Source: Cyanobium usitatum str. Tous (GTDB lineage: Bacteria; Cyanobacteriota; Cyanobacteriia; PCC-6307; Cyanobiaceae). From it: DNA of 64,000 nt. The notes below the pieces were generated by a model. That model made no database searches, was not told the origin of the DNA, and was given only the letters and a program-made list of their open reading frames with translations. The translations under genes and the position numbers were made by a program. The stretch is taken from assembly GCF_963920485.1 (NCBI RefSeq), contig NZ_OY986431.1, positions 434,001-498,000 on the forward strand, written 5' to 3'. Below are positions 1 to 64,000 of this stretch, one piece after another; the first letter of the stretch is position 1; each line of letters starts with the position of its first letter.

Positions 1-453
1 CCCTGCGGCCCGCAGGCGTGGCACTGGCCTCGGCTCCTGTGGTGGTCGGGCGCGACCACGGCGATTCGCCTGGCCATGGGCGTGCAACACCCGGTAGAAG
101 CTGCGCTCTGAGCCAATGAACAGGCCCCGGTCCGCAAGGATCGGCACGATTTGCCCGGGGGGCAGCGCAGCGAATTCCGGCTCGTTGCAGGTGAGCAGAA
201 TGCGCTGGCGCTCTTCTTCACTGAGGCGGTGTGACACATTGCGTTGACTGCCTTTGCGGCAATCCACACCGCCGCCATCACCGGCAAACTGGCGTCGCCA
301 TCGCTGCAGCGTGGTGAGGCCAATACCCAACAGCAGGGCCAGTTGTCTGGCACGAGCACCAGCGGCAAGCCCCTCATCCATGATCTGCAAAGCCTTCTGG
401 CGGTCTTCGGGCGAGGTCAGTCGTCCGCGTCCTCTCCCCAGAAGGCCTGGATC
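1..453 (-). CDS. IS3-family transposase OrfB, N-terminal part (partial)
   Basis: After a -1 shift at the A AAA AAG run (453-459, minus strand) the frame stays open to the window edge for 151 codons. It encodes an HTH-like segment followed by SHRLSEEERQRILLTC and FYRVLHAHGQ, which match the intact OrfB of copy 2 closely. The catalytic DDE core lies beyond the window. There is no in-frame stop in the visible part, so the gene may be functional. It is expressed as an OrfAB fusion by programmed frameshifting, as known for the IS3 family. Confidence 0.75.
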
Positions 454-923
454 TTTTTTGCTGCCAACAGCAGTGCCGCTGCTTCTGCCAGTGCCTTCTC
501 CTTACGGCGCAGCTCTTGTTTGAGCTGTTTGATTTCACGCTGGTCCTGCTGATGGCGTCGGTCTAGATCCTTCTGCTCTGTCAAGGTGAGCACTGGCTTT
601 TCGTTGGCATCCTGGGATGCCTGGCGCCACCTTTCCACCTGCTCCGGGTACAAACCCCGTTCACGGCAGTAGGCAGCCAGCTCGGTGCCATTAAGCCCAG
701 CAGTCTCGAGCACCACCGTGAACTTGTCGGTGGAGCCCCAGCCCTCAGGATCCTTCTGGCTGGCGGGAACCACCTCTCCCTGCAAACGCCAAGATTTTCG
801 CCAGCTGTAGAGGGTCATCACATGGATGCCCAGCTCTTTTGAAATCCTGGCCACGCTTTGCCTTTGAGGTGGGCTCATTCGCCTTCTCACATCAGCTCTA
901 ACAGCCTCGCTGTAACGACGCAT
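417..923 (-). CDS. IS3-family transposase OrfA
   Basis: 168-residue DNA-binding subunit of an IS3-family transposase. It has an N-terminal HTH (about residues 1-50, MRRYSEAVRADVRRRM), a second HTH-like segment near residues 75-105 (AYCRERGLYPEQVERW) and a charged C-terminal helix suitable for a leucine-zipper. It is longer than the roughly 100 residues usual for IS3 OrfA because of the second helical block. Near its end the codons GCA AAA AAG form a classic slippery heptamer allowing -1 frameshift into orfB. About three quarters of residues match copy 2 by eye. Confidence 0.85.
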   Translation of the reverse strand: MRRYSEAVRADVRRRMSPPQRQSVARISKELGIHVMTLYSWRKSWRLQGEVVPASQKDPEGWGSTDKFTVVLETAGLNGTELAAYCRERGLYPEQVERWRQASQDANEKPVLTLTEQKDLDRRHQQDQREIKQLKQELRRKEKALAEAAALLLAAKKIQAFWGEDADD

Positions 924-1061
924 TGAATTTCTCCATCAAGCCCCCTGGTGATCGAAATGGAGAGGCGTCAACTTTCCTGGCAGAGGGGGATACGGAGGAC
1001 TTATCTGTGGTCTATCTGGGAGGTAGCAACTGCCAAGCGGGCACGGGCACTGATTCGCCCC

Positions 1062-1409
1062 TCACTCATCAATGGAGTCCAGGGCACTCATAATCTGATC
1101 AAGAAGGTGGTAGGGCATTGCTTGCTCCATTGCCCGAATCATTCCTGTGCCATCAATGCAAAAGTAATAATCAGTCATTCCTTTGCTGAACCAGAAGGTC
1201 CTAACTATCTGGGGCGTCTCATCGTCCAATAGATCGTGAATCAGGTCAATGGCATAGTCACTGATTTCCTCTTCCAATGCTGCTTGAATGGTATTCAGTG
1301 TATTCAGGGCACTATCCAATTCCTCTGGCGTCAGGCGCCCCAGTGCTTCTTGATACTGGTGCTCTATAGAAAACTTTCTTTTGACTTTATCGGCATTCTT
1401 TTTATTCAT
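1062..1409 (-). CDS. hypothetical island protein, 115 aa
   Basis: Acidic, soluble-looking protein of 115 residues, start ATG at 1409. The N-terminus is basic (MNKKNADKVKRKF), followed by predicted helices rich in Glu/Leu (LTPEELDSALNTLNTIQAAL) and a C-terminal part with aromatic residues (FWFSKGMTDYYFCIDG). I do not recognise the family. It lies between IS copy 1 and two other small minus-strand genes in AT-rich DNA, so it probably belongs to imported material. No membrane segment or signal peptide is visible. Confidence 0.55.
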   Translation of the reverse strand: MNKKNADKVKRKFSIEHQYQEALGRLTPEELDSALNTLNTIQAALEEEISDYAIDLIHDLLDDETPQIVRTFWFSKGMTDYYFCIDGTGMIRAMEQAMPYHLLDQIMSALDSIDE

Positions 1410-1490
1410 ACGGTTAGGGTCACTCAGAGAACTCTTTGCTTTTTCATTTGGTCATATACAGTCCTTACCGCATAATCAATCACGGCATCT

Positions 1491-1745
1491 TCATTTGCAA
1501 ACTCCTTTTGCCCTGTAATTGGAGTTTTGGTCTTGTTCTGGATTTCCTGTATGAGAGATCTGGTTTTGCTGTTCATTGGTGAGGTCCTTGTAAAATTCTT
1601 GGATTCTTAGTTCCATTAGGTTTCGTTGCTGATGGTCCATCTCTGCCATTAGAAACTGATAGGTCTCAGGCAGATAGAGTTCCAGTGAATCAAGTTGCTC
1701 TTGGATGAAGGTGATTCGTTGCTGGATCTGAACTTGAGTTTTCAC
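1491..1745 (-). CDS. hypothetical island protein, 84 aa
   Basis: Small protein rich in Gln and Glu, mostly helical and probably coiled-coil (QIQQRITFIQEQLDSLELYL). The start is GTG at 1745 and overlaps the stop of the preceding gene (GTGA), which suggests translational coupling. An internal ATG (MAEMDHQQ) is an alternative start. No family recognised. Low GC relative to the core genome. Confidence 0.5.
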   Translation of the reverse strand: MKTQVQIQQRITFIQEQLDSLELYLPETYQFLMAEMDHQQRNLMELRIQEFYKDLTNEQQNQISHTGNPEQDQNSNYRAKGVCK

Positions 1746-1942
1746 AACCAGTCTTTAATGAACCCGGCAGGAATGGTTTCGGGTTTTTTAAGGAAGCATT
1801 CCTCCTTCTTAATTAGGAACTTAACGAGGTCTGATTTATTCAGGCGATAGTGACCACAAAGATAGTTCCAGGATTCCCGAATGTGCTCTTCTCTTTGCTT
1901 AAAGGACACTTGTTCCCTGATGGCATTAGTTTGATTTCTCAT
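1742..1942 (-). CDS. hypothetical island protein, 66 aa
   Basis: First gene of a two-gene minus-strand unit with the 84-aa gene that it overlaps by four bases. It is basic and helical (SFKQREEHIRESWNYLCGHY, then KSDLVKFLIKKEECF). It could be a small nucleic-acid-binding or regulatory protein, but nothing diagnostic is visible. The upstream 438-base AT-rich region presumably holds its promoter. Confidence 0.5.
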   Translation of the reverse strand: MRNQTNAIREQVSFKQREEHIRESWNYLCGHYRLNKSDLVKFLIKKEECFLKKPETIPAGFIKDWL

Positions 1943-2120
1943 ATTGTCTTGCGTGGTCTTATGGTTATTTAGGTGCGGATGGTGCTGCTTTTGGTCGGTT
2001 GTGAGTTCTTATCGTCTGCAGGGTTAGGTGGCGGGTTCTCAAGGTAGATAAAGAACTTAAGTATATTTTTAATGGTATTTAATCTTGAATTTGGTCCGGA
2101 TTCTGCTGGAGTCCTAGTGG

Positions 2121-2148
2121 AATGTCCTTCGGACATTGCCTTCGGCAA
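2121..2148. repeat. tandem TTC-loop hairpins
   Basis: AATGTCC-TTC-GGACATT is a perfect 7-bp stem at 2121-2137. It is overlapped by TTGCC-TTC-GGCAA, a perfect 5-bp stem at 2136-2148. The two stems share the TT at 2136-2137, so they are mutually competitive at the join. A weak T-rich stretch follows (CTCTTTATTT), so a terminator or an RNA structure is possible. Confidence 0.6.
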
Positions 2149-2215
2149 CTCTTTATTTGAGTCTTGAGTTGAAGGGTTTGCTGTAGTGGGGTCTTATAGA
2201 GTCCTCATATCCCGT

Positions 2216-2236
2216 TGAAACTACTACGTAGTTATT
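2216..2236 (+). repeat. 21-base direct repeat, copy 1 of 2
   Basis: Starts TGAAACTA and ends ACGTAGTTATT. It differs from copy 2 (2271-2291) at only two adjacent positions, with centres 55 bases apart. It contains the perfect palindrome ACTACGTAGT at 2223-2232. It lies 145 bases upstream of the zinc-ribbon gene, consistent with an operator or an iteron. Confidence 0.65.
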
Positions 2237-2270
2237 TATAAGATTGAATATTTACACCTAAACCAATTGC

Positions 2271-2291
2271 TGAAACTAGCACGTAGTTATT
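2271..2291 (+). repeat. 21-base direct repeat, copy 2 of 2
   Basis: Second copy of the repeat, differing from copy 1 only in the two central bases (GC instead of CT), which breaks the inner palindrome. A third partial match, TACGTAG, occurs near 2326-2332. Confidence 0.65.
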
Positions 2292-2380
2292 CTACTGCTA
2301 TTTTGCTATTCTGTCAAGTTGATTTATACGTAGCAATGCCTTATAATGCTTGAGGATTATCGATAGAGATATTAGTAATT

Positions 2381-2800
2381 ATGGAATCCTTGATTGATGA
2401 AAGATATAGGTTGATGTTGTTAGAGCATTATCTTGAGAATCCAAAGCAGGCAATGGGTTCTGGAGGATCCAGCAAGTGGATGTTCTGTTGCCCCTTCTGC
2501 GGACCACTGGGACGCTCTGAATCCAAGAGAAGGGAGCGTAAGGCAGCACTGCTTTGGAATCAGGCACAGCACTCCTGGGTCTTCTACTGTGCCAAGAAGG
2601 GGTGTGTGGAGTGTATGAACGGAAAGACCTTTGGCAATCTCATTAGTGCTCTCAATCCTTACCTAGGAGAGGCATATAGGCGTGAGAGGTGGCATTCGGG
2701 TACAACGGGCAAGGGACACAACTGCAGGGCACCAGACCGCCTTGTAGGCATCTCTACAGCGTCTTATGGATCAAGTAGGTCCAGAAGTGCCCCTGATTGA
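2381..2800 (+). CDS. zinc-ribbon protein, primase-like N-terminus
   Basis: 139-residue protein with a clear zinc-ribbon: CCPFCGPLGR near residues 36-45 and a second knuckle FYCAKKGCVEC near residues 69-79. The spacing and surrounding residues (LLWNQAQHSWVFYC) recall the CHC2-type zinc finger of DNA primases and phage primase fragments. The downstream TOPRIM catalytic domain is absent, so this is either a truncated primase or a stand-alone DNA-binding ribbon. The C-terminus (STASYGSSRSRSAPD) overlaps a convergent small gene at 2764-2940. It lies downstream of the 21-base repeats. Confidence 0.55.
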   Translation: MESLIDERYRLMLLEHYLENPKQAMGSGGSSKWMFCCPFCGPLGRSESKRRERKAALLWNQAQHSWVFYCAKKGCVECMNGKTFGNLISALNPYLGEAYRRERWHSGTTGKGHNCRAPDRLVGISTASYGSSRSRSAPD

Positions 2801-2940
2801 TCCACCAGGCGGTGACGCTTACCTGTGCTTCGTGCCCGTTGTTGGGCAGTTCGGAAGGCATCAGCGGCATTGTGCTTCTCCTGGAATCGCTGCCATTTGC
2901 CGAACTGATCCTGCCACTGAATAATAATGCGAACGCCCAC
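2764..2940 (-). CDS. conserved-looking small basic protein, 58 aa
   Basis: Short gene with GTG start at 2940 and TAA stop at 2764-2766. The protein begins MGVRIIIQWQDQFGKW and ends RHRLVDQSGALLDLLDP. The composition, aromatic/basic core and neat hydrophobic end look like a genuine compact domain; I have the impression of similar short proteins in picocyanobacteria but cannot confirm it. It overlaps the tail of the zinc-ribbon gene by 37 bases, end to end. No clear ribosome binding site is seen upstream, which lowers confidence in the start. Confidence 0.55.
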   Translation of the reverse strand: MGVRIIIQWQDQFGKWQRFQEKHNAADAFRTAQQRARSTGKRHRLVDQSGALLDLLDP

Positions 2941-2980
2941 AGGGTGAATAAATATCTGTGAGTTTATTCTATCCGTAATT

Positions 2981-3412
2981 TTGACTGACAGAAGGCAGGA
3001 CCATATTTGGAAAACAGTACAGGCAGTTCTCAGAGAGCAGCGGTATCAAACCAGACTTGCTCTCCTTGAGGATTTGTCCTTTTATGTCTTTCGCACAGAC
3101 ACCAATGCAGTCCTGGCAAGTGGCATTCAAGGGTTTGAAGCAGCAAAGTCAAAAGCAAATGATCTTCGCAAGCAAAATGGATTGAAGTGGGACCAGGTGA
3201 AGTTCAAGGCAGAGCGTGGGAGGCAATCCAGTATTCCTGGTTCAGCAGCAGCATCAAGGCAACCATTTGGTGTGAGTCGTGATGGAAGAACCTTTGCAAA
3301 TGGTTCCGGAGAAACCAGCAGTGTTGATTACGCCAAACGCTACAACCCATCAAAGGGGCGTCGGTTCAGGGGGTATACGGATGCCCAGGGGAACTACCAC
3401 GATATTGATTAA
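2981..3412 (+). CDS. hypothetical island protein, 143 aa
   Basis: Soluble, basic protein with a TTG start. The N-terminal 60 residues look like a small mixed domain (DLSFYVFRTDTNAVLASG, then EAAKSKANDLRKQNGLKW). The C-terminal half is low-complexity, rich in Ser/Gly/Arg and probably disordered (GSAAASRQPFGVSRDG; KGRRFRGYTDAQGNYHDID). No family recognised. It ends just before the remnant of the annealing-protein gene and IS copy 2. Confidence 0.5.
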   Translation: MTDRRQDHIWKTVQAVLREQRYQTRLALLEDLSFYVFRTDTNAVLASGIQGFEAAKSKANDLRKQNGLKWDQVKFKAERGRQSSIPGSAAASRQPFGVSRDGRTFANGSGETSSVDYAKRYNPSKGRRFRGYTDAQGNYHDID

Positions 3413-3430
3413 TGCAGGTTTCTTCCTACA

Positions 3431-3453
3431 TCACCCCCGCAACTCCAGCCCCC
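3431..3453 (-). pseudogene. 3'-terminal remnant of Rad52-like gene, left of IS
   Basis: Read on the minus strand this segment encodes LELRG followed by a stop, matching the last residues (LELWS, stop) of the intact annealing-protein gene at 7280-7699. The rest of the broken copy continues on the other side of the IS at 5164-5297. Together they show that the IS landed within the 3' end of a second copy of that gene. Confidence 0.6.
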
Positions 3454-3523
3454 TGACCCCCCCGGTTTCAGGAAAGTTGTCACCCCTGTGATCAGTACAC
3501 CCGGGGGCTTGAGGACATGACCA

Positions 3524-4030
3524 ATGCGTCGTTACAGCGAGGCTGTAAAGGCTGACGTGAGGAGGCGAATGAGCCCACCGCAGCGGCAAAGCGTGGCCCA
3601 GATCTCCGAGGAGCTGGGCATTCACGTGGTGACCCTTTACAACTGGAGGAAGGCATGGCGGTTGCAGGGAGAGGTGGTGCCGGCATCCGAGAAGGAACCA
3701 GAGGGCTGGAGCGCTGCCGATAAGTTCACGGTGGTGATGGAGACGGCTGGCTTGAACGCCACCGAACTCAGTGCCTACTGCCGAGAGCGAGGCCTGTTTC
3801 CTGAGCAGGTGGAGCGTTGGCGGCAGGCGGCCCAGGATGCCAATGAAAAGCCAGTGCTGACCTTGAAAGAGCAGAAGGAGCTGGAAAAGCTCCGCGCCCA
3901 GGACCAACGGGAGATCAAAGCCCTCAAGAAGGAGCTGCAGCGCAAAGAGAAGGCCATGGCGGAGATGGCGGCCCTGCTGGTGCTGCGAAAAAAGTGGGAA
4001 GCCTTCTGTTCGGAGGACGCGGAAGGCTGA
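3524..4030 (+). CDS. IS3-family transposase OrfA
   Basis: 168-residue HTH protein, the DNA-binding half of the transposase; same domain plan as copy 1 (MRRYSEAVKADVRRRM, then AYCRERGLFPEQVERW, then a Lys/Glu-rich helix). It ends in VLRKKWEAFCSEDAEG. Codons CGA AAA AAG at 3986-3994 form the A AAA AAG heptamer at 3988-3994, exactly in the register needed for -1 slippage into orfB. Confidence 0.9.
   Translation: MRRYSEAVKADVRRRMSPPQRQSVAQISEELGIHVVTLYNWRKAWRLQGEVVPASEKEPEGWSAADKFTVVMETAGLNATELSAYCRERGLFPEQVERWRQAAQDANEKPVLTLKEQKELEKLRAQDQREIKALKKELQRKEKAMAEMAALLVLRKKWEAFCSEDAEG
3988..3994 (+). promoter_or_regulatory. -1 ribosomal frameshift site (A AAA AAG)
   Basis: Six A followed by G in the reading register X-XXY-YYZ of orfA. 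IS3-family elements are known to make the OrfAB transposase by -1 slippage on this heptamer. The orfB frame (frame 1) is -1 relative to orfA (frame 2) and is open from here to 5115. The same heptamer is present in copy 1 (453-459, minus). Confidence 0.85.
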
Positions 4031-5115
4031 CCAGCGCCGCTCACAGGAAGAAGGCCATCGAGCTGATCAGCGAGGCACATGCCGCTGGCGCGGGTTTGGT
4101 GCGTGCCTGCAGCGAGATCGGGATCTCTCTGCGCACCCTCAAGCGTTGGCGTAAGGCCTGTCTCGGTGATGATGACGGCCACGATCGCCGTAAAGGCAGT
4201 CCCCGTCTGGTTTCCCACCGACTGAGTGAAGAGGAGCGCCAACGCATCCTGCTCACCTGCAACCAGGCGGAGTACGCCTCTCTGCCGCCAGGGCAGATCG
4301 TGCCAGCCCTGGCCGATCAGGGGCTGTACATCGGCTCAGAGAGCAGCTTCTACCGGGTGCTCCATGCCCACGGCCAGGTTCACCGGCGCGGTCGAGCACG
4401 GCCACCACAGGAAACAAGAGCCGTGCCAAGGCTGAGAGCCGCAGGAGCGAACCAGGTTTGGAGCTGGGACATCACCTATTTGCCCACAACCGTGCGTGGG
4501 ATCTGGCTGTACCTCTACCTGGTGATCGACGTCTGGAGCCGCAAGGTCGTGGCCTGGGATGTGGATGAGCGCGAGGATCCAGCCATTGCAGCGGATCTGG
4601 TGAGTAGGGCTTGCCTGAGAGAACGGATCAGCAAAGGCAGGAAGCACCCCCTGGTTCTCCATGCCGACAACGGCAACGCCATGCGTGCGGCCACGCTGGA
4701 AAGCAGGCTGGAGGAACTGGGCGTCCTCAGATCCTTCTCCAGGCCACGGGTGTCGAACGACAACCCGTACTCGGAATCGCTGTTCAGAACGGTGAAGTAT
4801 CGGCCTGATTACCCCCGCAAGCCATTTGCCTCCAAAGAGCAGGCTTGTCAGTGGGTGGCTGCGTTCGTCGATTGGTACAACCACCAACACCGCCACAGCG
4901 GCATCAAATTCGTGACGCCCCAGCAACGTCACAATGGCCAGGCTGTGGAGATCAGCCGCCATCGCGGTGTCGTCTACGAACGAGCCAGACAGCTCAATCC
5001 AAGGAGATGGTCACGATCAACCAGGTGCTGGCGTCAACCGGAGGTGGTTTGGATCAATCAGCCGCCAGATGAACTCGATGAACCAGGGCAGCTACCGTTG
5101 ATGCAGGCGGCCTGA
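3994..5115 (+). CDS. IS3-family transposase OrfB (DDE recombinase)
   Basis: Catalytic part of the transposase, 373 residues. An HTH-like N-terminal segment (LRTLKRWRKACLGDD) is followed by the rve/DDE core. The first Asp is in VWSWDITYLP, the second in LHADNGNAMR, and the Glu in NPYSESLFRTVKYRP; the conserved end WYNHQHRHSGIKFVTP is intact. It has no independent strong start and is most likely translated only as an OrfAB fusion. No internal stops or frameshifts, so the element could be active. Confidence 0.9.
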   Translation: MGSLLFGGRGRLTSAAHRKKAIELISEAHAAGAGLVRACSEIGISLRTLKRWRKACLGDDDGHDRRKGSPRLVSHRLSEEERQRILLTCNQAEYASLPPGQIVPALADQGLYIGSESSFYRVLHAHGQVHRRGRARPPQETRAVPRLRAAGANQVWSWDITYLPTTVRGIWLYLYLVIDVWSRKVVAWDVDEREDPAIAADLVSRACLRERISKGRKHPLVLHADNGNAMRAATLESRLEELGVLRSFSRPRVSNDNPYSESLFRTVKYRPDYPRKPFASKEQACQWVAAFVDWYNHQHRHSGIKFVTPQQRHNGQAVEISRHRGVVYERARQLNPRRWSRSTRCWRQPEVVWINQPPDELDEPGQLPLMQAA

Positions 5116-5163
5116 AAGGCAGCCCAGGAGTGACACCTTTCCTGAAAGTCACCGACCCCGTCA

Positions 5164-5297
5164 ATGCTGTCGCCCTCCTCAGGCAGGAGGAAGCAGCAAC
5201 CTCAGCAGCAGGCGCCTGGGACTTTGATTCAAGGGGTTCCGATGCCACCGCTGAGTAATGAAGCAGATCTCCATCAGCGTTCGGGATGGTTAAACAT
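5164..5297 (-). pseudogene. C-terminal fragment of Rad52-like gene, right of IS
   Basis: Minus-strand translation gives ASEPLESKSQAPAAEV and ASSCLRRATALT, the same sequence as the C-terminal third of the intact gene at 7280-7699. DNA identity with 7312-7445 is about 80 percent by hand count over 134 bases. Homology stops at about 5297, immediately before the RTX gene stop codon. The N-terminal two thirds of this copy are missing, apparently replaced by the RTX gene. Confidence 0.75.
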
Positions 5298-5299
5298 CC

Positions 5300-7123
5300 T
5301 CAAACAATTGCCAAGTTGGTCAGTGCCCCTGAGTAACCAGTGATATCGATGATTGCATCGGTGGTTGAGGAGTAACCAGCAGTGCCGTTATTAAGAGCAA
5401 GGAAGGTTCTAGTTGCTGGTTCGCTAACATATGTGAAAGTAGCGGCACCATTACTCGCGAAATTGGTGGGAGTAAGCACTGCCGCAATTCCCTCTTGCGT
5501 TAATGATGAGACGGCTCCAAGTTCTCTGAGGTTTGTGGCACTCACAGCACGAGGACCATCAATCCGGTCGGTGCCGATCACAAGGTCAGTGATGCGGTCG
5601 TAACCAGGAGTTCCAGCGGTACCCAGTAGCGAATCGGTGAGTGCATAGCGGAAGGTGTCTGTGCCACCTCCCCCTGTAAGGACATCAGCGCCCCTGCCCC
5701 CAATCAGGGTGTCGTTGCCCCCTTCCCCAAGCAGGGTGTCATTGCCTGCCAGACCAGAGAGGGTGTTATTACCACTGTTGCCGGTGATGATGTTGGCAAG
5801 TGCATTGCCGGTGCCTTTCACTTTGGCATTGCCCGTGAGGGTGAGGTTGCGGTACTGACTTGCAAGTTTTGTGGTGGATCCGGTAATGAAGGTATCGGCA
5901 AAGCGGTTGGAGAAGGAAGCAAGGTCATTACCTGCGGCATCCTGAACAACCGCTGTGGTCTGGTTGTTTGCAGGATCCGTGTAGGAAACCCGTAGGTTTA
6001 CATTGCTTGCTGGAGCGGTTCCTGTGAGGGTAAGGATGAGTTTAGAGGGGTCGTTCTGATCCTGTGTGACGCCGCTGATTGTACGGTTTGTTGCCCGATT
6101 TTTTGAATTAATTGTTGCTACCGCAAAGCTAGAAGGCAGGACACCTGTGGCACCAACAGTTTCAGAGAATTTAAGGGCAACCGTTGTTCCCTGAGTGCTG
6201 ATGCTGGAGATAGTGGGTGGGGTGACATCTTCTGCATCCAGAACAGAATCAAGAAACGCAATTTTTTCAATACTTTGAGTTGTCAATGTATGGGTTCCAA
6301 TCTTTATTGTCGCTGCTCCTCTTGACCCGATGGTTACATCGGCGTCTGCTCTTTTGTAAAAAATATTCAAAACATCATTACCTTCTCCTCCGTTAAATTG
6401 ATCTGTACCAGTTAACCAAATAAACTGATCGTCATTTGCAGTTCCCTGCCAACTCTGAAAACCGCCACTATTGTCAACTATGATGCTAGAATATAATGGT
6501 TGAGTAAATGACTTGTCGCCATCATTAAAAGCGGCAAGTTCAACATCAACAAGTACAATTGTTGCGCCTTCGTGAGTGAAGGAGTTGAATCCTTGAGAGT
6601 TTACATTAAAAACCGCTTCGCTTAGGTTGCTTGAAATGCTAATGCTGTCATTGCCAGCGCCTCCACTGAAAATCTCAAAACCAGTCAGATATACAAATAA
6701 GTCATCAGACTCAGTTCCGTAGAATGTTTGCCAACCACCACTGTTATCGGCAATTATATTTCTAGTTGACGGGCGAGCGATGTCTAGCGAACGATCCGAG
6801 AAATGAATTGTCTCAACGCTAGCAAGGGTTAACTCATCACCATTCAATAGTCTGATATTGGTGATTCCTTGAGAATTAGTGGTGATTGTGACATCACCGG
6901 ATTGGATTCCGGATAGGTATGCGAAATCGAGTCCTGCTGCTCCATAAAATATATCCGTGCCACCTGCCCAATAAAAGTCATCTTCAGTCTCTGTGCCTAT
7001 CCATGTGACCCATCCACCAGGAGCATTGTCAATTATTTGATTGCGGGACGCACTGTTAATAATGCTCATTGCCACTGGATGGGGGTAGGTAGCATGTACA
7101 ACGCCTAAGTGGCGCAATTTCAT
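5300..7123 (-). CDS. RTX / SwmB-repeat secreted calcium-binding protein
   Basis: Up to 607 residues; a start at 7069 (MSIINSASRNQIID) is also possible. Residues about 25-300 hold three repeats of about 90 residues, each opening with an IIxDNSGGW-like motif and containing GTESDDLFVYLTG and GGAGND-type turns. Residues about 300-420 form a domain (VALKFSETVGATG; VSYTDPANNQTTAVVQDAAG) like the TIGR02059 repeat of SwmB-type cyanobacterial cell-surface proteins. Residues about 440-500 are RTX nonapeptides (GNNTLSGLAGNDTLLGEGG) that bind calcium and mark type I secretion. The C-terminus (TFLALNNGTAGYSSTTDAI) is a module common in cyanobacterial RTX proteins. There is no signal peptide, as expected for type I export. 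Function is probably surface or extracellular; no secretion genes are adjacent. It is bracketed by two diverged copies of the annealing-gene 3' end. Confidence 0.8.
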   Translation of the reverse strand: MKLRHLGVVHATYPHPVAMSIINSASRNQIIDNAPGGWVTWIGTETEDDFYWAGGTDIFYGAAGLDFAYLSGIQSGDVTITTNSQGITNIRLLNGDELTLASVETIHFSDRSLDIARPSTRNIIADNSGGWQTFYGTESDDLFVYLTGFEIFSGGAGNDSISISSNLSEAVFNVNSQGFNSFTHEGATIVLVDVELAAFNDGDKSFTQPLYSSIIVDNSGGFQSWQGTANDDQFIWLTGTDQFNGGEGNDVLNIFYKRADADVTIGSRGAATIKIGTHTLTTQSIEKIAFLDSVLDAEDVTPPTISSISTQGTTVALKFSETVGATGVLPSSFAVATINSKNRATNRTISGVTQDQNDPSKLILTLTGTAPASNVNLRVSYTDPANNQTTAVVQDAAGNDLASFSNRFADTFITGSTTKLASQYRNLTLTGNAKVKGTGNALANIITGNSGNNTLSGLAGNDTLLGEGGNDTLIGGRGADVLTGGGGTDTFRYALTDSLLGTAGTPGYDRITDLVIGTDRIDGPRAVSATNLRELGAVSSLTQEGIAAVLTPTNFASNGAATFTYVSEPATRTFLALNNGTAGYSSTTDAIIDITGYSGALTNLAIV

Positions 7124-7207
7124 TTTTCCACTGTAACACTCTTTGTGATCCGATAGCGGTGGTCGACTCTCTTTGCCAATGCCTTCTGGGTACTGGGCGA
7201 ACTTGTC

Positions 7208-7224
7208 TATGCAGTATTTGCATA
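7208..7224. repeat. 6-bp inverted repeat upstream of RTX gene
   Basis: TATGCA-GTATT-TGCATA, perfect 6-bp arms with a 5-base centre, in the 156-base gap between the RTX and annealing-protein genes. It is a possible operator; nothing else identifies it. Confidence 0.35.
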
Positions 7225-7279
7225 CCCTCCGTTGTTATCTTGATGCTTTGTTGACGATGTGTGTTCGATGCTGGTTAGA

Positions 7280-7699
7280 TTAACTCCACAACTCCAACCC
7301 AAGACCCGCCAGTGCCGCCGCCCTTCTCAAGCAGGAACTGGCAGCAACCTCAGCAGCAGGTGCCTGTGACTTGGATTCCAACGGTTCCGAAGCGACCGCT
7401 GAGTAGTGGAGCAGGTCTCCATCGGCGGTAGGGATGGTCAGACGCCCAGTGACAACAACAGCACCACCAACCTCCTGAACTGACTGAACCTCCCAGCACC
7501 ACCCAGGGGCACGATGGTGAAGGTGGCGGGCAATGGTGTTCCAGGGGCAGTAGGTCAGGGTTGCTGTGCCCTGCTTTCTGGTCTTGAGGTGCCGTGGGTC
7601 AATAGGGCGGGACAAGTCCGCCAAGGTTTCGGCAGTGGGGCGAAGGGAGAACTTGATGGCAGTGGTTGCCTGAGTTCCGTTGCTGGATGTCTTGAGCAT
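7280..7699 (-). CDS. Rad52/DdrA-like single-strand annealing protein
   Basis: 139 residues. The pattern FSLRPTAETLADLS, then KQGTATLTYCPWNTIARHL, then HHRAPGWCWEVQSV, then VVVTGRLTIPTADGDLLHYS and a C-terminal AAEVAASSCLRRAAALAGLG is the order of elements seen in DdrA/Rad52-type phage annealing proteins, where the last helix is usually AxSxAxKRAAxxFGLG. The family anneals complementary single strands in phage-type recombination. Assignment is by pattern only and the substrate is unproven. It has a good promoter at 7732-7760. A broken second copy lies at 3431-3453 plus 5164-5297. Confidence 0.6.
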   Translation of the reverse strand: MLKTSSNGTQATTAIKFSLRPTAETLADLSRPIDPRHLKTRKQGTATLTYCPWNTIARHLHHRAPGWCWEVQSVQEVGGAVVVTGRLTIPTADGDLLHYSAVASEPLESKSQAPAAEVAASSCLRRAAALAGLGLELWS

Positions 7700-7731
7700 T
7701 TAATTGACTCTCTGTGGAGTTCAGTGCTTAG

Positions 7732-7760
7732 AGTATAGCATATTACGCTGGTGCTGTGAA
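7732..7760 (-). promoter_or_regulatory. sigma70-type promoter for Rad52-like gene
   Basis: On the minus strand TTCACA (7755-7760), a 17-base spacer and TATACT (7732-7737), preceded by TGC giving an extended -10 (TGCTATACT). The expected transcription start is about 25 bases before the ATG at 7699. The same TGCTATxxT motif recurs in front of two other island operons. Confidence 0.6.
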
Positions 7761-7820
7761 GTTATTTGTAGGGCAGACCTGCTCTTGACGACAATGGTTT
7801 CCACCTCTTGAGCACCTTGG

Positions 7821-8081
7821 GTGGATTGCTCCGCTCTCCCGCTACTGGATGCCCTGGATCACTTCCTCTTTCGGATGGATGAGGAACCAGAGTTGGGGCG
7901 TGAGTTCTATGCCGCCACCACCCCAGAGGAGATGGTCGCCTTAGCGGAGCACTGCGGGATTTTGATTGACGCTGATGATTTCCGTGCCCTTCTGAGAAGT
8001 GGCAGCACTGAGTTTTGGGTTGTTGGTGGAGAGGTGGGTGCCAATCCCATTGCCCATCTACAGCAGGTCTTTGGCGTCTAA
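7821..8081 (+). CDS. Nif11-domain protein
   Basis: 86 residues, GTG start. Residues 10-55 match the Nif11 domain: ALDHFLFRMDEEPELGREF, then AATTPEEMVALAEHCG, then IDADDFRALL. Nif11 domains serve either as small unknown proteins beside nif genes or as leader peptides of modified peptides. Here the tail WVVGGEVGANPIAHLQQVFGV has a double glycine but no Cys and no Ser/Thr after it, so a lanthipeptide core is unlikely. No modification enzyme or exporter is nearby. It is transcribed towards the convergent 127-aa gene. Confidence 0.65.
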   Translation: MDCSALPLLDALDHFLFRMDEEPELGREFYAATTPEEMVALAEHCGILIDADDFRALLRSGSTEFWVVGGEVGANPIAHLQQVFGV

Positions 8082-8097
8082 TCCTCGGCAGTGAGTA

Positions 8098-8481
8098 TCA
8101 GGTCTCCTGGGTCAAACATAGATAAGTGCTCACAAGCGGTTGTGCCCTCCCATCCCGTTGTGCCTGACCCTGAAGACCCTTGATGGCATCCCGAACTTCT
8201 GAGTCGTATTCCCAACTGGTTCGTGACCGCTGCTTGAGAACCCAACCACCAGGGGCACGAACACCAAAGCGGAGTTCGGCATCGCCAAAGGTGGCAAGCA
8301 GTTCAGCGTCAATCACCTGTCTCTCCTGCTCCAGGGTCTTGATGGTGCCCGTGACCTCTACCCGCCGCTGAATCAGTTGGTCGGCATTGAGGTCTGCCAG
8401 ATGGGGGAATGGGTCTGGGCGTTCAGGTGGCAGGGTCTTGAGAACCCTCAGAAGATCAGATGGGGAGATTGGTGGAGTCAT
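8098..8481 (-). CDS. phage-module-type hypothetical protein, 127 aa
   Basis: Soluble protein with a helical middle (RVEVTGTIKTLEQERQVID, AELLATFG) followed by RAPGGWVLKQRSRTSWEYDS. I have the impression that this layout (LExxRQxIDAEL, then GGWxLKxRxRxSW) recurs in phage and island recombination modules of cyanobacteria, but the function is unknown. Its start overlaps the stop of the upstream ribbon-helix-helix gene (ATGA), so the two are co-translated. It lies beside the annealing-protein gene. Confidence 0.55.
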   Translation of the reverse strand: MTPPISPSDLLRVLKTLPPERPDPFPHLADLNADQLIQRRVEVTGTIKTLEQERQVIDAELLATFGDAELRFGVRAPGGWVLKQRSRTSWEYDSEVRDAIKGLQGQAQRDGRAQPLVSTYLCLTQET

Positions 8482-8675
8482 CAGTCATTTTTGATTGCAC
8501 CCTCATTCACCAATCGGTTGTAGTGGCACTGGATGGCGTCCTCCACGATGGAAGCGAGGGTGATGGATTGATTGGTGCGTTGGCGGTGATGCTGGATTTG
8601 GGAAACCAGTTTCATCGTCTCCTCACTGAGGCGGATGCCGAACTGCTTAGGAGCATCGGGATGGTCGTATGCCAT
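8481..8675 (-). CDS. small ribbon-helix-helix-like protein
   Basis: 64 residues from the ATG at 8675 (MAYDHPDAPKQFGIRLSEET); an upstream GTG at 8723 would add 16 residues with no family character. The segment FGIRLSEETMKLVSQIQ, then ITLASIVEDAIQCHYNRL, has the beta-strand plus two-helix pattern of Arc/CopG-type repressors. It probably binds DNA, perhaps regulating this operon. It overlaps the 127-aa gene by four bases and shares a leader with the operon at 8873-9220. Confidence 0.5.
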   Translation of the reverse strand: MAYDHPDAPKQFGIRLSEETMKLVSQIQHHRQRTNQSITLASIVEDAIQCHYNRLVNEGAIKND

Positions 8676-8745
8676 TGCTGCTGGGGCGAGTGAGTGAAGT
8701 GTGGCAGGGGATTCCGCCAGCACCAGCAGGAACAGGGAAGCGCAT
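8647..8745 (-). CDS. possible 32-codon leader ORF
   Basis: This is the first ATG after the conserved leader element (ATG at 8745, ten bases past AGAGG). It opens a frame beginning MRFPVPAGAGGIPCHTS and ending in TAA at 8647, overlapping the start of the ribbon-helix-helix gene in another frame. In the sister leader at 9227-9309 the equivalent ATG starts the main gene. It could be a translated attenuator or uORF, or chance. Confidence 0.25.
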   Translation of the reverse strand: MRFPVPAGAGGIPCHTSLTRPSSNGIRPSRCS

Positions 8746-8750
8746 CGGAT

Positions 8751-8834
8751 GGAACCTCTGTGGGTTTCTGTGAAAAGGGTTGGAGGGGCGAACTGCTTTG
8801 AGTTTCTTGCCCCTCAACACTGAAATTATAGCAT
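8751..8834 (-). promoter_or_regulatory. extended -10 promoter and hairpin leader, copy 1
   Basis: On the minus strand TGCTATAAT (8825-8833) is followed by TTGAGGGGCAAG, a complementary CGCCCCTC about 18 bases on (hairpin), and then ACCCACAGAGGTTC. The same order and much of the sequence recur at 9227-9309. No -35 is visible at the right distance, consistent with an extended -10 promoter. The AGAGG could be the ribosome binding site. Confidence 0.6.
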
Positions 8835-8872
8835 TAAAGCAGCGGGATGCGGTGCCCGATGCTCAAAAGCAA

Positions 8873-9220
8873 TCAGACGGCAACCAGTTCAGGCACCTTC
8901 TGCGATGCTGCCACCTCCAGAGCAACCGCATCCAGCACCTGATCGGCAACTGAGCGGTGGGTAGTGGGGGTCAGATCACCAAAACGGGCAGTGAGTGCCT
9001 GTGAGAACAGATTCGTGAATTCAGTGCTGATCGTGGCGGAAAGCAGGTCAGCAGCAAACGCCCAGTGCTGAATCATTGAGGCAGCACTGAGGTTTCCGCC
9101 CGCAGCAGCATCAGCAGAATCCTGTTCCCACTGGCAGACCTGGTTGTGCAGGGCGGCAACCATTACGCCCTGGGCGGCGTTGAGGGTCGCAAGGTCAATG
9201 GTGGAGAAGTCGGTTGGCAT
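8873..9220 (-). CDS. hypothetical island protein, 115 aa
   Basis: The start is taken at the ATG at 9220 (MPTDFSTIDLATLNAAQ), which lies seven bases after the AGAGG of the conserved leader; the longer frame to 9349 runs through the promoter. The protein is helical and Ala-rich (LHNQVCQWEQDSADAAAGG; AFAADLLSATISTEF). No family recognised. It is the first gene transcribed leftwards opposite the Cro/CI-like regulator gene. Confidence 0.5.
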   Translation of the reverse strand: MPTDFSTIDLATLNAAQGVMVAALHNQVCQWEQDSADAAAGGNLSAASMIQHWAFAADLLSATISTEFTNLFSQALTARFGDLTPTTHRSVADQVLDAVALEVAASQKVPELVAV

Positions 9221-9226
9221 TGGTCT

Positions 9227-9309
9227 GAACCTCTGTGGGTTGCTGGTGAGTGGGTTGAGAGGGCGGGTTTCTAATGAACCTCTTGCCCTCAACGCAGTAA
9301 TCATAGCAC
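9227..9309 (-). promoter_or_regulatory. extended -10 promoter and hairpin leader, copy 2
   Basis: TGCTATGAT (minus strand, 9300-9308), then GTTGAGGGCAAGAGG, a complementary GCCCTCTCAA, and finally AACCCACAGAGGTTC just before the ATG at 9220. The hairpin stem is TTGAGGGC paired with GCCCTCTCAA. It closely parallels the leader at 8751-8834. Confidence 0.6.
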
Positions 9310-9377
9310 GAAACACTGGGTCTGTACTCTTGAGCACTGCTTTGCCCATTCAGGGTGCTTGAGGTATTGTGCTTCTT

Positions 9378-9629
9378 ATGGCAAAGCAAGTTCGTCTGAC
9401 ACTCGCCAAGGCACTCGCCAAGGCAAATCTGCGTAGGGCAGAGGCGGGTGAGAAGGCAATCACAATGAATGGTCTGGCAGTGGCGGCAGGAGTGGCAGCA
9501 ACCACGATCACCCGACTGGCACGGAACGATCAGAAAGCGGCATCAGCACTTTCCTTGGATCTGGCGGGGAAGGTGGTGACTGTGTTGGATTGTGGGATAG
9601 AGGATCTTTTGGAGGTTGTAGAAGATTGA
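9378..9629 (+). CDS. Cro/CI-type HTH regulator
   Basis: 83 residues from the ATG at 9378 (MAKQVRLTLAKALAKANLR); an ATG nine bases upstream is an alternative. The segment AITMNGLAVAAGVAATTITRL followed by LSLDLAGKVVTVLDCGIEDLL is the Xre/Cro HTH fold with its conserved last helix. It is divergent from the leader-bearing operon at 8873-9309, a layout typical of a phage or satellite repressor switch. A weak promoter may be TTGCCC with TATTGT 17 bases on, leaving almost no leader. Confidence 0.7.
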   Translation: MAKQVRLTLAKALAKANLRRAEAGEKAITMNGLAVAAGVAATTITRLARNDQKAASALSLDLAGKVVTVLDCGIEDLLEVVED

Positions 9630-9645
9630 GTTGCTGATGCAAACC

Positions 9646-10089
9646 TCATCGATCCCAATATCGCTTGCCATCAACCCGTTTTTGCGTCAATTGTCTTGAT
9701 GCGCGACGCGTGAACTCACTCACGCTCGGGTTGGGCACCAGCGGATCTACATGCGCCACTTGCATCCAAAGTTCTCTTGGTGCCCATTTTATGGTGTGAT
9801 TTAGGCGATCATGCTTGGTCACATGAGACCAGGAACTTGTCCCACACTTTGGGCAGAACAGTTCCTCCAACCACTCATTGGACAAAACAAGAACTGGGTA
9901 GGCATTGATTACTAATTTTGCCTTCTTGTCCGACATCCCGCGAGCGCGGAGTGCTTCTGGTGTTAGCAGGTGCAAAAAATACTTCTTGCCATTGCCCTCA
10001 ATTCGTTGCTCTGGATGCTTTGGGCAAAAAAGTTCACGGCGTTTTGGGCGGCGATCACGGCGCCTGCTTCCTGTCTCTGATTGAGTCAC
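9646..10089 (-). CDS. zinc-ribbon hypothetical protein, 147 aa
   Basis: GTG start at 10089, overlapping the stop of the Nif11 gene (GTGA). Two Cys knuckles are visible: ELFCPKHPEQR near residue 20 and LFCPKCGTSSW near residue 80, a likely zinc-binding pair. The N-terminus is very basic (GSRRRDRRPKRRE), suggesting nucleic-acid binding. No catalytic motif and no family recognised. It is the second gene of a two-gene unit. Confidence 0.55.
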   Translation of the reverse strand: MTQSETGSRRRDRRPKRRELFCPKHPEQRIEGNGKKYFLHLLTPEALRARGMSDKKAKLVINAYPVLVLSNEWLEELFCPKCGTSSWSHVTKHDRLNHTIKWAPRELWMQVAHVDPLVPNPSVSEFTRRASRQLTQKRVDGKRYWDR

Positions 10090-10337
10090 TGCTGCTGTCC
10101 CGCCCTTTTGAAGAAGTTGCGACGAAATTCGTTCCCTTTACTTGCCCACGGGAAGGAATTAGCGGTCAGTTCTTTTGACCATGTTCGCAATTCCAGAGGG
10201 GAGATCGTGAATCCCTCTGACTCTGCAATGTCAATTATCTGCTGGGGATTTTCCGCCGCCTTTATCTTGGACTGAAGGTCTTCGTCTTTCTCAAGGAACT
10301 TGATGAAGGCGAGGAGCGCCTCGGATGGACGATTCAT
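10086..10337 (-). CDS. Nif11-domain protein
   Basis: 83 residues from MNRPSEALLAFIKFLEKD (ATG 10337); a longer frame starts at 10376. The Nif11 pattern is clear: FIKFLEKDEDLQSKI, AAENPQQIIDIAESEG, FTISPLELRTW. The C-terminus is basic (FRRNFFKRAGQQQ) without a double-Gly leader end, so it is not an obvious peptide precursor. It overlaps and is probably co-translated with the zinc-ribbon protein, an association that may hint at joint function. Confidence 0.7.
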   Translation of the reverse strand: MNRPSEALLAFIKFLEKDEDLQSKIKAAENPQQIIDIAESEGFTISPLELRTWSKELTANSFPWASKGNEFRRNFFKRAGQQQ

Positions 10338-10484
10338 AGGGAGCGGGATAGCAAGCAAACTAATACCTATCCACAATCAACTGTATCTTTTCCGCCCGTC
10401 GCCATTGGGTGATTTATGTAAAAATGAAAAATGATTTCTTCTCGCATCTTGCCCCCTTGCCTATGTCTCTGGGGATTGACTTTC

Positions 10485-10682
10485 TTAGTCACGAAGATGC
10501 TTGTTTAGTTCGTGACAAACTGAATAGGCACTTTCTACAGTAGGTACTCTCCTTTCTTTTTCCTGAAGACGGTCATCTTTCACAAAGTACCACCCTTGAG
10601 TGCTCCGCCTGATATGGCAGTGCTCTGCTTCATTTGCGTGAGATGCAAGTGACATGTTGCTTGTGTACCCTTGGTTGCCCAT
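10485..10682 (-). CDS. hypothetical small protein, 65 aa
   Basis: Small polar protein (MGNQGYTSNMSLASHANEAE; then QGWYFVKDDRLQEKE). An internal ATG (MSLASH) is an alternative start. The GWYF and VESAYSVCHELNKHL segments look like a compact domain, but no family is recognised. Situated in AT-rich island DNA. Confidence 0.4.
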   Translation of the reverse strand: MGNQGYTSNMSLASHANEAEHCHIRRSTQGWYFVKDDRLQEKERRVPTVESAYSVCHELNKHLRD

Positions 10683-11047
10683 GGTTCCTCATGCCTATGC
10701 GCAAACCATAACATGCATTAGACGCATGATCCATCACATATGACCCGGAAATGATGCTTAATGCCTATTCGATTCCCTTATAGGCATTTTGACTTCTTAC
10801 TTGATTCTTGATTAGTTGAACAGGCTGCTCTCTTCTGCGGATTGCCCCAAAAATATAAATACAGATCACTCTGCTGGTGCAACCACTTTCAAAATTCCAC
10901 TATTGCTTGGATTTTATTCCAGAACTATTCAAAGTGGAAATTTTTAGAAAGATGGGCGCTCAACCTTTGCTTCTCAGGGAATAGAACCAAATAGGGAAGT
11001 GTGGACTGCTATTGCTTTGGCAGTCACAATTTAAAAAGGTAGGTTCC
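10683..11047. other. AT-rich intergenic stretch with inverted repeat
   Basis: No convincing gene. It holds a perfect 9-bp inverted repeat AATGCCTAT / ATAGGCATT (10760-10768 and 10780-10788) followed by TTTT, which could act as a weak terminator or an operator. The remainder is AT-rich with no further structure seen. Confidence 0.5.
10760..10792. terminator. possible terminator or operator hairpin
   Basis: 9-bp perfect stem, 11-base loop, then a short T run on the plus strand. There is no upstream plus-strand gene that needs it, so an operator for the 65-aa gene (start 10682, minus) is equally likely. Confidence 0.3.
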
Positions 11048-11257
11048 TCATTGGATTATGTTCAAACCGATGACTTGAATGTCTTCCACGTCTGGTTCCA
11101 ACCATTCTGCAAACTCCTGTGTAATGGCAAGGATGTCTCCCTCATCCAGTAACCCACTAACAATACGCGAAATACTCCAATCCACGATTTGAGAAACAAT
11201 TTCTTCCGTTGTGGGCGGGGTTTGCTTCCAGCGTTTGCTCGAGAGAGGAGATTCCAT
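11048..11257 (-). CDS. hypothetical acidic small protein, 69 aa
   Basis: Short acidic protein (PTTEEIVSQIVDWSISRIVS; then DILAITQEFAEWLEPD). Chosen over an overlapping frame at 11062-11316, which gives a Leu/Arg-rich, unbalanced composition. No family recognised. Confidence 0.4.
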   Translation of the reverse strand: MESPLSSKRWKQTPPTTEEIVSQIVDWSISRIVSGLLDEGDILAITQEFAEWLEPDVEDIQVIGLNIIQ

Positions 11258-11412
11258 TGTTCAAGCAGCAGTTTTGCAGAATTTTGTGCCCTACACATGA
11301 TTCTGATGATTTGCACTGGGTCGAGTGGACCTGCTTAAGAGGTCTTAATGCCTGAATCGTGCAGCATCCAGTAAAACTTTTTCAAGATTTTGTCTTTATT
11401 GCACCGTTCCCG
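11258..11412. other. short intergenic stretch, nothing identified
   Basis: No gene, RNA or repeat seen between the 69-aa gene and the interrupted small membrane-protein gene. Confidence 0.4.
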
Positions 11413-11592
11413 CTACCTATGTCGCTGTTCCTTCTTCCAGATCCGCTCCAACGACTTGCGGAACTCTCCACCACTTTGTGGTCTTGCCAGGTCACGCTTC
11501 CAAAAGACACTGCGAATCCACCACACCTGAAGACCGCCAAAGACCACGGCGACCAGACCCAGTTAGATGTAACCCCAGTTCAGGTTCCCCAT
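11413..11592 (-). pseudogene. small membrane protein gene interrupted by a stop
   Basis: Read from the ATG at 11592 the frame gives MGNLNWGYI, a TAA at codon 10, and then continues in the same frame as LGLVAVVFGGLQVWWIRSVF, WKRDLARPQSGGEFRKS and LERIWKKEQRHR to a TAG at 11413. The whole 59-codon unit has the layout of a one-helix membrane protein with a basic tail. A single base change of the TAA to a sense codon would restore it. Alternatives: translation re-initiates at the GTG downstream of the stop, or the stop is a sequencing error. Confidence 0.5.
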
Positions 11593-11611
11593 TACGCCTG
11601 CTCTCCTGTGA

Positions 11612-11932
11612 TTAGTTACCCATTGGTCTGAATTCCTTGAGTAATGCCCGATTGAGGTTGTCGTCGCACCCCACCACTAACTGCGGGTAGATGCTGCCTT
11701 CTTTGTAGGCGGCATAGGCGTGAGCACAGACCGCTCGGGTCGTCTCCTGCCACTGCTTGAAAAGTGCCTTGGGCAACTTTTGCTTCAACTGGTCTGTGGA
11801 TTGCTCCCAGGACTGACCAGCGCAATAGCGCATCTCCATCGTGTTCTCGCCAGGACACTGGATCTTGGGTTCCTGGGCGTGGATAGCAGCGGGTAGCAGG
11901 AACACTCCTGTTGCGACCAGCAGGTGCTTCAT
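11612..11932 (-). CDS. LprI-like secreted protein (DUF1311 type)
   Basis: 106 residues with a clean signal peptide (MKHLLVATGVFLLPAAIHAQ, cleavage after AHA or HAQ). The mature part carries four Cys and the EMRYCAGQSWEQSTDQLKQ pattern of the LprI/DUF1311 N-terminal fold, known in some lineages to inhibit lysozyme. Periplasmic or exported. Its actual ligand here is not evident. Confidence 0.65.
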   Translation of the reverse strand: MKHLLVATGVFLLPAAIHAQEPKIQCPGENTMEMRYCAGQSWEQSTDQLKQKLPKALFKQWQETTRAVCAHAYAAYKEGSIYPQLVVGCDDNLNRALLKEFRPMGN

Positions 11933-12067
11933 CGGGATCTTCTGGCGCTGCTTGAAGGGTATGGACGCTTTCTGCTGTTGGCGACTGACTTGGCGACAAG
12001 GGACTCAATGGACTCCTTGCCCCCACCACCCGACCGCGACTAGTACAGGTGTATCTGCTCTTGTGCG

Positions 12068-12397
12068 ATGCCTGCTGCCGTTCCTGTGCTACCTGCCGCC
12101 CCCTCTGAGGAATGGGAGTCCCTTGAGTGGAATGTCCTCAAACCATCCCGCTCCTCAAGCGTCTGTATCACCTGTCAGCACTTCCGCTACGAGGTCGGCA
12201 AGCACTGCGTCACCTTGCTCACCTGTCCGATTCACCAGGGTCTGATTCCTCAAGGCGAGCACCTGACCAAGCGGTGCTCTCAGTGGGTTGCTCGGCAGGA
12301 GGTGGTTGCGGAGTGGTGCGTTTGCGTTGTTGCGGTTGGGTGGTGTCCTGTCGAACACTTGCGGCAACCACTCCATGCAGTGAGTGTAAATGCCTAA
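12068..12397 (+). CDS. Cys-rich small protein
   Basis: 109 residues. The centre CITCQHFRYEV, then LLTCPIHQGLIP and CSQWVARQEVV, has the CxxCxHF...CPIH...CxxW spacing of a small metal-binding cluster seen in short cyanobacterial proteins. The C-terminus (VCVVAVGWCPVEHLR) is less conserved in style. It is followed by a strong terminator at 12436-12469. A segment of about 70 bases (12253-12323) is repeated, diverged, at 12629-12697. Confidence 0.5.
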   Translation: MPAAVPVLPAAPSEEWESLEWNVLKPSRSSSVCITCQHFRYEVGKHCVTLLTCPIHQGLIPQGEHLTKRCSQWVARQEVVAEWCVCVVAVGWCPVEHLRQPLHAVSVNA

Positions 12398-12435
12398 TAG
12401 CGTTGGTGAGTCGTCATGAGCGACGAGAAGTATGT

Positions 12436-12469
12436 CCCTGGCGGAGTCGAACACGCCAGGGATTTTTTT
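12436..12469 (+). terminator. rho-independent terminator
   Basis: Stem CCCTGGCG (12436-12443) pairs with CGCCAGGG (12454-12461), 10-base loop, followed by A and seven T. It ends the Cys-rich gene transcript. Confidence 0.8.
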
Positions 12470-12599
12470 GTGAACAAACCTTGCTGCTGCTCGCGCTCAA
12501 TACCAGTGCCTGACTCAAATATTGCTCTATGGCGGAGTTCGACCCGTCCATAGGTTGAGGAAGTGGGCGGAAGTTTCTCTCCCGTCGCTCACGCCCCAC

Positions 12600-12700
12600 T
12601 CCTCTCTCAAACAGCGTCAGATCTGGAACCCCTTGGTGAGCGCCTGACTGTTTGGTGTTCTCACTGGGTGCCGAGGCAGGAGATGGCGGTTTGGTCGGGT
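12600..12700 (+). pseudogene. decayed copy of the Cys-rich gene
   Basis: The frame reads LGERLTVWCSHWVPRQEM, closely matching QGEHLTKRCSQWVARQEV of the intact gene. The first CxxC half is absent and the frame then runs into unrelated sequence and the pdhC start. It is a remnant of tandem duplication. Confidence 0.5.
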
Positions 12701-12848
12701 CCGCTGCGCCCTGTCCAAAGCACCTTCTCGGGGATTTCCCTGCGTCTTAGACTCCCCTCACCACCCATCCCTGCTCCCCCTCCGCTGTTGGAGAAAAGTT
12801 GGAACAGGGGTTGGAACACCTCCTCAAAAGGCAGACGGGCACTGGTTT

Positions 12849-14219
12849 ATGGCAACCCACGAAATCTTCATGCCCGCCCTCTCCTCCACCATGACGGAGG
12901 GCAAGATCGTGGAGTGGCTCAAGCAGCCCGGCGACAAGGTGGAGCGGGGCGAGTCCGTGCTTGTTGTCGAGAGTGACAAGGCCGATATGGACGTGGAGTC
13001 ATTTAACGAGGGTTACCTGGCTGCCGTTTTGATGCCTGCCGGCGGCACGGCTCCGGTGGGCGAGACCATTGGCCTGATCGTGGAGACGGAGGCCGAGATT
13101 GCCGCCGCTGCTGCCAAGGCACCGGTGGTGCCCGCTGCTGCTGTTGCTCCTGCATCCGCGCCTGCTCCAGTGGCGGCCCCAGCTGTTGCTCCAGTAACTC
13201 CCCAAGCAGTTGCCCCAGTAACGGCTCCATTAGTTGCCCCCTTAATTGCTCCCGTAATTCCCCCAGTAGTGGCGGCCCCGGCCGCCACGGCCAGCGGCCG
13301 GGTGGTGGCATCGCCCCGGGCCAAGAAGCTCGCCAGCCAGCTCGGCGTGGACCTGGCTGGACTGCGCGGCAGTGGTCCCCATGGCCGGATCCAGGCCGAC
13401 GACGTGCTGGCCGCCACCGGTCAACCGATCACGGTGCCCCGAGTGGCCGAGGGATCCGGCCCGGCTGTCATGGCTGCTCCGCTCGGAAATGGCGCCAGTT
13501 CACCGGCGCCGGCGCCCGCCGGTGAGGCCTTCGGGCGTCCTGGCGAGAGCGTCGGCTTCAACACCCTCCAGAACGCAGTCAACCGCAACATGGTGGCCAG
13601 CCTGGCGGTGCCCTGCTTCCGGGTGGGCTACACCATCACCACCACCAAGCTCGATTCCCTCTACAAGCAGCTCAAGCCCAAGGGCGTCACCATGACAGCC
13701 CTGCTGGCAAAGGCCGTGGGCGTGGTGTTAGCCCGCCATCCCCAGGTGAATGCCGCTACCACGGCCGATGCCAGTGCCATGGCCTACCCCGCTGGTGTGA
13801 ATGTGGCAGTGGCCGTGGCCATGGAGGACGGCGGCCTGATCACACCGGTGCTCGCCAACGCTGATACAACCGACATCTATTCGCTGGCCCGCAGCTGGGC
13901 CGATCTGGTGGCCCGGGCCCGCAGCAAGCAGCTGCAGCCACAGGAATACAGCACTGGCACCTTCACCCTCTCCAACCTGGGCATGTTTGGCGTCGACCGC
14001 TTCGACGCGATCTTGCCCCCCGGCACCGGAGCCATCCTGGCGGTGGCTGCTTCGCGGCCCACGGTGGTGGGGGGTAAGGACGGCTCGATCCGGGTGGCCA
14101 GCCAGATGCAGGTGAACCTCACCTGCGACCACCGTGTGATCTACGGCGCCCATGCCGCCGCCTTTCTCAAGGATCTGGCCCAGTTGATCGAAACCAATCC
14201 AGAAAGCCTTTCCCTCTGA
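12849..14219 (+). CDS. pdhC: pyruvate dehydrogenase E2, dihydrolipoamide acetyltransferase
   Basis: 456 residues. It transfers acetyl groups from the lipoyl arm to CoA in the pyruvate dehydrogenase complex. One lipoyl domain at residues 1-78 with lipoyl Lys44 in ESDKADMDVE; an Ala/Pro/Val-rich flexible linker about 85-150; a peripheral-subunit-binding domain about 152-190 (SPRAKKLASQLGVDLAGLRG); and the catalytic domain from about 230. The catalytic motif reads CDHRVIYGAHAA, with Tyr where many E2s have Asp, as I recall for plastid and cyanobacterial E2s. It marks the first clear core gene after the island. Confidence 0.93.
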   Translation: MATHEIFMPALSSTMTEGKIVEWLKQPGDKVERGESVLVVESDKADMDVESFNEGYLAAVLMPAGGTAPVGETIGLIVETEAEIAAAAAKAPVVPAAAVAPASAPAPVAAPAVAPVTPQAVAPVTAPLVAPLIAPVIPPVVAAPAATASGRVVASPRAKKLASQLGVDLAGLRGSGPHGRIQADDVLAATGQPITVPRVAEGSGPAVMAAPLGNGASSPAPAPAGEAFGRPGESVGFNTLQNAVNRNMVASLAVPCFRVGYTITTTKLDSLYKQLKPKGVTMTALLAKAVGVVLARHPQVNAATTADASAMAYPAGVNVAVAVAMEDGGLITPVLANADTTDIYSLARSWADLVARARSKQLQPQEYSTGTFTLSNLGMFGVDRFDAILPPGTGAILAVAASRPTVVGGKDGSIRVASQMQVNLTCDHRVIYGAHAAAFLKDLAQLIETNPESLSL

Positions 14220-14224
14220 ATTTG

Positions 14225-16132
14225 ATGTCATTCAGGCAGGTACGCAAGAGCATCAGCCTCTCACTGGTGGGCAGTCCCCTGCCCACCAGTGCGGCCCATC
14301 AGGAATGCCTGCCAAATGGGCAGGCGATGGCCGTGCTCTCATCCGATGCCTTGTCATCGGTCGCCTACGCCACTGATCAGACCCTGGCGGTGTTGATCCT
14401 GGCCGGCAGCGCGGCCTTGAGCTGGTCGCTGCCGATCACCTTGGCCGTGATCGCCCTTGTGGCGATTGTGGTTCTTTCCTACCAACAGACGCTGCATGCC
14501 TACCCAGAAGGCGGCGGTTGTTACATCGTGGCCCGCGCCAACCTCGGCATCACCACGGGCCTGGTGGGGGCAGCAGCGCTGCTGATCGACTATTCACTCA
14601 CGGCTGGCGTGAGCCTGATGGCGGGCACCCAGGCCCTCACCTCCTATCTGCCCGCCTTGCTTCCTTGGCAGGTTCCCATCGCCCTTGTGCTGCTGGTGTT
14701 CGTGGGCTGGATAAACCTGCGCGGCATGAGCGAATCGGGCCGTCTGTTTTCCTTGCCGGTCTACGCCTTCATAGCCATGGTGGCGCTGCTGGTGGGCTTT
14801 GGCCTCGTGGATCTGGTGTTGCGCCATGGTTTTGTGCCAGAGCCCACTCCACCGGTTCAGGCGATCGCTCCCCTCTCCCTATTTCTGGTGCTGCGAGCGT
14901 TTTCTTCAGGCTGCTCAGCCATGACCGGCATCGAAGCGATTGCCAACGGTGTGCAGGTGTTCCGCGATCCCGCCGCGGCAAATGCAAGAGCCACCATGGC
15001 GGTGATGGGATTGATCCTTTCGCTGATGTTCCTGGGCATCAGCCTGCTGGCCTGGATGTATGGCGTGGATCCTTCCTCCAATCAGACCACGATGGCGATT
15101 TTGGGCGAAAGGATATTTGGCGCTTCCAACCCGCTTTACCCCGCTCTCCAGCTGTTCACGCTGCTGATCTTGATGTTGGCGGCCAACACCGCCTTTGCCG
15201 ATTTTCCGCGGCTGGGGGCCATGCTGGCCTGCGACAGCCATTTGCCAAGGCTGATGGCATTTCGGGGGGATCGGCTGGTATTTCAGAACGGCATCCTCGT
15301 GCTGATTGGCCTCGCTGGCCTGATCATCGTGTTCTGCAAAGGGGACACCACGATGGCGATCAATCTCTATGCCGTGGGGGTGTTTCTGGCTTTCACAATC
15401 TCCCAGAGCGGCATGGTCCTCTACCGGCTGCATCAGCGCGGCTCGGCCTGGCGTTGGCGAGCGCTGATGAACGGTTTTGGGGCCCTGTTCACCGGCCTAG
15501 TGCTGGCTGTCGTCGTGTTCAGCAAGTTCAGCAGTGGTGCCTGGTTGGTGGTACTGCTTATCCCCTCTTTGGTGTGGATTCTGGCCCTGATCAAAAAACG
15601 CTATGGGCGCCTTCAGCATGCCCTTGATTTTGATGAATCCGACGAAATGATCGAATCGGTTCTGCCGCCGTATTCAGAGGTTTCAATCGCCCCTGCGGAC
15701 CCTGGGCAGGGGCCGATTGTGGTTTGCCTTGAGGCACTTGACCGTGCGGCGATTGCTGCGGTGCGCCAAGCGTGCAGAATGTCGCGCCAAGTGAGTGTGC
15801 TGTTTGTTTATTCCTCCCATCACAACCCCCAACGGATCAGGGAGCACTGGGATCGGCAGATCGGCCAGTCTCTGGGAGTAGCCCTAACCCTCAAAGAGAG
15901 TCCCTACGCCTCCTTTATTGATCCGCTGGTGGAGATGGTCCATGCCATCGAGCGCGGTGCCATAGAGGGCAGTCAGCCCGAACAGCGACTCACTGTGCTG
16001 ATGCCCGAGGTCATCAGCACCGGATGGCTGGATGGCCTATTACTCAACCAGAGCGTTGATCTGGTGTCGGCTGCCCTGCGCGATCGCGGCTCCCGCATCT
16101 TCAGCCGCTATCGCTACTACCTGCAGGTCTGA
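14225..16132 (+). CDS. KimA-like APC-superfamily potassium transporter
   Basis: 635 residues. About twelve membrane helices in residues 30-450, then a cytoplasmic C-terminal domain. Motifs fit the KimA/YdaO branch: [58 protein letters not shown]. KimA in Bacillus is a proton-coupled potassium importer, so uptake of K+ is the likely role; amino-acid transport cannot be excluded. Start taken at the ATG at 14225 rather than the TTG three bases earlier. It follows pdhC by five bases and its end is just before queA, suggesting co-transcription. Confidence 0.8.
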
Positions 16133-16142
16133 TCCTGTGGGT

Positions 16143-17309
16143 GTGGATCCAGTCGATCGGCTGCTATCGAGCTACGGCTATGGCCTGCCGAGTGAACTCA
16201 TCGCTCAGCGGCCGGTGGAGCCCCGTCACGACGCCAGGCTGCTGGTTGTCGATTCCATCGGCACAGGGCCCGCGCCCCATGCCCGCCACCTCAGGGTGTG
16301 GGATCTGCAGCACGAGCTCAGGGCGGGTGATCTGCTCGTGGTCAACGACACCCGCGTGCTGCATGCCCGGCTTGAGGCACGCCGCGCCAGCGGCGGAGCC
16401 GCCGAGCTACTGGTGCTGGAGCCCTGGCAGCCGTCTGGGGCAGATCGGCAGGCGGTCAATGTCCCCGGTGCAGCCCCAGGGCGTTGGCTGTGCTTGGCCA
16501 AACCCGCCAAACGGCTCAGGCCCGGCGACAGCCTGGAGCTGATCGCCCCAGGGGAGCCGCCGCTTGTAGTCACGGTGCTGGGTAGCGATCCTGAAACTGG
16601 TGGCCGCATCGTGCAGTTCCCTGCGGCGTGTAGCGATGCCGCGGCGCTGGAGCCGTTGCTGCTGCAGTACGGCGCGATCCCGCTGCCGCCCTACATCCAC
16701 GGGCACGAAGCTTCCGACCATGACCGCTACCAGACCCGCTATGCCGCCCGGCCGGGAGCCGTTGCGGCGCCAACGGCGGGTCTGCACTTGAGTGATGAGC
16801 TGCTCGCGGCAATCCGTGGGCGCGGCGTGGAGCTGGCCACCACCACATTGCATGTGGGCCTGGGCACCTTCCGGCCGGTGGAAACTGAAGACCTGAGCCA
16901 GCTGCAGCTGCACAGCGAGTGGGTGGAGGTGTCGCCCGAGCTGGTGGCGGCGGTGGCGGCCTGCAGGGCGCGGGGCGGTCGGGTGATCGCCATCGGCACC
17001 ACTTCGGTGCGCAGCCTGGAGGCGGTGGCCCAGCTCCATGGCGGCGAGCTGCGGCCCCACACCGGCCCGGTGAATCTGGTGATCCAGCCCGGCTACCGCT
17101 TTGCGGTGGTGCAGGGCCTGCTCACCAACTTCCACCTGCCCAAGAGCTCGCTGCTGCTGCTGGTGAGTGCCCTGATCGGCCGCGAGCGCCTGTTGGCGTT
17201 GTATGCCGAGGCGATCGCGCGCCAGTACCGCTTCTTCTCCTATGGCGATGCCATGTGGATCGCGCCGGAGGCGATGTCCGCTGGCGCCCAACCCCTTGGA
17301 CGGCCATAG
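16143..17309 (+). CDS. queA: S-adenosylmethionine:tRNA ribosyltransferase-isomerase
   Basis: 388 residues. It adds the cyclopentene-epoxide ring in queuosine synthesis on tRNA wobble G. GTG start at 16143 ([21 protein letters not shown]); a GTG six bases upstream is also possible. Conserved blocks: [63 protein letters not shown] and [14 protein letters not shown]. It is followed by a convergent terminator shared with the next minus-strand gene. Confidence 0.93.
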
Positions 17310-17321
17310 CGTTTGGGCATC

Positions 17322-17350
17322 AAAAAGCCGCCGGCGGTGGAGCCGGCGGT
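17322..17350 (-). terminator. rho-independent terminator
   Basis: GCCGCCGGC (17327-17335) pairs with GCCGGCGGT (17342-17350); on the minus strand it is followed by TTTTT. It serves the secreted-protein gene at 17382-17906 and may also stop queA transcripts. Confidence 0.8.
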
Positions 17351-17381
17351 GGGATTCGCCCTTGCGATCAGGTTGCGCTGA

Positions 17382-17906
17382 TCAGCTCTGGCCCCAGCAC
17401 AGATTGGGGTTGGCGGTGGTGAGCAACATGCCCTTGATCGGCTGGTTGGTGGTCTGCAGGGTGTAGCTGAAATCGCTCGGACGCACACCGGTGGGCTTGG
17501 CGCAGAGGAAGGTGGCGCCACTGGTGTTGGTGGTGGTTGTGGTGCTGACGCCGTAGAGCTCCAGCAGGTTCACCATGGAGGGTCCGTACACCACTTCGCC
17601 AACGCTGCTGCCCAGGAACAGCTGGGAGCGGGTGCTGCCACAGCGGGCCTTGGAGGTGGCGGTCTGGGGATACAGGGCCGCGGAGGTGTAGGTCACATCA
17701 CACATCACACCCTCGGGGGTGTTGGTGGGGCCTTGGATTGACAGGATGGCCACCGAGGTGGGGTTCGCCTGCCTCACGAACACCTGCCGGGGGATAAAGC
17801 TCTTGAGGTCAATCGCCTCAGCACTGTCGACGAGCAGTGCAGGAGCTGCTGCAAAAGACGTAGCGATGGCGGCCGTGATGGCACTCGCGCGGGAAAAGAG
17901 ACGCAT
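17382..17906 (-). CDS. secreted hypothetical protein, 174 aa
   Basis: The start is the ATG at 17906, giving a standard signal peptide (MRLFSRASAITAAIATSFAA ... DSAEA). The mature part has an even spread of Thr/Ser and four Cys (CDVTYT, ARCGSTRSQ, FLCAKPTG, NLCWGQS), suggesting two disulphides in a beta-rich exported protein. No family recognised. It is monocistronic with its own terminator. Confidence 0.6.
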   Translation of the reverse strand: MRLFSRASAITAAIATSFAAAPALLVDSAEAIDLKSFIPRQVFVRQANPTSVAILSIQGPTNTPEGVMCDVTYTSAALYPQTATSKARCGSTRSQLFLGSSVGEVVYGPSMVNLLELYGVSTTTTTNTSGATFLCAKPTGVRPSDFSYTLQTTNQPIKGMLLTTANPNLCWGQS

Positions 17907-17963
17907 GAAGATACTGTTTAGGCACAATTATCATACCACAACATTGAGGTTATTGTGACATGG

Positions 17964-17992
17964 TTGATAAATTTTTTAGCCTGTGCTAGAAT
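17964..17992 (+). promoter_or_regulatory. strong orphan promoter on plus strand
   Basis: TTGATA (17964-17969), exactly 17 bases, then TAGAAT (17987-17992) with TG one base before it. No plus-strand gene follows for many kilobases; a transcript would run antisense into the mazF-like gene. See findings. Confidence 0.5.
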
Positions 17993-18110
17993 AAATAATT
18001 GCCGCTAATTTTGGCAGCAGCTCAGTAACACCCTGTGTATGCGGGTTTCGCCAGCTTCCGACCGCTGGAAGGGGTGGGTTCGGCATCTCCACACATTGGC
18101 TTGGTCCCTC

Positions 18111-18455
18111 TCAGGGCAGCTCCAGCCATCCCCGCATGGCCAGATCCAGATCCACGAGCACATCGGGCTCCAGCTGCCCCACCACCTCTCCTACGGCCTG
18201 GATCGGCACGGTGAACAGCTTGTCGACCATCAGCTGGGAGGGCTTGTGCAGGCCGTTGCGCGGTGAGGGCCCCACGGCGATCCGCACCAGGAGAGCCTGG
18301 CTGAGGGTGCTGGTCAGGGGGCAGAGGGTCACGCTGGGATGGGCCTGGAGCCAGCGATCCGCCTGCACCACCACCGCCGGCCGTGGTTTGCCGGAATAGG
18401 CACCGGCACTGGCCACGGTCACCACCGTGCCGCGGCGGACAGCGGCTGGTGTCAT
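18111..18455 (-). CDS. MazF/PemK-family endoribonuclease toxin
   Basis: 114 residues from the ATG at 18455, which overlaps the antitoxin stop (ATGA). The fold markers are RRGTVVTVASAGAYSGKPRP (MazF opens RGxI...G...GKxRP), AVVVQADRWL, VTLCPLTST and the C-terminal SQLMVDKLFTVPIQAVGEVV. MazF toxins cleave mRNA at short motifs. The upstream RHH gene is the obvious antitoxin. Confidence 0.85.
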   Translation of the reverse strand: MTPAAVRRGTVVTVASAGAYSGKPRPAVVVQADRWLQAHPSVTLCPLTSTLSQALLVRIAVGPSPRNGLHKPSQLMVDKLFTVPIQAVGEVVGQLEPDVLVDLDLAMRGWLELP

Positions 18456-18691
18456 GCGGTCCAGTCGCTCCAATTGGGCACCTGCTCACTCCAGTGCGGC
18501 TGCTCCAACTGGGCCAGCCGTTCCGACTGCCGCCGGGCTTCTTCGCCGTCGCCGTGGCGGATCAGGTACTGACTGATGGCCTCGCGAATACAGGCACTGC
18601 GGCTCTTGCCCAGTTGCTGTGCCAGCTGATCGAGCTGCCGCTCGAGCTCCGGTTCCACCCGCACGCCGAGCACCATGGCCACACCCGTCAA
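18452..18691 (-). CDS. ribbon-helix-helix antitoxin
   Basis: 79 residues. VLGVRVEPELERQLDQLAQQ, then KSRSACIREAISQYLI, is a textbook CopG/MetJ ribbon-helix-helix. The acidic and Trp-containing tail (SEQVPNWSDWTA) probably wraps the MazF partner. Such antitoxins repress their own operon. A start at MVLGVRVE, five codons in, is possible. Confidence 0.8.
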   Translation of the reverse strand: MTGVAMVLGVRVEPELERQLDQLAQQLGKSRSACIREAISQYLIRHGDGEEARRQSERLAQLEQPHWSEQVPNWSDWTA

Positions 18692-18746
18692 ACGTTCCGT
18701 ACAACATCTTAGGACGGGTGCGGCCTCCCCCTGGCGCTCGTTGCAG

Positions 18747-18776
18747 CAAAAAGCCCCCGGTTTGGCGCCGGGGGCT
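18747..18776 (-). terminator. rho-independent terminator of sodB
   Basis: On the minus strand AGCCCCCGG, a 7-base loop, CCGGGGGCT and TTTTTG. Positions of the paired arms are 18752-18760 and 18768-18776. Confidence 0.85.
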
Positions 18777-18832
18777 GTTGGGAGGGCTGAGCTGATTCGC
18801 GGCCCGCGGGGCTTGGAGCCCCGCGATGGGGA

Positions 18833-19432
18833 TCAGGCAGCGGCCAGGTTGGCGGCCACAAAGTCCCAGTTCACCAATTTCTCGAGGTAGGTAGTCATGT
18901 AGTCGGGACGGCGGTTCTGGTAGTCGAGGTAGTAGGCGTGCTCCCACACATCCATGGTGAGCAGGGCCTTCTGGCCGTGGGCCAGGGGCAGGTCGGCGTT
19001 GGCGGTCTTGGTGACTTTCAGGGTGCCGCCATCGAGCACCAGCCAGGCCCAGCCGCTGCCGAACTGGGTGGCGCCGGCGGTTTTGAACTGCTCGACGAAG
19101 GCCTCGTAGCTGCCGAAATCAGCGTTGATCTTGTCGGCCAGGGCGCCGCTGGGCTGGCCACCACCGCCGGGCTTCATGCACTGCCAATAAAAGCTGTGGT
19201 TCCACACCTGAGCTGCGTTGTTGAAAACGCCAGCCTTGCCAGCATCACCAGCGACTGCGGTGATGGTGTCTTCCAGGCTTTTGGCCTCAAGGTCGGTGCC
19301 AGCCACCAGATTGTTGAGGTTGGTCACGTAGGCAGCGTGGTGCTTGCCGTGGTGAAACTCCAGGGTGGAGCGGGAGATGTTGGGCTCGAGCGCATCGAGG
19401 CCGTAGGGCAGCGCGGGCAGCGTGTGAGCCAT
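18833..19432 (-). CDS. sodB: iron superoxide dismutase
   Basis: 199 residues, start MAHTLPALPYGLDALEP at 19432. It dismutates superoxide in the cytosol. Metal ligands are visible in TLEFHHGKHHAAYV, VWNHSFYWQC, and MDVWEHAYYLDYQNRR (Asp and His). The residues around the active site (FNNAAQVWNHSFYW; GSGWAWLVLDGG) are those of Fe-type enzymes. Monocistronic, with a strong terminator. Confidence 0.95.
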   Translation of the reverse strand: MAHTLPALPYGLDALEPNISRSTLEFHHGKHHAAYVTNLNNLVAGTDLEAKSLEDTITAVAGDAGKAGVFNNAAQVWNHSFYWQCMKPGGGGQPSGALADKINADFGSYEAFVEQFKTAGATQFGSGWAWLVLDGGTLKVTKTANADLPLAHGQKALLTMDVWEHAYYLDYQNRRPDYMTTYLEKLVNWDFVAANLAAA

Positions 19433-19520
19433 GGAGAGGAAAAAGACGAAGGGGTGGGCAGGAGGGGCGGCACGCCAGCATCCAGCCAGAGCGCCCATCC
19501 TAACGATGCCCGCCCGCAGC

Positions 19521-20159
19521 TCAGCCGCCGATGCGCAACAGCTCCACCTCGAAAGTGAGGGTGGCGTTGGGGGGGATAACGCCGCCAGCGCCCCGATCGC
19601 CGTAGGCCAGATCGGGTGGAATCACCAGCTTGCGCTTGCCGCCCACCTTCATGCCAGCCACACCCTCATCCCAGCCCTGGATCACCCGGCCGCCGCCGAG
19701 GGGAAAGGAGAAGGGGCCGCGTCCATAGCTGCTGTCGAATTCCGTGCCGTTGGCCAGGGTGCCCCGGTAGTTCACGGACACGGTCTGGCCGGCGCTGGCT
19801 TCGGCGCCGTCGCCGATTACCAGGTCGGTGATGCGCAGGCCGCTGGGGGTGGTGCGCTCTTTTGGAGCGTTGAGTTCACCGCCGAGGCCGCTGGCCTGGG
19901 CGATCTCAGCGCCGCTGGTTTGATCGTTTTCGCTGGCCATTACAAAAAGGGTGGGGTTGGGGTCGTCGGGGTCGAGCTCGAAGCTGCTGCTCACGGCTGG
20001 CCGCGCTTGGGCTGAAAACAGGGAGGCCATAGCTGCGCCACCGGCGCTGGCCGCATCAACTCTGGCCGCATCAACCACAGTGGGATTGACCAGCTGGCTC
20101 ACCAGAGCCAGCAGCAGACAGGCCACGCAGACAGCGGAGCTGATCAGGATGTCGCGCAT
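19521..20159 (-). CDS. FKBP-type peptidyl-prolyl cis-trans isomerase, exported
   Basis: 212 residues. An N-terminal hydrophobic helix ([20 protein letters not shown]) acts as signal or anchor, followed by a spacer of about 75 residues. A full FKBP domain fills the last 110 residues ([58 protein letters not shown]). It assists folding outside the cytosol, probably in the periplasm or thylakoid lumen. Confidence 0.92.
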
Positions 20160-20212
20160 GGGACTCCAAGTACTGGCTTGATTCTGCCGGGCAGACGGAT
20201 AGCCAGGGCTGA

Positions 20213-20569
20213 TCAGTCGGGAATTTCGATCTCAGCAGGCATTTCATTGCCTGGGCGCTGACGCAGGCTGCGTTCCAGCCGGTCGAGTCGGCCCCGCAGC
20301 TCATCGAGTTCGCGTTGACGGGCCAGGCCTAGGTCTTGCAGGAGCTGGTCTTTATTGCGCTCCAGCTGGCGCTCGGCCTGCTGCTCTAGCTCGGGGGTTT
20401 CGCCCCGCAGGGCTTTGAGCACGTCGTCGACGAGGGCTGGAGCTTGGCTGGGATCGAGCTTGCCGCTGCGCACCCAGGCCTGGGTCACGCTGCGCAACCG
20501 CTCTGACACCAACGAGGTGGTGCCGAGGCCGCGCAGCAGCAGTTGTTGGAGGGGGTTGTTCGGATCCAT
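20213..20569 (-). CDS. phasin-like coiled-coil protein
   Basis: 118 residues, mostly helical. N-terminal [19 protein letters not shown] and a long C-terminal coiled coil ([19 protein letters not shown]). It resembles small cyanobacterial proteins annotated as polyhydroxyalkanoate regulator phasins, but no specific function can be assigned. Divergent from lnt, sharing a 48-base gap. Confidence 0.5.
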
Positions 20570-20617
20570 GGCGGCTTGCTTCCCCAGGCACCCTGGCGCT
20601 TCCTACGCTTGCTTGCC

Positions 20618-22072
20618 ATGGGCAATGACCGGCTGGGGAGGTGGTGGCTGGCTCTGGCCTCGGGGCTGCTGGCCGGACTGGCGCTGCCGCCTCTGGGCCT
20701 GCCTCCCCTGCTCTGGCTGGCCCTGGTGCCCCTGTGGGCCCTGGCTGGCTCAGCTCTCGGCGCTTGGGGTGGGGCCCTGTGGGGCGCTGCCGCCGTGCTG
20801 GTGAGTCACCGCTGGTTGCTGGGTCTCCATCCCCTCGATTGGATCGGCGTACCGGGCCCCTTGAGCCTGCCCCTGGCCCTGCTGTTGCTTTTGCTGTGTG
20901 CCCTGGCGGGAGCACTGCTGGTGGCCATCTGGGTGCTGCTAGCGCGGCGCCTAGACCCTCGCCGTGTCAGCAGCGCCCTGCTGTTAGCCGCTGGCTGGGG
21001 GCTGGTTGAGGTGCTGCTGGCTAAAGGGCCTTTGTTTTGGCTGGGGCTGGGGGCTGCTGCCCTGCCCGGCGATCGCCCCTTGGCGGGTTTGGCTGCCCTT
21101 GGTGGTAGCGGCTTGCTGGCGGCGGTGCAGTTGCTGCTGGGCTGGTGCCTCTGGCGCTGCTGCACCGCCCCCCAGCGCCGCCGCTGGTTGGTGGTTACAA
21201 CCGCTGCCGTGCTGCTCAGCCACGGCGCCGGGGCTGCTGCTCTAGCGGCCATGCCCCTGCGGGGGGAGGGCGGCAGTGAGCGAGTGCTGGTGCTGCAGCC
21301 GGCGATTCCCACCCGCCGCAAGTTTCAGTGGGACCAGCAGCAGCGGCTGCAGCAGCGGCTGGCGGCCGCCTTGGCGGAGGCGGCCCAGCGCTCGGTGGAT
21401 GTGGTTGTGCTGCCCGAGGGGGCCCTCGGGCTTGAGCCGCAGCTGGCGCAGCCGGTGCCGGTGGAGCTGATTAGCGGTGGCTTCCGCTGGCAGGAGGTGG
21501 CGGGGGAGCCCGAGCAGCGCAGCGCCCTGTTGCGCTTGGCACCAGGGGAAAGCCGGGCGAGTAGCTGGCTCGATAAGCATCGGCTGGTGCCCCTGGGGGA
21601 ATGGGTGCCCCTGGCCAACCTGGCTCGCTGGAGCGGCCTTTCGGCCGTGGGGGGCCTGCAGCCAGGGGAGCCATCTCGGCTGCTACTTAGGCCGGCTGGG
21701 GCTATCGGCGGGGCGATTTGCTACGAGCTCTCCGATGGGGCCGCTCTGGCTGCCGCCGCCCGCGACGGAGCCGGCTGGCTGCTGGCCAGCGCCAACCTCG
21801 ATCCCTACCCGCTGCTGCTCCAGCAGCAGTTTCAGGCCCTGGCCCAGCTGCGGGCCATCGAAACGGGCCGCTGGCTGGTGAGTGCCGCCAACACGGGGCC
21901 CAGCCTGCTGGTGAATAGCCGCGGTCTGCCCATGGCATCGCTGCCTTCCGGCCGGGCCGCCACCGGTGTATTCACCGTGCCACGGCTAAAAGTCCCCAGC
22001 CCCTACGACCGCTGGGGAGAGTTTCCCTTGTTAGTGGTGCTGGTGGGGGCGGCTTGGCGCAGATGGGGCTGA
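20618..22072 (+). CDS. lnt: apolipoprotein N-acyltransferase
   Basis: 484 residues from the ATG at 20618 (MGNDRLGRWWLALASGLLAG). It adds the third acyl chain to lipoproteins on the periplasmic face. Six to eight N-terminal membrane helices fill residues 10-230, then a nitrilase domain with the Glu-Lys-Cys triad: VVVLPEGALGLEP, LDKHRLVPLGEWVP and GGAICYELSDG. A final hydrophobic segment (FPLLVVLVGAAW) closes the protein. Confidence 0.92.
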   Translation: MGNDRLGRWWLALASGLLAGLALPPLGLPPLLWLALVPLWALAGSALGAWGGALWGAAAVLVSHRWLLGLHPLDWIGVPGPLSLPLALLLLLLCALAGALLVAIWVLLARRLDPRRVSSALLLAAGWGLVEVLLAKGPLFWLGLGAAALPGDRPLAGLAALGGSGLLAAVQLLLGWCLWRCCTAPQRRRWLVVTTAAVLLSHGAGAAALAAMPLRGEGGSERVLVLQPAIPTRRKFQWDQQQRLQQRLAAALAEAAQRSVDVVVLPEGALGLEPQLAQPVPVELISGGFRWQEVAGEPEQRSALLRLAPGESRASSWLDKHRLVPLGEWVPLANLARWSGLSAVGGLQPGEPSRLLLRPAGAIGGAICYELSDGAALAAAARDGAGWLLASANLDPYPLLLQQQFQALAQLRAIETGRWLVSAANTGPSLLVNSRGLPMASLPSGRAATGVFTVPRLKVPSPYDRWGEFPLLVVLVGAAWRRWG

Positions 22073-22123
22073 GGGATCACCTGGGTCTACTGGGCTAGGG
22101 GGCGGGCCTTACAGGAGCGCGGC

Positions 22124-22525
22124 TCATTGGTTTTTTGGCATTGCCGCCCTATCTCGCTTACGGGGGTTCAAAAGCATCCCAATGCTGTGACCAAGGGCGA
22201 CCAAAGCAACGCCACCGGCGAGGCTCGCTAGCAGCAACAGCGCGCCGTCCCCTGGTTTGCCGGCCAGCAGGGCCCTGACCAGGTCCAACATCCAGGTGCT
22301 GAAGGTGGTGAGGGCCCCGCAGAAGCCGATGCCTGCCCACAGCATCAGCTTTTTGCGCCGGCTGGCTTGGGCCAAAACCACCCCGAGCAGGAGGCAGCCC
22401 AGCATGTTGGCGACCAGATCGGCCTCCAGCTGCCAGCGCAGTAGGGCGCCGGGGATGGCGCCGCCGGCCACCAGGGCCAGGTCGCGCAAATCTCCCTTGA
22501 GGCTGCGGCTTGGCATGGTGCTCAT
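22124..22525 (-). CDS. crcB: fluoride ion channel CrcB/Fluc, second subunit
   Basis: 133 residues from the ATG at 22525, overlapping the stop of the first crcB (ATGA). Four membrane helices; the Fluc signatures GAIPGALLRWQLE, ANMLGCLLLGVVL and FCGALTTFSTWMLD are present. Fluc proteins are dual-topology dimers exporting fluoride. Two adjacent, non-identical copies suggest a heterodimer of oppositely oriented subunits. C-terminus basic (NPRKRDRAAMPKNQ). Confidence 0.88.
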   Translation of the reverse strand: MSTMPSRSLKGDLRDLALVAGGAIPGALLRWQLEADLVANMLGCLLLGVVLAQASRRKKLMLWAGIGFCGALTTFSTWMLDLVRALLAGKPGDGALLLLASLAGGVALVALGHSIGMLLNPRKRDRAAMPKNQ

Positions 22526-22911
22526 GGCTGAGCGCCCAGGCTGAGGCCCGCCAGGATCGCCAGCAGCCCTCCTGCAACTGATCCCCCAGCGAGCACGGCA
22601 GCCTCGCGCCAATGCCGCTTGCCCAGCTCGCTCCAGAGCTCGGCGCTGAAGCTGGAGAAGGTGCTGAAACTACCCAGGAAGCCAGTGCCCATCAGAAGCA
22701 GTGCTCTGCGGGAAGCTTCGCCGCAGCTCTGCTCCAGGCCCACAACCAGCCCTAGGGCAAAGCAGGCGATCACATTGACCCCAAAGGTGCCCCAGTGCCG
22801 GCTGGGCAGCACGGGCTCCAGGTGATCCACCACCCGGAAGCGCAGCCAGGCGCCGGGAACGGCGCCGATCGCCACCAGGAGGGCATCGGCCTCTGATGCT
22901 CCTGCGGCCAT
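22522..22911 (-). CDS. crcB: fluoride ion channel CrcB/Fluc, first subunit
   Basis: 129 residues from the ATG at 22911. Signatures AVPGAWLRFRVVD, GTFGVNVIACFALG and TGFLGSFSTFSSFSAE match the Fluc pore helices, including the paired Phe-Ser residues lining the fluoride path. No fluoride riboswitch was recognised upstream. Co-translated with the second crcB. Confidence 0.88.
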   Translation of the reverse strand: MAAGASEADALLVAIGAVPGAWLRFRVVDHLEPVLPSRHWGTFGVNVIACFALGLVVGLEQSCGEASRRALLLMGTGFLGSFSTFSSFSAELWSELGKRHWREAAVLAGGSVAGGLLAILAGLSLGAQP

Positions 22912-22955
22912 TGCTGCCCAACAACTGCCTGTCACTCTGCCCCCGGCTGGGCAGC

Positions 22956-23201
22956 TCAGGGCCTGGTTGCGGTGTGATCGGGTTCTTGGCGGCGGAATAG
23001 TCCGTCGAGGTAGTGGCGAGCCACGGCCCGGTCTGGGCAGCCGTGCTGGAAGAGGAAGCCGGCCAGGGCTGCCTGCATCAGGCGGTATTGATCCCACTGC
23101 GGGTGAACCCGGACAAACTCCCGCATGGCGTCGTACAGGTCCTCAGGGAACTGGTTTTCGACTGAAACAAAGGCGGGGGCGTGGTCCGGGATCTGGAGCA
23201 T
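22956..23201 (-). CDS. DUF2811 family protein
   Basis: 81 residues. SVENQFPEDLYDAMREFV, then HPQWDQYRLMQAALAGFLFQ and AVARHYLDGLF, is the pattern of the cyanobacterial DUF2811 family, of unknown function. Soluble and helical. It lies just upstream of the crcB pair and may share its transcript. Confidence 0.75.
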   Translation of the reverse strand: MLQIPDHAPAFVSVENQFPEDLYDAMREFVRVHPQWDQYRLMQAALAGFLFQHGCPDRAVARHYLDGLFRRQEPDHTATRP

Positions 23202-23624
23202 GGCGGCTTCGGCCTGGGTCCCCCATCACCCCACGCCAGGCGCTCATCCGTCAAAGGCTGTCCCGGGAGGCGAGTCCGGCAAGACGCACGGCCGCAAGCA
23301 CCGGCCCATGGGCGCTTTCGGGGTTTGGGGGCTGCGGCTTCAGGCTCGGAAGTGTTGCTTGGAGCCGCGTCAAGGGGAGGGCCGTTTTCCCCATACAGAA
23401 CCAAAAGCATCAGGGCGAGCGGCCGATATTGAGCCGCCGTTCTGTGGAAAAACCTAAGAAAAGCTGGGGATAAGGGCGTTTGGCTGGGGAAAAGCCCACT
23501 GCTCAGCAGTGGTGATCAATCCCGGGCTTGCCTGCAGGAACTCCTATGGCCGGCCCTGATCGAGCGCAACCTCAGCTTCAAGATCTGTTACAGTCTCATC
23601 AAGTTTCGTAACCAACGAGCATCC
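23202..23624. other. intergenic region upstream of hli gene
   Basis: 423 bases with no convincing gene. The last 40 bases carry TGTTACAGTCTC, which resembles one half of the HLR1 element bound by RpaB at high-light genes; a second half was not clear. The rest is GC-rich and featureless. Confidence 0.35.
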
Positions 23625-23768
23625 ATGGCTGAATCCACCACCCGTTTTGGTTTTGTCGCTTTTGCCGAAACCTGGAATGGTCGTCTCGCCATGCTCGGTT
23701 TCGTGATCGGACTTGGGACCGAGCTCCTCACCGGTCAAGGAATCCTGGGCCAACTGGGTTTGGGCTGA
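23625..23768 (+). CDS. hli: high-light-inducible protein (HLIP)
   Basis: 47 residues. FVAFAETWNGRLAMLGFVIG is the chlorophyll-binding helix of the LHC superfamily (ExxNGRxAMxGF) with its Glu, Asn and Arg in place. The end GILGQLGLG is typical of HLIPs. A single-helix thylakoid protein that protects photosystems and newly made chlorophyll under light stress. It is followed at once by a strong terminator. Confidence 0.92.
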   Translation: MAESTTRFGFVAFAETWNGRLAMLGFVIGLGTELLTGQGILGQLGLG

Positions 23769-23807
23769 ATCCACTCGGGCTGAACGCAACAGCCCTCTGA
23801 ATTTTTG

Positions 23808-23837
23808 CCGGGCAGTGAAAACAGCCCGGTTTTTTTG
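23808..23837 (+). terminator. rho-independent terminator of hli
   Basis: CCGGGC (23808-23813), 10-base loop, GCCCGG (23824-23829) and eight T. Confidence 0.88.
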
Positions 23838-23872
23838 TGTTCTTGCAGCCTGGCCTTGCTGCTGCCGGCTGC

Positions 23873-24535
23873 CTAGCTGGCAATCGGCTTGGCGGCAAGC
23901 ACTGCCAAGAAAGGATCGCCTTTGCGGCCAAGCCAGCCGAGAGCTCCTGGAGCTGCTGTCTCTTCCGCCACCAGCTCCGGCCTATCCCAACCCTGGGCCA
24001 GCAATACCTGGGCCACGTAGGTCAGGTGATCACGGTCGCCGCCGTCGGTCCAGATCTGGGGCGCTTTTTGAAAGAACATCCGGTTGCTGAACGCCACGAT
24101 CACCTCACCCCTGGGCCGGACCACCCTCAGCAGCTCGGCAGCTACGGCCTCCGGTTGTTGGAGGTATTGCCAGCCGGCCACGATCAGCGCCACGTCCACG
24201 CTGTCGTTGGCTAGGGGTAGCCGCTGATCAACGTTGAGGTTTTGCACCCAGTGGCGATCAAGGCGCTGATTGGCTTTGAGCTCTTCGGCGTTGAGGCCGT
24301 GGCCGATCACCTCCTGATAGGCGATGCCCTCTGGCAGGTGGCTCACCCAGCTGCTCATCAGATCCAGCACCACGGCGCAAGGGGGGATGCGCTCGAGATA
24401 TAGAGAGGTCAGTCGGGCCCGGAAACTGGCATCGAGGTGCTGTACGAAGCGGGGCTCGGCGTAAAAAAGAGCGTCGTCTGAGCGATCGAGCTTGTAACGG
24501 TCGGCTTCGTTTAGCACCGGTGCGGGCGCAATCAT
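23873..24535 (-). CDS. SAM-dependent class I methyltransferase
   Basis: 220 residues from the ATG at 24535; a GTG at 24541 is also possible. The SAM fold: VVLDLMSSWVSHLP (motif I variant, Asp-Leu in place of the usual Gly-rich loop), GHGLNAEEL (acidic loop replaced), NLNVDQRLPLANDSVDVALI and ELLRVVRPRGEVIVAF. Belongs to the Methyltransf_11 group. Substrate unknown. Divergent from OCP with a 127-base gap. Confidence 0.7.
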   Translation of the reverse strand: MIAPAPVLNEADRYKLDRSDDALFYAEPRFVQHLDASFRARLTSLYLERIPPCAVVLDLMSSWVSHLPEGIAYQEVIGHGLNAEELKANQRLDRHWVQNLNVDQRLPLANDSVDVALIVAGWQYLQQPEAVAAELLRVVRPRGEVIVAFSNRMFFQKAPQIWTDGGDRDHLTYVAQVLLAQGWDRPELVAEETAAPGALGWLGRKGDPFLAVLAAKPIAS

Positions 24536-24598
24536 GGACACGGAGTCGGGGGTTTAGAGCAGAATTCGATCATGGCGGAGCTACAAGACGGCTGCGAC

Positions 24599-24628
24599 TT
24601 AACAGGTCTGCCCCCATGGCGCTAGACT
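24599..24628 (+). promoter_or_regulatory. possible promoter of the OCP operon
   Basis: TTAACA (24599-24604), 18 bases, TAGACT (24623-24628), 34 bases before the OCP start. A moderate match to the sigma70 consensus. Confidence 0.4.
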
Positions 24629-24662
24629 TTGCAAATCTCCTTAACAATCGGATCGTCACCGC

Positions 24663-25616
24663 ATGTTCACGCTTGAGAAGGCAACCCAGATTTTTCCGGA
24701 TACAGCTTCAGCTGACGTCGTGCCTGCGATCACGGCTCGCTTCAGCTTGCTCAGCGCCGAGGACCAACTGGCCCTGATCTGGTACGCCTATCTCGAAATG
24801 GGCAACACGATCACCGTTGCCGCCCCTGGCGCAGCACGGATGCAGTTTGCCGAGCCGGTGCTCAACCAGATCAAGGCGATGAGCTTCGCTGAGCAAAGCC
24901 AGATTATGTGCGAGCTTGCCAATCGCGCTGATACCCAAATCGGTCGCACCTACGCCTGCTGGTCGGTGAACATCAAGCTGGGCTTCTGGTACCAGTTGGG
25001 AGAATGGATGGCCGCTGGTTTTGTTGCTCCGATCCCCGACGGATACCAACTTTCGCCCAACGCTTCTGCGGTGCTCAGCTCGCTTAAAGCTGTGGATCAG
25101 GGCCAGCAGATCACCCTGCTGCGAAATTTTGTTGTTGATATGGGCTACGACCCCGCCAAGGGGGAGGGCCAGCGGGTCATGGAGCCCATTGCCGCTCCTA
25201 CTCCCCAGGAGCAGCGCAAGCGGGTATTCATCGAGGGCGTCATCAACCCAACGGTGAACAGCTATATGGATCTGCTGAACGCCAACGACTTCGACAACCT
25301 GATCGAACTGTTCTTGACGGATGGCGCACTCCAAGCCCCTTTCCAGAAGCCAATCGTTGGTCGTGACGCGATCCTGCGCTTCTTCCGTGAAGACTGCCAA
25401 AATCTTCAGCTTCTTCCTGAGCGCGGCTTTGCTGAGCCAACAGAAGGAAACTTCACCCAAATCAAGGTGACTGGCAAGGTCCAAACCCCCTGGTTTGGAG
25501 CCGGCGTTGGTATGAACGTTGCTTGGCGCTTCCTGCTCAACCCTGACGGCAAGATCTACTTCGTGGCCATCGATTTGTTGGCTTCCCCTGCAGATTTGTT
25601 GAAATTCGGCCGTTGA
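24663..25616 (+). CDS. ocp: orange carotenoid protein
   Basis: 317 residues, full length. It binds a ketocarotenoid, converts under blue light and quenches phycobilisome excitation. N-terminal helical domain at residues 1-165 (LALIWYAYLEMGNTITVAAP, IKLGFWYQLGEW) with the quenching-related Tyr and Trp; a linker about 165-190; and an NTF2-like C-terminal domain from about 190. The carotenoid keto-group partners are in NSYMDLLN (Tyr201 in Synechocystis numbering) and AWRFLL (Trp288). The interdomain Arg is in LLRNFVVDMG. Its stop overlaps crtW (TTGA), giving a tight OCP-crtW-FRP operon. Confidence 0.95.
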   Translation: MFTLEKATQIFPDTASADVVPAITARFSLLSAEDQLALIWYAYLEMGNTITVAAPGAARMQFAEPVLNQIKAMSFAEQSQIMCELANRADTQIGRTYACWSVNIKLGFWYQLGEWMAAGFVAPIPDGYQLSPNASAVLSSLKAVDQGQQITLLRNFVVDMGYDPAKGEGQRVMEPIAAPTPQEQRKRVFIEGVINPTVNSYMDLLNANDFDNLIELFLTDGALQAPFQKPIVGRDAILRFFREDCQNLQLLPERGFAEPTEGNFTQIKVTGKVQTPWFGAGVGMNVAWRFLLNPDGKIYFVAIDLLASPADLLKFGR

Positions 25617-26404
25617 GCGCAGCCAGCCGCAAGGGGCTCCTGCTTGCCGCACTAATAATGCTGGGTTGGCTGGTCAGCCTTGCTGGCCTGCTGAGCTGGG
25701 ATTTAACAGCCACGCAGCTGGCCAGACCATCGGTCTGGCTGGCACTCTTTTTTGGAGTAGTTGGCCGCACCCTGCTGCAAACAGGCCTATTCATCGTTGG
25801 TCACGACGCCATGCATGGGGTGTTGTGGCCCCATTGGCGCTATGGCAATGCCTTGCTGGGCAGGATCGCCTTAGGCCTCTATGCGGCGCTTCCTTATCAA
25901 GCCTGCTGCCGCAACCATCAACACCACCATCTATTCACTGCTAGCGCCGCTGACCCTGATTTTCACGGGGATCCAGCTGCAGGGGCCTTCGCTTGGTATG
26001 CCCGCTTTATGGCTGGCTATCTCACCTGGGGGCAGATGGGCCGGTTACTCACTGGCTGGACAGTGTTGGCCTTGATCGCCTGCCGCTTGGCTCCATTTGC
26101 CTGGCTGAATGTGCTGCTTTTCTGCACCGTGCCCCTGCTGCTCAGCTCGCTCCAGTTGTTTGTTTTCGGTACCTACCTGCCCCATCGAGGCCAGCGTTTG
26201 CCCCAGCGTTCCCCCCACGCCGACAGCCTCGAACTGGCTCCCTGGCTCTCCCTACTGGCCTGTTTCCACTTCGGTTACCACAGGGAGCACCATGACGCCC
26301 CGACGCTTGCCTGGTTTGAACTTCCGGCCCAGCGGCGTAGGTCTCGCAGCAGGCTGTGTCCCCGACTAGCCTCGCTGCTAAGGGAGAGGGCTCAATTCAC
26401 ATGA
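25613..26404 (+). CDS. crtW: beta-carotene ketolase
   Basis: 263 residues, TTG start overlapping the OCP stop. It introduces the 4-keto group, making the echinenone or canthaxanthin that OCP binds. Membrane desaturase-like fold with three His boxes: GHDAMH, RNHQHHHLF and FGYHREHHDAP. Four hydrophobic helices. Directly after OCP and overlapping FRP, so the enzyme is made together with the protein that uses its product. Confidence 0.92.
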   Translation: MSAASRKGLLLAALIMLGWLVSLAGLLSWDLTATQLARPSVWLALFFGVVGRTLLQTGLFIVGHDAMHGVLWPHWRYGNALLGRIALGLYAALPYQACCRNHQHHHLFTASAADPDFHGDPAAGAFAWYARFMAGYLTWGQMGRLLTGWTVLALIACRLAPFAWLNVLLFCTVPLLLSSLQLFVFGTYLPHRGQRLPQRSPHADSLELAPWLSLLACFHFGYHREHHDAPTLAWFELPAQRRRSRSRLCPRLASLLRERAQFT

Positions 26405-26730
26405 TGGACACGATGCTCGAAGGTTGGACAGACACGGAGCAGGCAGTCGCCCGCGAAGCCTTCGATCGTGCCTACACCAGGGCAGTGCAGAAGCTAGTTG
26501 CTGAGGTTCGTACCAAGGCAGACGAGCTTGAATCTGCAGAAACCGTATGGCAGCTTCACGATTACCTGAGTATTGAGCGCCACACTATCGAAGGTCGCTT
26601 TGATTTCCGCCTTGACGGCATCTTGTTCGTGTTTGCCAGCTTGGTCAAAGACAGCCTGCTGCAGATCGACGAACTGAACGGTCTAGAAGCCGAGAAGCTG
26701 GCCAAGATCCTTGCGATGTCCCGCTTTTAG
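26401..26730 (+). CDS. frp: fluorescence recovery protein
   Basis: 109 residues, ATG at 26401 overlapping the crtW stop (ATGA); a second ATG follows directly. It turns active red OCP back to orange and detaches it from phycobilisomes. Family pattern: AFDRAYTRAVQKLVAEVR, VWQLHDYLSIERHTIEGRF, LDGILFVFASLVKDSLL and LEAEKLAKILAM. Presence of FRP argues for an FRP-dependent (OCP1-type) recovery. Confidence 0.92.
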   Translation: MMDTMLEGWTDTEQAVAREAFDRAYTRAVQKLVAEVRTKADELESAETVWQLHDYLSIERHTIEGRFDFRLDGILFVFASLVKDSLLQIDELNGLEAEKLAKILAMSRF

Positions 26731-26733
26731 CTC

Positions 26734-26937
26734 TCAAGTAATTGAGCCGTTGCGCTGATCGGGCAACGGCCTTGGGCTGGGTTGCTGGAAGGCAGGCAAC
26801 AGGCTGTTAACCCCCAGCATCACGAAGCCAAGGGCCCCAAGTAGGGCCAGCAGCCTTAGCCACCAGGGGCGTCCCTGGTCGATGGGCCAGTCGTCTTGAT
26901 CCTCCATTGATGGAGGCAACAGCTTGCGGTTGTGCAT
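26734..26937 (-). CDS. small single-helix membrane protein
   Basis: 67 residues with one helix (PWWLRLLALLGALGFVMLGV) between a polar N-terminus and a Pro-rich tail. Start overlaps the Rrf2 gene stop by one base (TGATG), so the two are coupled. Unknown function. An 8-bp hairpin GCCGTTGC/GCAACGGC (26746-26770) lies in its 3' end, convergent with frp. Confidence 0.55.
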   Translation of the reverse strand: MHNRKLLPPSMEDQDDWPIDQGRPWWLRLLALLGALGFVMLGVNSLLPAFQQPSPRPLPDQRNGSIT

Positions 26938-27368
26938 CAGATGTAGAACATCGGCAAGGGCTGCTTGATGGCATCGTGGTCGCGCAGCAGTTGGGCCAGG
27001 GTGGTTGCTCTGAGAAGGCGTTCCTTGCTGGCTTCCAGTTTTTGCTCTAGAGCTGCAAGTACCAGGAAGGCCGGATCATCTGGTTCTCTTTGCGGTTCGG
27101 TGTTGCTGCTGCCATCCAGCGCAGCCACTACATCGGCCACGGTGATGTTGTCTGGATTGAGGGCGAGTTGAAAGCCCCCCCTCGGTCCGCGGATGCTGGT
27201 TAGCAGTCCGGCCTTGCGCAGGCCAGTGAGCATCTGCTCGAGGTAGCGTTCGGGAATGGCATGGCGCCTGCAGATCTCGCCGGTTTGAACCAAGGCTCCA
27301 GAGGCGTAAGCCCCGGCGAGGTCTATCAGGGCGACCAATCCATATTGGGTTTTGGCGCTGAAGCCCAT
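26937..27368 (-). CDS. Rrf2-family transcriptional regulator
   Basis: 143 residues from MGFSAKTQYGLVALIDLAGA (27368); the frame extends to 27392. Winged HTH with RRHAIPERYLEQMLTGLRKA, then LLTSIRGPRGGFQLA, the recognition and wing elements of Rrf2. The three cysteines that bind Fe-S in IscR/NsrR are absent, so it is more like CymR or a redox-insensitive member. Target unknown; possibly itself and the divergent secreted protein gene through the repeats at 27503-27541. Confidence 0.85.
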   Translation of the reverse strand: MGFSAKTQYGLVALIDLAGAYASGALVQTGEICRRHAIPERYLEQMLTGLRKAGLLTSIRGPRGGFQLALNPDNITVADVVAALDGSSNTEPQREPDDPAFLVLAALEQKLEASKERLLRATTLAQLLRDHDAIKQPLPMFYI

Positions 27369-27502
27369 GGGCTTGCAATGGTCAACTGCCATTCTGCCAG
27401 CTAAACAACGCTAAGCGGGTCGGAAATCTCAAGGACCAACAAACAAAGGCAGTCTCGGCGCTCACACTCGCCGTGTCCCGTTAGTTCCGTGTGATCAGTC
27501 GG

Positions 27503-27541
27503 TTGGGTAGATAAATGCTTGGGTATGAATAGGTTTGGGTA
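27503..27541 (+). repeat. three TTGGGTA repeats at 16-base spacing
   Basis: TTGGGTA occurs at 27503-27509, 27519-27525 and 27535-27541, exactly 16 bases apart, in the divergent gap between the Rrf2 gene and a secreted-protein gene. Likely a protein-binding array. Confidence 0.6.
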
Positions 27542-27676
27542 TGGCCTGCTGGTGGATCTGAGTCAAGGGCATTACCTCCGAAGAGCGGACTCTGGGCTCT
27601 TGGCGCCTATGTGGCCGCCAATCCGGCGGATGCAAGGGGCCTACGGGTGGGATAATGGTTTTACTACCGCCTTGCC

Positions 27677-27943
27677 ATGCCACGACTCCTGTGCACCATT
27701 GCTGCTGCTACTGCTGTCCTATTGGCTGGGCCTGCGGCGGCGGCTGACAACCTCAACTCCGACCTTGAAGACATTTGCAAGCCTCTGCGTGAGGCGAACA
27801 CTGAGCTCGGGGCGTCATCCGGACCGGGCTCACCTCTCGGGGCCTTTATGCAGAAAGAACTTTCGCTATCAGCCGCCCAGTACGGAGCACTCTGGTCGCT
27901 GCTCAAGCTCACTCCTACGCCGAGTTGCAGCCGTATGTACTGA
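27677..27943 (+). CDS. small secreted Cys-containing protein
   Basis: 88 residues with a signal peptide (MPRLLCTIAAATAVLLAG ... AAAAD). The mature part has two Cys (LEDICKPLREAN; TPTPSCSRMY), giving one potential disulphide. Exported; function unknown. Confidence 0.5.
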   Translation: MPRLLCTIAAATAVLLAGPAAAADNLNSDLEDICKPLREANTELGASSGPGSPLGAFMQKELSLSAAQYGALWSLLKLTPTPSCSRMY

Positions 27944-27987
27944 ACCGCCGCTGTACCATCGGAAGCATCTATATAGCTGGCCCTAAA

Positions 27988-28281
27988 TTAATAACGACAA
28001 TATGTTATAACCCAGTCGATCGCTTCCCTTTTGCTTAGACCTTCGTATTCAATGTCGTATTCATCACCTCCTTTATCGCAGTAACCATTTACAAAGGTAC
28101 CATCATCCCAAAAAATCCCAATTGATTCTTTGTTGCGACAAATCTCAAAACGAATTCCGCCGCCGATAACCTTGTCGTCGGCGTCCCTGCAGTCGCGATC
28201 TCTCCACTCTTCCGCAAAAGATGGAGGTGCTAATGCAATTGGCATAGCAAGCAAGAGTGTCAGAAAGCGATTTCGTAGCAT
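27988..28281 (-). CDS. small secreted protein, 97 aa
   Basis: ATG at 28281 gives a signal peptide (MLRNRFLTLLLAMPIALAPP, cleaved after SFA). The mature part has four Cys (DRDCRDADD, FEICRNKES, NGYCDKGGDE, VITYCRY) and many acidic residues, a likely two-disulphide periplasmic protein. AT-richer than neighbours, so possibly acquired. No family recognised. Confidence 0.5.
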   Translation of the reverse strand: MLRNRFLTLLLAMPIALAPPSFAEEWRDRDCRDADDKVIGGGIRFEICRNKESIGIFWDDGTFVNGYCDKGGDEYDIEYEGLSKREAIDWVITYCRY

Positions 28282-29458
28282 GATGCAAATAAAACTCCAG
28301 TAAAAATTAGGGATTCGATAAATGTATTTCAATTACCTAGTCACAAATATTAACTTGCGGTGAGGCTCTCTCCCGTTTCCTAAGGCGGTGCAGCGGTCAG
28401 CGGTGGTATCAGGCGCCAACCGGAACACCCAGAGCAGCACCGTCTGGCATACAACGAACTGGATCCATGGCATGAGTTGCTGGTGCCGAGCGCGAGGTAA
28501 CGGAATGTCCGGCTGAGTTGATTGCCATGAGGGTGGAGGAGGGTACTTATAAGTCGCCCCGTTCAAGTGCAATCAGGCAACCGCGAATCAGCCAAAGCGA
28601 AACAAGCTTGTGTTGCGCTCGGGCGATGCCGAAGCTTGCACCGTCAATGAAGACGACCTCGAATTGGGTCAACCGATCCACTGCTGTAGCAAGCGTGCCG
28701 CAGATCTGCAGCATCAAGAGCCGATGCGCCGCTGCAGGCGGTTTAAGGATTGGCTGGGCCGTCGGTGAGTGAACAGCCCGAGCCGTGAGCAGTCCATTTG
28801 CGATGAACTTATGATTTCATTCACCCAACCCCGTGAATGCTCTGCTGCGGCACGCCGGAATCAAGATCAGGGCGGCGAAGAGACTTGTCATCAAGAGCAC
28901 TCGCAGGACTCTGACGGTCATCGCCACGACCAAAGGCGCTGCTAGCACTTGGTCGGCGACTGCTAACCACTTTGGTCTTGCCCTACTGGCAACTCCTTCA
29001 TCTCAACCCTAAGGGGGCTCCTCTACCCCAATGCGGCTAGTGCGGCCGCAGGAATCACTCCTGCGCAATGTCCAAGTATAAAGCGAACGTTGCTGCCTGC
29101 CTCAATAACAGTCAATTAGCCCTTGGCCCTTGTCAACCAGCCGTTTCAGCTTTGCCATCACTCCATAAGAACAATCGCGTTCAGTGATCGTTGTCTCAAA
29201 GGGTTCCCATTACTCGAAGCGCTGAATTTCTGGGAACCAAGGACAAAGCGATTGCCAACCAGCGTGACGGCTGCAACATGCAGTTCGATTATATGGTAGG
29301 TGCTGCGAGTTCATGGCTTGCCTTCGACACCCACCTCTTTCGCTATCTCCCGGCACAGCGCCATTTCTACTGATAGCGCCTTGGAGAGTGTCGTGACAGT
29401 TTTGCCCTAAGAATTGCCTTGAATGGGGGCATTGGTTCCTTTGACAAAGAAACTGGCA
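28282..29458. other. gene-poor stretch 3' of tRNA-Ala
   Basis: Almost 1.2 kb with no convincing intact gene. One short coding-like frame (28547-28714, minus) is listed separately; the rest shows broken frames only. Base composition is more even than the core. It lies directly on the 3' side of the tRNA gene, where integrated elements often leave scars. Confidence 0.5.
28547..28714 (-). CDS. possible gene fragment, 55 aa
   Basis: From the ATG at 28714 the frame gives MLQICGTLATAVDRLTQFEV, then VFIDGASFGIARAQHKL and LIRGCLIALERGDL, with a stop at 28547. The hydrophobic pattern and GC-rich third positions look coding, and the frame stays open about 30 codons further upstream without a start. 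It is probably a remnant; no family named. Confidence 0.3.
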   Translation of the reverse strand: MLQICGTLATAVDRLTQFEVVFIDGASFGIARAQHKLVSLWLIRGCLIALERGDL

Positions 29459-29485
29459 TTAAAAAACCCGCTACTGGAGCGGGTT
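29459..29485 (-). terminator. terminator of tRNA-Ala
   Basis: On the minus strand AACCCGCT (29478-29485), a short loop, AGCGGGTT (29465-29472) followed by TTTT and AA, nine bases beyond the tRNA 3' end. Confidence 0.8.
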
Positions 29486-29493
29486 CTTGATAA

Positions 29494-29566
29494 TGGAGCC
29501 AAGCGGATTCGAACCGCTGACCCCCTGCATGCCATGCAGGTGCTCTACCAGCTGAGCTATGGCCCC
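29494..29566 (-). tRNA. tRNA-Ala (anticodon GGC)
   Basis: 73 bases reading GGGGCCATAGCTCAGC at the 5' end. D-arm GCTC...GAGC; anticodon arm CCTGC-ATGGCAT-GCAGG with anticodon GGC; T-arm GCGGTTCGAATCCGC; acceptor 3' strand TGGCTCC plus discriminator A. The G3-U70 wobble pair, the identity element for alanine, is present. CCA is not encoded. Confidence 0.95.
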
Positions 29567-29653
29567 GATAGGACGCCTTGGCAACGGAATGCTGGTCATT
29601 CCGCTTGGCTTATGGCCTTGCCCAACGCCTAACGAGCTTACAACGCCACCCGT

Positions 29654-30292
29654 TTAGACCTGGCGCCAGACTGCCACTAGCTTGCCCTGCACCGTTACCT
29701 GGTCGGCGGGGAGCACGATTGGGGCATAGGCGGGGTTGGCCGCTTCCAGGGTCACCGTGGCGCCGCTGCGGTGAAAGTGCTTCAAGGTGGTGCCACTGCC
29801 GGGCACCAGGGCGCTGACGATCGTGCCTGCTTTGAGCCGGCTCGGGTCGCTGACAGGTTCAAGCAGCACCACGTCGCCGTCAGCGATGTGGGCATCCACC
29901 ATTGAATCGCCGTTCACGGTGAGGGCAAAAAGGCCGCGGGTATCGAGCACGGGGGCCAGGTCGAGGCGCTCCTGGATGTCGTCGAAGGTTTCGACCAAGC
30001 CTCCGGCGGCCACGGCGCCGAGCACTGGGATGCCGCTGGCCATGCCTCCTAGGAGCTGCAGGGTGCGGGCTTGGCCCTCTTGCCAGGTGATCCAGCCCTT
30101 CTGCTGCAGGTGGCGCAGACGGCTCTGGATCGGCGCCGGAGAGCGCAGCCCCATCGCTTCCATCATTTGGCGGATCGAGGGGCTGTGGCGGTTGCAGCCG
30201 ATGTAGTCGCTAAGCCAGTCGTATAGCTCTTGCTGGGCAGAGGACAGCTCTTGCTGGGCGTGGTTGGCTTGATTGTGACTGGAATGGGGCAC
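29654..30292 (-). CDS. lexA: LexA-type repressor
   Basis: 212 residues from the GTG at 30292 (VPHSSHNQANHAQQ); the frame is open further upstream, but that part is the shadow of argF. N-terminal winged HTH (RHSPSIRQMMEAMGL, IQSRLRHLQQKGWITW) and an S24 peptidase domain: self-cleavage site in LGAVAAGGLVE, Ser in NGDSMVDAHIADGD, Lys in TTLKHFHR. In cyanobacteria LexA can control SOS or other genes. A near-consensus cyanobacterial LexA box lies 16 bases upstream. Confidence 0.9.
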   Translation of the reverse strand: MPHSSHNQANHAQQELSSAQQELYDWLSDYIGCNRHSPSIRQMMEAMGLRSPAPIQSRLRHLQQKGWITWQEGQARTLQLLGGMASGIPVLGAVAAGGLVETFDDIQERLDLAPVLDTRGLFALTVNGDSMVDAHIADGDVVLLEPVSDPSRLKAGTIVSALVPGSGTTLKHFHRSGATVTLEAANPAYAPIVLPADQVTVQGKLVAVWRQV

Positions 30293-30307
30293 GGACGCTA
30301 CGTCGCT

Positions 30308-30321
30308 AATACAGATGTACC
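30308..30321 (-). promoter_or_regulatory. putative LexA box
   Basis: Minus strand GGTACATCTGTATT fits the cyanobacterial consensus RGTACNNNDGTWCB at all but one fixed position (T for C near the end). Situated directly upstream of lexA, consistent with autoregulation. Confidence 0.5.
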
Positions 30322-30344
30322 GCCTCTCGGTCTGTTTGTCCAGC

Positions 30345-31298
30345 TCAGGCGCCGCCGAGTAGGGCTGCCAGCAGGGCCTGCTGGGCGTGGAGGCGGTTTT
30401 CGGCTTGGTCGAAGACGCGGCTGGAGCTGCCCTCCATGGCACCGGCGCTGATTTCCAGGCCGCGATAGGCCGGCAGGCAGTGCAGCACGATTGCGCTTGG
30501 ATCTGCTTCTGCCACCAGCTCTTCGTTGAGGCACCAGCCGGCGAAAGCCCTCTGGCGCTCTGCTTTTTCCTCCTCCTGCCCCATCGAGGCCCACACATCT
30601 GTGTAGAGGGCGTGGGCGCCGCGCACGGCAGCCACCGGCTCGTGCAGCACTGCCACCTCGGACCCGCGAGCAGCCGCGAGGCGGCGTGACTGCTCAAGTA
30701 CGGCTGCATTGGGTTCAAATCCCACTGGGCAGCCGATGCGCACGTTCACCCCCAGAAGAGCCCCGCAGAGCATCAAGGAGTGGGCCACGTTGTTGCCGTC
30801 GCCCACGTAGCTGAGGGTCAGGCCCTCCACTGCTCCGAAGGCCTCCTGCAGCGTCAGGTAGTCGGCGAGGGCCTGGCAGGGGTGCTCCAGGTCGGTGAGG
30901 GCATTGATCACCGGGATCGTGGCCCAGTGGGCGTACTCCTCAAGTTCGTCCTGGGCGAAGGTGCGGATCGCCAGAGCATCCACATAGCGGCTCAGCACCC
31001 GGGCCGTATCTGCCACCGGCTCACCGCGGCCCACCTGGCTCACCTGGGGGTTGAGGTCGATCGTCTGCCCACCCAGGCGTGCCATCGCCACTGTGAAGCT
31101 CACCCGCGTGCGGGTGGAGGCCTTACTGAAGATCAGTCCGAGGGTTTTGCCGCCTAAATCGACGGGGCTGCGGCCGGCCTTTAGGTCGGACGCCAACTGC
31201 AGCAGGGCCTGGGTCTGTTCGCCGTTGAGATCGGCCGAGGAGAGCAGGTCCCGCCCGCGCAGCTCTGCTAGGGGCGGATAGGCACTGATGGCAGCCAT
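30345..31298 (-). CDS. argF: ornithine carbamoyltransferase
   Basis: 317 residues. It makes citrulline from ornithine and carbamoyl phosphate. Carbamoyl-phosphate loop SKASTRTRVSF; HPCQALADYLT; ornithine loop DVWASMGQEEE; catalytic HCLPAYRGLEI. Ten bases downstream of ftsH on the same strand. Confidence 0.95.
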   Translation of the reverse strand: MAAISAYPPLAELRGRDLLSSADLNGEQTQALLQLASDLKAGRSPVDLGGKTLGLIFSKASTRTRVSFTVAMARLGGQTIDLNPQVSQVGRGEPVADTARVLSRYVDALAIRTFAQDELEEYAHWATIPVINALTDLEHPCQALADYLTLQEAFGAVEGLTLSYVGDGNNVAHSLMLCGALLGVNVRIGCPVGFEPNAAVLEQSRRLAAARGSEVAVLHEPVAAVRGAHALYTDVWASMGQEEEKAERQRAFAGWCLNEELVAEADPSAIVLHCLPAYRGLEISAGAMEGSSSRVFDQAENRLHAQQALLAALLGGA

Positions 31299-31308
31299 GG
31301 CTCAACTC

Positions 31309-33168
31309 CTAGGGCATGACGCTGCTGGCCAGCAGCTCCTTGAGGTCGTCGCCTTCGATCACCTCCTTCTCGAGGATCTTCTCGGAGATCGATTCGAGCA
31401 GAGCTCGGTTGTGGTTCAGGATCGCTAGCGCCTTGTTATGGGCGTTGTCGACTAAGGAGCGAACCTCCTTATCGATCGCTTGGGCCGTGGCGTCACTCAC
31501 CACCCGGCGGGGGTTGTTGTTGCCACCGAGGAAGCGGCTGCCGCCCTTCTTGTCGTAGGCCAGGGGGCCGAGGGTTTCGCTCATGCCGAAGGTGCCCACC
31601 ATCTGCTCGGCGATGTCGGTGGCGCGTTGCAGATCGTTGGCGGCGCCGGTGGTGACCTCACCAAACACCACCTCTTCAGCGCTGCGGCCACCCAGCAAGG
31701 TGGCAATTTGACCCTCGAGGTCTTCCTTGGAATTGAGGAAGCGCTCCTCGGTAGGCAGCTGCAGGGTGTAGCCCAGGGCGCTCATGCCGCGGGGCACGAT
31801 CGAGATCTTGGCCACCTTGCTGCCGCCGGGCATTAGGTGGCCCACGATCGCGTGGCCGACCTCGTGATACGCCACCACTTTCTTCTCATCGGGTTGCAAC
31901 ACCCGACTCTTCTTCTCCAGACCAGCCACCACTCGCTCAATCGCCTCGTTGAGGTCGCCTTGCTCCACCTCGGTGCGATATGAACGGGCGGCGAGCAGGG
32001 CTGCTTCGTTCACGAGGTTGGCCAGGTCGGCGCCGGCAAAGCCGCTGGTGGCTTGGGCGATCTTGTCGAGATCGACGGTGCTGGAGAGCTTCACCTTCTT
32101 GGCGTAGATCTCCAGAATCAGCTTGCGCCCTGACAGGTCGGGGCGATCCACCAGCACCTGGCGGTCGAAACGACCTGGCCGCAGCAGGGCGGCATCAAGG
32201 GTTTCGGGTTGGTTGGTTGCGGCCAGCACAATCACCGGCTTGTCCTGGCCGGCAAAGCCATCCATCTCGGTGAGCAGCTGGTTGAGGGTCTGCTCGCGTT
32301 CGTCGTTGCCGCCGACCACACCCATCGAGCCCGAACGGCTCTTACCGATGGCATCAAGCTCGTCGATAAAGATGATGCAAGGCGCTTTTTTCTTGGCTTC
32401 TTCAAATAGGTCGCGAACGCGAGCAGCACCAGCACCCACGAACAGCTCCACGAATTCGGAGCCGGAAATGATGAAGAAGGCCACGCCTGCTTCACCTGCA
32501 ACGGCCTTGGAGAGCAGGGTTTTGCCCGTGCCGGGAGGGCCCACCAGCAGCACACCTTTGGGAATGCGGGCGCCGATGGCGGCGTAGCGCTCGGGTTTTT
32601 TGAGGAAGTCAACGATCTCGGCCAGCTCGGCCTTGGCCTCATCCACGCCAGCGACGTCGGCAAAGGTGACCCGTGATTCCTCATCGGGCACGTAAACCTT
32701 GGCTTTGCTCTTGGTGAAGCTCAATGCTCCCTGGGCACCACCGCCCATCTGGCGGCGGGCAAAGAACTGCAGCACCAGGATGAAGATCAGCGGCGGTACC
32801 ACCCAGCTCAAGGCGGTGGTGAGGAAGCTGGGCTTCTGGGGGGGCGCGGCGGCGAACTCAACCCCGTGCGACTCGAGTCGCTGGGGCAGATCCATGTCGA
32901 AGATCGGCGTGGTGGAGAGCACTGTGGGAGCTCCCTCCTCCTCGGGCTCCTTGAGCTCGTAGCGGATCTGGTCTGAGGTGATGTAGGCCCGTTTGACGTT
33001 GCTGCTATTCACCTGGTCGATGAACAGGGAGTAGGGCACCCGGGGCACCTGGGCAGCTGGATTGGGCAGGAAGTTGCTGAACAGCAGCAGCACACCAAAA
33101 CCGATCAACACCAGGTTGATGATTCCGAAGCGGCGGTTAGGGCGGTTGTCGTCCTGGCGGATCGCCAT
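31309..33168 (-). CDS. ftsH: ATP-dependent zinc metalloprotease FtsH
   Basis: 619 residues, membrane-anchored. Helix 1 about 17-37, an exposed domain to about 105, helix 2 ([18 protein letters not shown]). AAA domain with Walker A GPPGTGKT, Walker [12 protein letters not shown] and [16 protein letters not shown]; protease with zinc site [10 protein letters not shown]. In cyanobacteria FtsH complexes degrade damaged D1 of photosystem II, among other substrates; this gene alone does not show which isoform it is. Confidence 0.96.
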
Positions 33169-33263
33169 GGTGCGGCAGCCAAAGGTGCAACCAAACTAGG
33201 GCTGTGGTCCCCTGCTCGTTTCGGCGGCGGGTTGGGAGAACCGTACGAGGACCCAATCCAGCT

Positions 33264-33902
33264 ATGTGTGGTCGCTATTCCCTCTGCGCTGGCTTCGATC
33301 GCCTGCAGCCCCGCTTGCAGGGCCCCCTGCCGCCCGGTCTGTCGGCCCACTACGCGCCGCGCTTGCAAGTGCTTCCCGGCGAACCCCTGCTGATCCAGCG
33401 CCAGGAAAATGGCCAGCTGCAGGTGGGGCTAGCCCTTTGGGGGCTGCTGCCCGACTGGGTCAAGGATCCCGCCAGCGCCCACCGCTGCCTGCATGCCCGC
33501 GCCGAGACGGTGGCCTCCAAGCCCAGCTTTCGCGCCGCCTGGCGCCATCGCCGTTGTTTGATTCCTGCTGATGCTTTTTGGGAGCAGGGCCAGTGGCTGC
33601 GGCGCCGCGATGGCGATCTGTTTTGGCTTGCCGGCCTCTGGGAGCGCTGGATCGGCCCTGATGGCAGCGAGCTCGATAGCTGCTGTGTGCTCACCACCGC
33701 CCCCAATGCCCTGGTGGCGCCAATCCACCGGCGCATGCCTGTGGTGATTCCCAATGGCCTGGAGCAGGCCTGGCTCGAGCCCACCGATGGCCCTGGCCTG
33801 CGGGCCCTCGAACCGCTGCTGCTGCCCTGGGATGGGGGCGACTGGCAGGCCGATGGGGCAGCGATGGCGCTAGACCAACCGCAGTTGGAACTGGACCTGT
33901 GA
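33264..33902 (+). CDS. SRAP domain protein (HMCES/YedK-like)
   Basis: 212 residues from MCGRYSLCAGF at 33264, so Cys2 becomes the N-terminal nucleophile. SRAP proteins form a protective covalent link to abasic sites in single-stranded DNA. Conserved: NARAET equivalent HARAETVASKPSF, RRCLIPADAFWEQ (Glu), VLTTAPN and IHRRMPVVI (His). Divergent from ftsH and close to lexA. Its stop overlaps the Nif11 gene (GTGA). Confidence 0.92.
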   Translation: MCGRYSLCAGFDRLQPRLQGPLPPGLSAHYAPRLQVLPGEPLLIQRQENGQLQVGLALWGLLPDWVKDPASAHRCLHARAETVASKPSFRAAWRHRRCLIPADAFWEQGQWLRRRDGDLFWLAGLWERWIGPDGSELDSCCVLTTAPNALVAPIHRRMPVVIPNGLEQAWLEPTDGPGLRALEPLLLPWDGGDWQADGAAMALDQPQLELDL

Positions 33903-34144
33903 GCCTCGAGCGCCTTGATGCCTTTTTGGCCCATGCCCGCCAATCGCCCCAGCTGGCGACCCAGCTGGCGGAGCCCTTGGAGCTGCAGGATTTCCTGGAG
34001 CTGGCCCGCGGCGCTGGCTATGGCCTTGAGGAGGCTGATGTGATCGCCGCGCAGCAGCGGCAGGAGTCCAGCCTCAGCGATGCGGAGCTGCAGGAGCGGG
34101 CTGGCGCTGAAGGCCGGCGGTTGCGCAATTTCATCTACTCCTGA
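33899..34144 (+). CDS. Nif11-domain protein
   Basis: 81 residues, GTG start inside the SRAP stop. SLERLDAFLAHARQSPQLAT, then EPLELQDFLELARGAGYGL, fits Nif11 residue by residue, but the tail is helical and basic with no double-Gly core. Coupled by TGATG to the DUF427 gene. In this core location it is likely a housekeeping small protein rather than a peptide precursor. Confidence 0.7.
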   Translation: MSLERLDAFLAHARQSPQLATQLAEPLELQDFLELARGAGYGLEEADVIAAQQRQESSLSDAELQERAGAEGRRLRNFIYS

Positions 34145-34632
34145 TGGCAGCCCCTGAGCTGGTAGGCGCCTACCCCCGCCCACCGGCCCTGGTTGAGAGC
34201 AGCCAGCTGGTGCGGGTTGAGGCCCTGGGTCAGCTTCTGGCCGAGAGCCGCCGCAGTTTGCGGGTGCTGGAAACCTTTCACCCACCCACCTACTACCTGC
34301 CGCCTGAGGCGGTGCGCCAGGAGCTGCTTGTGCCCAGTAGCGGCGCCAGTTTTTGCGAGTGGAAGGGGGTGGCGCGCTATTTCGATGTGGTGCTGGATGG
34401 CGGTGGCCCGGCCGAGCGCCGGCTGCGGCGGGCGGTGTGGACCTACCTAGAACCCACCTATGCCTTTGCTGCTTTGGCCGGTTGGTTTGCGGTGTACCCG
34501 GCCTTGATGGACGGTTGCTGGCTGGACGGTGAACCCGTGCGGCCCCAGCCCGGCGGCTTCTACGGCGGCTGGATCACATCCCAGGTGCAGGGGCCGTTCA
34601 AGGGTGATCCGTTGCATCCGGAGCTCGTATGA
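34144..34632 (+). CDS. DUF427 family protein
   Basis: 162 residues. RVLETFHPPTYYLPPEAV, SFCEWKGVARYFDV and RRAVWTYLEP are the DUF427 beta-tent signature. Function unknown. Last gene of the SRAP-Nif11-DUF427 string; its tail overlaps mscS by 35 bases end to end. Confidence 0.8.
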   Translation: MAAPELVGAYPRPPALVESSQLVRVEALGQLLAESRRSLRVLETFHPPTYYLPPEAVRQELLVPSSGASFCEWKGVARYFDVVLDGGGPAERRLRRAVWTYLEPTYAFAALAGWFAVYPALMDGCWLDGEPVRPQPGGFYGGWITSQVQGPFKGDPLHPELV

Positions 34633-35617
34633 GCAGCCTGGTGGGGAAGGGCATCGAGCCACCGGCCTGCTCCACCACCTCGCCGATCAACAGCAGGACT
34701 TGCTGCCGCAGGGCCCAGGCAGCGTGGATGTCGCTGCTGGCGGCGTAGCAGAGCAGGCGCAGTTGGAGGCTGGACTCGCCGTAGCCAACGAAGTGGGCTA
34801 GCTGATCCTTGGCTGGGTCTAGGCCGGGCAAGCTTGAGAGGCGCCGCTCCAGGTTTTGGGTGATCGTGGCGACACGCTCCCGGTCTGCGTAGCTGAGGCC
34901 AAATTCGATCCAGATGCGGCGGTTGTCGATCTGGGCCAGGTTCAGGATTGCTTGGCTGGTGAACACCCCATTCGGCACATAAATGCGCTGGCGTTCCGGA
35001 TCGCGCAGCTCGGTGTAAAACCAGCCCACCTGCTCCACCGTGCCAAGCAAATTCAGGCCGGGCAGGTTGATGGTGTCGCCGAGCACGAAGGGGCGGTTGA
35101 CGTAGAGGCTCAAGCCACTGAGGCCGTTTTCCACGATGGTGCGGGCGCCGAAGCCCAGGGCCGCTGCTCCAAAGCCCCCTGCGGTGATCAGCACTCCCGC
35201 CGATACACCCAGCAGATCAAGGCCCATCACCAGCACCACCAGCAGGGCTGCTGTGGTCAGCAGCTTGTCGAGCACGTCGAATAGGAACAGCTGATCCTTG
35301 CCGGAGAGGTGCGGCAGCAACTGGGCGGCGTAGTGCTCGGCGCGCTGTTTGAGCTCTCTGCGCCAGCGCAGCAGGGTCCAAATCACGCCGATGGTGAGCA
35401 GCAGATTGCGCACCTCCAGGCCAGCCAGCCACCAGCCCGCACTGCTGAGCAACACCGTGCCCGCCAGGCTGACTCGCCCGCTCAGTAGCAGGGCTTGCCC
35501 GAGGGAGCCGCTGCGGCAGCGCCTGCCGAGCCGGTCCAGCAGCAGCCAGGTGCCTAGGGCCAGCAACACTCCAGCCAGGGGAAGTTGCAGATCGAAGGGC
35601 AGGTTGGCGGCGATCAT
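34598..35617 (-). CDS. MscS-type mechanosensitive channel
   Basis: 339 residues. Two leading helices, then ALLVVLVMGLDLLGVSAGVL and the pore helix ITAGGFGAAALGFGARTIVEN, followed by the beta domain (LGTVEQVGWFYTEL, IYVPNGVFTSQAI). Releases solutes on osmotic downshock. Start overlaps the ribD stop (ATGA). Confidence 0.9.
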   Translation of the reverse strand: MIAANLPFDLQLPLAGVLLALGTWLLLDRLGRRCRSGSLGQALLLSGRVSLAGTVLLSSAGWWLAGLEVRNLLLTIGVIWTLLRWRRELKQRAEHYAAQLLPHLSGKDQLFLFDVLDKLLTTAALLVVLVMGLDLLGVSAGVLITAGGFGAAALGFGARTIVENGLSGLSLYVNRPFVLGDTINLPGLNLLGTVEQVGWFYTELRDPERQRIYVPNGVFTSQAILNLAQIDNRRIWIEFGLSYADRERVATITQNLERRLSSLPGLDPAKDQLAHFVGYGESSLQLRLLCYAASSDIHAAWALRQQVLLLIGEVVEQAGGSMPFPTRLLIRAPDATDHP

Positions 35618-36744
35618 GGATCCAGCTCTGCAGGCGAGCTGAGTTGCCAGAGCAGATCGCTGCCCAGGCGCTGGGGCGCTTGCGCCTGCCAGCTCCGCAC
35701 CTGCTCCATAGCTGTGAAACCCAGCTCACCAAGGGGGGTGCGGGCCGGCTGGCCACCCATCAGCTTCGGGGCGATCACGGCGGCCAGCTCCTGCACGCAG
35801 CCCTCGGCTAAAGCGGCGGCAGCTAGTTCAGGGCCGCATTCCCAGAGCACCTGGTTGCAGCCCCGCAGCGCCAAGGCCTCCAGCAGCAGTCGGGGGCTGC
35901 AGCCCTCTAGCTCCAGTCTGGGCACGCCCCGTTTATCCAGGGCGGCGGCGGCCGCGGCTGGAGCCTCTGGCCCATGCACCACCAGGGTGGCGGCGGCGCT
36001 CTGATCCCAGAGCTTGGCCTCGGCGGAGAGCTCCAGGCGGCGGCTGAGCACCACCCGCAGCGGCTCGGGCTGGCGTTGGCCGCGGCTGGTCAGTAGGGGG
36101 TCGTCGGCGCGCACGGTGCCGCCTCCAACGATCACCGCATCGCAGCCGGCCCGCAGCCGGTGCACCCAAGCGCGGGCCTCGGGGCCACTGATCCACTGGC
36201 TGGCGCCATTGCTCAGGGCGGTGCGGCCATCAATGCCCATGGCCCACTTGAGGATGCCCAAGGGGCGGCCGCTGCTGATGCGGTGAATGAAGGCCCGGTT
36301 GAGGGCGCGGGCCTCGGCCTCGGCTACGCCGGTGATCACCTCGATGCCCGCGGCCCGCAGCTGGGCGAGGCCGCCCCCCGCCACCTGGGGGTTGGGATCG
36401 GCCATGGCCACCACCACCCGGGCGATGCCGGTGGCAATCACCGCCTGGCTGCAGGGGGGGGTGCGGCCGTGGTGGCAGCAGGGCTCCAGGGTCACCACCA
36501 AGGTGCCGCCGCGGGCCCGCTCGCCCGCCTGGGCCAGGGCGCCGACCTCGGCGTGGGGCTCGCCGGCCCGGGCGTGATAGCCCTCCCCCACCAGCGAACC
36601 GCCGGCATCGAGCACCACCGCTCCCACCAGGGGGTTGGGGCTGGTGCGGCCGGCGCCCAGCTCAGCTAGCTGCAGGGCACGTTGCATCCAGGGGCGCCAG
36701 GGGTTTGGTGTGGGGGGTGGCACTGAACAGGTGTGGAAGAGCAA
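35614..36744 (-). CDS. ribD: bifunctional riboflavin biosynthesis deaminase/reductase
   Basis: 376 residues; a start at 36687 (MQRALQLAELGAG) would remove 19. Deaminase domain with zinc motifs GEPHAEVGAL and TLEPCCHHGRTPPC; reductase domain from about 150 (KWAMGIDGRTAL, DAVIVGGGTVRADDPLL). Carries out steps 2 and 3 of riboflavin synthesis. ribF is found further on at 49585. Confidence 0.94.
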   Translation of the reverse strand: MLFHTCSVPPPTPNPWRPWMQRALQLAELGAGRTSPNPLVGAVVLDAGGSLVGEGYHARAGEPHAEVGALAQAGERARGGTLVVTLEPCCHHGRTPPCSQAVIATGIARVVVAMADPNPQVAGGGLAQLRAAGIEVITGVAEAEARALNRAFIHRISSGRPLGILKWAMGIDGRTALSNGASQWISGPEARAWVHRLRAGCDAVIVGGGTVRADDPLLTSRGQRQPEPLRVVLSRRLELSAEAKLWDQSAAATLVVHGPEAPAAAAAALDKRGVPRLELEGCSPRLLLEALALRGCNQVLWECGPELAAAALAEGCVQELAAVIAPKLMGGQPARTPLGELGFTAMEQVRSWQAQAPQRLGSDLLWQLSSPAELDP

Positions 36745-36776
36745 GAGTTAGAGCGGAGAAAACCTAAAAGAGATAT

Positions 36777-36977
36777 TCAGCCGCTCCCATGCGATGTTTG
36801 ATCCATCCGTTGTTTTCCTGAATTCATCATTTCCGTATAAGACAGGGCCCTGGGGCGTTGCTGATCAAAGGAGATCGTCTTAAGATCCTCGGGCTGAGGG
36901 CGAGTCCTTCTAGTCAAGAGTTTTTTAACCATCCAGCCGATGATCAACGAAAAACCAAGAAAGACCAGTATGCGCAT
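36777..36977 (-). CDS. small membrane protein, 66 aa
   Basis: N-terminal helix (MRILVFLGFSLIIGWMVKKL) followed by a basic, polar tail (TRPQPEDLKTISFDQQRPRA). Single-pass, type unknown. AT-richer than its neighbours. Confidence 0.5.
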   Translation of the reverse strand: MRILVFLGFSLIIGWMVKKLLTRRTRPQPEDLKTISFDQQRPRALSYTEMMNSGKQRMDQTSHGSG

Positions 36978-37025
36978 GGCTTAATAATCGCGTAGATATG
37001 CATCAGGGCAAGCCAAACGTTGTCT

Positions 37026-37340
37026 TCACTGCGAGGACGCCGAAGGTTTTGCCTCGTCTGTGACTTGTGCAGGAGGCATGGGGGCGGGATCTTGAAGGGT
37101 TTCGGTAGGCGGGGCAGGCAAGGACGGAGTCGCCGGAGACTGAGTGGCGGGAGATTGAAATAGCGGACTCTGGGCGCCATTTTCACGGCCTTTGAGGTCT
37201 TTTTGCAACTTCTCAATTAAAAGCCGCTGGTCTTTTATTTGCCCATCCATGCCATCAAAATATCTCACGGCAGCAACGGCGCCAACCGCAATAGTTGTCA
37301 AGCTTGCAACAACTGCGAGGCTTTTAGAAAAGCTAACCAT
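37026..37340 (-). CDS. single-pass protein with Pro-rich tail
   Basis: 104 residues from MVSFSKSLAVVASLTTIAVG (37340). One N-terminal helix, a short coiled segment (IKDQRLLIEKLQKDLKGREN) and a Pro/Ser/Ala-rich disordered end. Unknown function; probably membrane-anchored facing the periplasm. Confidence 0.5.
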   Translation of the reverse strand: MVSFSKSLAVVASLTTIAVGAVAAVRYFDGMDGQIKDQRLLIEKLQKDLKGRENGAQSPLFQSPATQSPATPSLPAPPTETLQDPAPMPPAQVTDEAKPSASSQ

Positions 37341-37502
37341 GATGCCATCCTCATGCATAAGGTTTTGGTGATTCTATCTTGGTCAATCCAGTCACTTCTG
37401 GCGGGGCTGAGCCGGGGGGTGGGAGCCTTCATCCATCGGCCCATAGGCATTCAGCAATCGATACTCATGGAGTTTTAGAGGGGCTGTTGTTGACAAACCT
37501 GG

Positions 37503-38027
37503 CTAGGTGGGATTGTCGAAGGCTCCTGGGGGTTGAGCGGCGGCCAGCGGCAGGCTGCGCCATTCCGCCACCACAAATGGCGGCACCGGCAGCTCCACAA
37601 ACACCCCCGGCAGCACCAAGCGCAGGGGCCGGTCTTGGTGCAGGTCAGCCAGCAGGGGGGCCAGATCAAACTCGGCGGCGGCGGCGCGGCCATCACCCGC
37701 CAGCTGGGGATTGGCCAGGGTTACATCGGCCAGTTCCCAGCTGAAGTGACCGCTGCGCACCTGTAGGGAGGTGGGGTGATCTAGCCTCACCTTGCCGGGG
37801 TAGCCCACGATGCGCAGCTTCAGGGGGCCGCCCGGGGGGCCTTCGCGGTAAGCAACCACCTGCCAGCTCTGGTAGTCGAGGTCGCGCAGGCTCTCGAGGC
37901 TGCGCACCACCGGGGTGCCGTTTTCGTCGTTGTGGGCGTGCACCAGGGCCTGGGCCGGTGTGGGCAGGCTCAGCCAGAGCACAAGCGCCAGCAAGGGGGC
38001 CAGCAGCAGGGAAAGCAGGGGTTTCAT
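37503..38027 (-). CDS. DUF3122 family secreted protein
   Basis: 174 residues with signal peptide (MKPLLSLLLAPLLALVLWLS ... AQA). LVHAHNDENGTPVVRSLESL and SWQVVAYREG match the cyanobacterial DUF3122 family, exported and of unknown role. Start overlaps the GH116 stop (ATGA), so it is made with the glycosidase. Confidence 0.75.
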   Translation of the reverse strand: MKPLLSLLLAPLLALVLWLSLPTPAQALVHAHNDENGTPVVRSLESLRDLDYQSWQVVAYREGPPGGPLKLRIVGYPGKVRLDHPTSLQVRSGHFSWELADVTLANPQLAGDGRAAAAEFDLAPLLADLHQDRPLRLVLPGVFVELPVPPFVVAEWRSLPLAAAQPPGAFDNPT

Positions 38028-40516
38028 GGTTGGCGCTCAGCGCCTGGAATCGCTTGCCAGTTGGTGTGGGTGGCCCACAGGGCCCAGATCGCCATGGCGC
38101 GCAAGTAGTGGCAGGCCCGGAAGGTGTTCACGCCAGTGATCGCCTCGGGGGTGCGGAACTGCAGGCCGCCGCTGTACACCTGCTCCACCACGGCGCCGGT
38201 GATGGCAAAGGCCGTGCTGGTCTCCCCCATCAGGCGGAAGTAGGCCGCTAGGCCGAAGTTGATGCCGGTCCATACCTCAAGGGGATGGGTGCCGTTGGGA
38301 TCGAGCGGGGTGCCGTCGCGGCGCAGGCCGTTGGCTACCCCGAGCTTGCCGCCCTGGAAGCCCTCAAAGCACGACTCTTTAATCGCTTGGAGCGAACTGC
38401 TGGCGCGCTCATCCGCCACCACGGCGGGTAGTCCCAGCAGGCGGGCGTAGAAGTCGCCGCAGAGCTGGTCTGCCATCACCACCGGCGTGCCGCTCTCGGC
38501 ATCGATTTTGTAAAACTCGCCGTTCCAGAGCAGCAGGTCGAAGTTGGCGCGCGACTGCTCCAGCCAGCCGCCCAGTAGGCGCTGTTCGCCGCTGGTGTCG
38601 AGCCCTAGCTCCAGTTGCAGCTGCTGGGCGATCGCCAGCCCCGCCTCCAAGGCGGCGATCCAGAGGGCGCCGCAGTAGGCACTGACACCCTTGAGCGGCC
38701 AGTCGTCGAAGGTTTGGTCGGGGGCGCCGCCGTTGTCGGGCAGGCCGTCGTTGTTGACGTCGAAAGTTTTGAGGTAGGTGAGGGCCTGGATAGCCGCCGG
38801 CCAGCACTCGGCCAGGAAGCCAAGGTCTGGGCCGCTGGGGGCGAGCTTGTAGGTGCGCCACACCTGGAGCACGTAGTCGCTGGCCAGGTCTTTCCAGAGA
38901 TTGCAGTCTTGGTAGGCGGTGTAATTGGTGGCCTCAAACGGCCGCTCGTTGGGGGCACCCAGATCGTGGGGGGTGGCACCGGCCAGTTTGCGGGCGGCCT
39001 CCACCCGGCCCTTGCCCTGGGTGAAATACCAGCCGATCGGCCGCAGGGTGGCGTCGGCAGCGGGGATGGCGCGGGCGAAACTGCGCAGCACGGCTTTGTC
39101 GAGCTCGGGCCAGAGCTGCAGCAGGGCAAAGGAGCCGTAGAGCCGCACATCCAGGCTTTCGTACCAGGCGTAGTCGAGGCACTCGAGCACGCCAAACTGA
39201 CCCACCGGATCGCCTGCAGCAGCGGCGGTCCAGAGGCTGCCGCCACTGGCTAGGTCGTAGAGCTCGTTGAACAGGGCCATCCGCAGCGGTTCGGGCAGAT
39301 CGCTGCGCTCCAGCACCGGCTTTTGCCAGGCCTCGATCTGACTGCGCCAGTCGCGCCAGTCGCGCAGGGCCTCGGCGGCGATGGCGGCGGCGCTGGTGCC
39401 GCCGGCCTCTCCGCCAAAAAAATCGGTATAGCGGCGCAGGGCGCGGCTGCCGGTGGCGAAAGCCGTGACCGGCAGGTCCCAGCTGATCACAAGGGGGATC
39501 TCGATGCTGGCCCCCGGCTCCAGGCAGCACTTCACCGCCAGGGCGGCGCTGGCAGGGTCGCTATCGCCACTGCGGCGGTCGTTGTTGCTGTCGGGAATCG
39601 AGCCGTCGCGGGCGAAGGGTTCCCACAGCTCGGCGCCACTGCCGCTGGGATCCCAACGGCTGCAGCGCTGCACTTCGAGGTGGTCGGCGGTGGCGATGCA
39701 CCACTGGCCCTGGCCCTCGGCGAGGGGGGTGGCGCGCTCACCATCAAGCAGCACCCCCTTGAGCCCCGGTTGCTCCACCCAGGTGTTGCGGTGGCCCTTG
39801 CTGCGGCCGATCGCGGGCACGTAGTTGTGCTCTGGGCTGCCGTCGTCTCGAAACGTGACTGCAGCTGTGGGATCTGTGTTGGTGAACCAGCCCGTGGTGT
39901 TGCGCCAGCTGAGCAGCAGGGAGAGATCGAGGGGCCGGTTGGTGGGGTTGGTGAGGGTCCAGACGAACACCGCCACCGGGTAGCTGGTGCGCTGGTAGTC
40001 GCCCGGCAGGATCGGACTGAAGGCTTCGCAGCTCACCTCGGCGGCAAAAATGCCCTCGTATTCGGTGCTGCTGATCGGGTAGCGGGCGGCGTAGGTGCCG
40101 GTGCGCTGCTTGGCGCTGCTGGCGGGATACCAGCTCCAGGCGCTCAGGGGTTCGCCGGCTGCGGGCCTGGAGGCATCGGCCTCAGGCTTCACCGCCAGGG
40201 CATGGGCGCGGCTCTGGTCGCCGTCGGTTTCAAATAGGGCGAACTGGCAGTCGGGCAAGTTGCCAAACCAATGCTCGCCGCCATCGAGGTGCCAGAGGTT
40301 GAAGGAGCCATCGGGGGCGCGGCCGATGCAGCCGGCGCCGAAGCCCCCCAGGGGCATGCCGTGGTTGGGGCCGTCGTCGAGGTTGCTGGCGTAGCGCACC
40401 GTGTAGGGCTGCTCCCAACCCAGGCCAAAGGCCCGGCTCCAGCTACTGCTGCCAGCGGTGGGAGCCCCGTTGCCCTTCAGCAGCGATGTGAGGGCTGAAA
40501 GGCCGAAGCGCGCCAT
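38024..40516 (-). CDS. GH116-family glycosidase (GBA2-like)
   Basis: 830 residues. N-terminal beta domain (about 30-330: NHGMPLGGFGAGCIGRAPD) and C-terminal (alpha/alpha)6 barrel. The family's nucleophile Glu fits FNELYDLASGGSLW, and the acid/base Asp fits GAPDQTFDDWPLKG. Characterised members are beta-glucosidases or glucosylceramidases; substrate here unknown. No signal peptide, so cytosolic. The WTGINFGLAAYF and VNTFRACHYLRAMAIWAL blocks near the end are typical. Confidence 0.85.
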   Translation of the reverse strand: MARFGLSALTSLLKGNGAPTAGSSSWSRAFGLGWEQPYTVRYASNLDDGPNHGMPLGGFGAGCIGRAPDGSFNLWHLDGGEHWFGNLPDCQFALFETDGDQSRAHALAVKPEADASRPAAGEPLSAWSWYPASSAKQRTGTYAARYPISSTEYEGIFAAEVSCEAFSPILPGDYQRTSYPVAVFVWTLTNPTNRPLDLSLLLSWRNTTGWFTNTDPTAAVTFRDDGSPEHNYVPAIGRSKGHRNTWVEQPGLKGVLLDGERATPLAEGQGQWCIATADHLEVQRCSRWDPSGSGAELWEPFARDGSIPDSNNDRRSGDSDPASAALAVKCCLEPGASIEIPLVISWDLPVTAFATGSRALRRYTDFFGGEAGGTSAAAIAAEALRDWRDWRSQIEAWQKPVLERSDLPEPLRMALFNELYDLASGGSLWTAAAAGDPVGQFGVLECLDYAWYESLDVRLYGSFALLQLWPELDKAVLRSFARAIPAADATLRPIGWYFTQGKGRVEAARKLAGATPHDLGAPNERPFEATNYTAYQDCNLWKDLASDYVLQVWRTYKLAPSGPDLGFLAECWPAAIQALTYLKTFDVNNDGLPDNGGAPDQTFDDWPLKGVSAYCGALWIAALEAGLAIAQQLQLELGLDTSGEQRLLGGWLEQSRANFDLLLWNGEFYKIDAESGTPVVMADQLCGDFYARLLGLPAVVADERASSSLQAIKESCFEGFQGGKLGVANGLRRDGTPLDPNGTHPLEVWTGINFGLAAYFRLMGETSTAFAITGAVVEQVYSGGLQFRTPEAITGVNTFRACHYLRAMAIWALWATHTNWQAIPGAERQP

Positions 40517-40629
40517 GGGACCAGAAAAGGTGAGCCCAGCTTGTCAGAGGTCGCTGGCGGCTTGGACTGGGCTGCTCTGGCCTGGTCTGGTCTGGTCTAG
40601 GTTGTGATCGTTCTTGCGTTCTGGGCGAG

Positions 40630-40902
40630 ATGACAACTCCTGCGGCCGCGGGCGGCGGTGGTCGTCGCACGGTCAACATGCTCGAGGCAAAGACCCACCT
40701 CTCGCGCCTGGTTGAGGCCATCGAAACCGGTGCGGCAACCGAGGTGGTGATCGCCCGCAATGGCAGGCCGGTGGCACGGCTCACCGCGCTTCAGGGGGCT
40801 GTGCGGCCGCGGCGTCTGGGGGTGGCCCGCGGACAGTTCACGGTTCCGGACTCGATCGATGCCGCCAATCCGCTGATCGCCGAGCTGTTTGAGCAGTCCT
40901 GA
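40630..40902 (+). CDS. Phd/YefM-type antitoxin
   Basis: 90 residues. After a Gly-rich start, VNMLEAKTHLSRLVEAIETG and EVVIARNGRPVARLTAL form the Phd/YefM DNA-binding fold; the acidic tail (DAANPLIAELFEQS) should bind the toxin. Stop overlaps the toxin ATG (TGATG). Confidence 0.85.
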   Translation: MTTPAAAGGGGRRTVNMLEAKTHLSRLVEAIETGAATEVVIARNGRPVARLTALQGAVRPRRLGVARGQFTVPDSIDAANPLIAELFEQS

Positions 40903-41294
40903 TGCGCCTCCTGCTCGACACCCACACCTTTCTCTGGGCGATCAGCGATGAACCCAGGCTGGGGCCCCGCAGCCGCGATCTGATTACCGCCGAGGCCAGC
41001 AGCGTGCTGATCAGCCATGTATCGCTCTGGGAGATCGCCATCAAGCACTCCCTGGCCCGCAGCGACATGCCGCTCTCGGCCGCCCAGGCGATCCCATGGG
41101 CTCAGGAGTGCGGCTTCGAGCTCCTGCCGCTTGATCTTCCCCATCTGCTGACGCTTGAGCAGTTGCCCCTCCATCACCGCGATCCGTTTGACCGACTGCT
41201 CGTGGCCCAGTCGATCAGCGAATCGCTGCTGCTGGTGAGCGCCGATGGGGCGTTTCATGCCTATGGCTGCCCGCTGCAGGATGCCCGCCGCTGA
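40902..41294 (+). CDS. VapC-type PIN-domain toxin
   Basis: 130 residues. PIN nuclease acid residues: Asp in LLLDTHTFLW, Glu in SLWEIAIKHS, and two Asp in HHRDPFDRLLVAQS. Cuts RNA in known members. Paired with the Phd-type antitoxin. Confidence 0.88.
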   Translation: MRLLLDTHTFLWAISDEPRLGPRSRDLITAEASSVLISHVSLWEIAIKHSLARSDMPLSAAQAIPWAQECGFELLPLDLPHLLTLEQLPLHHRDPFDRLLVAQSISESLLLVSADGAFHAYGCPLQDARR

Positions 41295-41373
41295 AGGGGA
41301 GCTTGCGCAGCTGCTCAGTAGCCGCTATCCCAATGGCGATGGCCCTGGTGGCGGTTCTTCCTAACCTGAGCCG

Positions 41374-41799
41374 ATGGCTGAGCCTGACATTCGCTGGATC
41401 CAACGGTTTGACAACTTCCAGCGCGCCCTGATGGTGCTGCAGCGCGGCGTGCAGCTGGCCCTGGAGCGGGATCTGAGCGAGCTGGAGCAGCAGGGTTTGA
41501 TTCAGGGCTTCGAATTCACCCATGAGCTGGCCTGGAACCTTCTCAAGGATTATCTGCAATATCAGGGGATTGAGGCCATCACCGGTTCCCGGGATGCAAC
41601 CAGGATTGCGTTTCGCAATGGCCTGATCAGTAACGGCGATACCTGGATGGAGATGATCAAGGCTCGTAATCAGTCGTCGCACACCTACAACCTTGAGCAG
41701 GCCCAGGTGATTGCTCACGCCGTGATCCACCGCTTCACACCAGCGTTCTGCAGCCTTCGCGATCGCTTCGCTGCTCTGCACGACGAGAGCAGGCCATGA
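41374..41799 (+). CDS. HEPN-family toxin (nucleotidyltransferase substrate-binding type)
   Basis: 141 residues of the HI0074-like group: FDNFQRALMVLQRGVQLALE, EFTHELAWNLLKDYLQYQG. The HEPN motif R-x4-H-x-Y is present as RNQSSHTY. Known partners are MNT nucleotidyltransferases that silence the HEPN RNase by adding AMP. It overlaps such a gene (ATGA). Confidence 0.88.
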   Translation: MAEPDIRWIQRFDNFQRALMVLQRGVQLALERDLSELEQQGLIQGFEFTHELAWNLLKDYLQYQGIEAITGSRDATRIAFRNGLISNGDTWMEMIKARNQSSHTYNLEQAQVIAHAVIHRFTPAFCSLRDRFAALHDESRP

Positions 41800-42146
41800 G
41801 CCCAGAAGCTCTCACAGCAAAGCCGCAGCTCTTCGGCCTCACTGAGATGGCCCTGACGGCCATTCAAGAGGTACTGGCTGCCTATCCCGAGGTGGAGGAA
41901 GCAATTCTTTATGGCTCAAGGGCTCTGGGTCGCCATCGCCCTGCATCCGACATCGATCTCACCCTGGTGGGCCCCGCACTCAGCTCCGGGATCCTGGCCC
42001 GCATCGATGCCGATCTTGATGATTTGCTTCTCCCCTGGATCGTCGATCTCTCCTGCCTGAGTTCGATCAACCATCCAGCGCTGCTGGACCACATTGCGCG
42101 GGTGGGGCAGGTGCTCTATCGCCGCAGCCGTGCTCACCAGGGTTGA
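41796..42146 (+). CDS. MNT-domain nucleotidyltransferase antitoxin
   Basis: 116 residues. Active site GSRALGRHRPASDIDL fits GSx10DxD exactly, with the third Asp in IVDLSCL. Acts with the HEPN gene before it. Confidence 0.88.
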   Translation: MSPEALTAKPQLFGLTEMALTAIQEVLAAYPEVEEAILYGSRALGRHRPASDIDLTLVGPALSSGILARIDADLDDLLLPWIVDLSCLSSINHPALLDHIARVGQVLYRRSRAHQG

Positions 42147-42197
42147 CGAACCACTGCAGCGGCCCCAGGGCTCCTGGTGGGCTGGGGTCGCTGGCGC

Positions 42198-42419
42198 CTA
42201 GAAACCCCCATTCACCTCCTGATCCACCAGGGCGTCGAGGGTGACGGCGGAGCGCACCAGGGCTTGGTAGCGCTGCACCACGCGGCGGTTGCGTTCGATC
42301 CAATTGCCGGGATCGCCGCTGGGCAGGCCCGTGCCGTCGCCGGCCAGCAGCTCCAGGTCGTTTTGCTGGGCTAGCAGGGCCAGCACCAGGTCGTGGATGC
42401 GCTGGCGGCGGTCGCTCAT
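42198..42419 (-). CDS. conserved-looking small protein, 73 aa
   Basis: Start at the ATG at 42419 (MSDRRQRIHDLVLALLAQQN). Helical, with NWIERNRRVVQRYQALVRS. Unknown. Convergent with the MNT gene and divergent from cbiET. Confidence 0.45.
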   Translation of the reverse strand: MSDRRQRIHDLVLALLAQQNDLELLAGDGTGLPSGDPGNWIERNRRVVQRYQALVRSAVTLDALVDQEVNGGF

Positions 42420-42489
42420 GGCCAGGTCCGGTGGCACAGGCCGGCCATCATGGCTGCAGTGACCGTGGGGCGCCCTGGCTCAGCAGGCC

Positions 42490-43782
42490 GTGTTGGAGGT
42501 GGTCGGCACCGATGCCGGGGGGGTGGCTGCGCTGCCGGCCCGCAGCCTCGCCTTGGTGCGAGCTGCCCAGCTGCTGCTTGCCCCCCAGCGCTTGCTGAAG
42601 GAGCTTGTCCCTTGGTGGCAGGAGGAGCAGGGGGCCGGCCGCATCCCGGCGGGGAGCCCCTGCCCCCAGCTCCTGGCCAGCGACCAGCCGGAGCAGATTT
42701 TCGGCCCGCTGCAGCAGGCCCTGGCAGCGGGCCGGCCGGCGGTGCTGCTCGCTAGTGGCGACCCGCTTTGGTTTGGCATCGGCCGCTTGCTGCTGCAGCG
42801 CTTTCCGGCGGCCCAGCTGCGCTTTCATCCCGCCCCCTGCTCGCTGCAGCTGGCCTTTGCCCGCCTCGGCCGCCCCTGGCAGGATGCCAGCTGGATCAGC
42901 CTGCACGGCCGCGACCCCGAACCTCTGGCCGCCGCCCTGCAGAAGCGCCCCAGCGCCCTGGCGGTGCTCACCGACCCAAGCCGCGGCGGCGCCGAGGAGG
43001 TGCGGCGGATCCTGGCGGCCTCTGGCCTGGAGGCGGCCTATGCCTTCTGGCTGTGCGAGCGGCTGGGCCACCCCGAAGAGCGGGTGCAGCGGCTGGTGCC
43101 GGGGGCACCCCTGCCGATCGACTGCGATCCGCTGCACCTAGTGCTGTTGATCGCTGAGCCCCCGGCGGCGCCGGCTGATCCCGCTTCCCTACCCCTGTTT
43201 GGCCTTGAAGACGGCCTGTTTCTCCAGCACGACGATCGCCCCGGCTTGATGACCAAGCGGGAGGTGCGCATTCAGCTGCTGGCCGATTTGGAACTGCCCG
43301 AGCGCGGCGTGCTCTGGGATATCGGCGCCGGTGTGGGTTCGGTGGGGCTGGAGGCGCTGCGGCTGCGGCCTGGCCTGGAGCTCTGGGCCCTGGAGCGGCG
43401 TGGCGGCTCAGCGGCGCTGATCGCTGCTAATGCCGAGCGGCTGGGGGTGCGGCCGGTGGGTTTGCGCGAGGGCCGGGCCCCCGAGGCCCTGGCGGAGCTG
43501 CCCGATCCGGATCGGGTGCTGATCGGCGGCAGCGGCCGGGAGCGGGCGGCAGTGCTAGCTGCGGTGCTGCAGCGGCTGCGGCCTGGCGGCGTGGTGGTGA
43601 TCCCCCTGGCCACGCTGGAAGCTTTGGCGGAGTTGCGGCCCCTGCTGGAGCAGGCAGGCTGCGCCGTGGCGGTGGCCCAGCATCAGGCCTGGCGGGGGGC
43701 GCCTTTGGCCGAAGGCACCCGCCTGGCGCCGCTCAATCCCGTGCTGGTGTTGAAGGGGCGGCTGCCAGCCGCTGCAGGTTGA
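42490..43782 (+). CDS. cbiET: precorrin-6Y C5,15-methyltransferase, CbiE-CbiT fusion
   Basis: 430 residues, GTG start. N-terminal tetrapyrrole methylase (about 1-200: LEVVGTDAGGVAALP, AVLLASGDPLWFGIGRLLLQ) and C-terminal SAM methyltransferase/decarboxylase (about 230-420: RGVLWDIGAGVGSVGLEALR, PDRVLIGGSG). Acts in the corrin pathway to cobalamin or pseudocobalamin. Same arrangement as CobL. Confidence 0.9.
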   Translation: MLEVVGTDAGGVAALPARSLALVRAAQLLLAPQRLLKELVPWWQEEQGAGRIPAGSPCPQLLASDQPEQIFGPLQQALAAGRPAVLLASGDPLWFGIGRLLLQRFPAAQLRFHPAPCSLQLAFARLGRPWQDASWISLHGRDPEPLAAALQKRPSALAVLTDPSRGGAEEVRRILAASGLEAAYAFWLCERLGHPEERVQRLVPGAPLPIDCDPLHLVLLIAEPPAAPADPASLPLFGLEDGLFLQHDDRPGLMTKREVRIQLLADLELPERGVLWDIGAGVGSVGLEALRLRPGLELWALERRGGSAALIAANAERLGVRPVGLREGRAPEALAELPDPDRVLIGGSGRERAAVLAAVLQRLRPGGVVVIPLATLEALAELRPLLEQAGCAVAVAQHQAWRGAPLAEGTRLAPLNPVLVLKGRLPAAAG

Positions 43783-44461
43783 GCAAGCGCTGCCAAAGCG
43801 CGGCCCGTGGGGCTTCGATCGCCAGCACCTGACGGCAGCGCTCCAGCCAGCCTTCACGCTGTTGCAGCCGCTCTAGGGCCTTGCCCAGATCGGTGCGGAT
43901 TGCATCGCCATAAGCCTCTTCCGCCTTGGCCAGCGCCCGCTGCCAGATGGTTTGGGTCAGGGGTATGTGGGCCAGATCGATCAGATCACGGTTGAAGACT
44001 CCGTCGTCGTTCCAGCGGTCGGAATTGGCCAGCAGCTTGCTGCAGATGAGGTCGTTCAGCGTGAGGGAGGCAATGCCGCAGATCGCGTCTTCCTCGCTGG
44101 GCATCTCCAGGCTGATCCGGCCCTCCAGCACGATTTCCAGCTTGATGGCCACCCCCGCCACCACCACGCCTGCCCGGATGCCGTATTGGTCTGTGAGCGG
44201 TTCGCGGCTCTCCTCGAGGGGGTTTTGGGGATCCTTCCAAAGTGCCCTCAGGCTGTTGTCCCGCCGGATCAGCTGCCGCAATTCCCGGTAGCCCTGTCGG
44301 TCTGAGACGAGCAGATCCACATCCACCGACTGGCGGAACTCCCCGTAGCGCAGGGCAATGGCCGTGCCGCCGCCGAACAGGCAGTGGTGCTGCCGCAGGA
44401 GCTCCGCATTGAGCTGGTCCAGCAGGCCGGCGATCCGGTGGTGGTGCTCAAGCCGGAACAT
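43733..44461 (-). CDS. AbiEii/AbiGii-type nucleotidyltransferase toxin
   Basis: 242 residues. CLFGGGTAIALRYGEFRQSV followed by DVDLLVSD is the nucleotidyltransferase core; the later RDLIDLAHIP block recurs in the family. Family members act as toxins that modify tRNA or block phage. Paired with an Xre-type gene upstream (14-base overlap). 3' end overlaps cbiET. Confidence 0.82.
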   Translation of the reverse strand: MFRLEHHHRIAGLLDQLNAELLRQHHCLFGGGTAIALRYGEFRQSVDVDLLVSDRQGYRELRQLIRRDNSLRALWKDPQNPLEESREPLTDQYGIRAGVVVAGVAIKLEIVLEGRISLEMPSEEDAICGIASLTLNDLICSKLLANSDRWNDDGVFNRDLIDLAHIPLTQTIWQRALAKAEEAYGDAIRTDLGKALERLQQREGWLERCRQVLAIEAPRAALWQRLLNLQRLAAAPSTPARD

Positions 44462-44957
44462 CAGCTTCCGGGATGGTGAGATTCAGCGCGGCGATCAGCT
44501 GGCGCTCGTTTGGCTGCAGCGGCTCCAGATCCAGTCGCCTGCGCTGGCGTGCATAGAGAGAGGCCGCTTCCGATGCGTTCAGGCTGCGGCTGCCCTGGAC
44601 ATGCAAGGCCAGCTGCTGCAGCAGGGGATAGGCAGCTAGCTCGATCTTTTCCGCTCTGGTTGCGGTTGGTGCTCCAGCTTCGGCATCTTCCGGACCCTCC
44701 AACTGGCCCAGGGACAGATCGAGGGCATCCAGCACATTCATCAGGGCCCCCAGCGTCACCGACGTTGCGCCCGTCTCGATGCGGTGCAGCGTCACCCTGG
44801 AGATCCCGCCCGCTGCCGCGGTGGCCATCGCACTGATACCAAGCGCCTTCCGTCGCCGCCGGATGCGCTCGCCGATGGCGCGCAGGCGCTGGGGGCAACG
44901 GCCCTGGGGGCTTGGGGCAGCGGCTGGCACAGGATCACCGGCTTGAATGTTTCCCAT
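44448..44957 (-). CDS. Xre-type HTH partner of AbiEii
   Basis: 169 residues from MGNIQAGDPVPAAAPS. HTH: GERIRRRRKALGISAMATAA, GGISRVTLHRIETGATSVTLG, followed by a helical C-terminal domain. Likely antitoxin and autorepressor. Differs from the classical winged-helix AbiEi, so this is an Xre/AbiEii variant. Confidence 0.75.
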   Translation of the reverse strand: MGNIQAGDPVPAAAPSPQGRCPQRLRAIGERIRRRRKALGISAMATAAAGGISRVTLHRIETGATSVTLGALMNVLDALDLSLGQLEGPEDAEAGAPTATRAEKIELAAYPLLQQLALHVQGSRSLNASEAASLYARQRRRLDLEPLQPNERQLIAALNLTIPEADVPA

Positions 44958-45462
44958 TCTGATCATCCAGTTGCCGCCTGCTACTGCTCAGGGGGCGTTC
45001 TGCCCCCCCCAGCGCCTCTATCCGCACCGGGCTACCCACCTGGATGCCCTGGGCTGCGGCCTGGCCGGCGGCTAGCTCCAGCACCCCATCCACTTGCTGG
45101 TCGGGGCCGTGGCTGCGGCAGGGCAGGTGCAGGCAGGGTTTGGTGTGGGCTTCGATCGCCACCACCCGGCCGCCCAGCACAAACAACATGTCGAGGGGCT
45201 CCGGGGTGCGGTGCATCCAGAAGCGAGCCAGCGAGGGTGGGCTGTAGGGGAACCACATGCCCCGTAATGGCGCTAGCTCCGGCCTCAGCTGCAGGCCCTT
45301 GCTCTGCTTCTCGGGGGTGTCGGCAACCTCCAGGGCGATGCAGCGATCAGGTGCCAGGCACCAGCGGGCTGTGATCGGCAGCCATTGGGGCGCCGGCGTG
45401 AAGCCGCACAGCAGGGCAGCCACCCCAGGCAGGGCCAGCCCCCAGCGGCATCTGGCCTTCAT
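44935..45462 (-). CDS. DUF192 family secreted protein
   Basis: 175 residues. N-terminal hydrophobic segment (WGLALPGVAALLCGFTPA), then the DUF192 core: VADTPEKQSKGLQLRPELAP, GMWFPYSPPSLARFWMHRT, DMLFVLGGRVVAIE. Unknown function; exported. Its 3' end overlaps the Xre gene start. Confidence 0.8.
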   Translation of the reverse strand: MKARCRWGLALPGVAALLCGFTPAPQWLPITARWCLAPDRCIALEVADTPEKQSKGLQLRPELAPLRGMWFPYSPPSLARFWMHRTPEPLDMLFVLGGRVVAIEAHTKPCLHLPCRSHGPDQQVDGVLELAAGQAAAQGIQVGSPVRIEALGGAERPLSSSRRQLDDQNGKHSSR

Positions 45463-46124
45463 TCGCGGCTCTCAATCTGGGGTAGCCGCTCGCTCAGGCA
45501 GTAGCCCTGACCGCGGATCGTGTGGATCAGCCGCCGTTCGCCGCCCTCCTCCAGCTTCTGGCGCAGGTAGCGCACATAAACCTCAATCACGTTGCTGGTG
45601 GTGGCTTGATCGTCGTTCCACACCTGGCGCAGGATCAACTCCCGGCTCACCACGGTGCCCTTGCGCTCCAGCAGCAGCAGTAGCAGCTGGTATTCCCTAG
45701 CCGTTAGGCCCACGGGCCGTGCTCCCCGTTTCACTTGGCGGGTGCTGGGGTTCAGCACCAGATCGCCCACCTGCAGTAGCTGGGCCGGCACATTGGCGCG
45801 GCTTGTGAGATCTAGATGCAACCTCAGCCGCATCAGCAGGTCGCTGGGGCCGAGGCTCGAAAGCCAGAAGTCGTCTGCTCCTGAGCTGAGGCAGTCGACC
45901 CGCGCCTCCACCGTGTCGTCGCCCACATCCAGCAGCACCGGGATGGTGCCCCACTGCTCTCGCAGGGAGGCGATGCGGCCCGAATCGCCGCTGGAGAGCA
46001 GCACCGCATCCGGGTTTGCCCCAGCCGGCACAGGCTCCCTGCTGCACGAGTAGCCGGAAGCCTCCAGCCGTGGCGCTAGGGCCTCGGCCTCAGGGCCCAG
46101 TAGCAGGATGCGGGGATCGTTCAT
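45459..46124 (-). CDS. OmpR-type response regulator with degenerate receiver
   Basis: 221 residues from [18 protein letters not shown] (46124). The C-terminal winged helix is complete ([52 protein letters not shown]). The receiver lacks the usual Asp pair (LLLGPE), the phospho-acceptor (DAVLLSSGD has Ser where Asp is expected) and the conserved Lys (FWLSSLG instead of KP). It therefore probably works without phosphorylation. The open frame extends upstream but is nadK shadow. Overlaps nadK by four bases. Confidence 0.85.
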
Positions 46125-47038
46125 GGCGCTGTGCCGTTGCCGGGCTTGGCCACGTGGGGCAGGCCCCAACCCAATTTGTTGCGCAGCACCTGGAAAAACT
46201 CGTGGTCGGCCAGCCGCACGAAGCGCACGGGTTGCTCGCTGCGGCGCACCAGGATCCGGTCCTCCGGCCAGATGTAACAACCAGCGCTGCCATCCACCAC
46301 CATCATCAGTCGCTCCGGCGTGGCGGGAAACACCGTCACCGGCTCGCGGTCGCTGAACACCAGGGCGCGCGAGGCCAGCGAATGGGGTGCGATCGGCGTG
46401 AGTTGCAGCACCGGGCAGTCGGGGGTGATCACTGGTCCGCCGGCGCTGAGGGCGTAGGCGGTGGAGCCGGTGGGAGTGGCCAGGATCACCCCGTCGGCGG
46501 CGATATCGACCGGCGCATGGCGGCCGATGGCGATTTCGAAGTGGCACATCGAGGTGAGCGGCTCGCGGTGCAGGGCCATTTCGTTGAGGCAGAGCACCTC
46601 CCAGCGCCGCTGTTCGCCGCGCATAACGCTGACGATCAGCATCGTGCGCTCCTCCACCGTCCACTCGCCGGAGAGCACCTGCTCCAGGGCCCCCTCCAGC
46701 TGGTGCAGATAGGCCTCCGCCAGAAAGCCCAGATGGCCGGTATTGACGGTGAGGATCGGGACGCCAACCGGAGCCGTTTGACGGGCGGCTGAAAGCACGG
46801 TGCCGTCGCCGCCCAGCACCACCGCCAGGCTTAGGTCCCGGTCGAAGCCCGCTGGCACGCAGGCCGCATAGCCTCGGGTGCGCAGGTGCTGGTCGGGGTT
46901 GGCAAAACCCACCATGCCGCCGGAGCTGCTAACCCGTACCACGCCGTAGCCAGCCGCCGTGAAGCGCGCCTCGATGGCATCGGCGGTGGACAGGGCGAGG
47001 TCCTTGCCGTCATTCACGATCAGTCCGACGCGGGGCAC
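46121..47038 (-). CDS. nadK: NAD kinase
   Basis: 305 residues. Phosphorylates NAD to NADP. GGDGT in [16 protein letters not shown], the NE motif in [11 protein letters not shown], and [20 protein letters not shown]. One of the larger cyanobacterial type with N-terminal Rossmann half ([14 protein letters not shown]). Start and stop are tightly packed with neighbours. Confidence 0.93.
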
Positions 47039-47093
47039 CGATCGGGAAGCGGAGAGCTGCCCGAGTTTATGGGGCTGCTACCAAACCGCCCAA

Positions 47094-48101
47094 CTAAAAC
47101 TGCTCCAGGAAGCGCAGATCGCTGGTGTAGAGGCGGCGAATGTCGTCGATGCCGTGGCGCACCATGCAGAAGCGCTCGACGCCCAGGCCAGCGGCAAAGC
47201 CGCTCCAGCGCTCGGGATCCAGGCCCATGCCGGTGAGCACGGCGGGGTCGACCATGCCGCAGCCCATCACCTCCAGCCAGCGACCACGCCACTGCACATC
47301 CACCTCGGCGCTGGGCTCGGTGAAGGGGAAGTAGCTGGCCCGAAAGCGCACCGGTAGGTCGCCAAAAAACTGCTGCAGAAAGGCCGTGACGGTGCCGCGC
47401 AGGTGGCTGAAATCCAAACCCTCATCAATCGCCAGCACCTCCACCTGGTGGAACACGGGCGAGTGGGTGGCATCCACGGCGTCGCGGCGATACACCCGCC
47501 CTGGGGCGATCACCCGCACCGGCGGTGGGTTGTTCTCCAGGTAGCGGATCTGCACGGGCGAGGTGTGGGTGCGCAGCAGCTGGCTATCGCCCAAATAAAA
47601 GGTGTCCTGCATGTCCCGGGCGGGGTGGTGCTCGGGGATGTTGAGGGCCGTGAAGTTGTAGTAATCGCTCTCGATCTCAGGCCCCTCCGATACCCGATAT
47701 CCCAGGCCGGCAAAAATGTCGACGATCTCCTCGATCGTGCTGATCAGGGGGTGGCGATGGCCCGGCGGCGTGAAGCTGCAGGCCGCAGTGACGTCAATGG
47801 TTTCGCCGGCGAGACGCTCGGCCATGGCGGCGCTTTTCACGGCCGTAAGTCGTTCGCCAAGGAGCGCCTGCACCTGCTCTTTGAGCACGTTGGCCCTTTG
47901 GCCGATCAGGGGCCGCTCCTCGCCAGGCAGCTTGCCCATGGCGCCGAGCACGCCAGAAAGGCGACCCTTCTTGCCGAGCAGTCCCACTCGAAGTTCTTCC
48001 AGTTCAGCAGCGGTGCTGGCGGTGGAGATCTCTGCTGCAGCCTGGCTTTCCAGCGCCTGGAGCTGGTCGGTGAGCTGCTGCAGGGAAACGGTGGCGCTCA
48101 C
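47094..48101 (-). CDS. pheS: phenylalanyl-tRNA synthetase alpha subunit
   Basis: 335 residues. N-terminal coiled coil (residues 1-90), motif 2 [10 protein letters not shown]...[19 protein letters not shown], and motif 3 [20 protein letters not shown]. Charges tRNA-Phe with the beta subunit, which is not in the window. Confidence 0.95.
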
Positions 48102-48173
48102 GGCAGGGGCGGAGGGATTGCTGACTGTAAGGAGCCACCCCAGTTACGTTGCGGCTAGATGGCGTTAGGCCCG

Positions 48174-48959
48174 ATGGCACCGCTCAAGATCCTGATCAGC
48201 AACGACGACGGGGTCTTCGCTGAAGGCATTCGCACTCTGGCCAATGCGGCCCTGGCCCGCGGCCACCAGGTGAGTGTGGTGTGTCCCGACCAGGAGCGCT
48301 CCGCTACGGGCCACGGTCTCACCCTGCAAACCCCCATCCGGGCGGAGCGGGCTGATGAGTTATTTGATGATGGCGTCCAGGCCTGGGCCTGCAGCGGCAC
48401 CCCCTCCGACTGCGTCAAACTCGCCCTGTTTTCCTTGCTGGATGAGTGGCCGGATCTGGTGCTCTCCGGCATCAACCACGGTCCAAACCTGGGCACCGAC
48501 GTGCTCTATTCCGGCACGGTGAGTGCGGCGATGGAGGGCACGATTGAGGGCCTTCCCGCCCTGGCAGTAAGCAGTGCCGACTTTCAGTGGCGCCAATTTG
48601 CGCCAGCGGCCCGCCTCGCCCTCGATGTGACTGAGCGGATGCTGGCCGAGGGCTGGCCGAGCAACATGTTGCTCAACCTCAATGTGCCGCCCCGGCCGGC
48701 AGAGGCGATTGGACCGCTGCGCTGGTGCAATTCAGCGGTGCGTCGCTACACCGACCAGTTTGAGCAGCGGGTAGACCCCCGCGGCCGCAGCTACTACTGG
48801 CTGGCGGGGGAGGTGGTCAACGATCTGGAGGCCCAGGTGTCGGGGCCGGCGGCCTGGCCCACCGATGTGGCCCAGATCAATGCCGGTGGGGTCTCGCTGA
48901 CGCCGCTCCAACCGGACATCTTCTGGCGCGGTCGCACGGCCGATCTGCCGGTTTGGTGA
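48174..48959 (+). CDS. surE: 5'-nucleotidase SurE
   Basis: 261 residues from the ATG at 48174; an ATG five codons earlier is possible. [20 protein letters not shown] (metal Asp pair), [35 protein letters not shown]. Removes phosphate from nucleoside monophosphates. Divergent from pheS. Confidence 0.93.
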
Positions 48960-48970
48960 GCCGCCGTTAA

Positions 48971-49552
48971 TCAGGTTGTGCGGTAAACCCGCTGCAGCAG
49001 CCAAAGGCTGATCCAGAGCCCGATCAGGTGGGCAAACAGCACCTGGGTGTTGCCCAGCACGGCCAGCATCTCGATTGAGGTGATCGGTAGACCGATCACT
49101 CGCCCAGCCACGCCAGGGGTCGACTGGATCTGGGCACCGAAGAAGCCAGGCACCTGTTGGGAGGCCTGCACGAACAGGCTGCCGGCCAGCGATTGATAGC
49201 CCAGCACCGCCAGGGTGATGCCGGCCAGGTCGGCCAGCACGCCCCGCTTGATCAGCCGAGAGGTTTCACCCTTGCTGGGCCGCACCGGCGAATTGAGGGC
49301 CCGGCCGCAGCGCACCACCAGCCAGCTCTGCCAGATGCACCAGAGCAGCAGCAGGAAGGCGATGGTGGTGAGTGAGATGCCAGGCCCCAGCCCCAGGGCC
49401 CGGGCTGAATTGGCCGCCAGGCGGCCACCGATGTTGTTGAAAAGCAGCACCCCAACCACCACCACCCCCAGCACCACCTGGGACCAAAGCCGAATCCAGC
49501 CCAGGCGCCGCAATGCCGCGGCGATTAGCTGCAGGTCGAGGCGGTCAGCCAT
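48971..49552 (-). CDS. DUF3611 family membrane protein
   Basis: 193 residues with four helices (VVLGVVVVGVLLFNNIGG; SLTTIAFLLLLWCIWQSWLV; GVLADLAGITLAVLGYQSLA; QVLFAHLIGLWISLWLL). Matches the DUF3611 family of cyanobacteria and plastids, of unknown function. Convergent with surE. Confidence 0.8.
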   Translation of the reverse strand: MADRLDLQLIAAALRRLGWIRLWSQVVLGVVVVGVLLFNNIGGRLAANSARALGLGPGISLTTIAFLLLLWCIWQSWLVVRCGRALNSPVRPSKGETSRLIKRGVLADLAGITLAVLGYQSLAGSLFVQASQQVPGFFGAQIQSTPGVAGRVIGLPITSIEMLAVLGNTQVLFAHLIGLWISLWLLQRVYRTT

Positions 49553-49584
49553 TCAGCCATCCAGATGGGTATCCCAAAGGTGCC

Positions 49585-50613
49585 ATGGGAGGATCGATTT
49601 GGCTCCCGTTGCCTTTGGGTTCCGTAGCGTTGATACCCCTGCGATCCCCCCAGGAGGCCCTGCGCCCCACGGCCATCGCCCTCGGCAGCTTTGATGGCTT
49701 GCACCAGGGCCACCGCCGCGTGATCGCGGCGGTTACCGCTGCCCCGGGCAGCGAACAGGCGGCAATCGCCACGGTGGTGAGCTTCTGGCCCCATCCGCGC
49801 GAGGTGCTGCACGGCGAGGCGCGCTTGCGGCTCGACCTGCCCGCCGAAAAGCTGCATCTGCTGGAGCCCCTGGGCATTGAGCAGCTGGTGCTGGTGCCCT
49901 TCAGCCGGGAGCTGGCCGCCCTCAGCCCCGAGGCCTTCGTGGAGCAGGTGCTGGTGGGCCAGCTGGCGGCCCAGCGGGTCGCCGTGGGTGACAACTTCCG
50001 CTTCGGGGCCGGCCGCAGCGGCGACAGTCAGGCCCTGGCGGAGATTGGTGCCCGTCACGGCATCGAGGTGCAGGTGCTGCCGATGCTCTGGGATGGCGAG
50101 GAGCGGGTGAGCAGCAGCCGCATCCGCCGGGCCCTAGGTGCCGGAGATCTGGCGGAGGCCCGCCGCTTGCTGGAGCGTCCCTATCGCTTCAGCGGCCGGG
50201 TGGTGCGTGGCCGCGGGCTTGGTAAAACGCTGGGCTGGCCCACCGCCAACCTGCAGGTAGATGGCCGCAAGTTTTTGCCGCTGGAGGGGGTTTATGCGGC
50301 GACCGCGTCTGTGGAAGGTGGGGCCATGCTGCCGGCGGTGATGAACCTCGGCCCCCAGCCCACGGTGGATCCCACCGCCCCTTCGGCGGTCGAGGTGCAC
50401 CTGCTCGATCGGCAGCTGGAGCTTGAGGGATTGGAGCTGGTGGTGGAGCCGCTGCAACTGCTGCGCCGCCAGCAAACCTTCGCCAGCTTTGAGCAGCTCG
50501 CAGCCCAGATTGCGGCCGATGCCCAGCTGGCCCGCGCCTTAAGCGCTGGGATAGGCGTGGGTGAGACCCCAGCCAATGAAGGTGGCAATCCCGCCGAGCA
50601 GCAGAATCCCTGA
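49585..50613 (+). CDS. ribF: riboflavin kinase / FAD synthetase
   Basis: About 342 residues from MGGSIWLPLPLGSVAL (49585); exact start uncertain. FAD synthetase: AIALGSFDGLHQGHRRVI, VGDNFRFGAGRSGD, VSSSRIRRAL; flavokinase: GRVVRGRGLGKTLGWPTANL and GVYAATASVEGG. Makes FMN and FAD. 3' end overlaps a small membrane-protein gene on the other strand. Confidence 0.93.
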   Translation: MGGSIWLPLPLGSVALIPLRSPQEALRPTAIALGSFDGLHQGHRRVIAAVTAAPGSEQAAIATVVSFWPHPREVLHGEARLRLDLPAEKLHLLEPLGIEQLVLVPFSRELAALSPEAFVEQVLVGQLAAQRVAVGDNFRFGAGRSGDSQALAEIGARHGIEVQVLPMLWDGEERVSSSRIRRALGAGDLAEARRLLERPYRFSGRVVRGRGLGKTLGWPTANLQVDGRKFLPLEGVYAATASVEGGAMLPAVMNLGPQPTVDPTAPSAVEVHLLDRQLELEGLELVVEPLQLLRRQQTFASFEQLAAQIAADAQLARALSAGIGVGETPANEGGNPAEQQNP

Positions 50614-50676
50614 AATCAGCACCAGCATCGGGCTGTCGGTATTGCCCCGATTTGGATTGCCTGGCTCGCCTGCCAT
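50539..50676 (-). CDS. single-helix small membrane protein, 45 aa
   Basis: MAGEPGNPNRGNTDSPM followed by one helix (LVLISGILLLGGIATFIGWG) and LTHAYPSA. The polar Asn/Gly head and clean helix look like a genuine small membrane protein; the frame is open further upstream but without this character. It overlaps the ribF end by 75 bases. Confidence 0.6.
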   Translation of the reverse strand: MAGEPGNPNRGNTDSPMLVLISGILLLGGIATFIGWGLTHAYPSA

Positions 50677-50689
50677 TGGCCCCTGTGTG

Positions 50690-51769
50690 ATGGATCCCAC
50701 CCTAGACAGCTCCTCCAGCCCAGCCCGCGATCGGCTGCTCGATGCCAACCTCGATCGGGCACGCGAGGGCTTGCGGGTGCTGGAAGATTGGGCCCGCTTT
50801 GGCCTCGATCGGGGCGATCTGGTGGTGCGCACCAAGGACATGCGCCAGCGGCTGGGCCGGTTGCATCGCGATGCCTACAAATTCGCTCGCCACACCGCCA
50901 CCGATCCGGCCGCGGGCCTTGGCCATCCAGCCCAAGCGGAGCGATCCAGTACCAGCGCCGTGGTGGGCGCCAACGCCGGCCGGGTGCAGGAGGCTTTGCG
51001 AGTGCTGGAGGAATTTGGGCGCAGCAGCGATCCCCTGCTGGCGGAGGAGGCCTCAGCTCTGCGCTATCTGCTCTACGACCTGGAGGTGGATCTGTTGCAG
51101 GCCTGTCGTCTGGCTGCTGCTGGCGGGGCTGGCCGCCGTGAGCTGCTGGCCAGCTGCCGGCTCTATTTAGTTACCTCGCCGGTGCCCGACCTGGAGGGGG
51201 TGGTGGCCGCCGCCCTGGGGGCCGGGGTGCGCCTGGTGCAATACCGCGCCAAGGAGGCCGCCGGTCTCGATGACTTGCAAAAACTCAGCCAGGCCCGGGC
51301 CCTGCGCCAGCTCTGCGCCGCCCATGGCGCTCTGTTTTTGGTGAATGACCGCATTGATATCGCCCTGGCTGTGGAGGCCGACGGGGTGCACCTGGGCCAG
51401 GGGGATCTGCCGCCGGCGGTGGCTCGCCAGCTGCTGGGCCCCGATCGATTGATTGGCCGCAGCACCCATGCCCTGGACCAGCTGCAGCAGGCGGTCAGCG
51501 ATGGCTGCGACTACCTCGGCGTCGGCCCGGTGCAGGCCACCCCCACCAAGCCCGGCCGGGAGCCGGTGGGGCTCGATTACGTGCGCCAGGCCGCGGCGGC
51601 TAGTCCGCTCCCCTTCTTTGCCATTGGCGGGCTCGATGCTAGCAAGGTGGCGGCGGTGCGGGCTGCTGGAGCCCAGCGGATTGCGGTGGTGCGGGCGATC
51701 ACCGAGGCGGTTGATCCAGCTGCCGCCACCGCTGAGCTGCTGGCAGCACTTGAGGTGCCGGCTTCGTGA
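50690..51769 (+). CDS. thiE: thiamine-phosphate synthase with N-terminal domain
   Basis: 359 residues. Residues about 15-150 (LLDANLDRAREGLRVLEDWA, VGANAGRVQEALRVLEEFGR) form the extra domain seen in cyanobacterial enzymes and resembling ThiD2, an HMP-phosphate kinase; that role is inference. Residues 155-355 are ThiE: CRLYLVTSPVPDLEGVV, LVQYRAKEAAG, DGVHLGQGDLP and VGPVQATPTKPG. Overlaps thiS (GTGA). Confidence 0.92.
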   Translation: MDPTLDSSSSPARDRLLDANLDRAREGLRVLEDWARFGLDRGDLVVRTKDMRQRLGRLHRDAYKFARHTATDPAAGLGHPAQAERSSTSAVVGANAGRVQEALRVLEEFGRSSDPLLAEEASALRYLLYDLEVDLLQACRLAAAGGAGRRELLASCRLYLVTSPVPDLEGVVAAALGAGVRLVQYRAKEAAGLDDLQKLSQARALRQLCAAHGALFLVNDRIDIALAVEADGVHLGQGDLPPAVARQLLGPDRLIGRSTHALDQLQQAVSDGCDYLGVGPVQATPTKPGREPVGLDYVRQAAAASPLPFFAIGGLDASKVAAVRAAGAQRIAVVRAITEAVDPAAATAELLAALEVPAS

Positions 51770-51972
51770 TCAGGCTGCAGGTAAACGGCGATCAGCGAGC
51801 CTGCTCAGCCGGGCTCAACTTGGAACAGGCCCTGCTGGAACTGGGCTACAAGCCCCGCTTGGTGGTGGTGGAGTTCAACGGCACGATCCTGCCCAGACAG
51901 GCCTGGCCCACCCAGCCGGTGGTGGAATCCGATGTGCTGGAAGTGGTCACCATTGTGGGCGGTGGTTCCTAG
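51766..51972 (+). CDS. thiS: sulfur carrier protein ThiS
   Basis: 68 residues, GTG start. Ubiquitin-like; ends VTIVGGGS, a Gly-Gly tail with one extra Gly-Ser. Carries the thiocarboxylate for thiazole synthesis. The extra Ser after GG would need trimming or tolerance, as the family normally ends in GG. Confidence 0.9.
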   Translation: MIRLQVNGDQRACSAGLNLEQALLELGYKPRLVVVEFNGTILPRQAWPTQPVVESDVLEVVTIVGGGS

Positions 51973-51997
51973 ATTCCGACCAATCGCTTCCAGCGCC

Positions 51998-52972
51998 TTG
52001 GCGCTTTCTACCCGTCTGGTTTTGCGGCGCTGCTTCAGCTTGTTGGCCGTGCCGATGTTGGTCCTGAGTCTGTTGGTGGTGCATCCCAGCCCCAGCTGGG
52101 CCGCCAGTGGCGGCCGCATCGGTGGCGGTAGCTTCCGCTCGGCCCCCTCGATGCCGAGAAGCTATGGCGGCGGTGGCTACAGAGGTGGTGGCGGCTTCAA
52201 CAGCGGCTACCGCGGTGGCTACGGGGGTGGGGGCATCGGCTTTCCCTTCCTGATTCCAATGTTTGGTTTCGGTGGCGGCGGCCTGTTTGGCTTCCTTGTG
52301 CTGATGGCCGTGGGAGGACTGCTAGTTAATGCAGTGCGAGGTGGCGGGGGTGGCGGCCAGGGGCCAGCAATTTCCGGCAGCCGCGGCGATCTGGTGGGCG
52401 GCGGCCGCCCCGATGGCCCGGTCACGATCAGCCAGCTGCAGGTTGGGCTGCTGGCATCGGCCCGCCAGCTTCAAACAGATCTGCGCCGTCTCGCTGGCAG
52501 CGCCGACACCAGCCATGCGGCTGGCCTCCAAGCCCTGCTTCAGGAGACCACCTTGGCCCTGCTGCGCCACCCCGATCTCTGGGTCTATGCCAATTCAGAG
52601 GTGGGTCAGGTGCCTTTCGCTAGTGCCGAATCCACCTTCAATCGCCTCTCAATGACCGAGCGCAGCAAGTTGCAGCGCGAGGTCACCACCAATGTGGGCG
52701 GCAAGCGCTTTAGCGATGACAGCGTGGCTGCAGGAGACAGCGATGCCAGTAGCGATTTCATCGCCGTCACCCTGCTGGTGGCAAGCCGCAGCCGGCTTGC
52801 GCTCAAGGGTTCGGGCAGTGCCGATCAAGTGCGCGATTCGCTGCAGCAGCTCGGTGCCGTCGGTGCCGCTGACCTGCTGGCCATCGAGGTGATCTGGCAG
52901 CCGGAAGGGGCCGGCGAAGTGCTGAGCACCGAAGAACTGCTAACGGCCTACCCCCAGCTCCAACACCTCTAG
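51998..52972 (+). CDS. DUF1517 family membrane protein
   Basis: 324 residues from the TTG at 51998; other starts possible. Signal or first helix (CFSLLAVPMLVLSLLVV), a Gly/Ser-rich stretch (SYGGGGYRGGGGFNSGYRGG), a second helix (LFGFLVLMAVGGLLVNAV), then a soluble domain (ISQLQVGLLASARQLQTDLR; YANSEVGQVPFASAESTFNR). Member of DUF1517, common in cyanobacteria and chloroplasts, role unknown. Confidence 0.82.
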   Translation: MALSTRLVLRRCFSLLAVPMLVLSLLVVHPSPSWAASGGRIGGGSFRSAPSMPRSYGGGGYRGGGGFNSGYRGGYGGGGIGFPFLIPMFGFGGGGLFGFLVLMAVGGLLVNAVRGGGGGGQGPAISGSRGDLVGGGRPDGPVTISQLQVGLLASARQLQTDLRRLAGSADTSHAAGLQALLQETTLALLRHPDLWVYANSEVGQVPFASAESTFNRLSMTERSKLQREVTTNVGGKRFSDDSVAAGDSDASSDFIAVTLLVASRSRLALKGSGSADQVRDSLQQLGAVGAADLLAIEVIWQPEGAGEVLSTEELLTAYPQLQHL

Positions 52973-53078
52973 GACTGCTGTCCTGGTTCGAGTCCCAAAC
53001 GGCGAGGGGAGATCTTTGCCTTTCCCCTTGCCCATGGCTGGCTAGCTACCCACACTGCGCTGAACGTCAGTTGGTTTG

Positions 53079-53237
53079 ATGCTGCGTCGTTCGCCAACTT
53101 GGGTAAACACAGCGGTGCTGCTGCAGGCCATCGAGCGCTACGAGCAGGGACTCTTGCCCCGCTCGATGCAGCTTTGGATCCAAGCGGTGCTCGAGATTGA
53201 GCAGCCCGGTTCAACTCCCCTGCGTCCTGGCTGCTGA
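53079..53237 (+). CDS. small conserved-looking protein, 52 aa
   Basis: ATG at 53079: MLRRSPTWVNTAVLLQAIER then YEQGLLPRSMQLWIQAVL. Amphipathic helices and balanced composition favour a real small gene. Overlaps larB by 27 bases end to end. Unknown function. Confidence 0.45.
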   Translation: MLRRSPTWVNTAVLLQAIERYEQGLLPRSMQLWIQAVLEIEQPGSTPLRPGC

Positions 53238-53924
53238 GCGCCCAGGCCCGCAGCCCAGGATACGCAGGGCTGCCATGGCGGCGCCATAGCCGTTGTCGAT
53301 ATTGACCACCGTGAGCCCTGGGGCGCAACTAGCCAACATGCCGTGCAGGGCGGCCACGCCACCGGCACTTACGCCGTAGCCCACCGCCACCGGCACGCCG
53401 ATCACCGGCTGGGGCAGCAGCCCGGCCAGCACGGTGGGCAGGGCTCCCTCCATGCCAGCGCAGGCGATCAGCACATCGGCATGTCGCAGGTCTTCGAGCC
53501 GCTCCAGCAGCCGGTGCAGCCCCGCCACGCCCACATCCAGCACCAGCTCGGTGGCGATGCCATGGCAGGCCAGGGCCAGCTGGGCCTCGGCCGCCACCGG
53601 CAAATCGCTGGTGCCGCCGCTCAGCACCGCTACCCGCCCCAGCCTGGAATCCTGGCTTGCTAAGAGGCCGGCGCTGAGACAGCGGGCCTGGGGATGGTGC
53701 TGCAGAAGCCAGGCCTCCCCTCGCTCCGGCCCAAGTAGTGCTGCCACGGCTGCCGCCTTCTCAGGGGAGATGCGGGTCACAAGCGCCAGCTCTCCTGCGC
53801 CCTGCAGCTCCTCCAGGATCCGGCCGATCTGCTCGGCACTTTTGTGCTCGCCCCAGATCGCCTCCACCATCCCCAGCCGCTGGCGGCGGCCAAGGTCGAG
53901 CCGATGCTCCGGGCTGCCGCTCAT
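53211..53924 (-). CDS. larB: nickel-pincer cofactor biosynthesis protein LarB
   Basis: 237 residues from MSGSPEHRLDLGRRQRLG. N-terminal region plus an AIR-carboxylase-like domain: VAVLSGGTSDLPVAAEAQLA, DVGVAGLHRLLERLEDLRHA, ACAGMEGALPTVLAGLLPQP, VIGVPVAVGYGVSAGGVAAL. LarB carboxylates nicotinic acid adenine dinucleotide in the lactate-racemase cofactor route. No larC or larE is visible here. Confidence 0.9.
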   Translation of the reverse strand: MSGSPEHRLDLGRRQRLGMVEAIWGEHKSAEQIGRILEELQGAGELALVTRISPEKAAAVAALLGPERGEAWLLQHHPQARCLSAGLLASQDSRLGRVAVLSGGTSDLPVAAEAQLALACHGIATELVLDVGVAGLHRLLERLEDLRHADVLIACAGMEGALPTVLAGLLPQPVIGVPVAVGYGVSAGGVAALHGMLASCAPGLTVVNIDNGYGAAMAALRILGCGPGRSAARTQGS

Positions 53925-54772
53925 AGCCGCTCCCAAACCATCTCAACAATGGCCGGTGTCACCCAGAGGCTGGCGTGCTGCTGGCCCCATGCCAGTTCGG
54001 CCTCCAGGTCGGCCTGCTCCGCGGCGCTCCAGAGGCCGGCGGTGGCCAGCTGCGCTGGGTAGCTAGTGAGAAAGTCAATCAACCACTGGGCTTTTGGATG
54101 GTCAGTGGGGGAGCAGGCCATCAGGCTGGAGCTATGGAGCAGCCGAAAGCCGCGGGCCTCCAGCAGCTGCGGCAGGCGCTGGGCCACGTTTGGGTCGCCG
54201 CCGTGAGCCCACCAGTGCTGGATGCAGCGGGCCGCAAACTTCGCCAGCTGGTCGCCTTTGGGGTGTAGGGCGAAGGTTTCCCACTTGATGTACTCGTGCA
54301 GCACCAGCCGGCCGCCCGGCCGCAGGGCCGCGGCCAGCCGATCCAGCAATGGCTCCAGCCTGGGCAGAAACATCGCCACCCAGCGGCACCAGGCCCCATC
54401 CAGGCTGCCCGTTTCCAGTGCCCTATCCAGCGCACTGGCTGGGTCCAGGTCCTGGGCCAGATCCCCCAGCTGGGGCATCACTTGCAACAGCTGCCGCTGC
54501 TGGCACTGCTGGCGCAGGTGCTCGAGGTAGGCCGGGGCACTGTCGATCGCCAATACCTGGCCATGGCCCCCCACCCGCTCGGCCAGGTCCAGGCTGGCGA
54601 AACCCGGTCCGCAGCCGACGTCGAGCAAGCGCTGGCCAGGGCCGAAGCCGGCCCGATCCCAGCCGGCCAGCATTTCTGGGCGCCAGATCTGGTGCTGGCG
54701 CTCCAGTCGGCCGCGCTCTTCGGCATGGCTGCCGAGCACATAGGTGGCCTGGTTGGCTCTGATGCGGCTCAT
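53921..54772 (-). CDS. SAM-dependent methyltransferase
   Basis: 283 residues. Motif I LLDVGCGPGFASLDLAERV, acidic loop VLAIDSAPAYLEHL, motif IV region DGAWCRWVAMFLPRLEPLL. Substrate unknown. Start overlaps the next gene; stop overlaps larB (ATGA). Confidence 0.8.
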   Translation of the reverse strand: MSRIRANQATYVLGSHAEERGRLERQHQIWRPEMLAGWDRAGFGPGQRLLDVGCGPGFASLDLAERVGGHGQVLAIDSAPAYLEHLRQQCQQRQLLQVMPQLGDLAQDLDPASALDRALETGSLDGAWCRWVAMFLPRLEPLLDRLAAALRPGGRLVLHEYIKWETFALHPKGDQLAKFAARCIQHWWAHGGDPNVAQRLPQLLEARGFRLLHSSSLMACSPTDHPKAQWLIDFLTSYPAQLATAGLWSAAEQADLEAELAWGQQHASLWVTPAIVEMVWERL

Positions 54773-55251
54773 GGCGGCAGCAGCTCACCTTCAAACACCA
54801 GCGGGAAGGGGTTGCCTTGCGATTGGCCGGTGGCCGCCTGGGCCAGCTGCTCGAAGCGCTCCTGCACCGCCTGCACCGCTTGCGGCGGAATCGCCTTCCA
54901 GTGCTCGCGATCGATCCAGCGGATCAGCAGGGTGCCCTCCTCGGTGGCGGGATCCCAGACCAGCTGGCGATCGAGAAAGCCCTCCTGCTGGGCCAGCCAG
55001 GGTTCCCAGCTGCCCCGTTCCGCCTCAAGCCAGGCCTGGCGGCCCTCGGCCGGCACCTTTAGGCGCAGGTGTTCCACCACCACCACGTCGTAGGAGCCAT
55101 CGGGCTCTGCAAAGGCCGCGTGCACCGCGCCGGCTTGGCTGGAGAGCAGCACCAGGGTCATCCCCAGAAGCAATATCGATCTCACAAACTTAGAAAAGCT
55201 GGAGTGCCAGAGGCGGCTCACGGCTTTTGCAGCAGCACCACGGCGTGGCAA
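54769..55251 (-). CDS. TIGR03792-type secreted protein
   Basis: 160 residues; a start at MTLVLLSS or at 55251 is possible. Hydrophobic segment ([20 protein letters not shown]) and a ferredoxin-like domain [40 protein letters not shown]. Matches a cyanobacterial family of unknown function. 5' end overlaps ispF. Confidence 0.7.
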
Positions 55252-55703
55252 GAGATGCCCTCTTCGCGGCCTTCAGGCCCCAGCTGTTCGTTGGTGGTGG
55301 CTTTGACACCCACCTGATCGGCTGCCAGGCCCATGCGCGCCGCGATGGCAGAGCGCATCGCGGCGATGTGGGGCTTGAGCTTGGGCCGCTCGGCCACTAG
55401 CACTGAATCCACATTCACGACGCTCCAACCCCGCTCCATCACCAGGGCCACTACCTGCTCCAGCAGCTCCAGGCTGTCGGCCCCCTGCCACTGCGGGTCG
55501 TCCGGTGGGAAATACAGGCCGATGTCGCCTAGGGAAAGGGCCCCCAGCAGGGCGTCCATGATTGCGTGCACCAGCACGTCGGCATCGCTGTGGCCATCAA
55601 GCCCCAGGCCGGCGGGATGCTCCAGCTGCTGGCCGCCCAGAATCAGCGCCCGACCGGGCACCAGCCGGTGGATGTCGTAGCCATTGCCGATGCGCAGCTG
55701 CAT
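55218..55703 (-). CDS. ispF: 2-C-methylerythritol 2,4-cyclodiphosphate synthase
   Basis: 161 residues from the ATG at 55703 ([20 protein letters not shown]); a much longer open frame upstream is rejected. Metal ligands in GYDIHRL and [42 protein letters not shown]. Fifth step in the MEP isoprenoid pathway. Confidence 0.95.
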
Positions 55704-55762
55704 GGTGTGGAGGTGCTTGGTCTCAGTCTCCCCTAGCCCTGGGTCTACACCAAGACTCCATC

Positions 55763-56182
55763 TCACCCAGGCCCCAGCACCTGCAGCTGATTGCCCTCTC
55801 GGCCCAGCACGGTCACGGCCGCACCCGGGCTGAGGGCTTGGCTGCTGCCCAGGTTGACGGCGCTCCAGCTCTGGCCGTGCCAGCGAACCCGACCCGTATC
55901 GCTGCCGTTGAAGCCACTGAGCACCGTGGCGGTTTCCGCTGGCGGCAGGCTGCGGTGCCGCTGCCGTGCCGACCAGCGCCGCAGAGCCAGCACCCCCAGG
56001 CCGCTGAGGCCCGCCAGTAGGCCTAGCTGCAGCAGGGGCGGCAGGGGTATCCAGGCCGTCACCACTGACAACACCAGGGCCACCACCGCCGCCGGCAATA
56101 GCCCATCCACCTCGGCGCCCGCCAGGGCAAGCAGCAGCAGCCCGGTGGCCAGCAGCAGCCAGAGGAGCGACACGGGAGCCAT
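55763..56182 (-). CDS. NfeD-like membrane protein
   Basis: 139 residues. Three helices ([59 protein letters not shown]) and a C-terminal OB fold ([20 protein letters not shown]). NfeD proteins pair with SPFH proteins, and one lies divergently 75 bases away. Confidence 0.85.
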
Positions 56183-56257
56183 GGCGGCGCGGCGGGTGGG
56201 GGTGGTTCAGCCCGCCCATGCTGACTAGCGTTGGCATCTCATGCTCGGATTCCTGCC

Positions 56258-57139
56258 GTGGAAGCTCTGCTCTCCCTGCCCGCCTTGGTGCTGATGGCCC
56301 TGCTGGGGGTGAGCAGCGTCAAGGTCACCAGCGGCGGCCAGTCGCGCTTGGTGGAGCGCCTTGGCAAGTACGACCGCCAGCTGCAGCCGGGCCTCTCCTT
56401 GGTGCTGCCGGTGCTGGAGAAGGTGGTGAGCCACGAATCGCTCAAGGAGCGGGTGCTCGATATTCCGCCCCAGCAGTGCATCACCCGCGACAACGTCGGC
56501 ATCGAGGTGGATGCGGTTGTGTATTGGCAGCTGCTCGAGCACGCACGCGCCTACTACGCCGTCGACAATCTGCAGGCGGCCATGGTGAACCTGGTGCTCA
56601 CCCAGATCCGGGCCGAGATGGGCAAGCTCGACCTCGACCAAACCTTCACCACCCGCCAGGAGGTGAATGAGGTGCTGATGAAGGAGCTGGATCAGGCCAC
56701 CGATCCCTGGGGCGTGAAGGTGACTCGGGTGGAATTGCGCGATATCCAGCCATCCCGTGGCGTGCAGCAGGCGATGGAGCAGCAGATGACAGCTGAGCGG
56801 GAGAAGCGGGCGGCCATTTTGCGTTCGGAAGGCGAGCGCGACTCCCAGGTAAATGCGGCCCGGGGCCGGGCTGAAGCCCTGCTGCTGGACGCCGAAGCCC
56901 AGGCCAAGCAGCAGACCCTGCTGGCTCAGGCCAGGGCCGATGCGGCCAGTCGGCTGGCCGAGGCGATGCAGGCCAACCCCCAGGCCGCCGAGGCGATGCG
57001 TTTGTTGCTGGCCGGCGACTGGATGGCCATGGGCGAGCAGATGGCTCAGGCGCCTGGAGGCAGTGTGCTGATGGTGGACCCCCAGAGCCCTGCTGCCCTA
57101 CTTACCGCGTTGCGGGGTCTGCAGCAGGGGCAGGGTTGA
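56258..57139 (+). CDS. SPFH/stomatin-like membrane scaffold (QmcA type)
   Basis: 293 residues from GTG at 56258 ([18 protein letters not shown]). N-terminal helix, SPFH domain ([59 protein letters not shown]) and a coiled coil rich in Ala/Glu (about 180-260). Organises membrane microdomains with NfeD. Confidence 0.9.
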
Positions 57140-57550
57140 GGGTAGGGGTGCGGGGGCAGCAGCATCGCCACAGGGGCATCAAATTTGTGAAGCCCCATCA
57201 GCTTCATGGCGGTCTATTAACTCAGCAGGGATAAGTAAATCATTTCTGATATCTATGGCGAGTGCTCAAGGCTATTTCTATGAGACTGACTAATGCCTTC
57301 AGAGCAGGCATTGGCATTGCAAGTGCAACTTTTTTGGTGTGATGGCTTACATCCAGATTCTAAATTCGGATCAATTCATGGGGGTTATTTTGATCTCTAG
57401 TGGTGTCGTGGTTGTAAACCTCTCGGGAGCGGTGCCCGCTGAGATGCCTATGCCGCCTGGCTCATGACATCCAGTCGCTCCATTGCCATAAAGTTGCATC
57501 AAGGGTGATTCATACTTTAATTTCCAAGTTATTCAATTACAAATTGCAAA
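57140..57550. other. junction of core and accessory patch
   Basis: After an IS3 remnant (57157-57234) the DNA becomes AT-rich with short broken frames, one of which reads like the start of a signal peptide (ATG at 57279, MRLTNAFRAGIGIASATF, then stop). No intact gene. Confidence 0.5.
57157..57234 (+). pseudogene. IS3-family OrfB C-terminal remnant
   Basis: Frame reads QQHRHRGIKFVKPHQLHGG, matching HQHRHSGIKFVTPQQRHNG near the end of the intact OrfB at about 4885-4940. The rest of the element is gone. Confidence 0.7.
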
Positions 57551-57970
57551 ATGACAACCAGTCAGTCGTCAGCGGTGTGGAACGGCAATCTGATGGAAGG
57601 TTCAGGCATGATGCGGTTGGGTGAGGGCGGCTATGAAGGGCCCTTCACAAAAGCCTCACGGTTTGAAACTGGTGATGGAACAAATCCTGAGGAACTGATC
57701 GGCGCGGCGCACGCGGGATATTTTTCAATGTTTTTGTCTGCAATCCTTTCCGAGAGTGGATTTCCGCCAGTAGAGATTCGCACTACTGCAAAAGTGCATC
57801 TGGGTGAAGGACCAGCGATCACACTCATCGAACTCGAGACTGAAGCCATCGTTCCCGGTTGCAGTGAAAAGGTCTTTCTTGACCACGCCGATAAGGCAAA
57901 GGCCGGCTGTCCGGTGTCCAAAGCCCTGTCCGCAGTTCCCATGACTATGTCCGCCCGTTTGTCGATGTAG
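57551..57970 (+). CDS. OsmC-like protein lacking the peroxidatic cysteine
   Basis: 139 residues. Overall match to OsmC: NGNLMEGSGMMRLGEGGYEG, NPEELIGAAHAGYFSMFLSA, KAKAGCPVSKAL. In working OsmC/Ohr the AHAGxFSM position is Cys (peroxidatic); here it is Tyr. The resolving Cys (AGCPVS) remains. Peroxidase activity by the normal mechanism is therefore unlikely. Located in the AT-rich accessory patch. Confidence 0.85.
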   Translation: MTTSQSSAVWNGNLMEGSGMMRLGEGGYEGPFTKASRFETGDGTNPEELIGAAHAGYFSMFLSAILSESGFPPVEIRTTAKVHLGEGPAITLIELETEAIVPGCSEKVFLDHADKAKAGCPVSKALSAVPMTMSARLSM

Positions 57971-58137
57971 CGGAGTCGCATAAGCCAGGTCGTTTAGTTG
58001 ATTGGTCTCCTCTCCTACCTAACGGCGTTCTCATGCAGCAGATCTAGGTACTTCAACCGCTGGCCAAGCTGGGATTAAATTCAGCGCAAGGTCAGCTGGT
58101 GGCAGTAAGTTGATTGAAGTGATCGTTGTTTGTTTTT

Positions 58138-58632
58138 ATGGCAAAGTCCGTAGGAGTCTTGCTTTCATTGGGGATCGCGTTGTTTCCGCCGGTGCTGGCC
58201 CATGACAGTCATGACCGCTCTGCCCAGGGGGTAATGCTGCAAACCCTGGCAAGTGGCAATCAACTGGAGTCTTTAGGGCCTGGGGTCACGGTGCAAACCC
58301 TTACCCGCAGCGATCGGTCCTGGAATGGGGCGCTCCTACCGCCGCTGTCTGCAACCCAGCCGGAGGTGCACGTTCTGCGAATGACGATACCTCCGGGTGT
58401 GACGTTGAAGCTTCACAAGCACCCGGTTATTCACGCGGGCGTGCTGTTGCAGGGCAGGTTGCGCCTTGAGACCAAGGACGGTGCCACCCAGCTGCTGGAG
58501 CCTGGTGAGGCGGTGATTGAAGTTGTCAATAATGCGCACCGAAGCGTGAGTCTCGGCCCAGATCCTGCGGTGCTAATCATTGTTTTCGTCGGCCCACTAG
58601 GTCAGGCCATCACCCTTCCTGCGTCCCACTAA
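58138..58632 (+). CDS. secreted cupin-domain protein
   Basis: 164 residues from MAKSVGVLLSLGIALFPPV (58138); a start four codons earlier is possible. Signal peptide ends near VLAHDSHD. Cupin: VHVLRMTIPPGVTLKLHKHP, VIHAGVLLQGRLRLETKDG, EVVNNAHRSVSLG, with His metal ligands in KHPVIHAG and NAHRS. Possible metal-binding enzyme or sensor in the periplasm. Confidence 0.75.
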   Translation: MAKSVGVLLSLGIALFPPVLAHDSHDRSAQGVMLQTLASGNQLESLGPGVTVQTLTRSDRSWNGALLPPLSATQPEVHVLRMTIPPGVTLKLHKHPVIHAGVLLQGRLRLETKDGATQLLEPGEAVIEVVNNAHRSVSLGPDPAVLIIVFVGPLGQAITLPASH

Positions 58633-58917
58633 GAAGCCGCTTAATGAGCAAGACGACTGCGTAAGGATGGGGAACGGATGTGCGGCCAGGGGCGTCTTTC
58701 AACTCTTGGCACACCACCCTCTCCACTAGCGGCAGGTTACCGTTTTCCTAGCCTGGGCCAAGGTGATGAAGGCCAGAAGCTAGCTGCCTAGAGAGCAGTG
58801 GCTCCTTGGGCTTTTGCTCTTCCCGGCTTACGAAAAGTGTCACTCACTATGACAGGTCAAGCTAAAGCAAGTTAGACGTGCGAAGATCAGAAGGAAATAA
58901 ACTAGGGATCACAACAA

Positions 58918-59517
58918 ATGATCAAAAGCTACCCATTAAAGGCCGTCCATGCTCTGCGCAAGTGCGGAATATCTTTGTCCACAATTGCCAACTCATGTCT
59001 TGTTGGCGCCCTCGTAGCTGTGGCAACCACCAGTGCTGCAAGAGCTGGTGATTCATCAATAGGGTTTCAAGCCTTCGGTATGAGGCATGTTGGCACCTGG
59101 GTCGGGACTGGTGTTTACTCAACTGATTTTCCGGGAGTTGCCAAAAAGGGGGAGAAGTTCACTACTACGTCTACATGCAGTTGGACCGCAGGCAGATCGG
59201 CCATCCTTTGCCAGGGCGTTGAGGGAGTCGAACGAAAGGAGAATGGCGTACAACTCATTTATTGGGACCCTGCAAAGAAAAGTCTTCGAATGACCTTGGT
59301 AGATTCTGGTGGAAACTTTGACCAAGGAATTGGCTCAATAGATGGTGACAATCTTTTATGGAAAAGTGTCGGAAATTTCGCCGATGGGCGTCCAGTTAAG
59401 TTCGAATGGAAAACAGCTTTTAGCGATGATGGCAATACAATGATCCATTCAGGATTTATAACTGTTGATGGTGCAAGAAGTTATTTCTCCTACGCCGTCA
59501 AGCGAGTGGTCAAATAG
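58918..59517 (+). CDS. secreted hypothetical protein, 199 aa
   Basis: Long signal peptide (CLVGALVAVATTSAARAGDS). The mature part has VGTWVGTGVYSTDFPG, then repeated beta-strands (QLIYWDPAKKSLRMTLVDSG; DNLLWKSVGNFADGRPVKFE; MIHSGFITVDGARSYFSYAV), reminiscent of a lipocalin-like or DUF1579-type barrel. No family can be named securely. Confidence 0.6.
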   Translation: MIKSYPLKAVHALRKCGISLSTIANSCLVGALVAVATTSAARAGDSSIGFQAFGMRHVGTWVGTGVYSTDFPGVAKKGEKFTTTSTCSWTAGRSAILCQGVEGVERKENGVQLIYWDPAKKSLRMTLVDSGGNFDQGIGSIDGDNLLWKSVGNFADGRPVKFEWKTAFSDDGNTMIHSGFITVDGARSYFSYAVKRVVK

Positions 59518-59692
59518 TTAAATAGTCAGGATTTTCATTCCAGCCACTAGCGGAGTCTAAATAGCTATAGGTGGTCATGTCCGTCCATGAGCTGCGCTGG
59601 ATTGCCTGAGTTGAGATCATCCAAAATACTCTTCGCTGTTGGCAAAAAGTTACTTCGGGCTCAGCGTTAGAAATTTGTTTGGCAATGCCACT
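59510..59692 (-). pseudogene. coding-like remnant 1
   Basis: From a TAG near 59693 the frame is open: PSGIAKQISNAEPEVTFCQQ, then RRVFWMISTQAIQRSSWTD and SASGWNENPDYLTI, ending at a TGA at 59510 that overlaps the end of the 58918-59517 gene. The only ATG gives 36 residues. Composition is protein-like but no start fits the full length. Confidence 0.3.
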
Positions 59693-60168
59693 CGGCTACC
59701 ATCTTAAGATAGAGAATTTTATCTTGACGCCAAAGGACGAGGTGTCTTTCGAGAAGTCGTTTCTCCCTAAAAAATAACATCACTAGCAAATCAGCAGATG
59801 CACTTGCCATGCCATCGAGCCGAGCGATGGGAGGAAAGATGATTAGAAGGGTGGGTTTGAGAGGTCGGAAGCCTAGTTGGGCATGAAAATCTTAACTCTT
59901 AAGTTTCTGCGCTATTTCCAATGCACTTCTAATGTTGCCATAGTTGTTTGAAATTCATAAAGAATAGCCCAACTTATTTGCCTTTGTGGACAAAGCTTGT
60001 TGTCAGCTCTTTGATGCTGCTACTTCTGTTGGTGGCTTCTTCATGTCTATTGATATCGTGGAGAACTCCGACTATTGTAGGCGCCCTTGATTGAGTGCGA
60101 GTATGGGCAACTGTATGGCTATTTAAATCTGGCTAGGCAATCTCAATTGGCATTAAGTTTAGCCTTGG

Positions 60169-60327
60169 CTAAGATGGGCCGCTAAAGGCCTCGGTTGCCA
60201 ATTGGGCTTCTTGTAATGGCTCCAATTGGGTTTTCTGTTGTAGCGCTCGAGTCTTCATTTGTTGGAGCATGGTTTGGTCCTCGGCCACATAATAGCGGGT
60301 CTTGATGATGTGAATATCGTAAAACAA
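60169..60327 (-). pseudogene. coding-like remnant 2
   Basis: From a TTG at 60327: MFYDIHIIKTRYYVAEDQ, then TMLQQMKTRALQQKTQLEP and AQLATEAFSGPS, stop at 60169. Amphipathic and Gln-rich. Might be a small gene or the tail of a lost one. Confidence 0.3.
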
Positions 60328-60337
60328 TCGATTGTTT
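60322..60337. repeat. perfect 16-base palindrome
   Basis: AAACAATC followed by its exact inverse GATTGTTT. Possible operator; it overlaps the start of coding-like remnant 2. Confidence 0.6.
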
Positions 60338-60396
60338 AACTTGGCTTAGCTGCTATGGGCTTAGCCTGCGCATTAATATGTGGGACTTGGCTAGAT

Positions 60397-60774
60397 TCAT
60401 GCTCTCTCTGACCCTGCTGGGGGCAGCGGCGGCGGTAGGGATCGATCCGACGAATATTCGAGCTGCACTGCGGTGCCGATTGCGCAGGCCATCAACATTC
60501 CACCCGCCTGTCCCAGCACCTCGTAGTCCACCCGCACCCCCACAACGGCATAGGCTCCCAGCAATCGAGCGCGCCTGCCTAGTTCCTGCAGGGCCATCTC
60601 TCGGGCCCGCTCCAGCGTGACCTCGTAGGAGCGGGCCCGGCCGCCGATTAGGTCCCGGATTGAGGCCAGGATGTCGCGAAAGATATTGGCTCCCAATATT
60701 GTTTCGCCGTGCACCAGGCCCAGGTAGCGCCGTATCGGCTGGCCTTCTAGGCTGGAGGTGGTGCTGAGCAGCAT
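60397..60774 (-). CDS. YbjQ/UPF0145-family protein
   Basis: 125 residues. Family blocks: LVHGETILGANIFRDILASI, RARSYEVTLERAREMALQEL, ANAVVGV equivalent AYAVVGVRVDYEVLG, GTAVQLEY. Predicted pentamer of unknown function, sometimes described as heavy-metal-binding. First core gene after the AT-rich patch. Confidence 0.85.
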   Translation of the reverse strand: MLLSTTSSLEGQPIRRYLGLVHGETILGANIFRDILASIRDLIGGRARSYEVTLERAREMALQELGRRARLLGAYAVVGVRVDYEVLGQAGGMLMACAIGTAVQLEYSSDRSLPPPLPPAGSERA

Positions 60775-60815
60775 TGGTGTTTTCTCAGCCGGGGGCTTGG
60801 GTCAGTTTGCTGCTT

Positions 60816-61517
60816 CTACTGCTGGAGTTGCTGCTGCGCCTGCCAGCGCTCGAATAAATCCGGCCGGCGTTCGGCGGTGCGCTGCTGCTGCTGCTCAAGG
60901 CGCCAGCGGGCGATGGCGCCATGGTCACCGCTGCGCAGCACCGCCGGCACCTCCAAGTCCCGGAAGCTGGCGGGACGCGTGTAGTGGGAATGCTCGAGCA
61001 GCAGGGCGCTGTGGCTCTCCTCCTCCAGGCAGGCCTGGGTACCCACGGTGCCGGGCAGCAGGCGCACCACGCCGTTGATGATCACGGCCGCCGGCAGCTC
61101 GCCGCCGGTGAGCACAAAGTCGCCGATCGATACCTCCTCATCGGCTAGGGAGCGGATGCGTTCATCGAAACCTTCGTAGTGGCCGCAGATCAGCACTAGC
61201 TGGTCGTAGCCGCTGGCCCAGCGGCGTAGATCGCTCTGTTGCAGGGGTTTGCCCTGGGGGCTCATCAGCAGCACCCGCCGGTGCGGCAGCACCGCTATCG
61301 CCTCCACCGCCGCAAACACCGGCTCTGGTTTAAGCACCATGCCGGCGCCGCCGCCATAGGGCTCGTCGTCGACCTTGCGGTATTTGTCGGTGGCGAAATC
61401 GCGGGGGTTGTGGGTGTGGAGCGCGGCGATGCCGGCAGCAAAGGCCCGGCCGATCACCCCCAGGCCCAGCAGTGGCGCAAAGGCCTCCGGTGCCAGGCTC
61501 ACCACATCGAGGCGCAT
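60816..61517 (-). CDS. trmD: tRNA (guanine-37-N1)-methyltransferase
   Basis: 233 residues. SPOUT knot: LVLICGHYEGFDERI, DEEVSIGDFVLTGGELPA, LLPGTVGTQACLEEES, HYTRPASFRDLEVPAVLRSG. N-terminal MRLDVVSLAPEAFAP. Methylates G37 to prevent frameshifting. The Gln-rich tail is unusual but harmless-looking. Confidence 0.95.
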   Translation of the reverse strand: MRLDVVSLAPEAFAPLLGLGVIGRAFAAGIAALHTHNPRDFATDKYRKVDDEPYGGGAGMVLKPEPVFAAVEAIAVLPHRRVLLMSPQGKPLQQSDLRRWASGYDQLVLICGHYEGFDERIRSLADEEVSIGDFVLTGGELPAAVIINGVVRLLPGTVGTQACLEEESHSALLLEHSHYTRPASFRDLEVPAVLRSGDHGAIARWRLEQQQQRTAERRPDLFERWQAQQQLQQ

Positions 61518-61521
61518 CAGC

Positions 61522-62034
61522 TCAGCTCGCGGGCACGGTGGGCCGGCTCACCCGGCGGATCTCGGAGCTGAAGCTGGCCCGGCCGGGGCTGCCAGCAGCG
61601 TTGGTTTCCACCGTGGAGCGCAGTCTCAGATTGGGCTTGGTGAACCAGATCCGCTCGCGCACCTCCCGGCCATCACCTGTGATCACCAGCTCCAGGCTGC
61701 CATCGGGCCATAGCTGCCAGTTGCCCGCCTGATTACCGCTAAGGAAACAACCGTCGGCGCTGAACTGCAGTTCTTGGCTCACGCCATCTTTCGGGCCGAC
61801 CCTCAAGCCGCCGGCTCCACCTGCTGCCTCGGGCTCCAAAAAGGCAACTACGAGTTCGCCGCGCTCGCTGCTGTGCCAGTCGTCGCGGTCTTCAGCGTCG
61901 AGATCATCGTCAGGCATCACCGCGCCCAGGCTGAACTTGCTGCGCAGGCTCATCCATTCACCGGCGCAGAGGCGCAGAAAGGCGCCAATTTGCTCGGGTG
62001 GAAAGGGTGGTTGGCTGCTGCTGATGTCGCTCAT
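61522..62034 (-). CDS. phycobiliprotein lyase, CpcS/CpeS family
   Basis: 170 residues. FLRLCAGEWMSLRSKFSL at the start and ERIWFTKPNLRLRSTVE at the end are the CpcS/CpeS lipocalin-like signatures. Attaches bilins to phycobiliprotein cysteines; which subunit is not evident. Sits between trmD and era, away from a phycobilisome cluster. Confidence 0.85.
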   Translation of the reverse strand: MSDISSSQPPFPPEQIGAFLRLCAGEWMSLRSKFSLGAVMPDDDLDAEDRDDWHSSERGELVVAFLEPEAAGGAGGLRVGPKDGVSQELQFSADGCFLSGNQAGNWQLWPDGSLELVITGDGREVRERIWFTKPNLRLRSTVETNAAGSPGRASFSSEIRRVSRPTVPAS

Positions 62035-62046
62035 CGGACCATTCTC

Positions 62047-62976
62047 TCAGCTGCCCGTGTAGCCCAGTTCGCTCAAGCGCGCGGCGCTGCGGCGCCAGTT
62101 GGGCACCACCTTCACGAACAGCTCCAGATACACCGGCCCGTCGATCAATTTCTGCATCTGCTGACGGGCGCCGCTGCCGATCTCCTTAAGCATGCGGCCC
62201 CCTTTGCCGATCAGGATTCCCTTCTGGCTGCTGCGTTCCACCAGCACCGTGGCCAGCACTGCAGTGCGCGGCCCGTCGTCGACGATGCGCTCGATCTGCA
62301 CCGCCACCGAGTGGGGAATCTCCTCGCGGGTGTGGTGCAATACTTGCTCGCGAATCAATTCCGCCAGCAGCAACTGCTCGGGCTGATCGCTCACCGCATC
62401 CGGTGGGTATAGGTGGGGGCCCTCCGGTAGGTCGGCGGCCAGAGCTGCCACCAACTCACTGGTGCCCGCGCCGTTCAAGGCGCTCACCGGATGCAGGGGC
62501 CAGCCCGGCACCAGCTCGGCGTAGCTCTGGGCCAGTTCCTCGGCCCGCTCCGGATCCACCAGGTCGTTTTTGTTCAGGGCTACGTGCACCGGCGCGCGGC
62601 AGTGCAGCAGCAGCTCCACGATGAAGCCATCGCCTCGGCCAGCGGGCTCGCTGCCATCAACGAGCAGCAGCACCACATCCACTTCACCGATGGCGCCTCG
62701 GGCGCTCTGCACCAGTCGCTCCCCCAGCAGATGGTGGGGCTTGTGGATACCTGGCGTATCTAGCAGCACCAGCTGGGCTGTTTCGGTGGTGAGGATCGCC
62801 CGCAACCGGTTGCGGGTGGTTTGGGCTATCGGCGAGGTGATCGCCACCTTTTCGCCTACCAGCTGGTTGAGCAGGGTGGATTTGCCCACGTTTGGCCGGC
62901 CGATCAGGGCCACGAAGCCGGAGCGAAAGCCTTCAGGGCTCGTGGGCAGGGCCGGGATGGTCGTAGGAAAATCCAT
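62047..62976 (-). CDS. era: GTPase Era
   Basis: 309 residues. G1 GRPNVGKSTLLNQL, G2 region SPIAQTTRNR, G3 LLDTPGIHKP, G4 ALNKNDLV, then a KH domain (IGKGGRMLKEIGSGARQQM). Binds 16S rRNA in 30S assembly. Confidence 0.95.
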   Translation of the reverse strand: MDFPTTIPALPTSPEGFRSGFVALIGRPNVGKSTLLNQLVGEKVAITSPIAQTTRNRLRAILTTETAQLVLLDTPGIHKPHHLLGERLVQSARGAIGEVDVVLLLVDGSEPAGRGDGFIVELLLHCRAPVHVALNKNDLVDPERAEELAQSYAELVPGWPLHPVSALNGAGTSELVAALAADLPEGPHLYPPDAVSDQPEQLLLAELIREQVLHHTREEIPHSVAVQIERIVDDGPRTAVLATVLVERSSQKGILIGKGGRMLKEIGSGARQQMQKLIDGPVYLELFVKVVPNWRRSAARLSELGYTGS

Positions 62977-63063
62977 AGGACCAGCCTGGCAGCCGGCAGG
63001 GCCAACCTTGTTGCTTGGGCGGAGTTCATAGGCTGGAACTCTGGTTGTGACCTATTCACCGCA

Positions 63064-63585
63064 ATGACCGCTGCTGCCGAACCAACTTTTCAGCAGGCCA
63101 TGGAGATCACGGCTCAGTGGCTGGCTTTGTGGGAGCACGGCGAACTCAGTGATGAAGTTCTGGCCGACCGGGTGGCTGAGCTGGTGGCAAGCCGCGATGG
63201 TGCCCGGGGCTTTTTTGTCGTGAGCCTGGCGGGCGACTGCCCTCTGATGGACCGCCTGCCCGAAACCCTGCTGCTGCAACTGCGGCTGGCAGGCGAGGGC
63301 GTCGTCGACCTTTCGGCCCGCAACCTGGCCATGAGTACGGCTATGGCCCTGCACCATCAACGTGTTGGCGATTCCAGCCAGCAGGGGGCTTCGGAGCGGG
63401 TGCAAGCCCGCTGCACCGAACTGCTGCGCAGCCTTGAGCCCCAGGCCGTTAAAGAGCGGCTGGAAATCCTGCTGGCGGCTACCGCCGGGAAGGGAGAAGA
63501 CGTCGCCTTCCTGGATCGCTGGGGCTACGACGCCGAGCAGCGGAGCTCGATCGCCGCCGCAATCGAAGCGGTGGCTGAGGATTGA
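63064..63585 (+). CDS. conserved cyanobacterial hypothetical protein, 173 aa
   Basis: Start ATG at 63064 (MTAAAEPTFQQAMEITAQWL). All-helical: LADRVAELVASRDGARGFFV, MDRLPETLLLQLRLAGEGVV, RVQARCTELLRSLEPQAVKE. Soluble, function unknown. Divergent from era. Confidence 0.65.
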   Translation: MTAAAEPTFQQAMEITAQWLALWEHGELSDEVLADRVAELVASRDGARGFFVVSLAGDCPLMDRLPETLLLQLRLAGEGVVDLSARNLAMSTAMALHHQRVGDSSQQGASERVQARCTELLRSLEPQAVKERLEILLAATAGKGEDVAFLDRWGYDAEQRSSIAAAIEAVAED

Positions 63586-63607
63586 AACGGGCGAAGATGG
63601 TTTCAAT
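63581..63607. repeat. 8-bp inverted repeat at the stop codon
   Basis: ATTGAAAC (63581-63588) and GTTTCAAT (63600-63607), 11-base loop; overlaps the stop of the 173-aa gene and lies 22 bases before the next start. Not followed by a T run. Confidence 0.5.
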
Positions 63608-63628
63608 GCCCCGCCGTCGCTTCAGCCC

Positions 63629-64000
63629 ATGAATCGCCCATTGCCATCCCGGGCGTTACGCGTTCTGGCCACGGCAATCGGTGCCGCCGCTCTGCTGGCT
63701 CCAGCGCCGGCCAGGGCAATTGAAACCATCAATTTGCGGCTGCCCCTGCTCGAGACAAATTTCAGCATCAGGGTCGCTGAATTGCGCAGTCCCGAGGCCT
63801 TGATTGCCGGCGACAGCGACCTAGCCGAGCTCGACCGTGCCACCCGAGGCGAGATCGGCCGCAGGCTCAAGGCTGTGTTGAGCTCCAACCTGCCCCTTGA
63901 GGTCAAGGCGGTTATCCGGCAGGCCCAGGGATCGCCGCTACTTGATCAGGTGCTGCTGTTGGTGGGGGCCCTAGGCGACATCGATGGCCTGCCTGATCCC
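63629..64000 (+). CDS. DUF1400-domain exported hydrolase (partial)
   Basis: Start ATG at 63629; runs off the window. Signal peptide (ALRVLATAIGAAALLAPAPA, cleaved near ARA) followed by the DUF1400 domain: IETINLRLPLLETNFSIRVA, then LAELDRATRGEIGRRL. In cyanobacteria this domain precedes an alpha/beta hydrolase, which would lie beyond the window. Confidence 0.8.
   Translation, partial: MNRPLPSRALRVLATAIGAAALLAPAPARAIETINLRLPLLETNFSIRVAELRSPEALIAGDSDLAELDRATRGEIGRRLKAVLSSNLPLEVKAVIRQAQGSPLLDQVLLLVGALGDIDGLPDP

Follow-up and report, generated by a model that had tools for sequence, protein, structure and literature searches.

Twin-hairpin leaders with covarying stems precede several operons of a mobile-looking gene island in Cyanobium usitatum

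Genes and setting of the island

The window, i.e. the whole stretch of DNA analyzed here, comprises 64,000 nucleotides of Cyanobium usitatum str. Tous (NZ_OY986431.1, positions 434,001 to 498,000), and coordinates refer to it unless another locus is named. It contains a mobile-looking gene island of freshwater Synechococcus/Cyanobium-type bacteria with the following genes and leaders.

7280-7699, minus strand: gene of a Sak/DUF1071-like single-strand annealing protein (SSAP); Pfam SSAP_Sak 0.0063 and PHROG single strand annealing 0.0022, both weak
about 7693-7740, minus strand: leader 3, before the SSAP gene, revealed by a covariance model match at 7693-7762
7821-8081, plus strand: gene of a Nif11-like small protein; Pfam Nif11 2e-4, below the curated cut-off
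8098-8481, minus strand: putative 127-aa protein
8481-8675, minus strand: 64-aa ribbon-helix-helix (RHH)-like protein, assigned by sequence pattern only; no Shine-Dalgarno (SD) segment of its own apparent
8647-8745, minus strand: 32-codon short ORF (MRFPVPAGAGGIPCHT...), overlapping the start of the RHH-like gene; frame conserved across genera
8739-8834, minus strand: leader 1
8873-9220, minus strand: 115-aa protein of no known family, a predicted helical hairpin
9214-9309, minus strand: leader 2, with the same layout as leader 1
9369-9629, plus strand: Xre/HTH_26 regulator gene, divergent from the leaders; Pfam HTH_26 1.5e-5; likely start ATG at 9378

The order of the core module is Xre, 115-aa, (71-aa), short ORF, RHH-like, 127-aa, (Nif11-like, on the opposite strand) and SSAP. 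The helical hairpin of the 115-aa protein was predicted with a mean pLDDT of 79. Structure searches with the models of the 115-aa and 127-aa proteins returned nothing at E ≤ 0.001, and a resemblance to helical-filament proteins was set aside. The RHH-like protein had no match in Pfam, PHROGs or PDB.

The initial annotation had called the module phage-like, and this description was not supported. Neither the 115-aa protein nor the SSAP matched any of 50,697 phage records, the 115-aa and 127-aa proteins had no relative in IMG/VR, where relatives of the SSAP occurred only at 40-44% identity on three contigs, and no capsid or terminase was found among the names of the neighboring proteins scanned. 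The nearest SSAP records were Picosynechococcus plasmids, and the plasmid relatives carry a DUF1071 annotation. On one such plasmid (L138, NZ_CP016475.1, 155-9460) ArdA, a Gp157-family protein, the DUF1071 SSAP and a cytosine methyltransferase are encoded in a row. This operon was rejected as a homolog of the module, its SSAP alone being related while the other genes and the leaders are not homologous; it is a look-alike in function whose leaders are unrelated. In the same record, a resistance call of 171 bp (‘ACT-82’) looks like an annotation artifact.

In several other genera the module has restriction genes as neighbors, which differ each time: type I HsdR/HsdS (L068, L069, L071, and L072), type IIG/ISP (L073) and other restriction-helicase genes (L067), with Mrr also among the types seen at these loci. 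The module may mark a hotspot or a carrier for restriction systems in picocyanobacteria. Tyrosine-integrase genes lie near the copies L067 and L071. In the window, positions 2381-3412 encode a 139-aa cysteine-rich (zinc-finger-like) and a 143-aa protein; look-alikes of them are found near the module in L068 and L071, and one of the 139-aa protein also in L069. The island probably reaches this region, with an insertion sequence (3524-5115) breaking it up. Between this insertion sequence and an RTX-repeat gene, positions 5156-5455 hold another SSAP fragment, which has diverged (54% identical).

Structure and distribution of the leaders

Leaders 1 and 2 were confirmed at the places and in the order in which they had been annotated, namely extended -10, stem arms, SD segment and ATG (at 8745 after leader 1 and at 9220 after leader 2). 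Common to both are the extended -10, a 5′ stem-loop and a conserved SD segment; the extended -10 is followed by GTTGAGGGGC.../GCCCCTCCAAC and GTTGAGGGC.../GCCCTCTCAAC, then by ACCCACAGAGGTTC and the ATG. The statement that two island operons share a promoter and a leader was correct for these two but fell short in the count, as a third leader, with a promoter and an SD hairpin of the same type, stands before the gene at 7280-7699. Nor had it been noted that both hairpins carry the identical loop and that the promoters have upstream boxes in common. The elements, all on the minus strand, are the following.

7707-7720, minus strand: SD hairpin of leader 3, ACTC[CACAGA]GAGT, without a 5′ stem-loop
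7732-7740, minus strand: extended -10 of leader 3, TGCTATACT
8753-8766, minus strand: SD hairpin of leader 1, AACC[CACAGA]GGTT
8779-8818, minus strand: 5′ stem-loop of leader 1, from covariation and the listing of loops
8791-8804, minus strand: tip hairpin of leader 1, AACT[CAAAGC]AGTT
8825-8833, minus strand: extended -10 of leader 1, TGCTATAAT
8859-8863, minus strand: AGCAT box of the leader 1 promoter
9228-9241, minus strand: SD hairpin of leader 2, AACC[CACAGA]GGTT
9254-9293, minus strand: 5′ stem-loop of leader 2, from covariation and the listing of loops
9266-9280, minus strand: tip hairpin of leader 2, GGTT[CATTAGA]AACC
9300-9308, minus strand: extended -10 of leader 2, TGCTATGAT

The SD segment itself is a short hairpin of the form A-NN-C[CANAGA]G-N′N′-U, a weak one with a stem of only 4 bp, in which the SD lies in the 3′ arm and the loop. 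All 23 distinct sequences of this hairpin were fully paired (100%), although the middle pairs vary between A-U, C-G, and U-A and between C-G, U-A, and U-G. Over the same CANAGA loop the stems AACC/GGTT, ATCC/GGAT, ATTC/GGAT, ACTC/GAGT, ACTC/GGGT, and AATC/GATT were observed, and the hairpin of L068 combines the stem GACT/AGTC with the loop CAGAGA. The 5′ hairpin was 93.5% paired in 17 sequences, and six of its pairs differed on both sides. Between leaders 1 and 2 alone, three of the four tip pairs differ on both sides (AACT/AGTT versus GGTT/AACC), which bears out the initial observation that pairing is kept despite differing letters.

The covariation score was 0.534 for the SD hairpin versus 0.190 in shuffled alignments (0/500) and 0.427 for the 5′ hairpin versus 0.245 (0/500), whereas sliding the partners gave at most 0.14 and 0.18, respectively; the shuffle counts exaggerate the significance, since the sequences are related and independent compensatory events are fewer than the cells. 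For two of the alignments the sequences were picked and trimmed by hand, and a wider, machine-made alignment of 20 leaders agreed with them. Single sequences did not fold significantly better than their shuffles (z of -1.29, -0.43, and -1.12), so that the case for the structure rests on comparison, i.e. on compensatory change. In the alignments the covarying pairs cover the ribosome-binding site, as is characteristic of a translation operator. Without exception the hairpins are on the coding strand, follow the -10 and overlie the SD; in nearly all island copies an ATG comes 1-6 nt after the SD-hairpin motif. A fold that is kept in related strains while its letters change probably reflects a shared translation switch.

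At its tip the 5′ stem-loop repeats the CA(N)AGA/C loop of the SD hairpin, which makes the full leader a twin-hairpin element. In nearly all full-length leaders the tip loop is CA(N1-2)AGA or CANAGC, so that CA(N1-2)AG(A/C) occurs on both hairpins. The tip stem is inverted relative to the SD hairpin in many leaders (GGTT[CANAGA]AACC versus AACC[CANAGA]GGTT), and in L061 the tip hairpin repeats the SD-hairpin pattern letter for letter. Since this upstream copy is not constrained as an SD, the CANAGA loop is probably recognized in its own right. In the 2.66-Mb host genome the pattern ANNCCANAGAGNNTC occurs nine times, seven of them in island leaders; the remaining two occurrences lack a leader context, and the stem of one of them is unable to pair. 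The reversed control pattern does not occur in this genome.

A covariance model built from the 20-leader alignment detected further members in 22 of 400 genomes of the family, spread over 10 of its 59 genera. In 291 genomes of the class convincing matches were found only inside the family. The retrieved loci comprise 62 matches at E ≤ 1. One match outside the family (L139, E 0.0015) showed no such leader by eye and was taken as chance, and the weak matches L075 and L078-L083, with no clear standard SD hairpin, were regarded as either decayed copies or chance. The genes behind the leaders belong to no fewer than four families: the 115-aa gene, the 71-aa gene, the Sak-like SSAP gene, and the RHH-like gene together with the short ORF. 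An Rfam scan of the window matched only a tRNA and returned no family above the gathering score for the leaders. By these comparisons the leader element is an RNA family with covariation support and without an Rfam match.

In the host genome, a single contig, a second island copy (98% over 567 bp) repeats leaders 1 and 2, and a third, decayed occurrence of the leader stretch is located beside a tRNA-Ser gene. At the DNA level the stretch was matched in 7 of 60 related genomes, all of one genus. This recurrence shows that the leaders are not a chance arrangement. Across the two leaders and the 115-aa gene, the window (8742-9309) and the second copy (L004, 6298-6864) are about 98% identical, while identity drops to about 86-91% in the flanks. 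This difference suggests either a recent gene conversion between the two island copies or a transfer of just the segment with the leaders and the 115-aa gene. The decayed copy (L005, 5905-6957) consists of the Xre gene, a remnant of leader 1 and the RHH-like gene; the tRNA-Ser gene at its end is a possible former integration site.

Promoter boxes, the Xre gene and the short ORF

When 49 promoters of the three leader classes were aligned on TGCTAT, an AGCRC box appeared about 30 nt and a CAGY box about 10 nt upstream, even where the upstream DNA was otherwise unrelated. A scan with the sigma-70 consensus listed the promoter of leader 3, at chance frequency, and did not list those of leaders 1 and 2. 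AGCAC/GTGCT half-sites are also present upstream of the Xre gene: 24 upstream regions of this gene, which are related copies, contained 2.08 AGCRC-type half-sites each versus 0.32 in mononucleotide shuffles. The Xre mRNA is likely leaderless, judging by TATTGT-like boxes about 7 nt ahead of its ATG. Because AGCRC boxes stand in the operon promoters and crowd at the Xre promoter, the same operons are likely controlled by a regulator at the DNA level, for which Xre would be the simplest choice. Regulons of Xre repressors in phages and mobile islands combine a divergent Xre gene and a leaderless mRNA with half-sites that are repeated in the promoters under control. The island shares the divergent Xre gene, the likely leaderless mRNA and the half-sites with them, whereas it has no close phage relatives and would add a second, RNA-level layer.

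The 32-codon frame (8745-8647) noticed in the initial annotation proved to be real and conserved as a protein, with the consensus (L/x)(I/V)xAGxGG(I/L)P(C/R)(H/Q). Its core showed 154 synonymous and 141 nonsynonymous codon differences among 14 copies, as compared to 23/236 and 36/239 in the other frames; by this measure the short ORF is under protein-level selection. An extra 71-aa gene precedes it in L004; its end falls directly ahead of the RHH-like start in L069 and about 20 nt short of that start in L067. As a conserved peptide frame of 15-40 aa inside the regulon it is a further unexplained gene. Translational coupling from the short ORF to the RHH-like gene would be the natural reading. 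In E. coli iraD, RNA-binding control is exerted on a short upstream ORF, and translation of the next gene is coupled to it (PMC5574718). The likeness is a short ORF ahead of the next gene, here overlapping its start by about 30 nt in the window, with coupling presumed.

Possible control of the operons and its alternatives

The idea of a coordinated post-transcriptional control element is well supported by comparison (covarying pairs, conserved loops, an SD inside a hairpin and at least four gene families), apart from the phage-like character once attached to it. We consider it somewhat better than an even chance that the leaders act in cis as RNA elements of a single island regulon, in which a trans-acting factor on the CANAGA loops blocks ribosomes. 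Transcription of each operon would start from an extended -10 promoter, with AGCRC and CAGY boxes ahead of it that a DNA-binding regulator could read, the protein of the divergent Xre gene being the best candidate. The RNA would start a few bases from the structured part, in the model 5-9 nt after TGCTATNAT. The short CANAGA-loop hairpin would cover the SD segment, and two of the leaders would expose a further copy of the loop on the 5′ stem-loop, about 40 nt farther upstream. The loops would be recognized by an RNA-binding factor acting in trans, perhaps a dimer and the product of one of the controlled genes; anchored on the 5′ hairpin of leaders 1 and 2, it would stabilize the SD hairpin and keep ribosomes off. 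The operons would then be translated together only at a low factor level, e.g. soon after entry of the island. Through translational coupling, the short ORF behind leader 1 might extend the control to the RHH-like gene that it overlaps. As leader 3 lacks the 5′ hairpin, bridging cannot be general. The 115-aa protein, which accompanies the leaders in most intact copies, is for this reason a candidate, and only a candidate, for the factor.

A rather unlikely alternative, the strongest of those considered, is that the hairpins act in cis without a dedicated factor, by fixing a low translation rate, by shielding the 5′ end from decay or as a temperature-sensitive cover of the SD. This explanation needs no binding factor; a weak hairpin holding the SD in its 3′ arm and loop fits it, and a 5′-terminal stem-loop would suit mRNA protection. 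However, it leaves unexplained why the CANAGA loop is conserved across four gene contexts and also in the upstream hairpin, although it does not serve as an SD there. Control at the DNA level appears less probable still: the elements would be operator or promoter DNA, or a single-stranded DNA hairpin that, like those of plasmid leading regions, works as a promoter early after entry, with the RNA fold a by-product. The conserved AGCRC and CAGY boxes upstream of the -10 are consistent with this, as is an annealing protein with plasmid-borne relatives, next to an ardA gene in the record examined. But stems that vary and stay complementary do not give the constant half-sites which a DNA-binding dimer needs, and the fixed placement of the hairpins (coding strand, after the -10, covering the SD) also speaks against it. 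Targeting of the loops by an antisense RNA of the island or the host is very improbable, since six nucleotides of loop, one of them free to vary, offer little length for base-pairing and the Rfam scan found no RNA family besides the tRNA in the window, even though conserved, accessible loops adjoin the SD. That the leaders are alike merely through recent copying and serve no special function is barely credible: both leaders and the gene between them are 98% identical in two island copies, above their flanks, but compensatory pairs, loops fixed across 10 genera and unrelated downstream genes contradict it.

The preferred reading, a factor acting on the CANAGA loops, has a counterpart in the CsrA/RsmA target leaders (glgC, hcnA, psl type), which have short hairpins, mostly of 4 bp or fewer and with 6-nt loops in the SELEX set, and a fixed loop motif on one hairpin upstream and one over the SD, where a dimer binds and blocks ribosomes (PMC7652899). 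The island leaders likewise have two hairpins with the same loop, one of them overlapping the SD. However, the loop is ANGGAN/GGA there and CANAGA here, AGGA arising only in the GGAT stem variants, and the island leaders are confined to one island family. CsrA (PF02599) had no match in the host genome, while control matches were obtained in 3 of 14 reference genomes. CsrA was rejected as the factor, and membership of the leaders in its target class is excluded by the loop sequence and the absence of CsrA from the host. More tentatively, and with the chances against it, the island family might encode its own RNA-binding regulator that reads CANAGA on twin hairpins, an independent counterpart of CsrA from a new protein family (e.g. 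the 115-aa helical protein) in bacteria without CsrA. If the factor is island-encoded, the system would be a compact new RNA-protein switch that shows how such islands time their genes.

The leader family represents a multi-operon regulon on a mobile-looking, restriction-associated island family. In pLS20-family plasmids one establishment-gene regulatory sequence, EGeRS, is repeated upstream of the ribosome-binding sites of several operons, and EGeRS1-B was reported to be without a regular promoter (PMC8708921). The island resembles these plasmids in having the same regulatory element before several operons of one mobile element; in contrast, sequence, structure and host are different, and the island leaders have a conserved extended -10.
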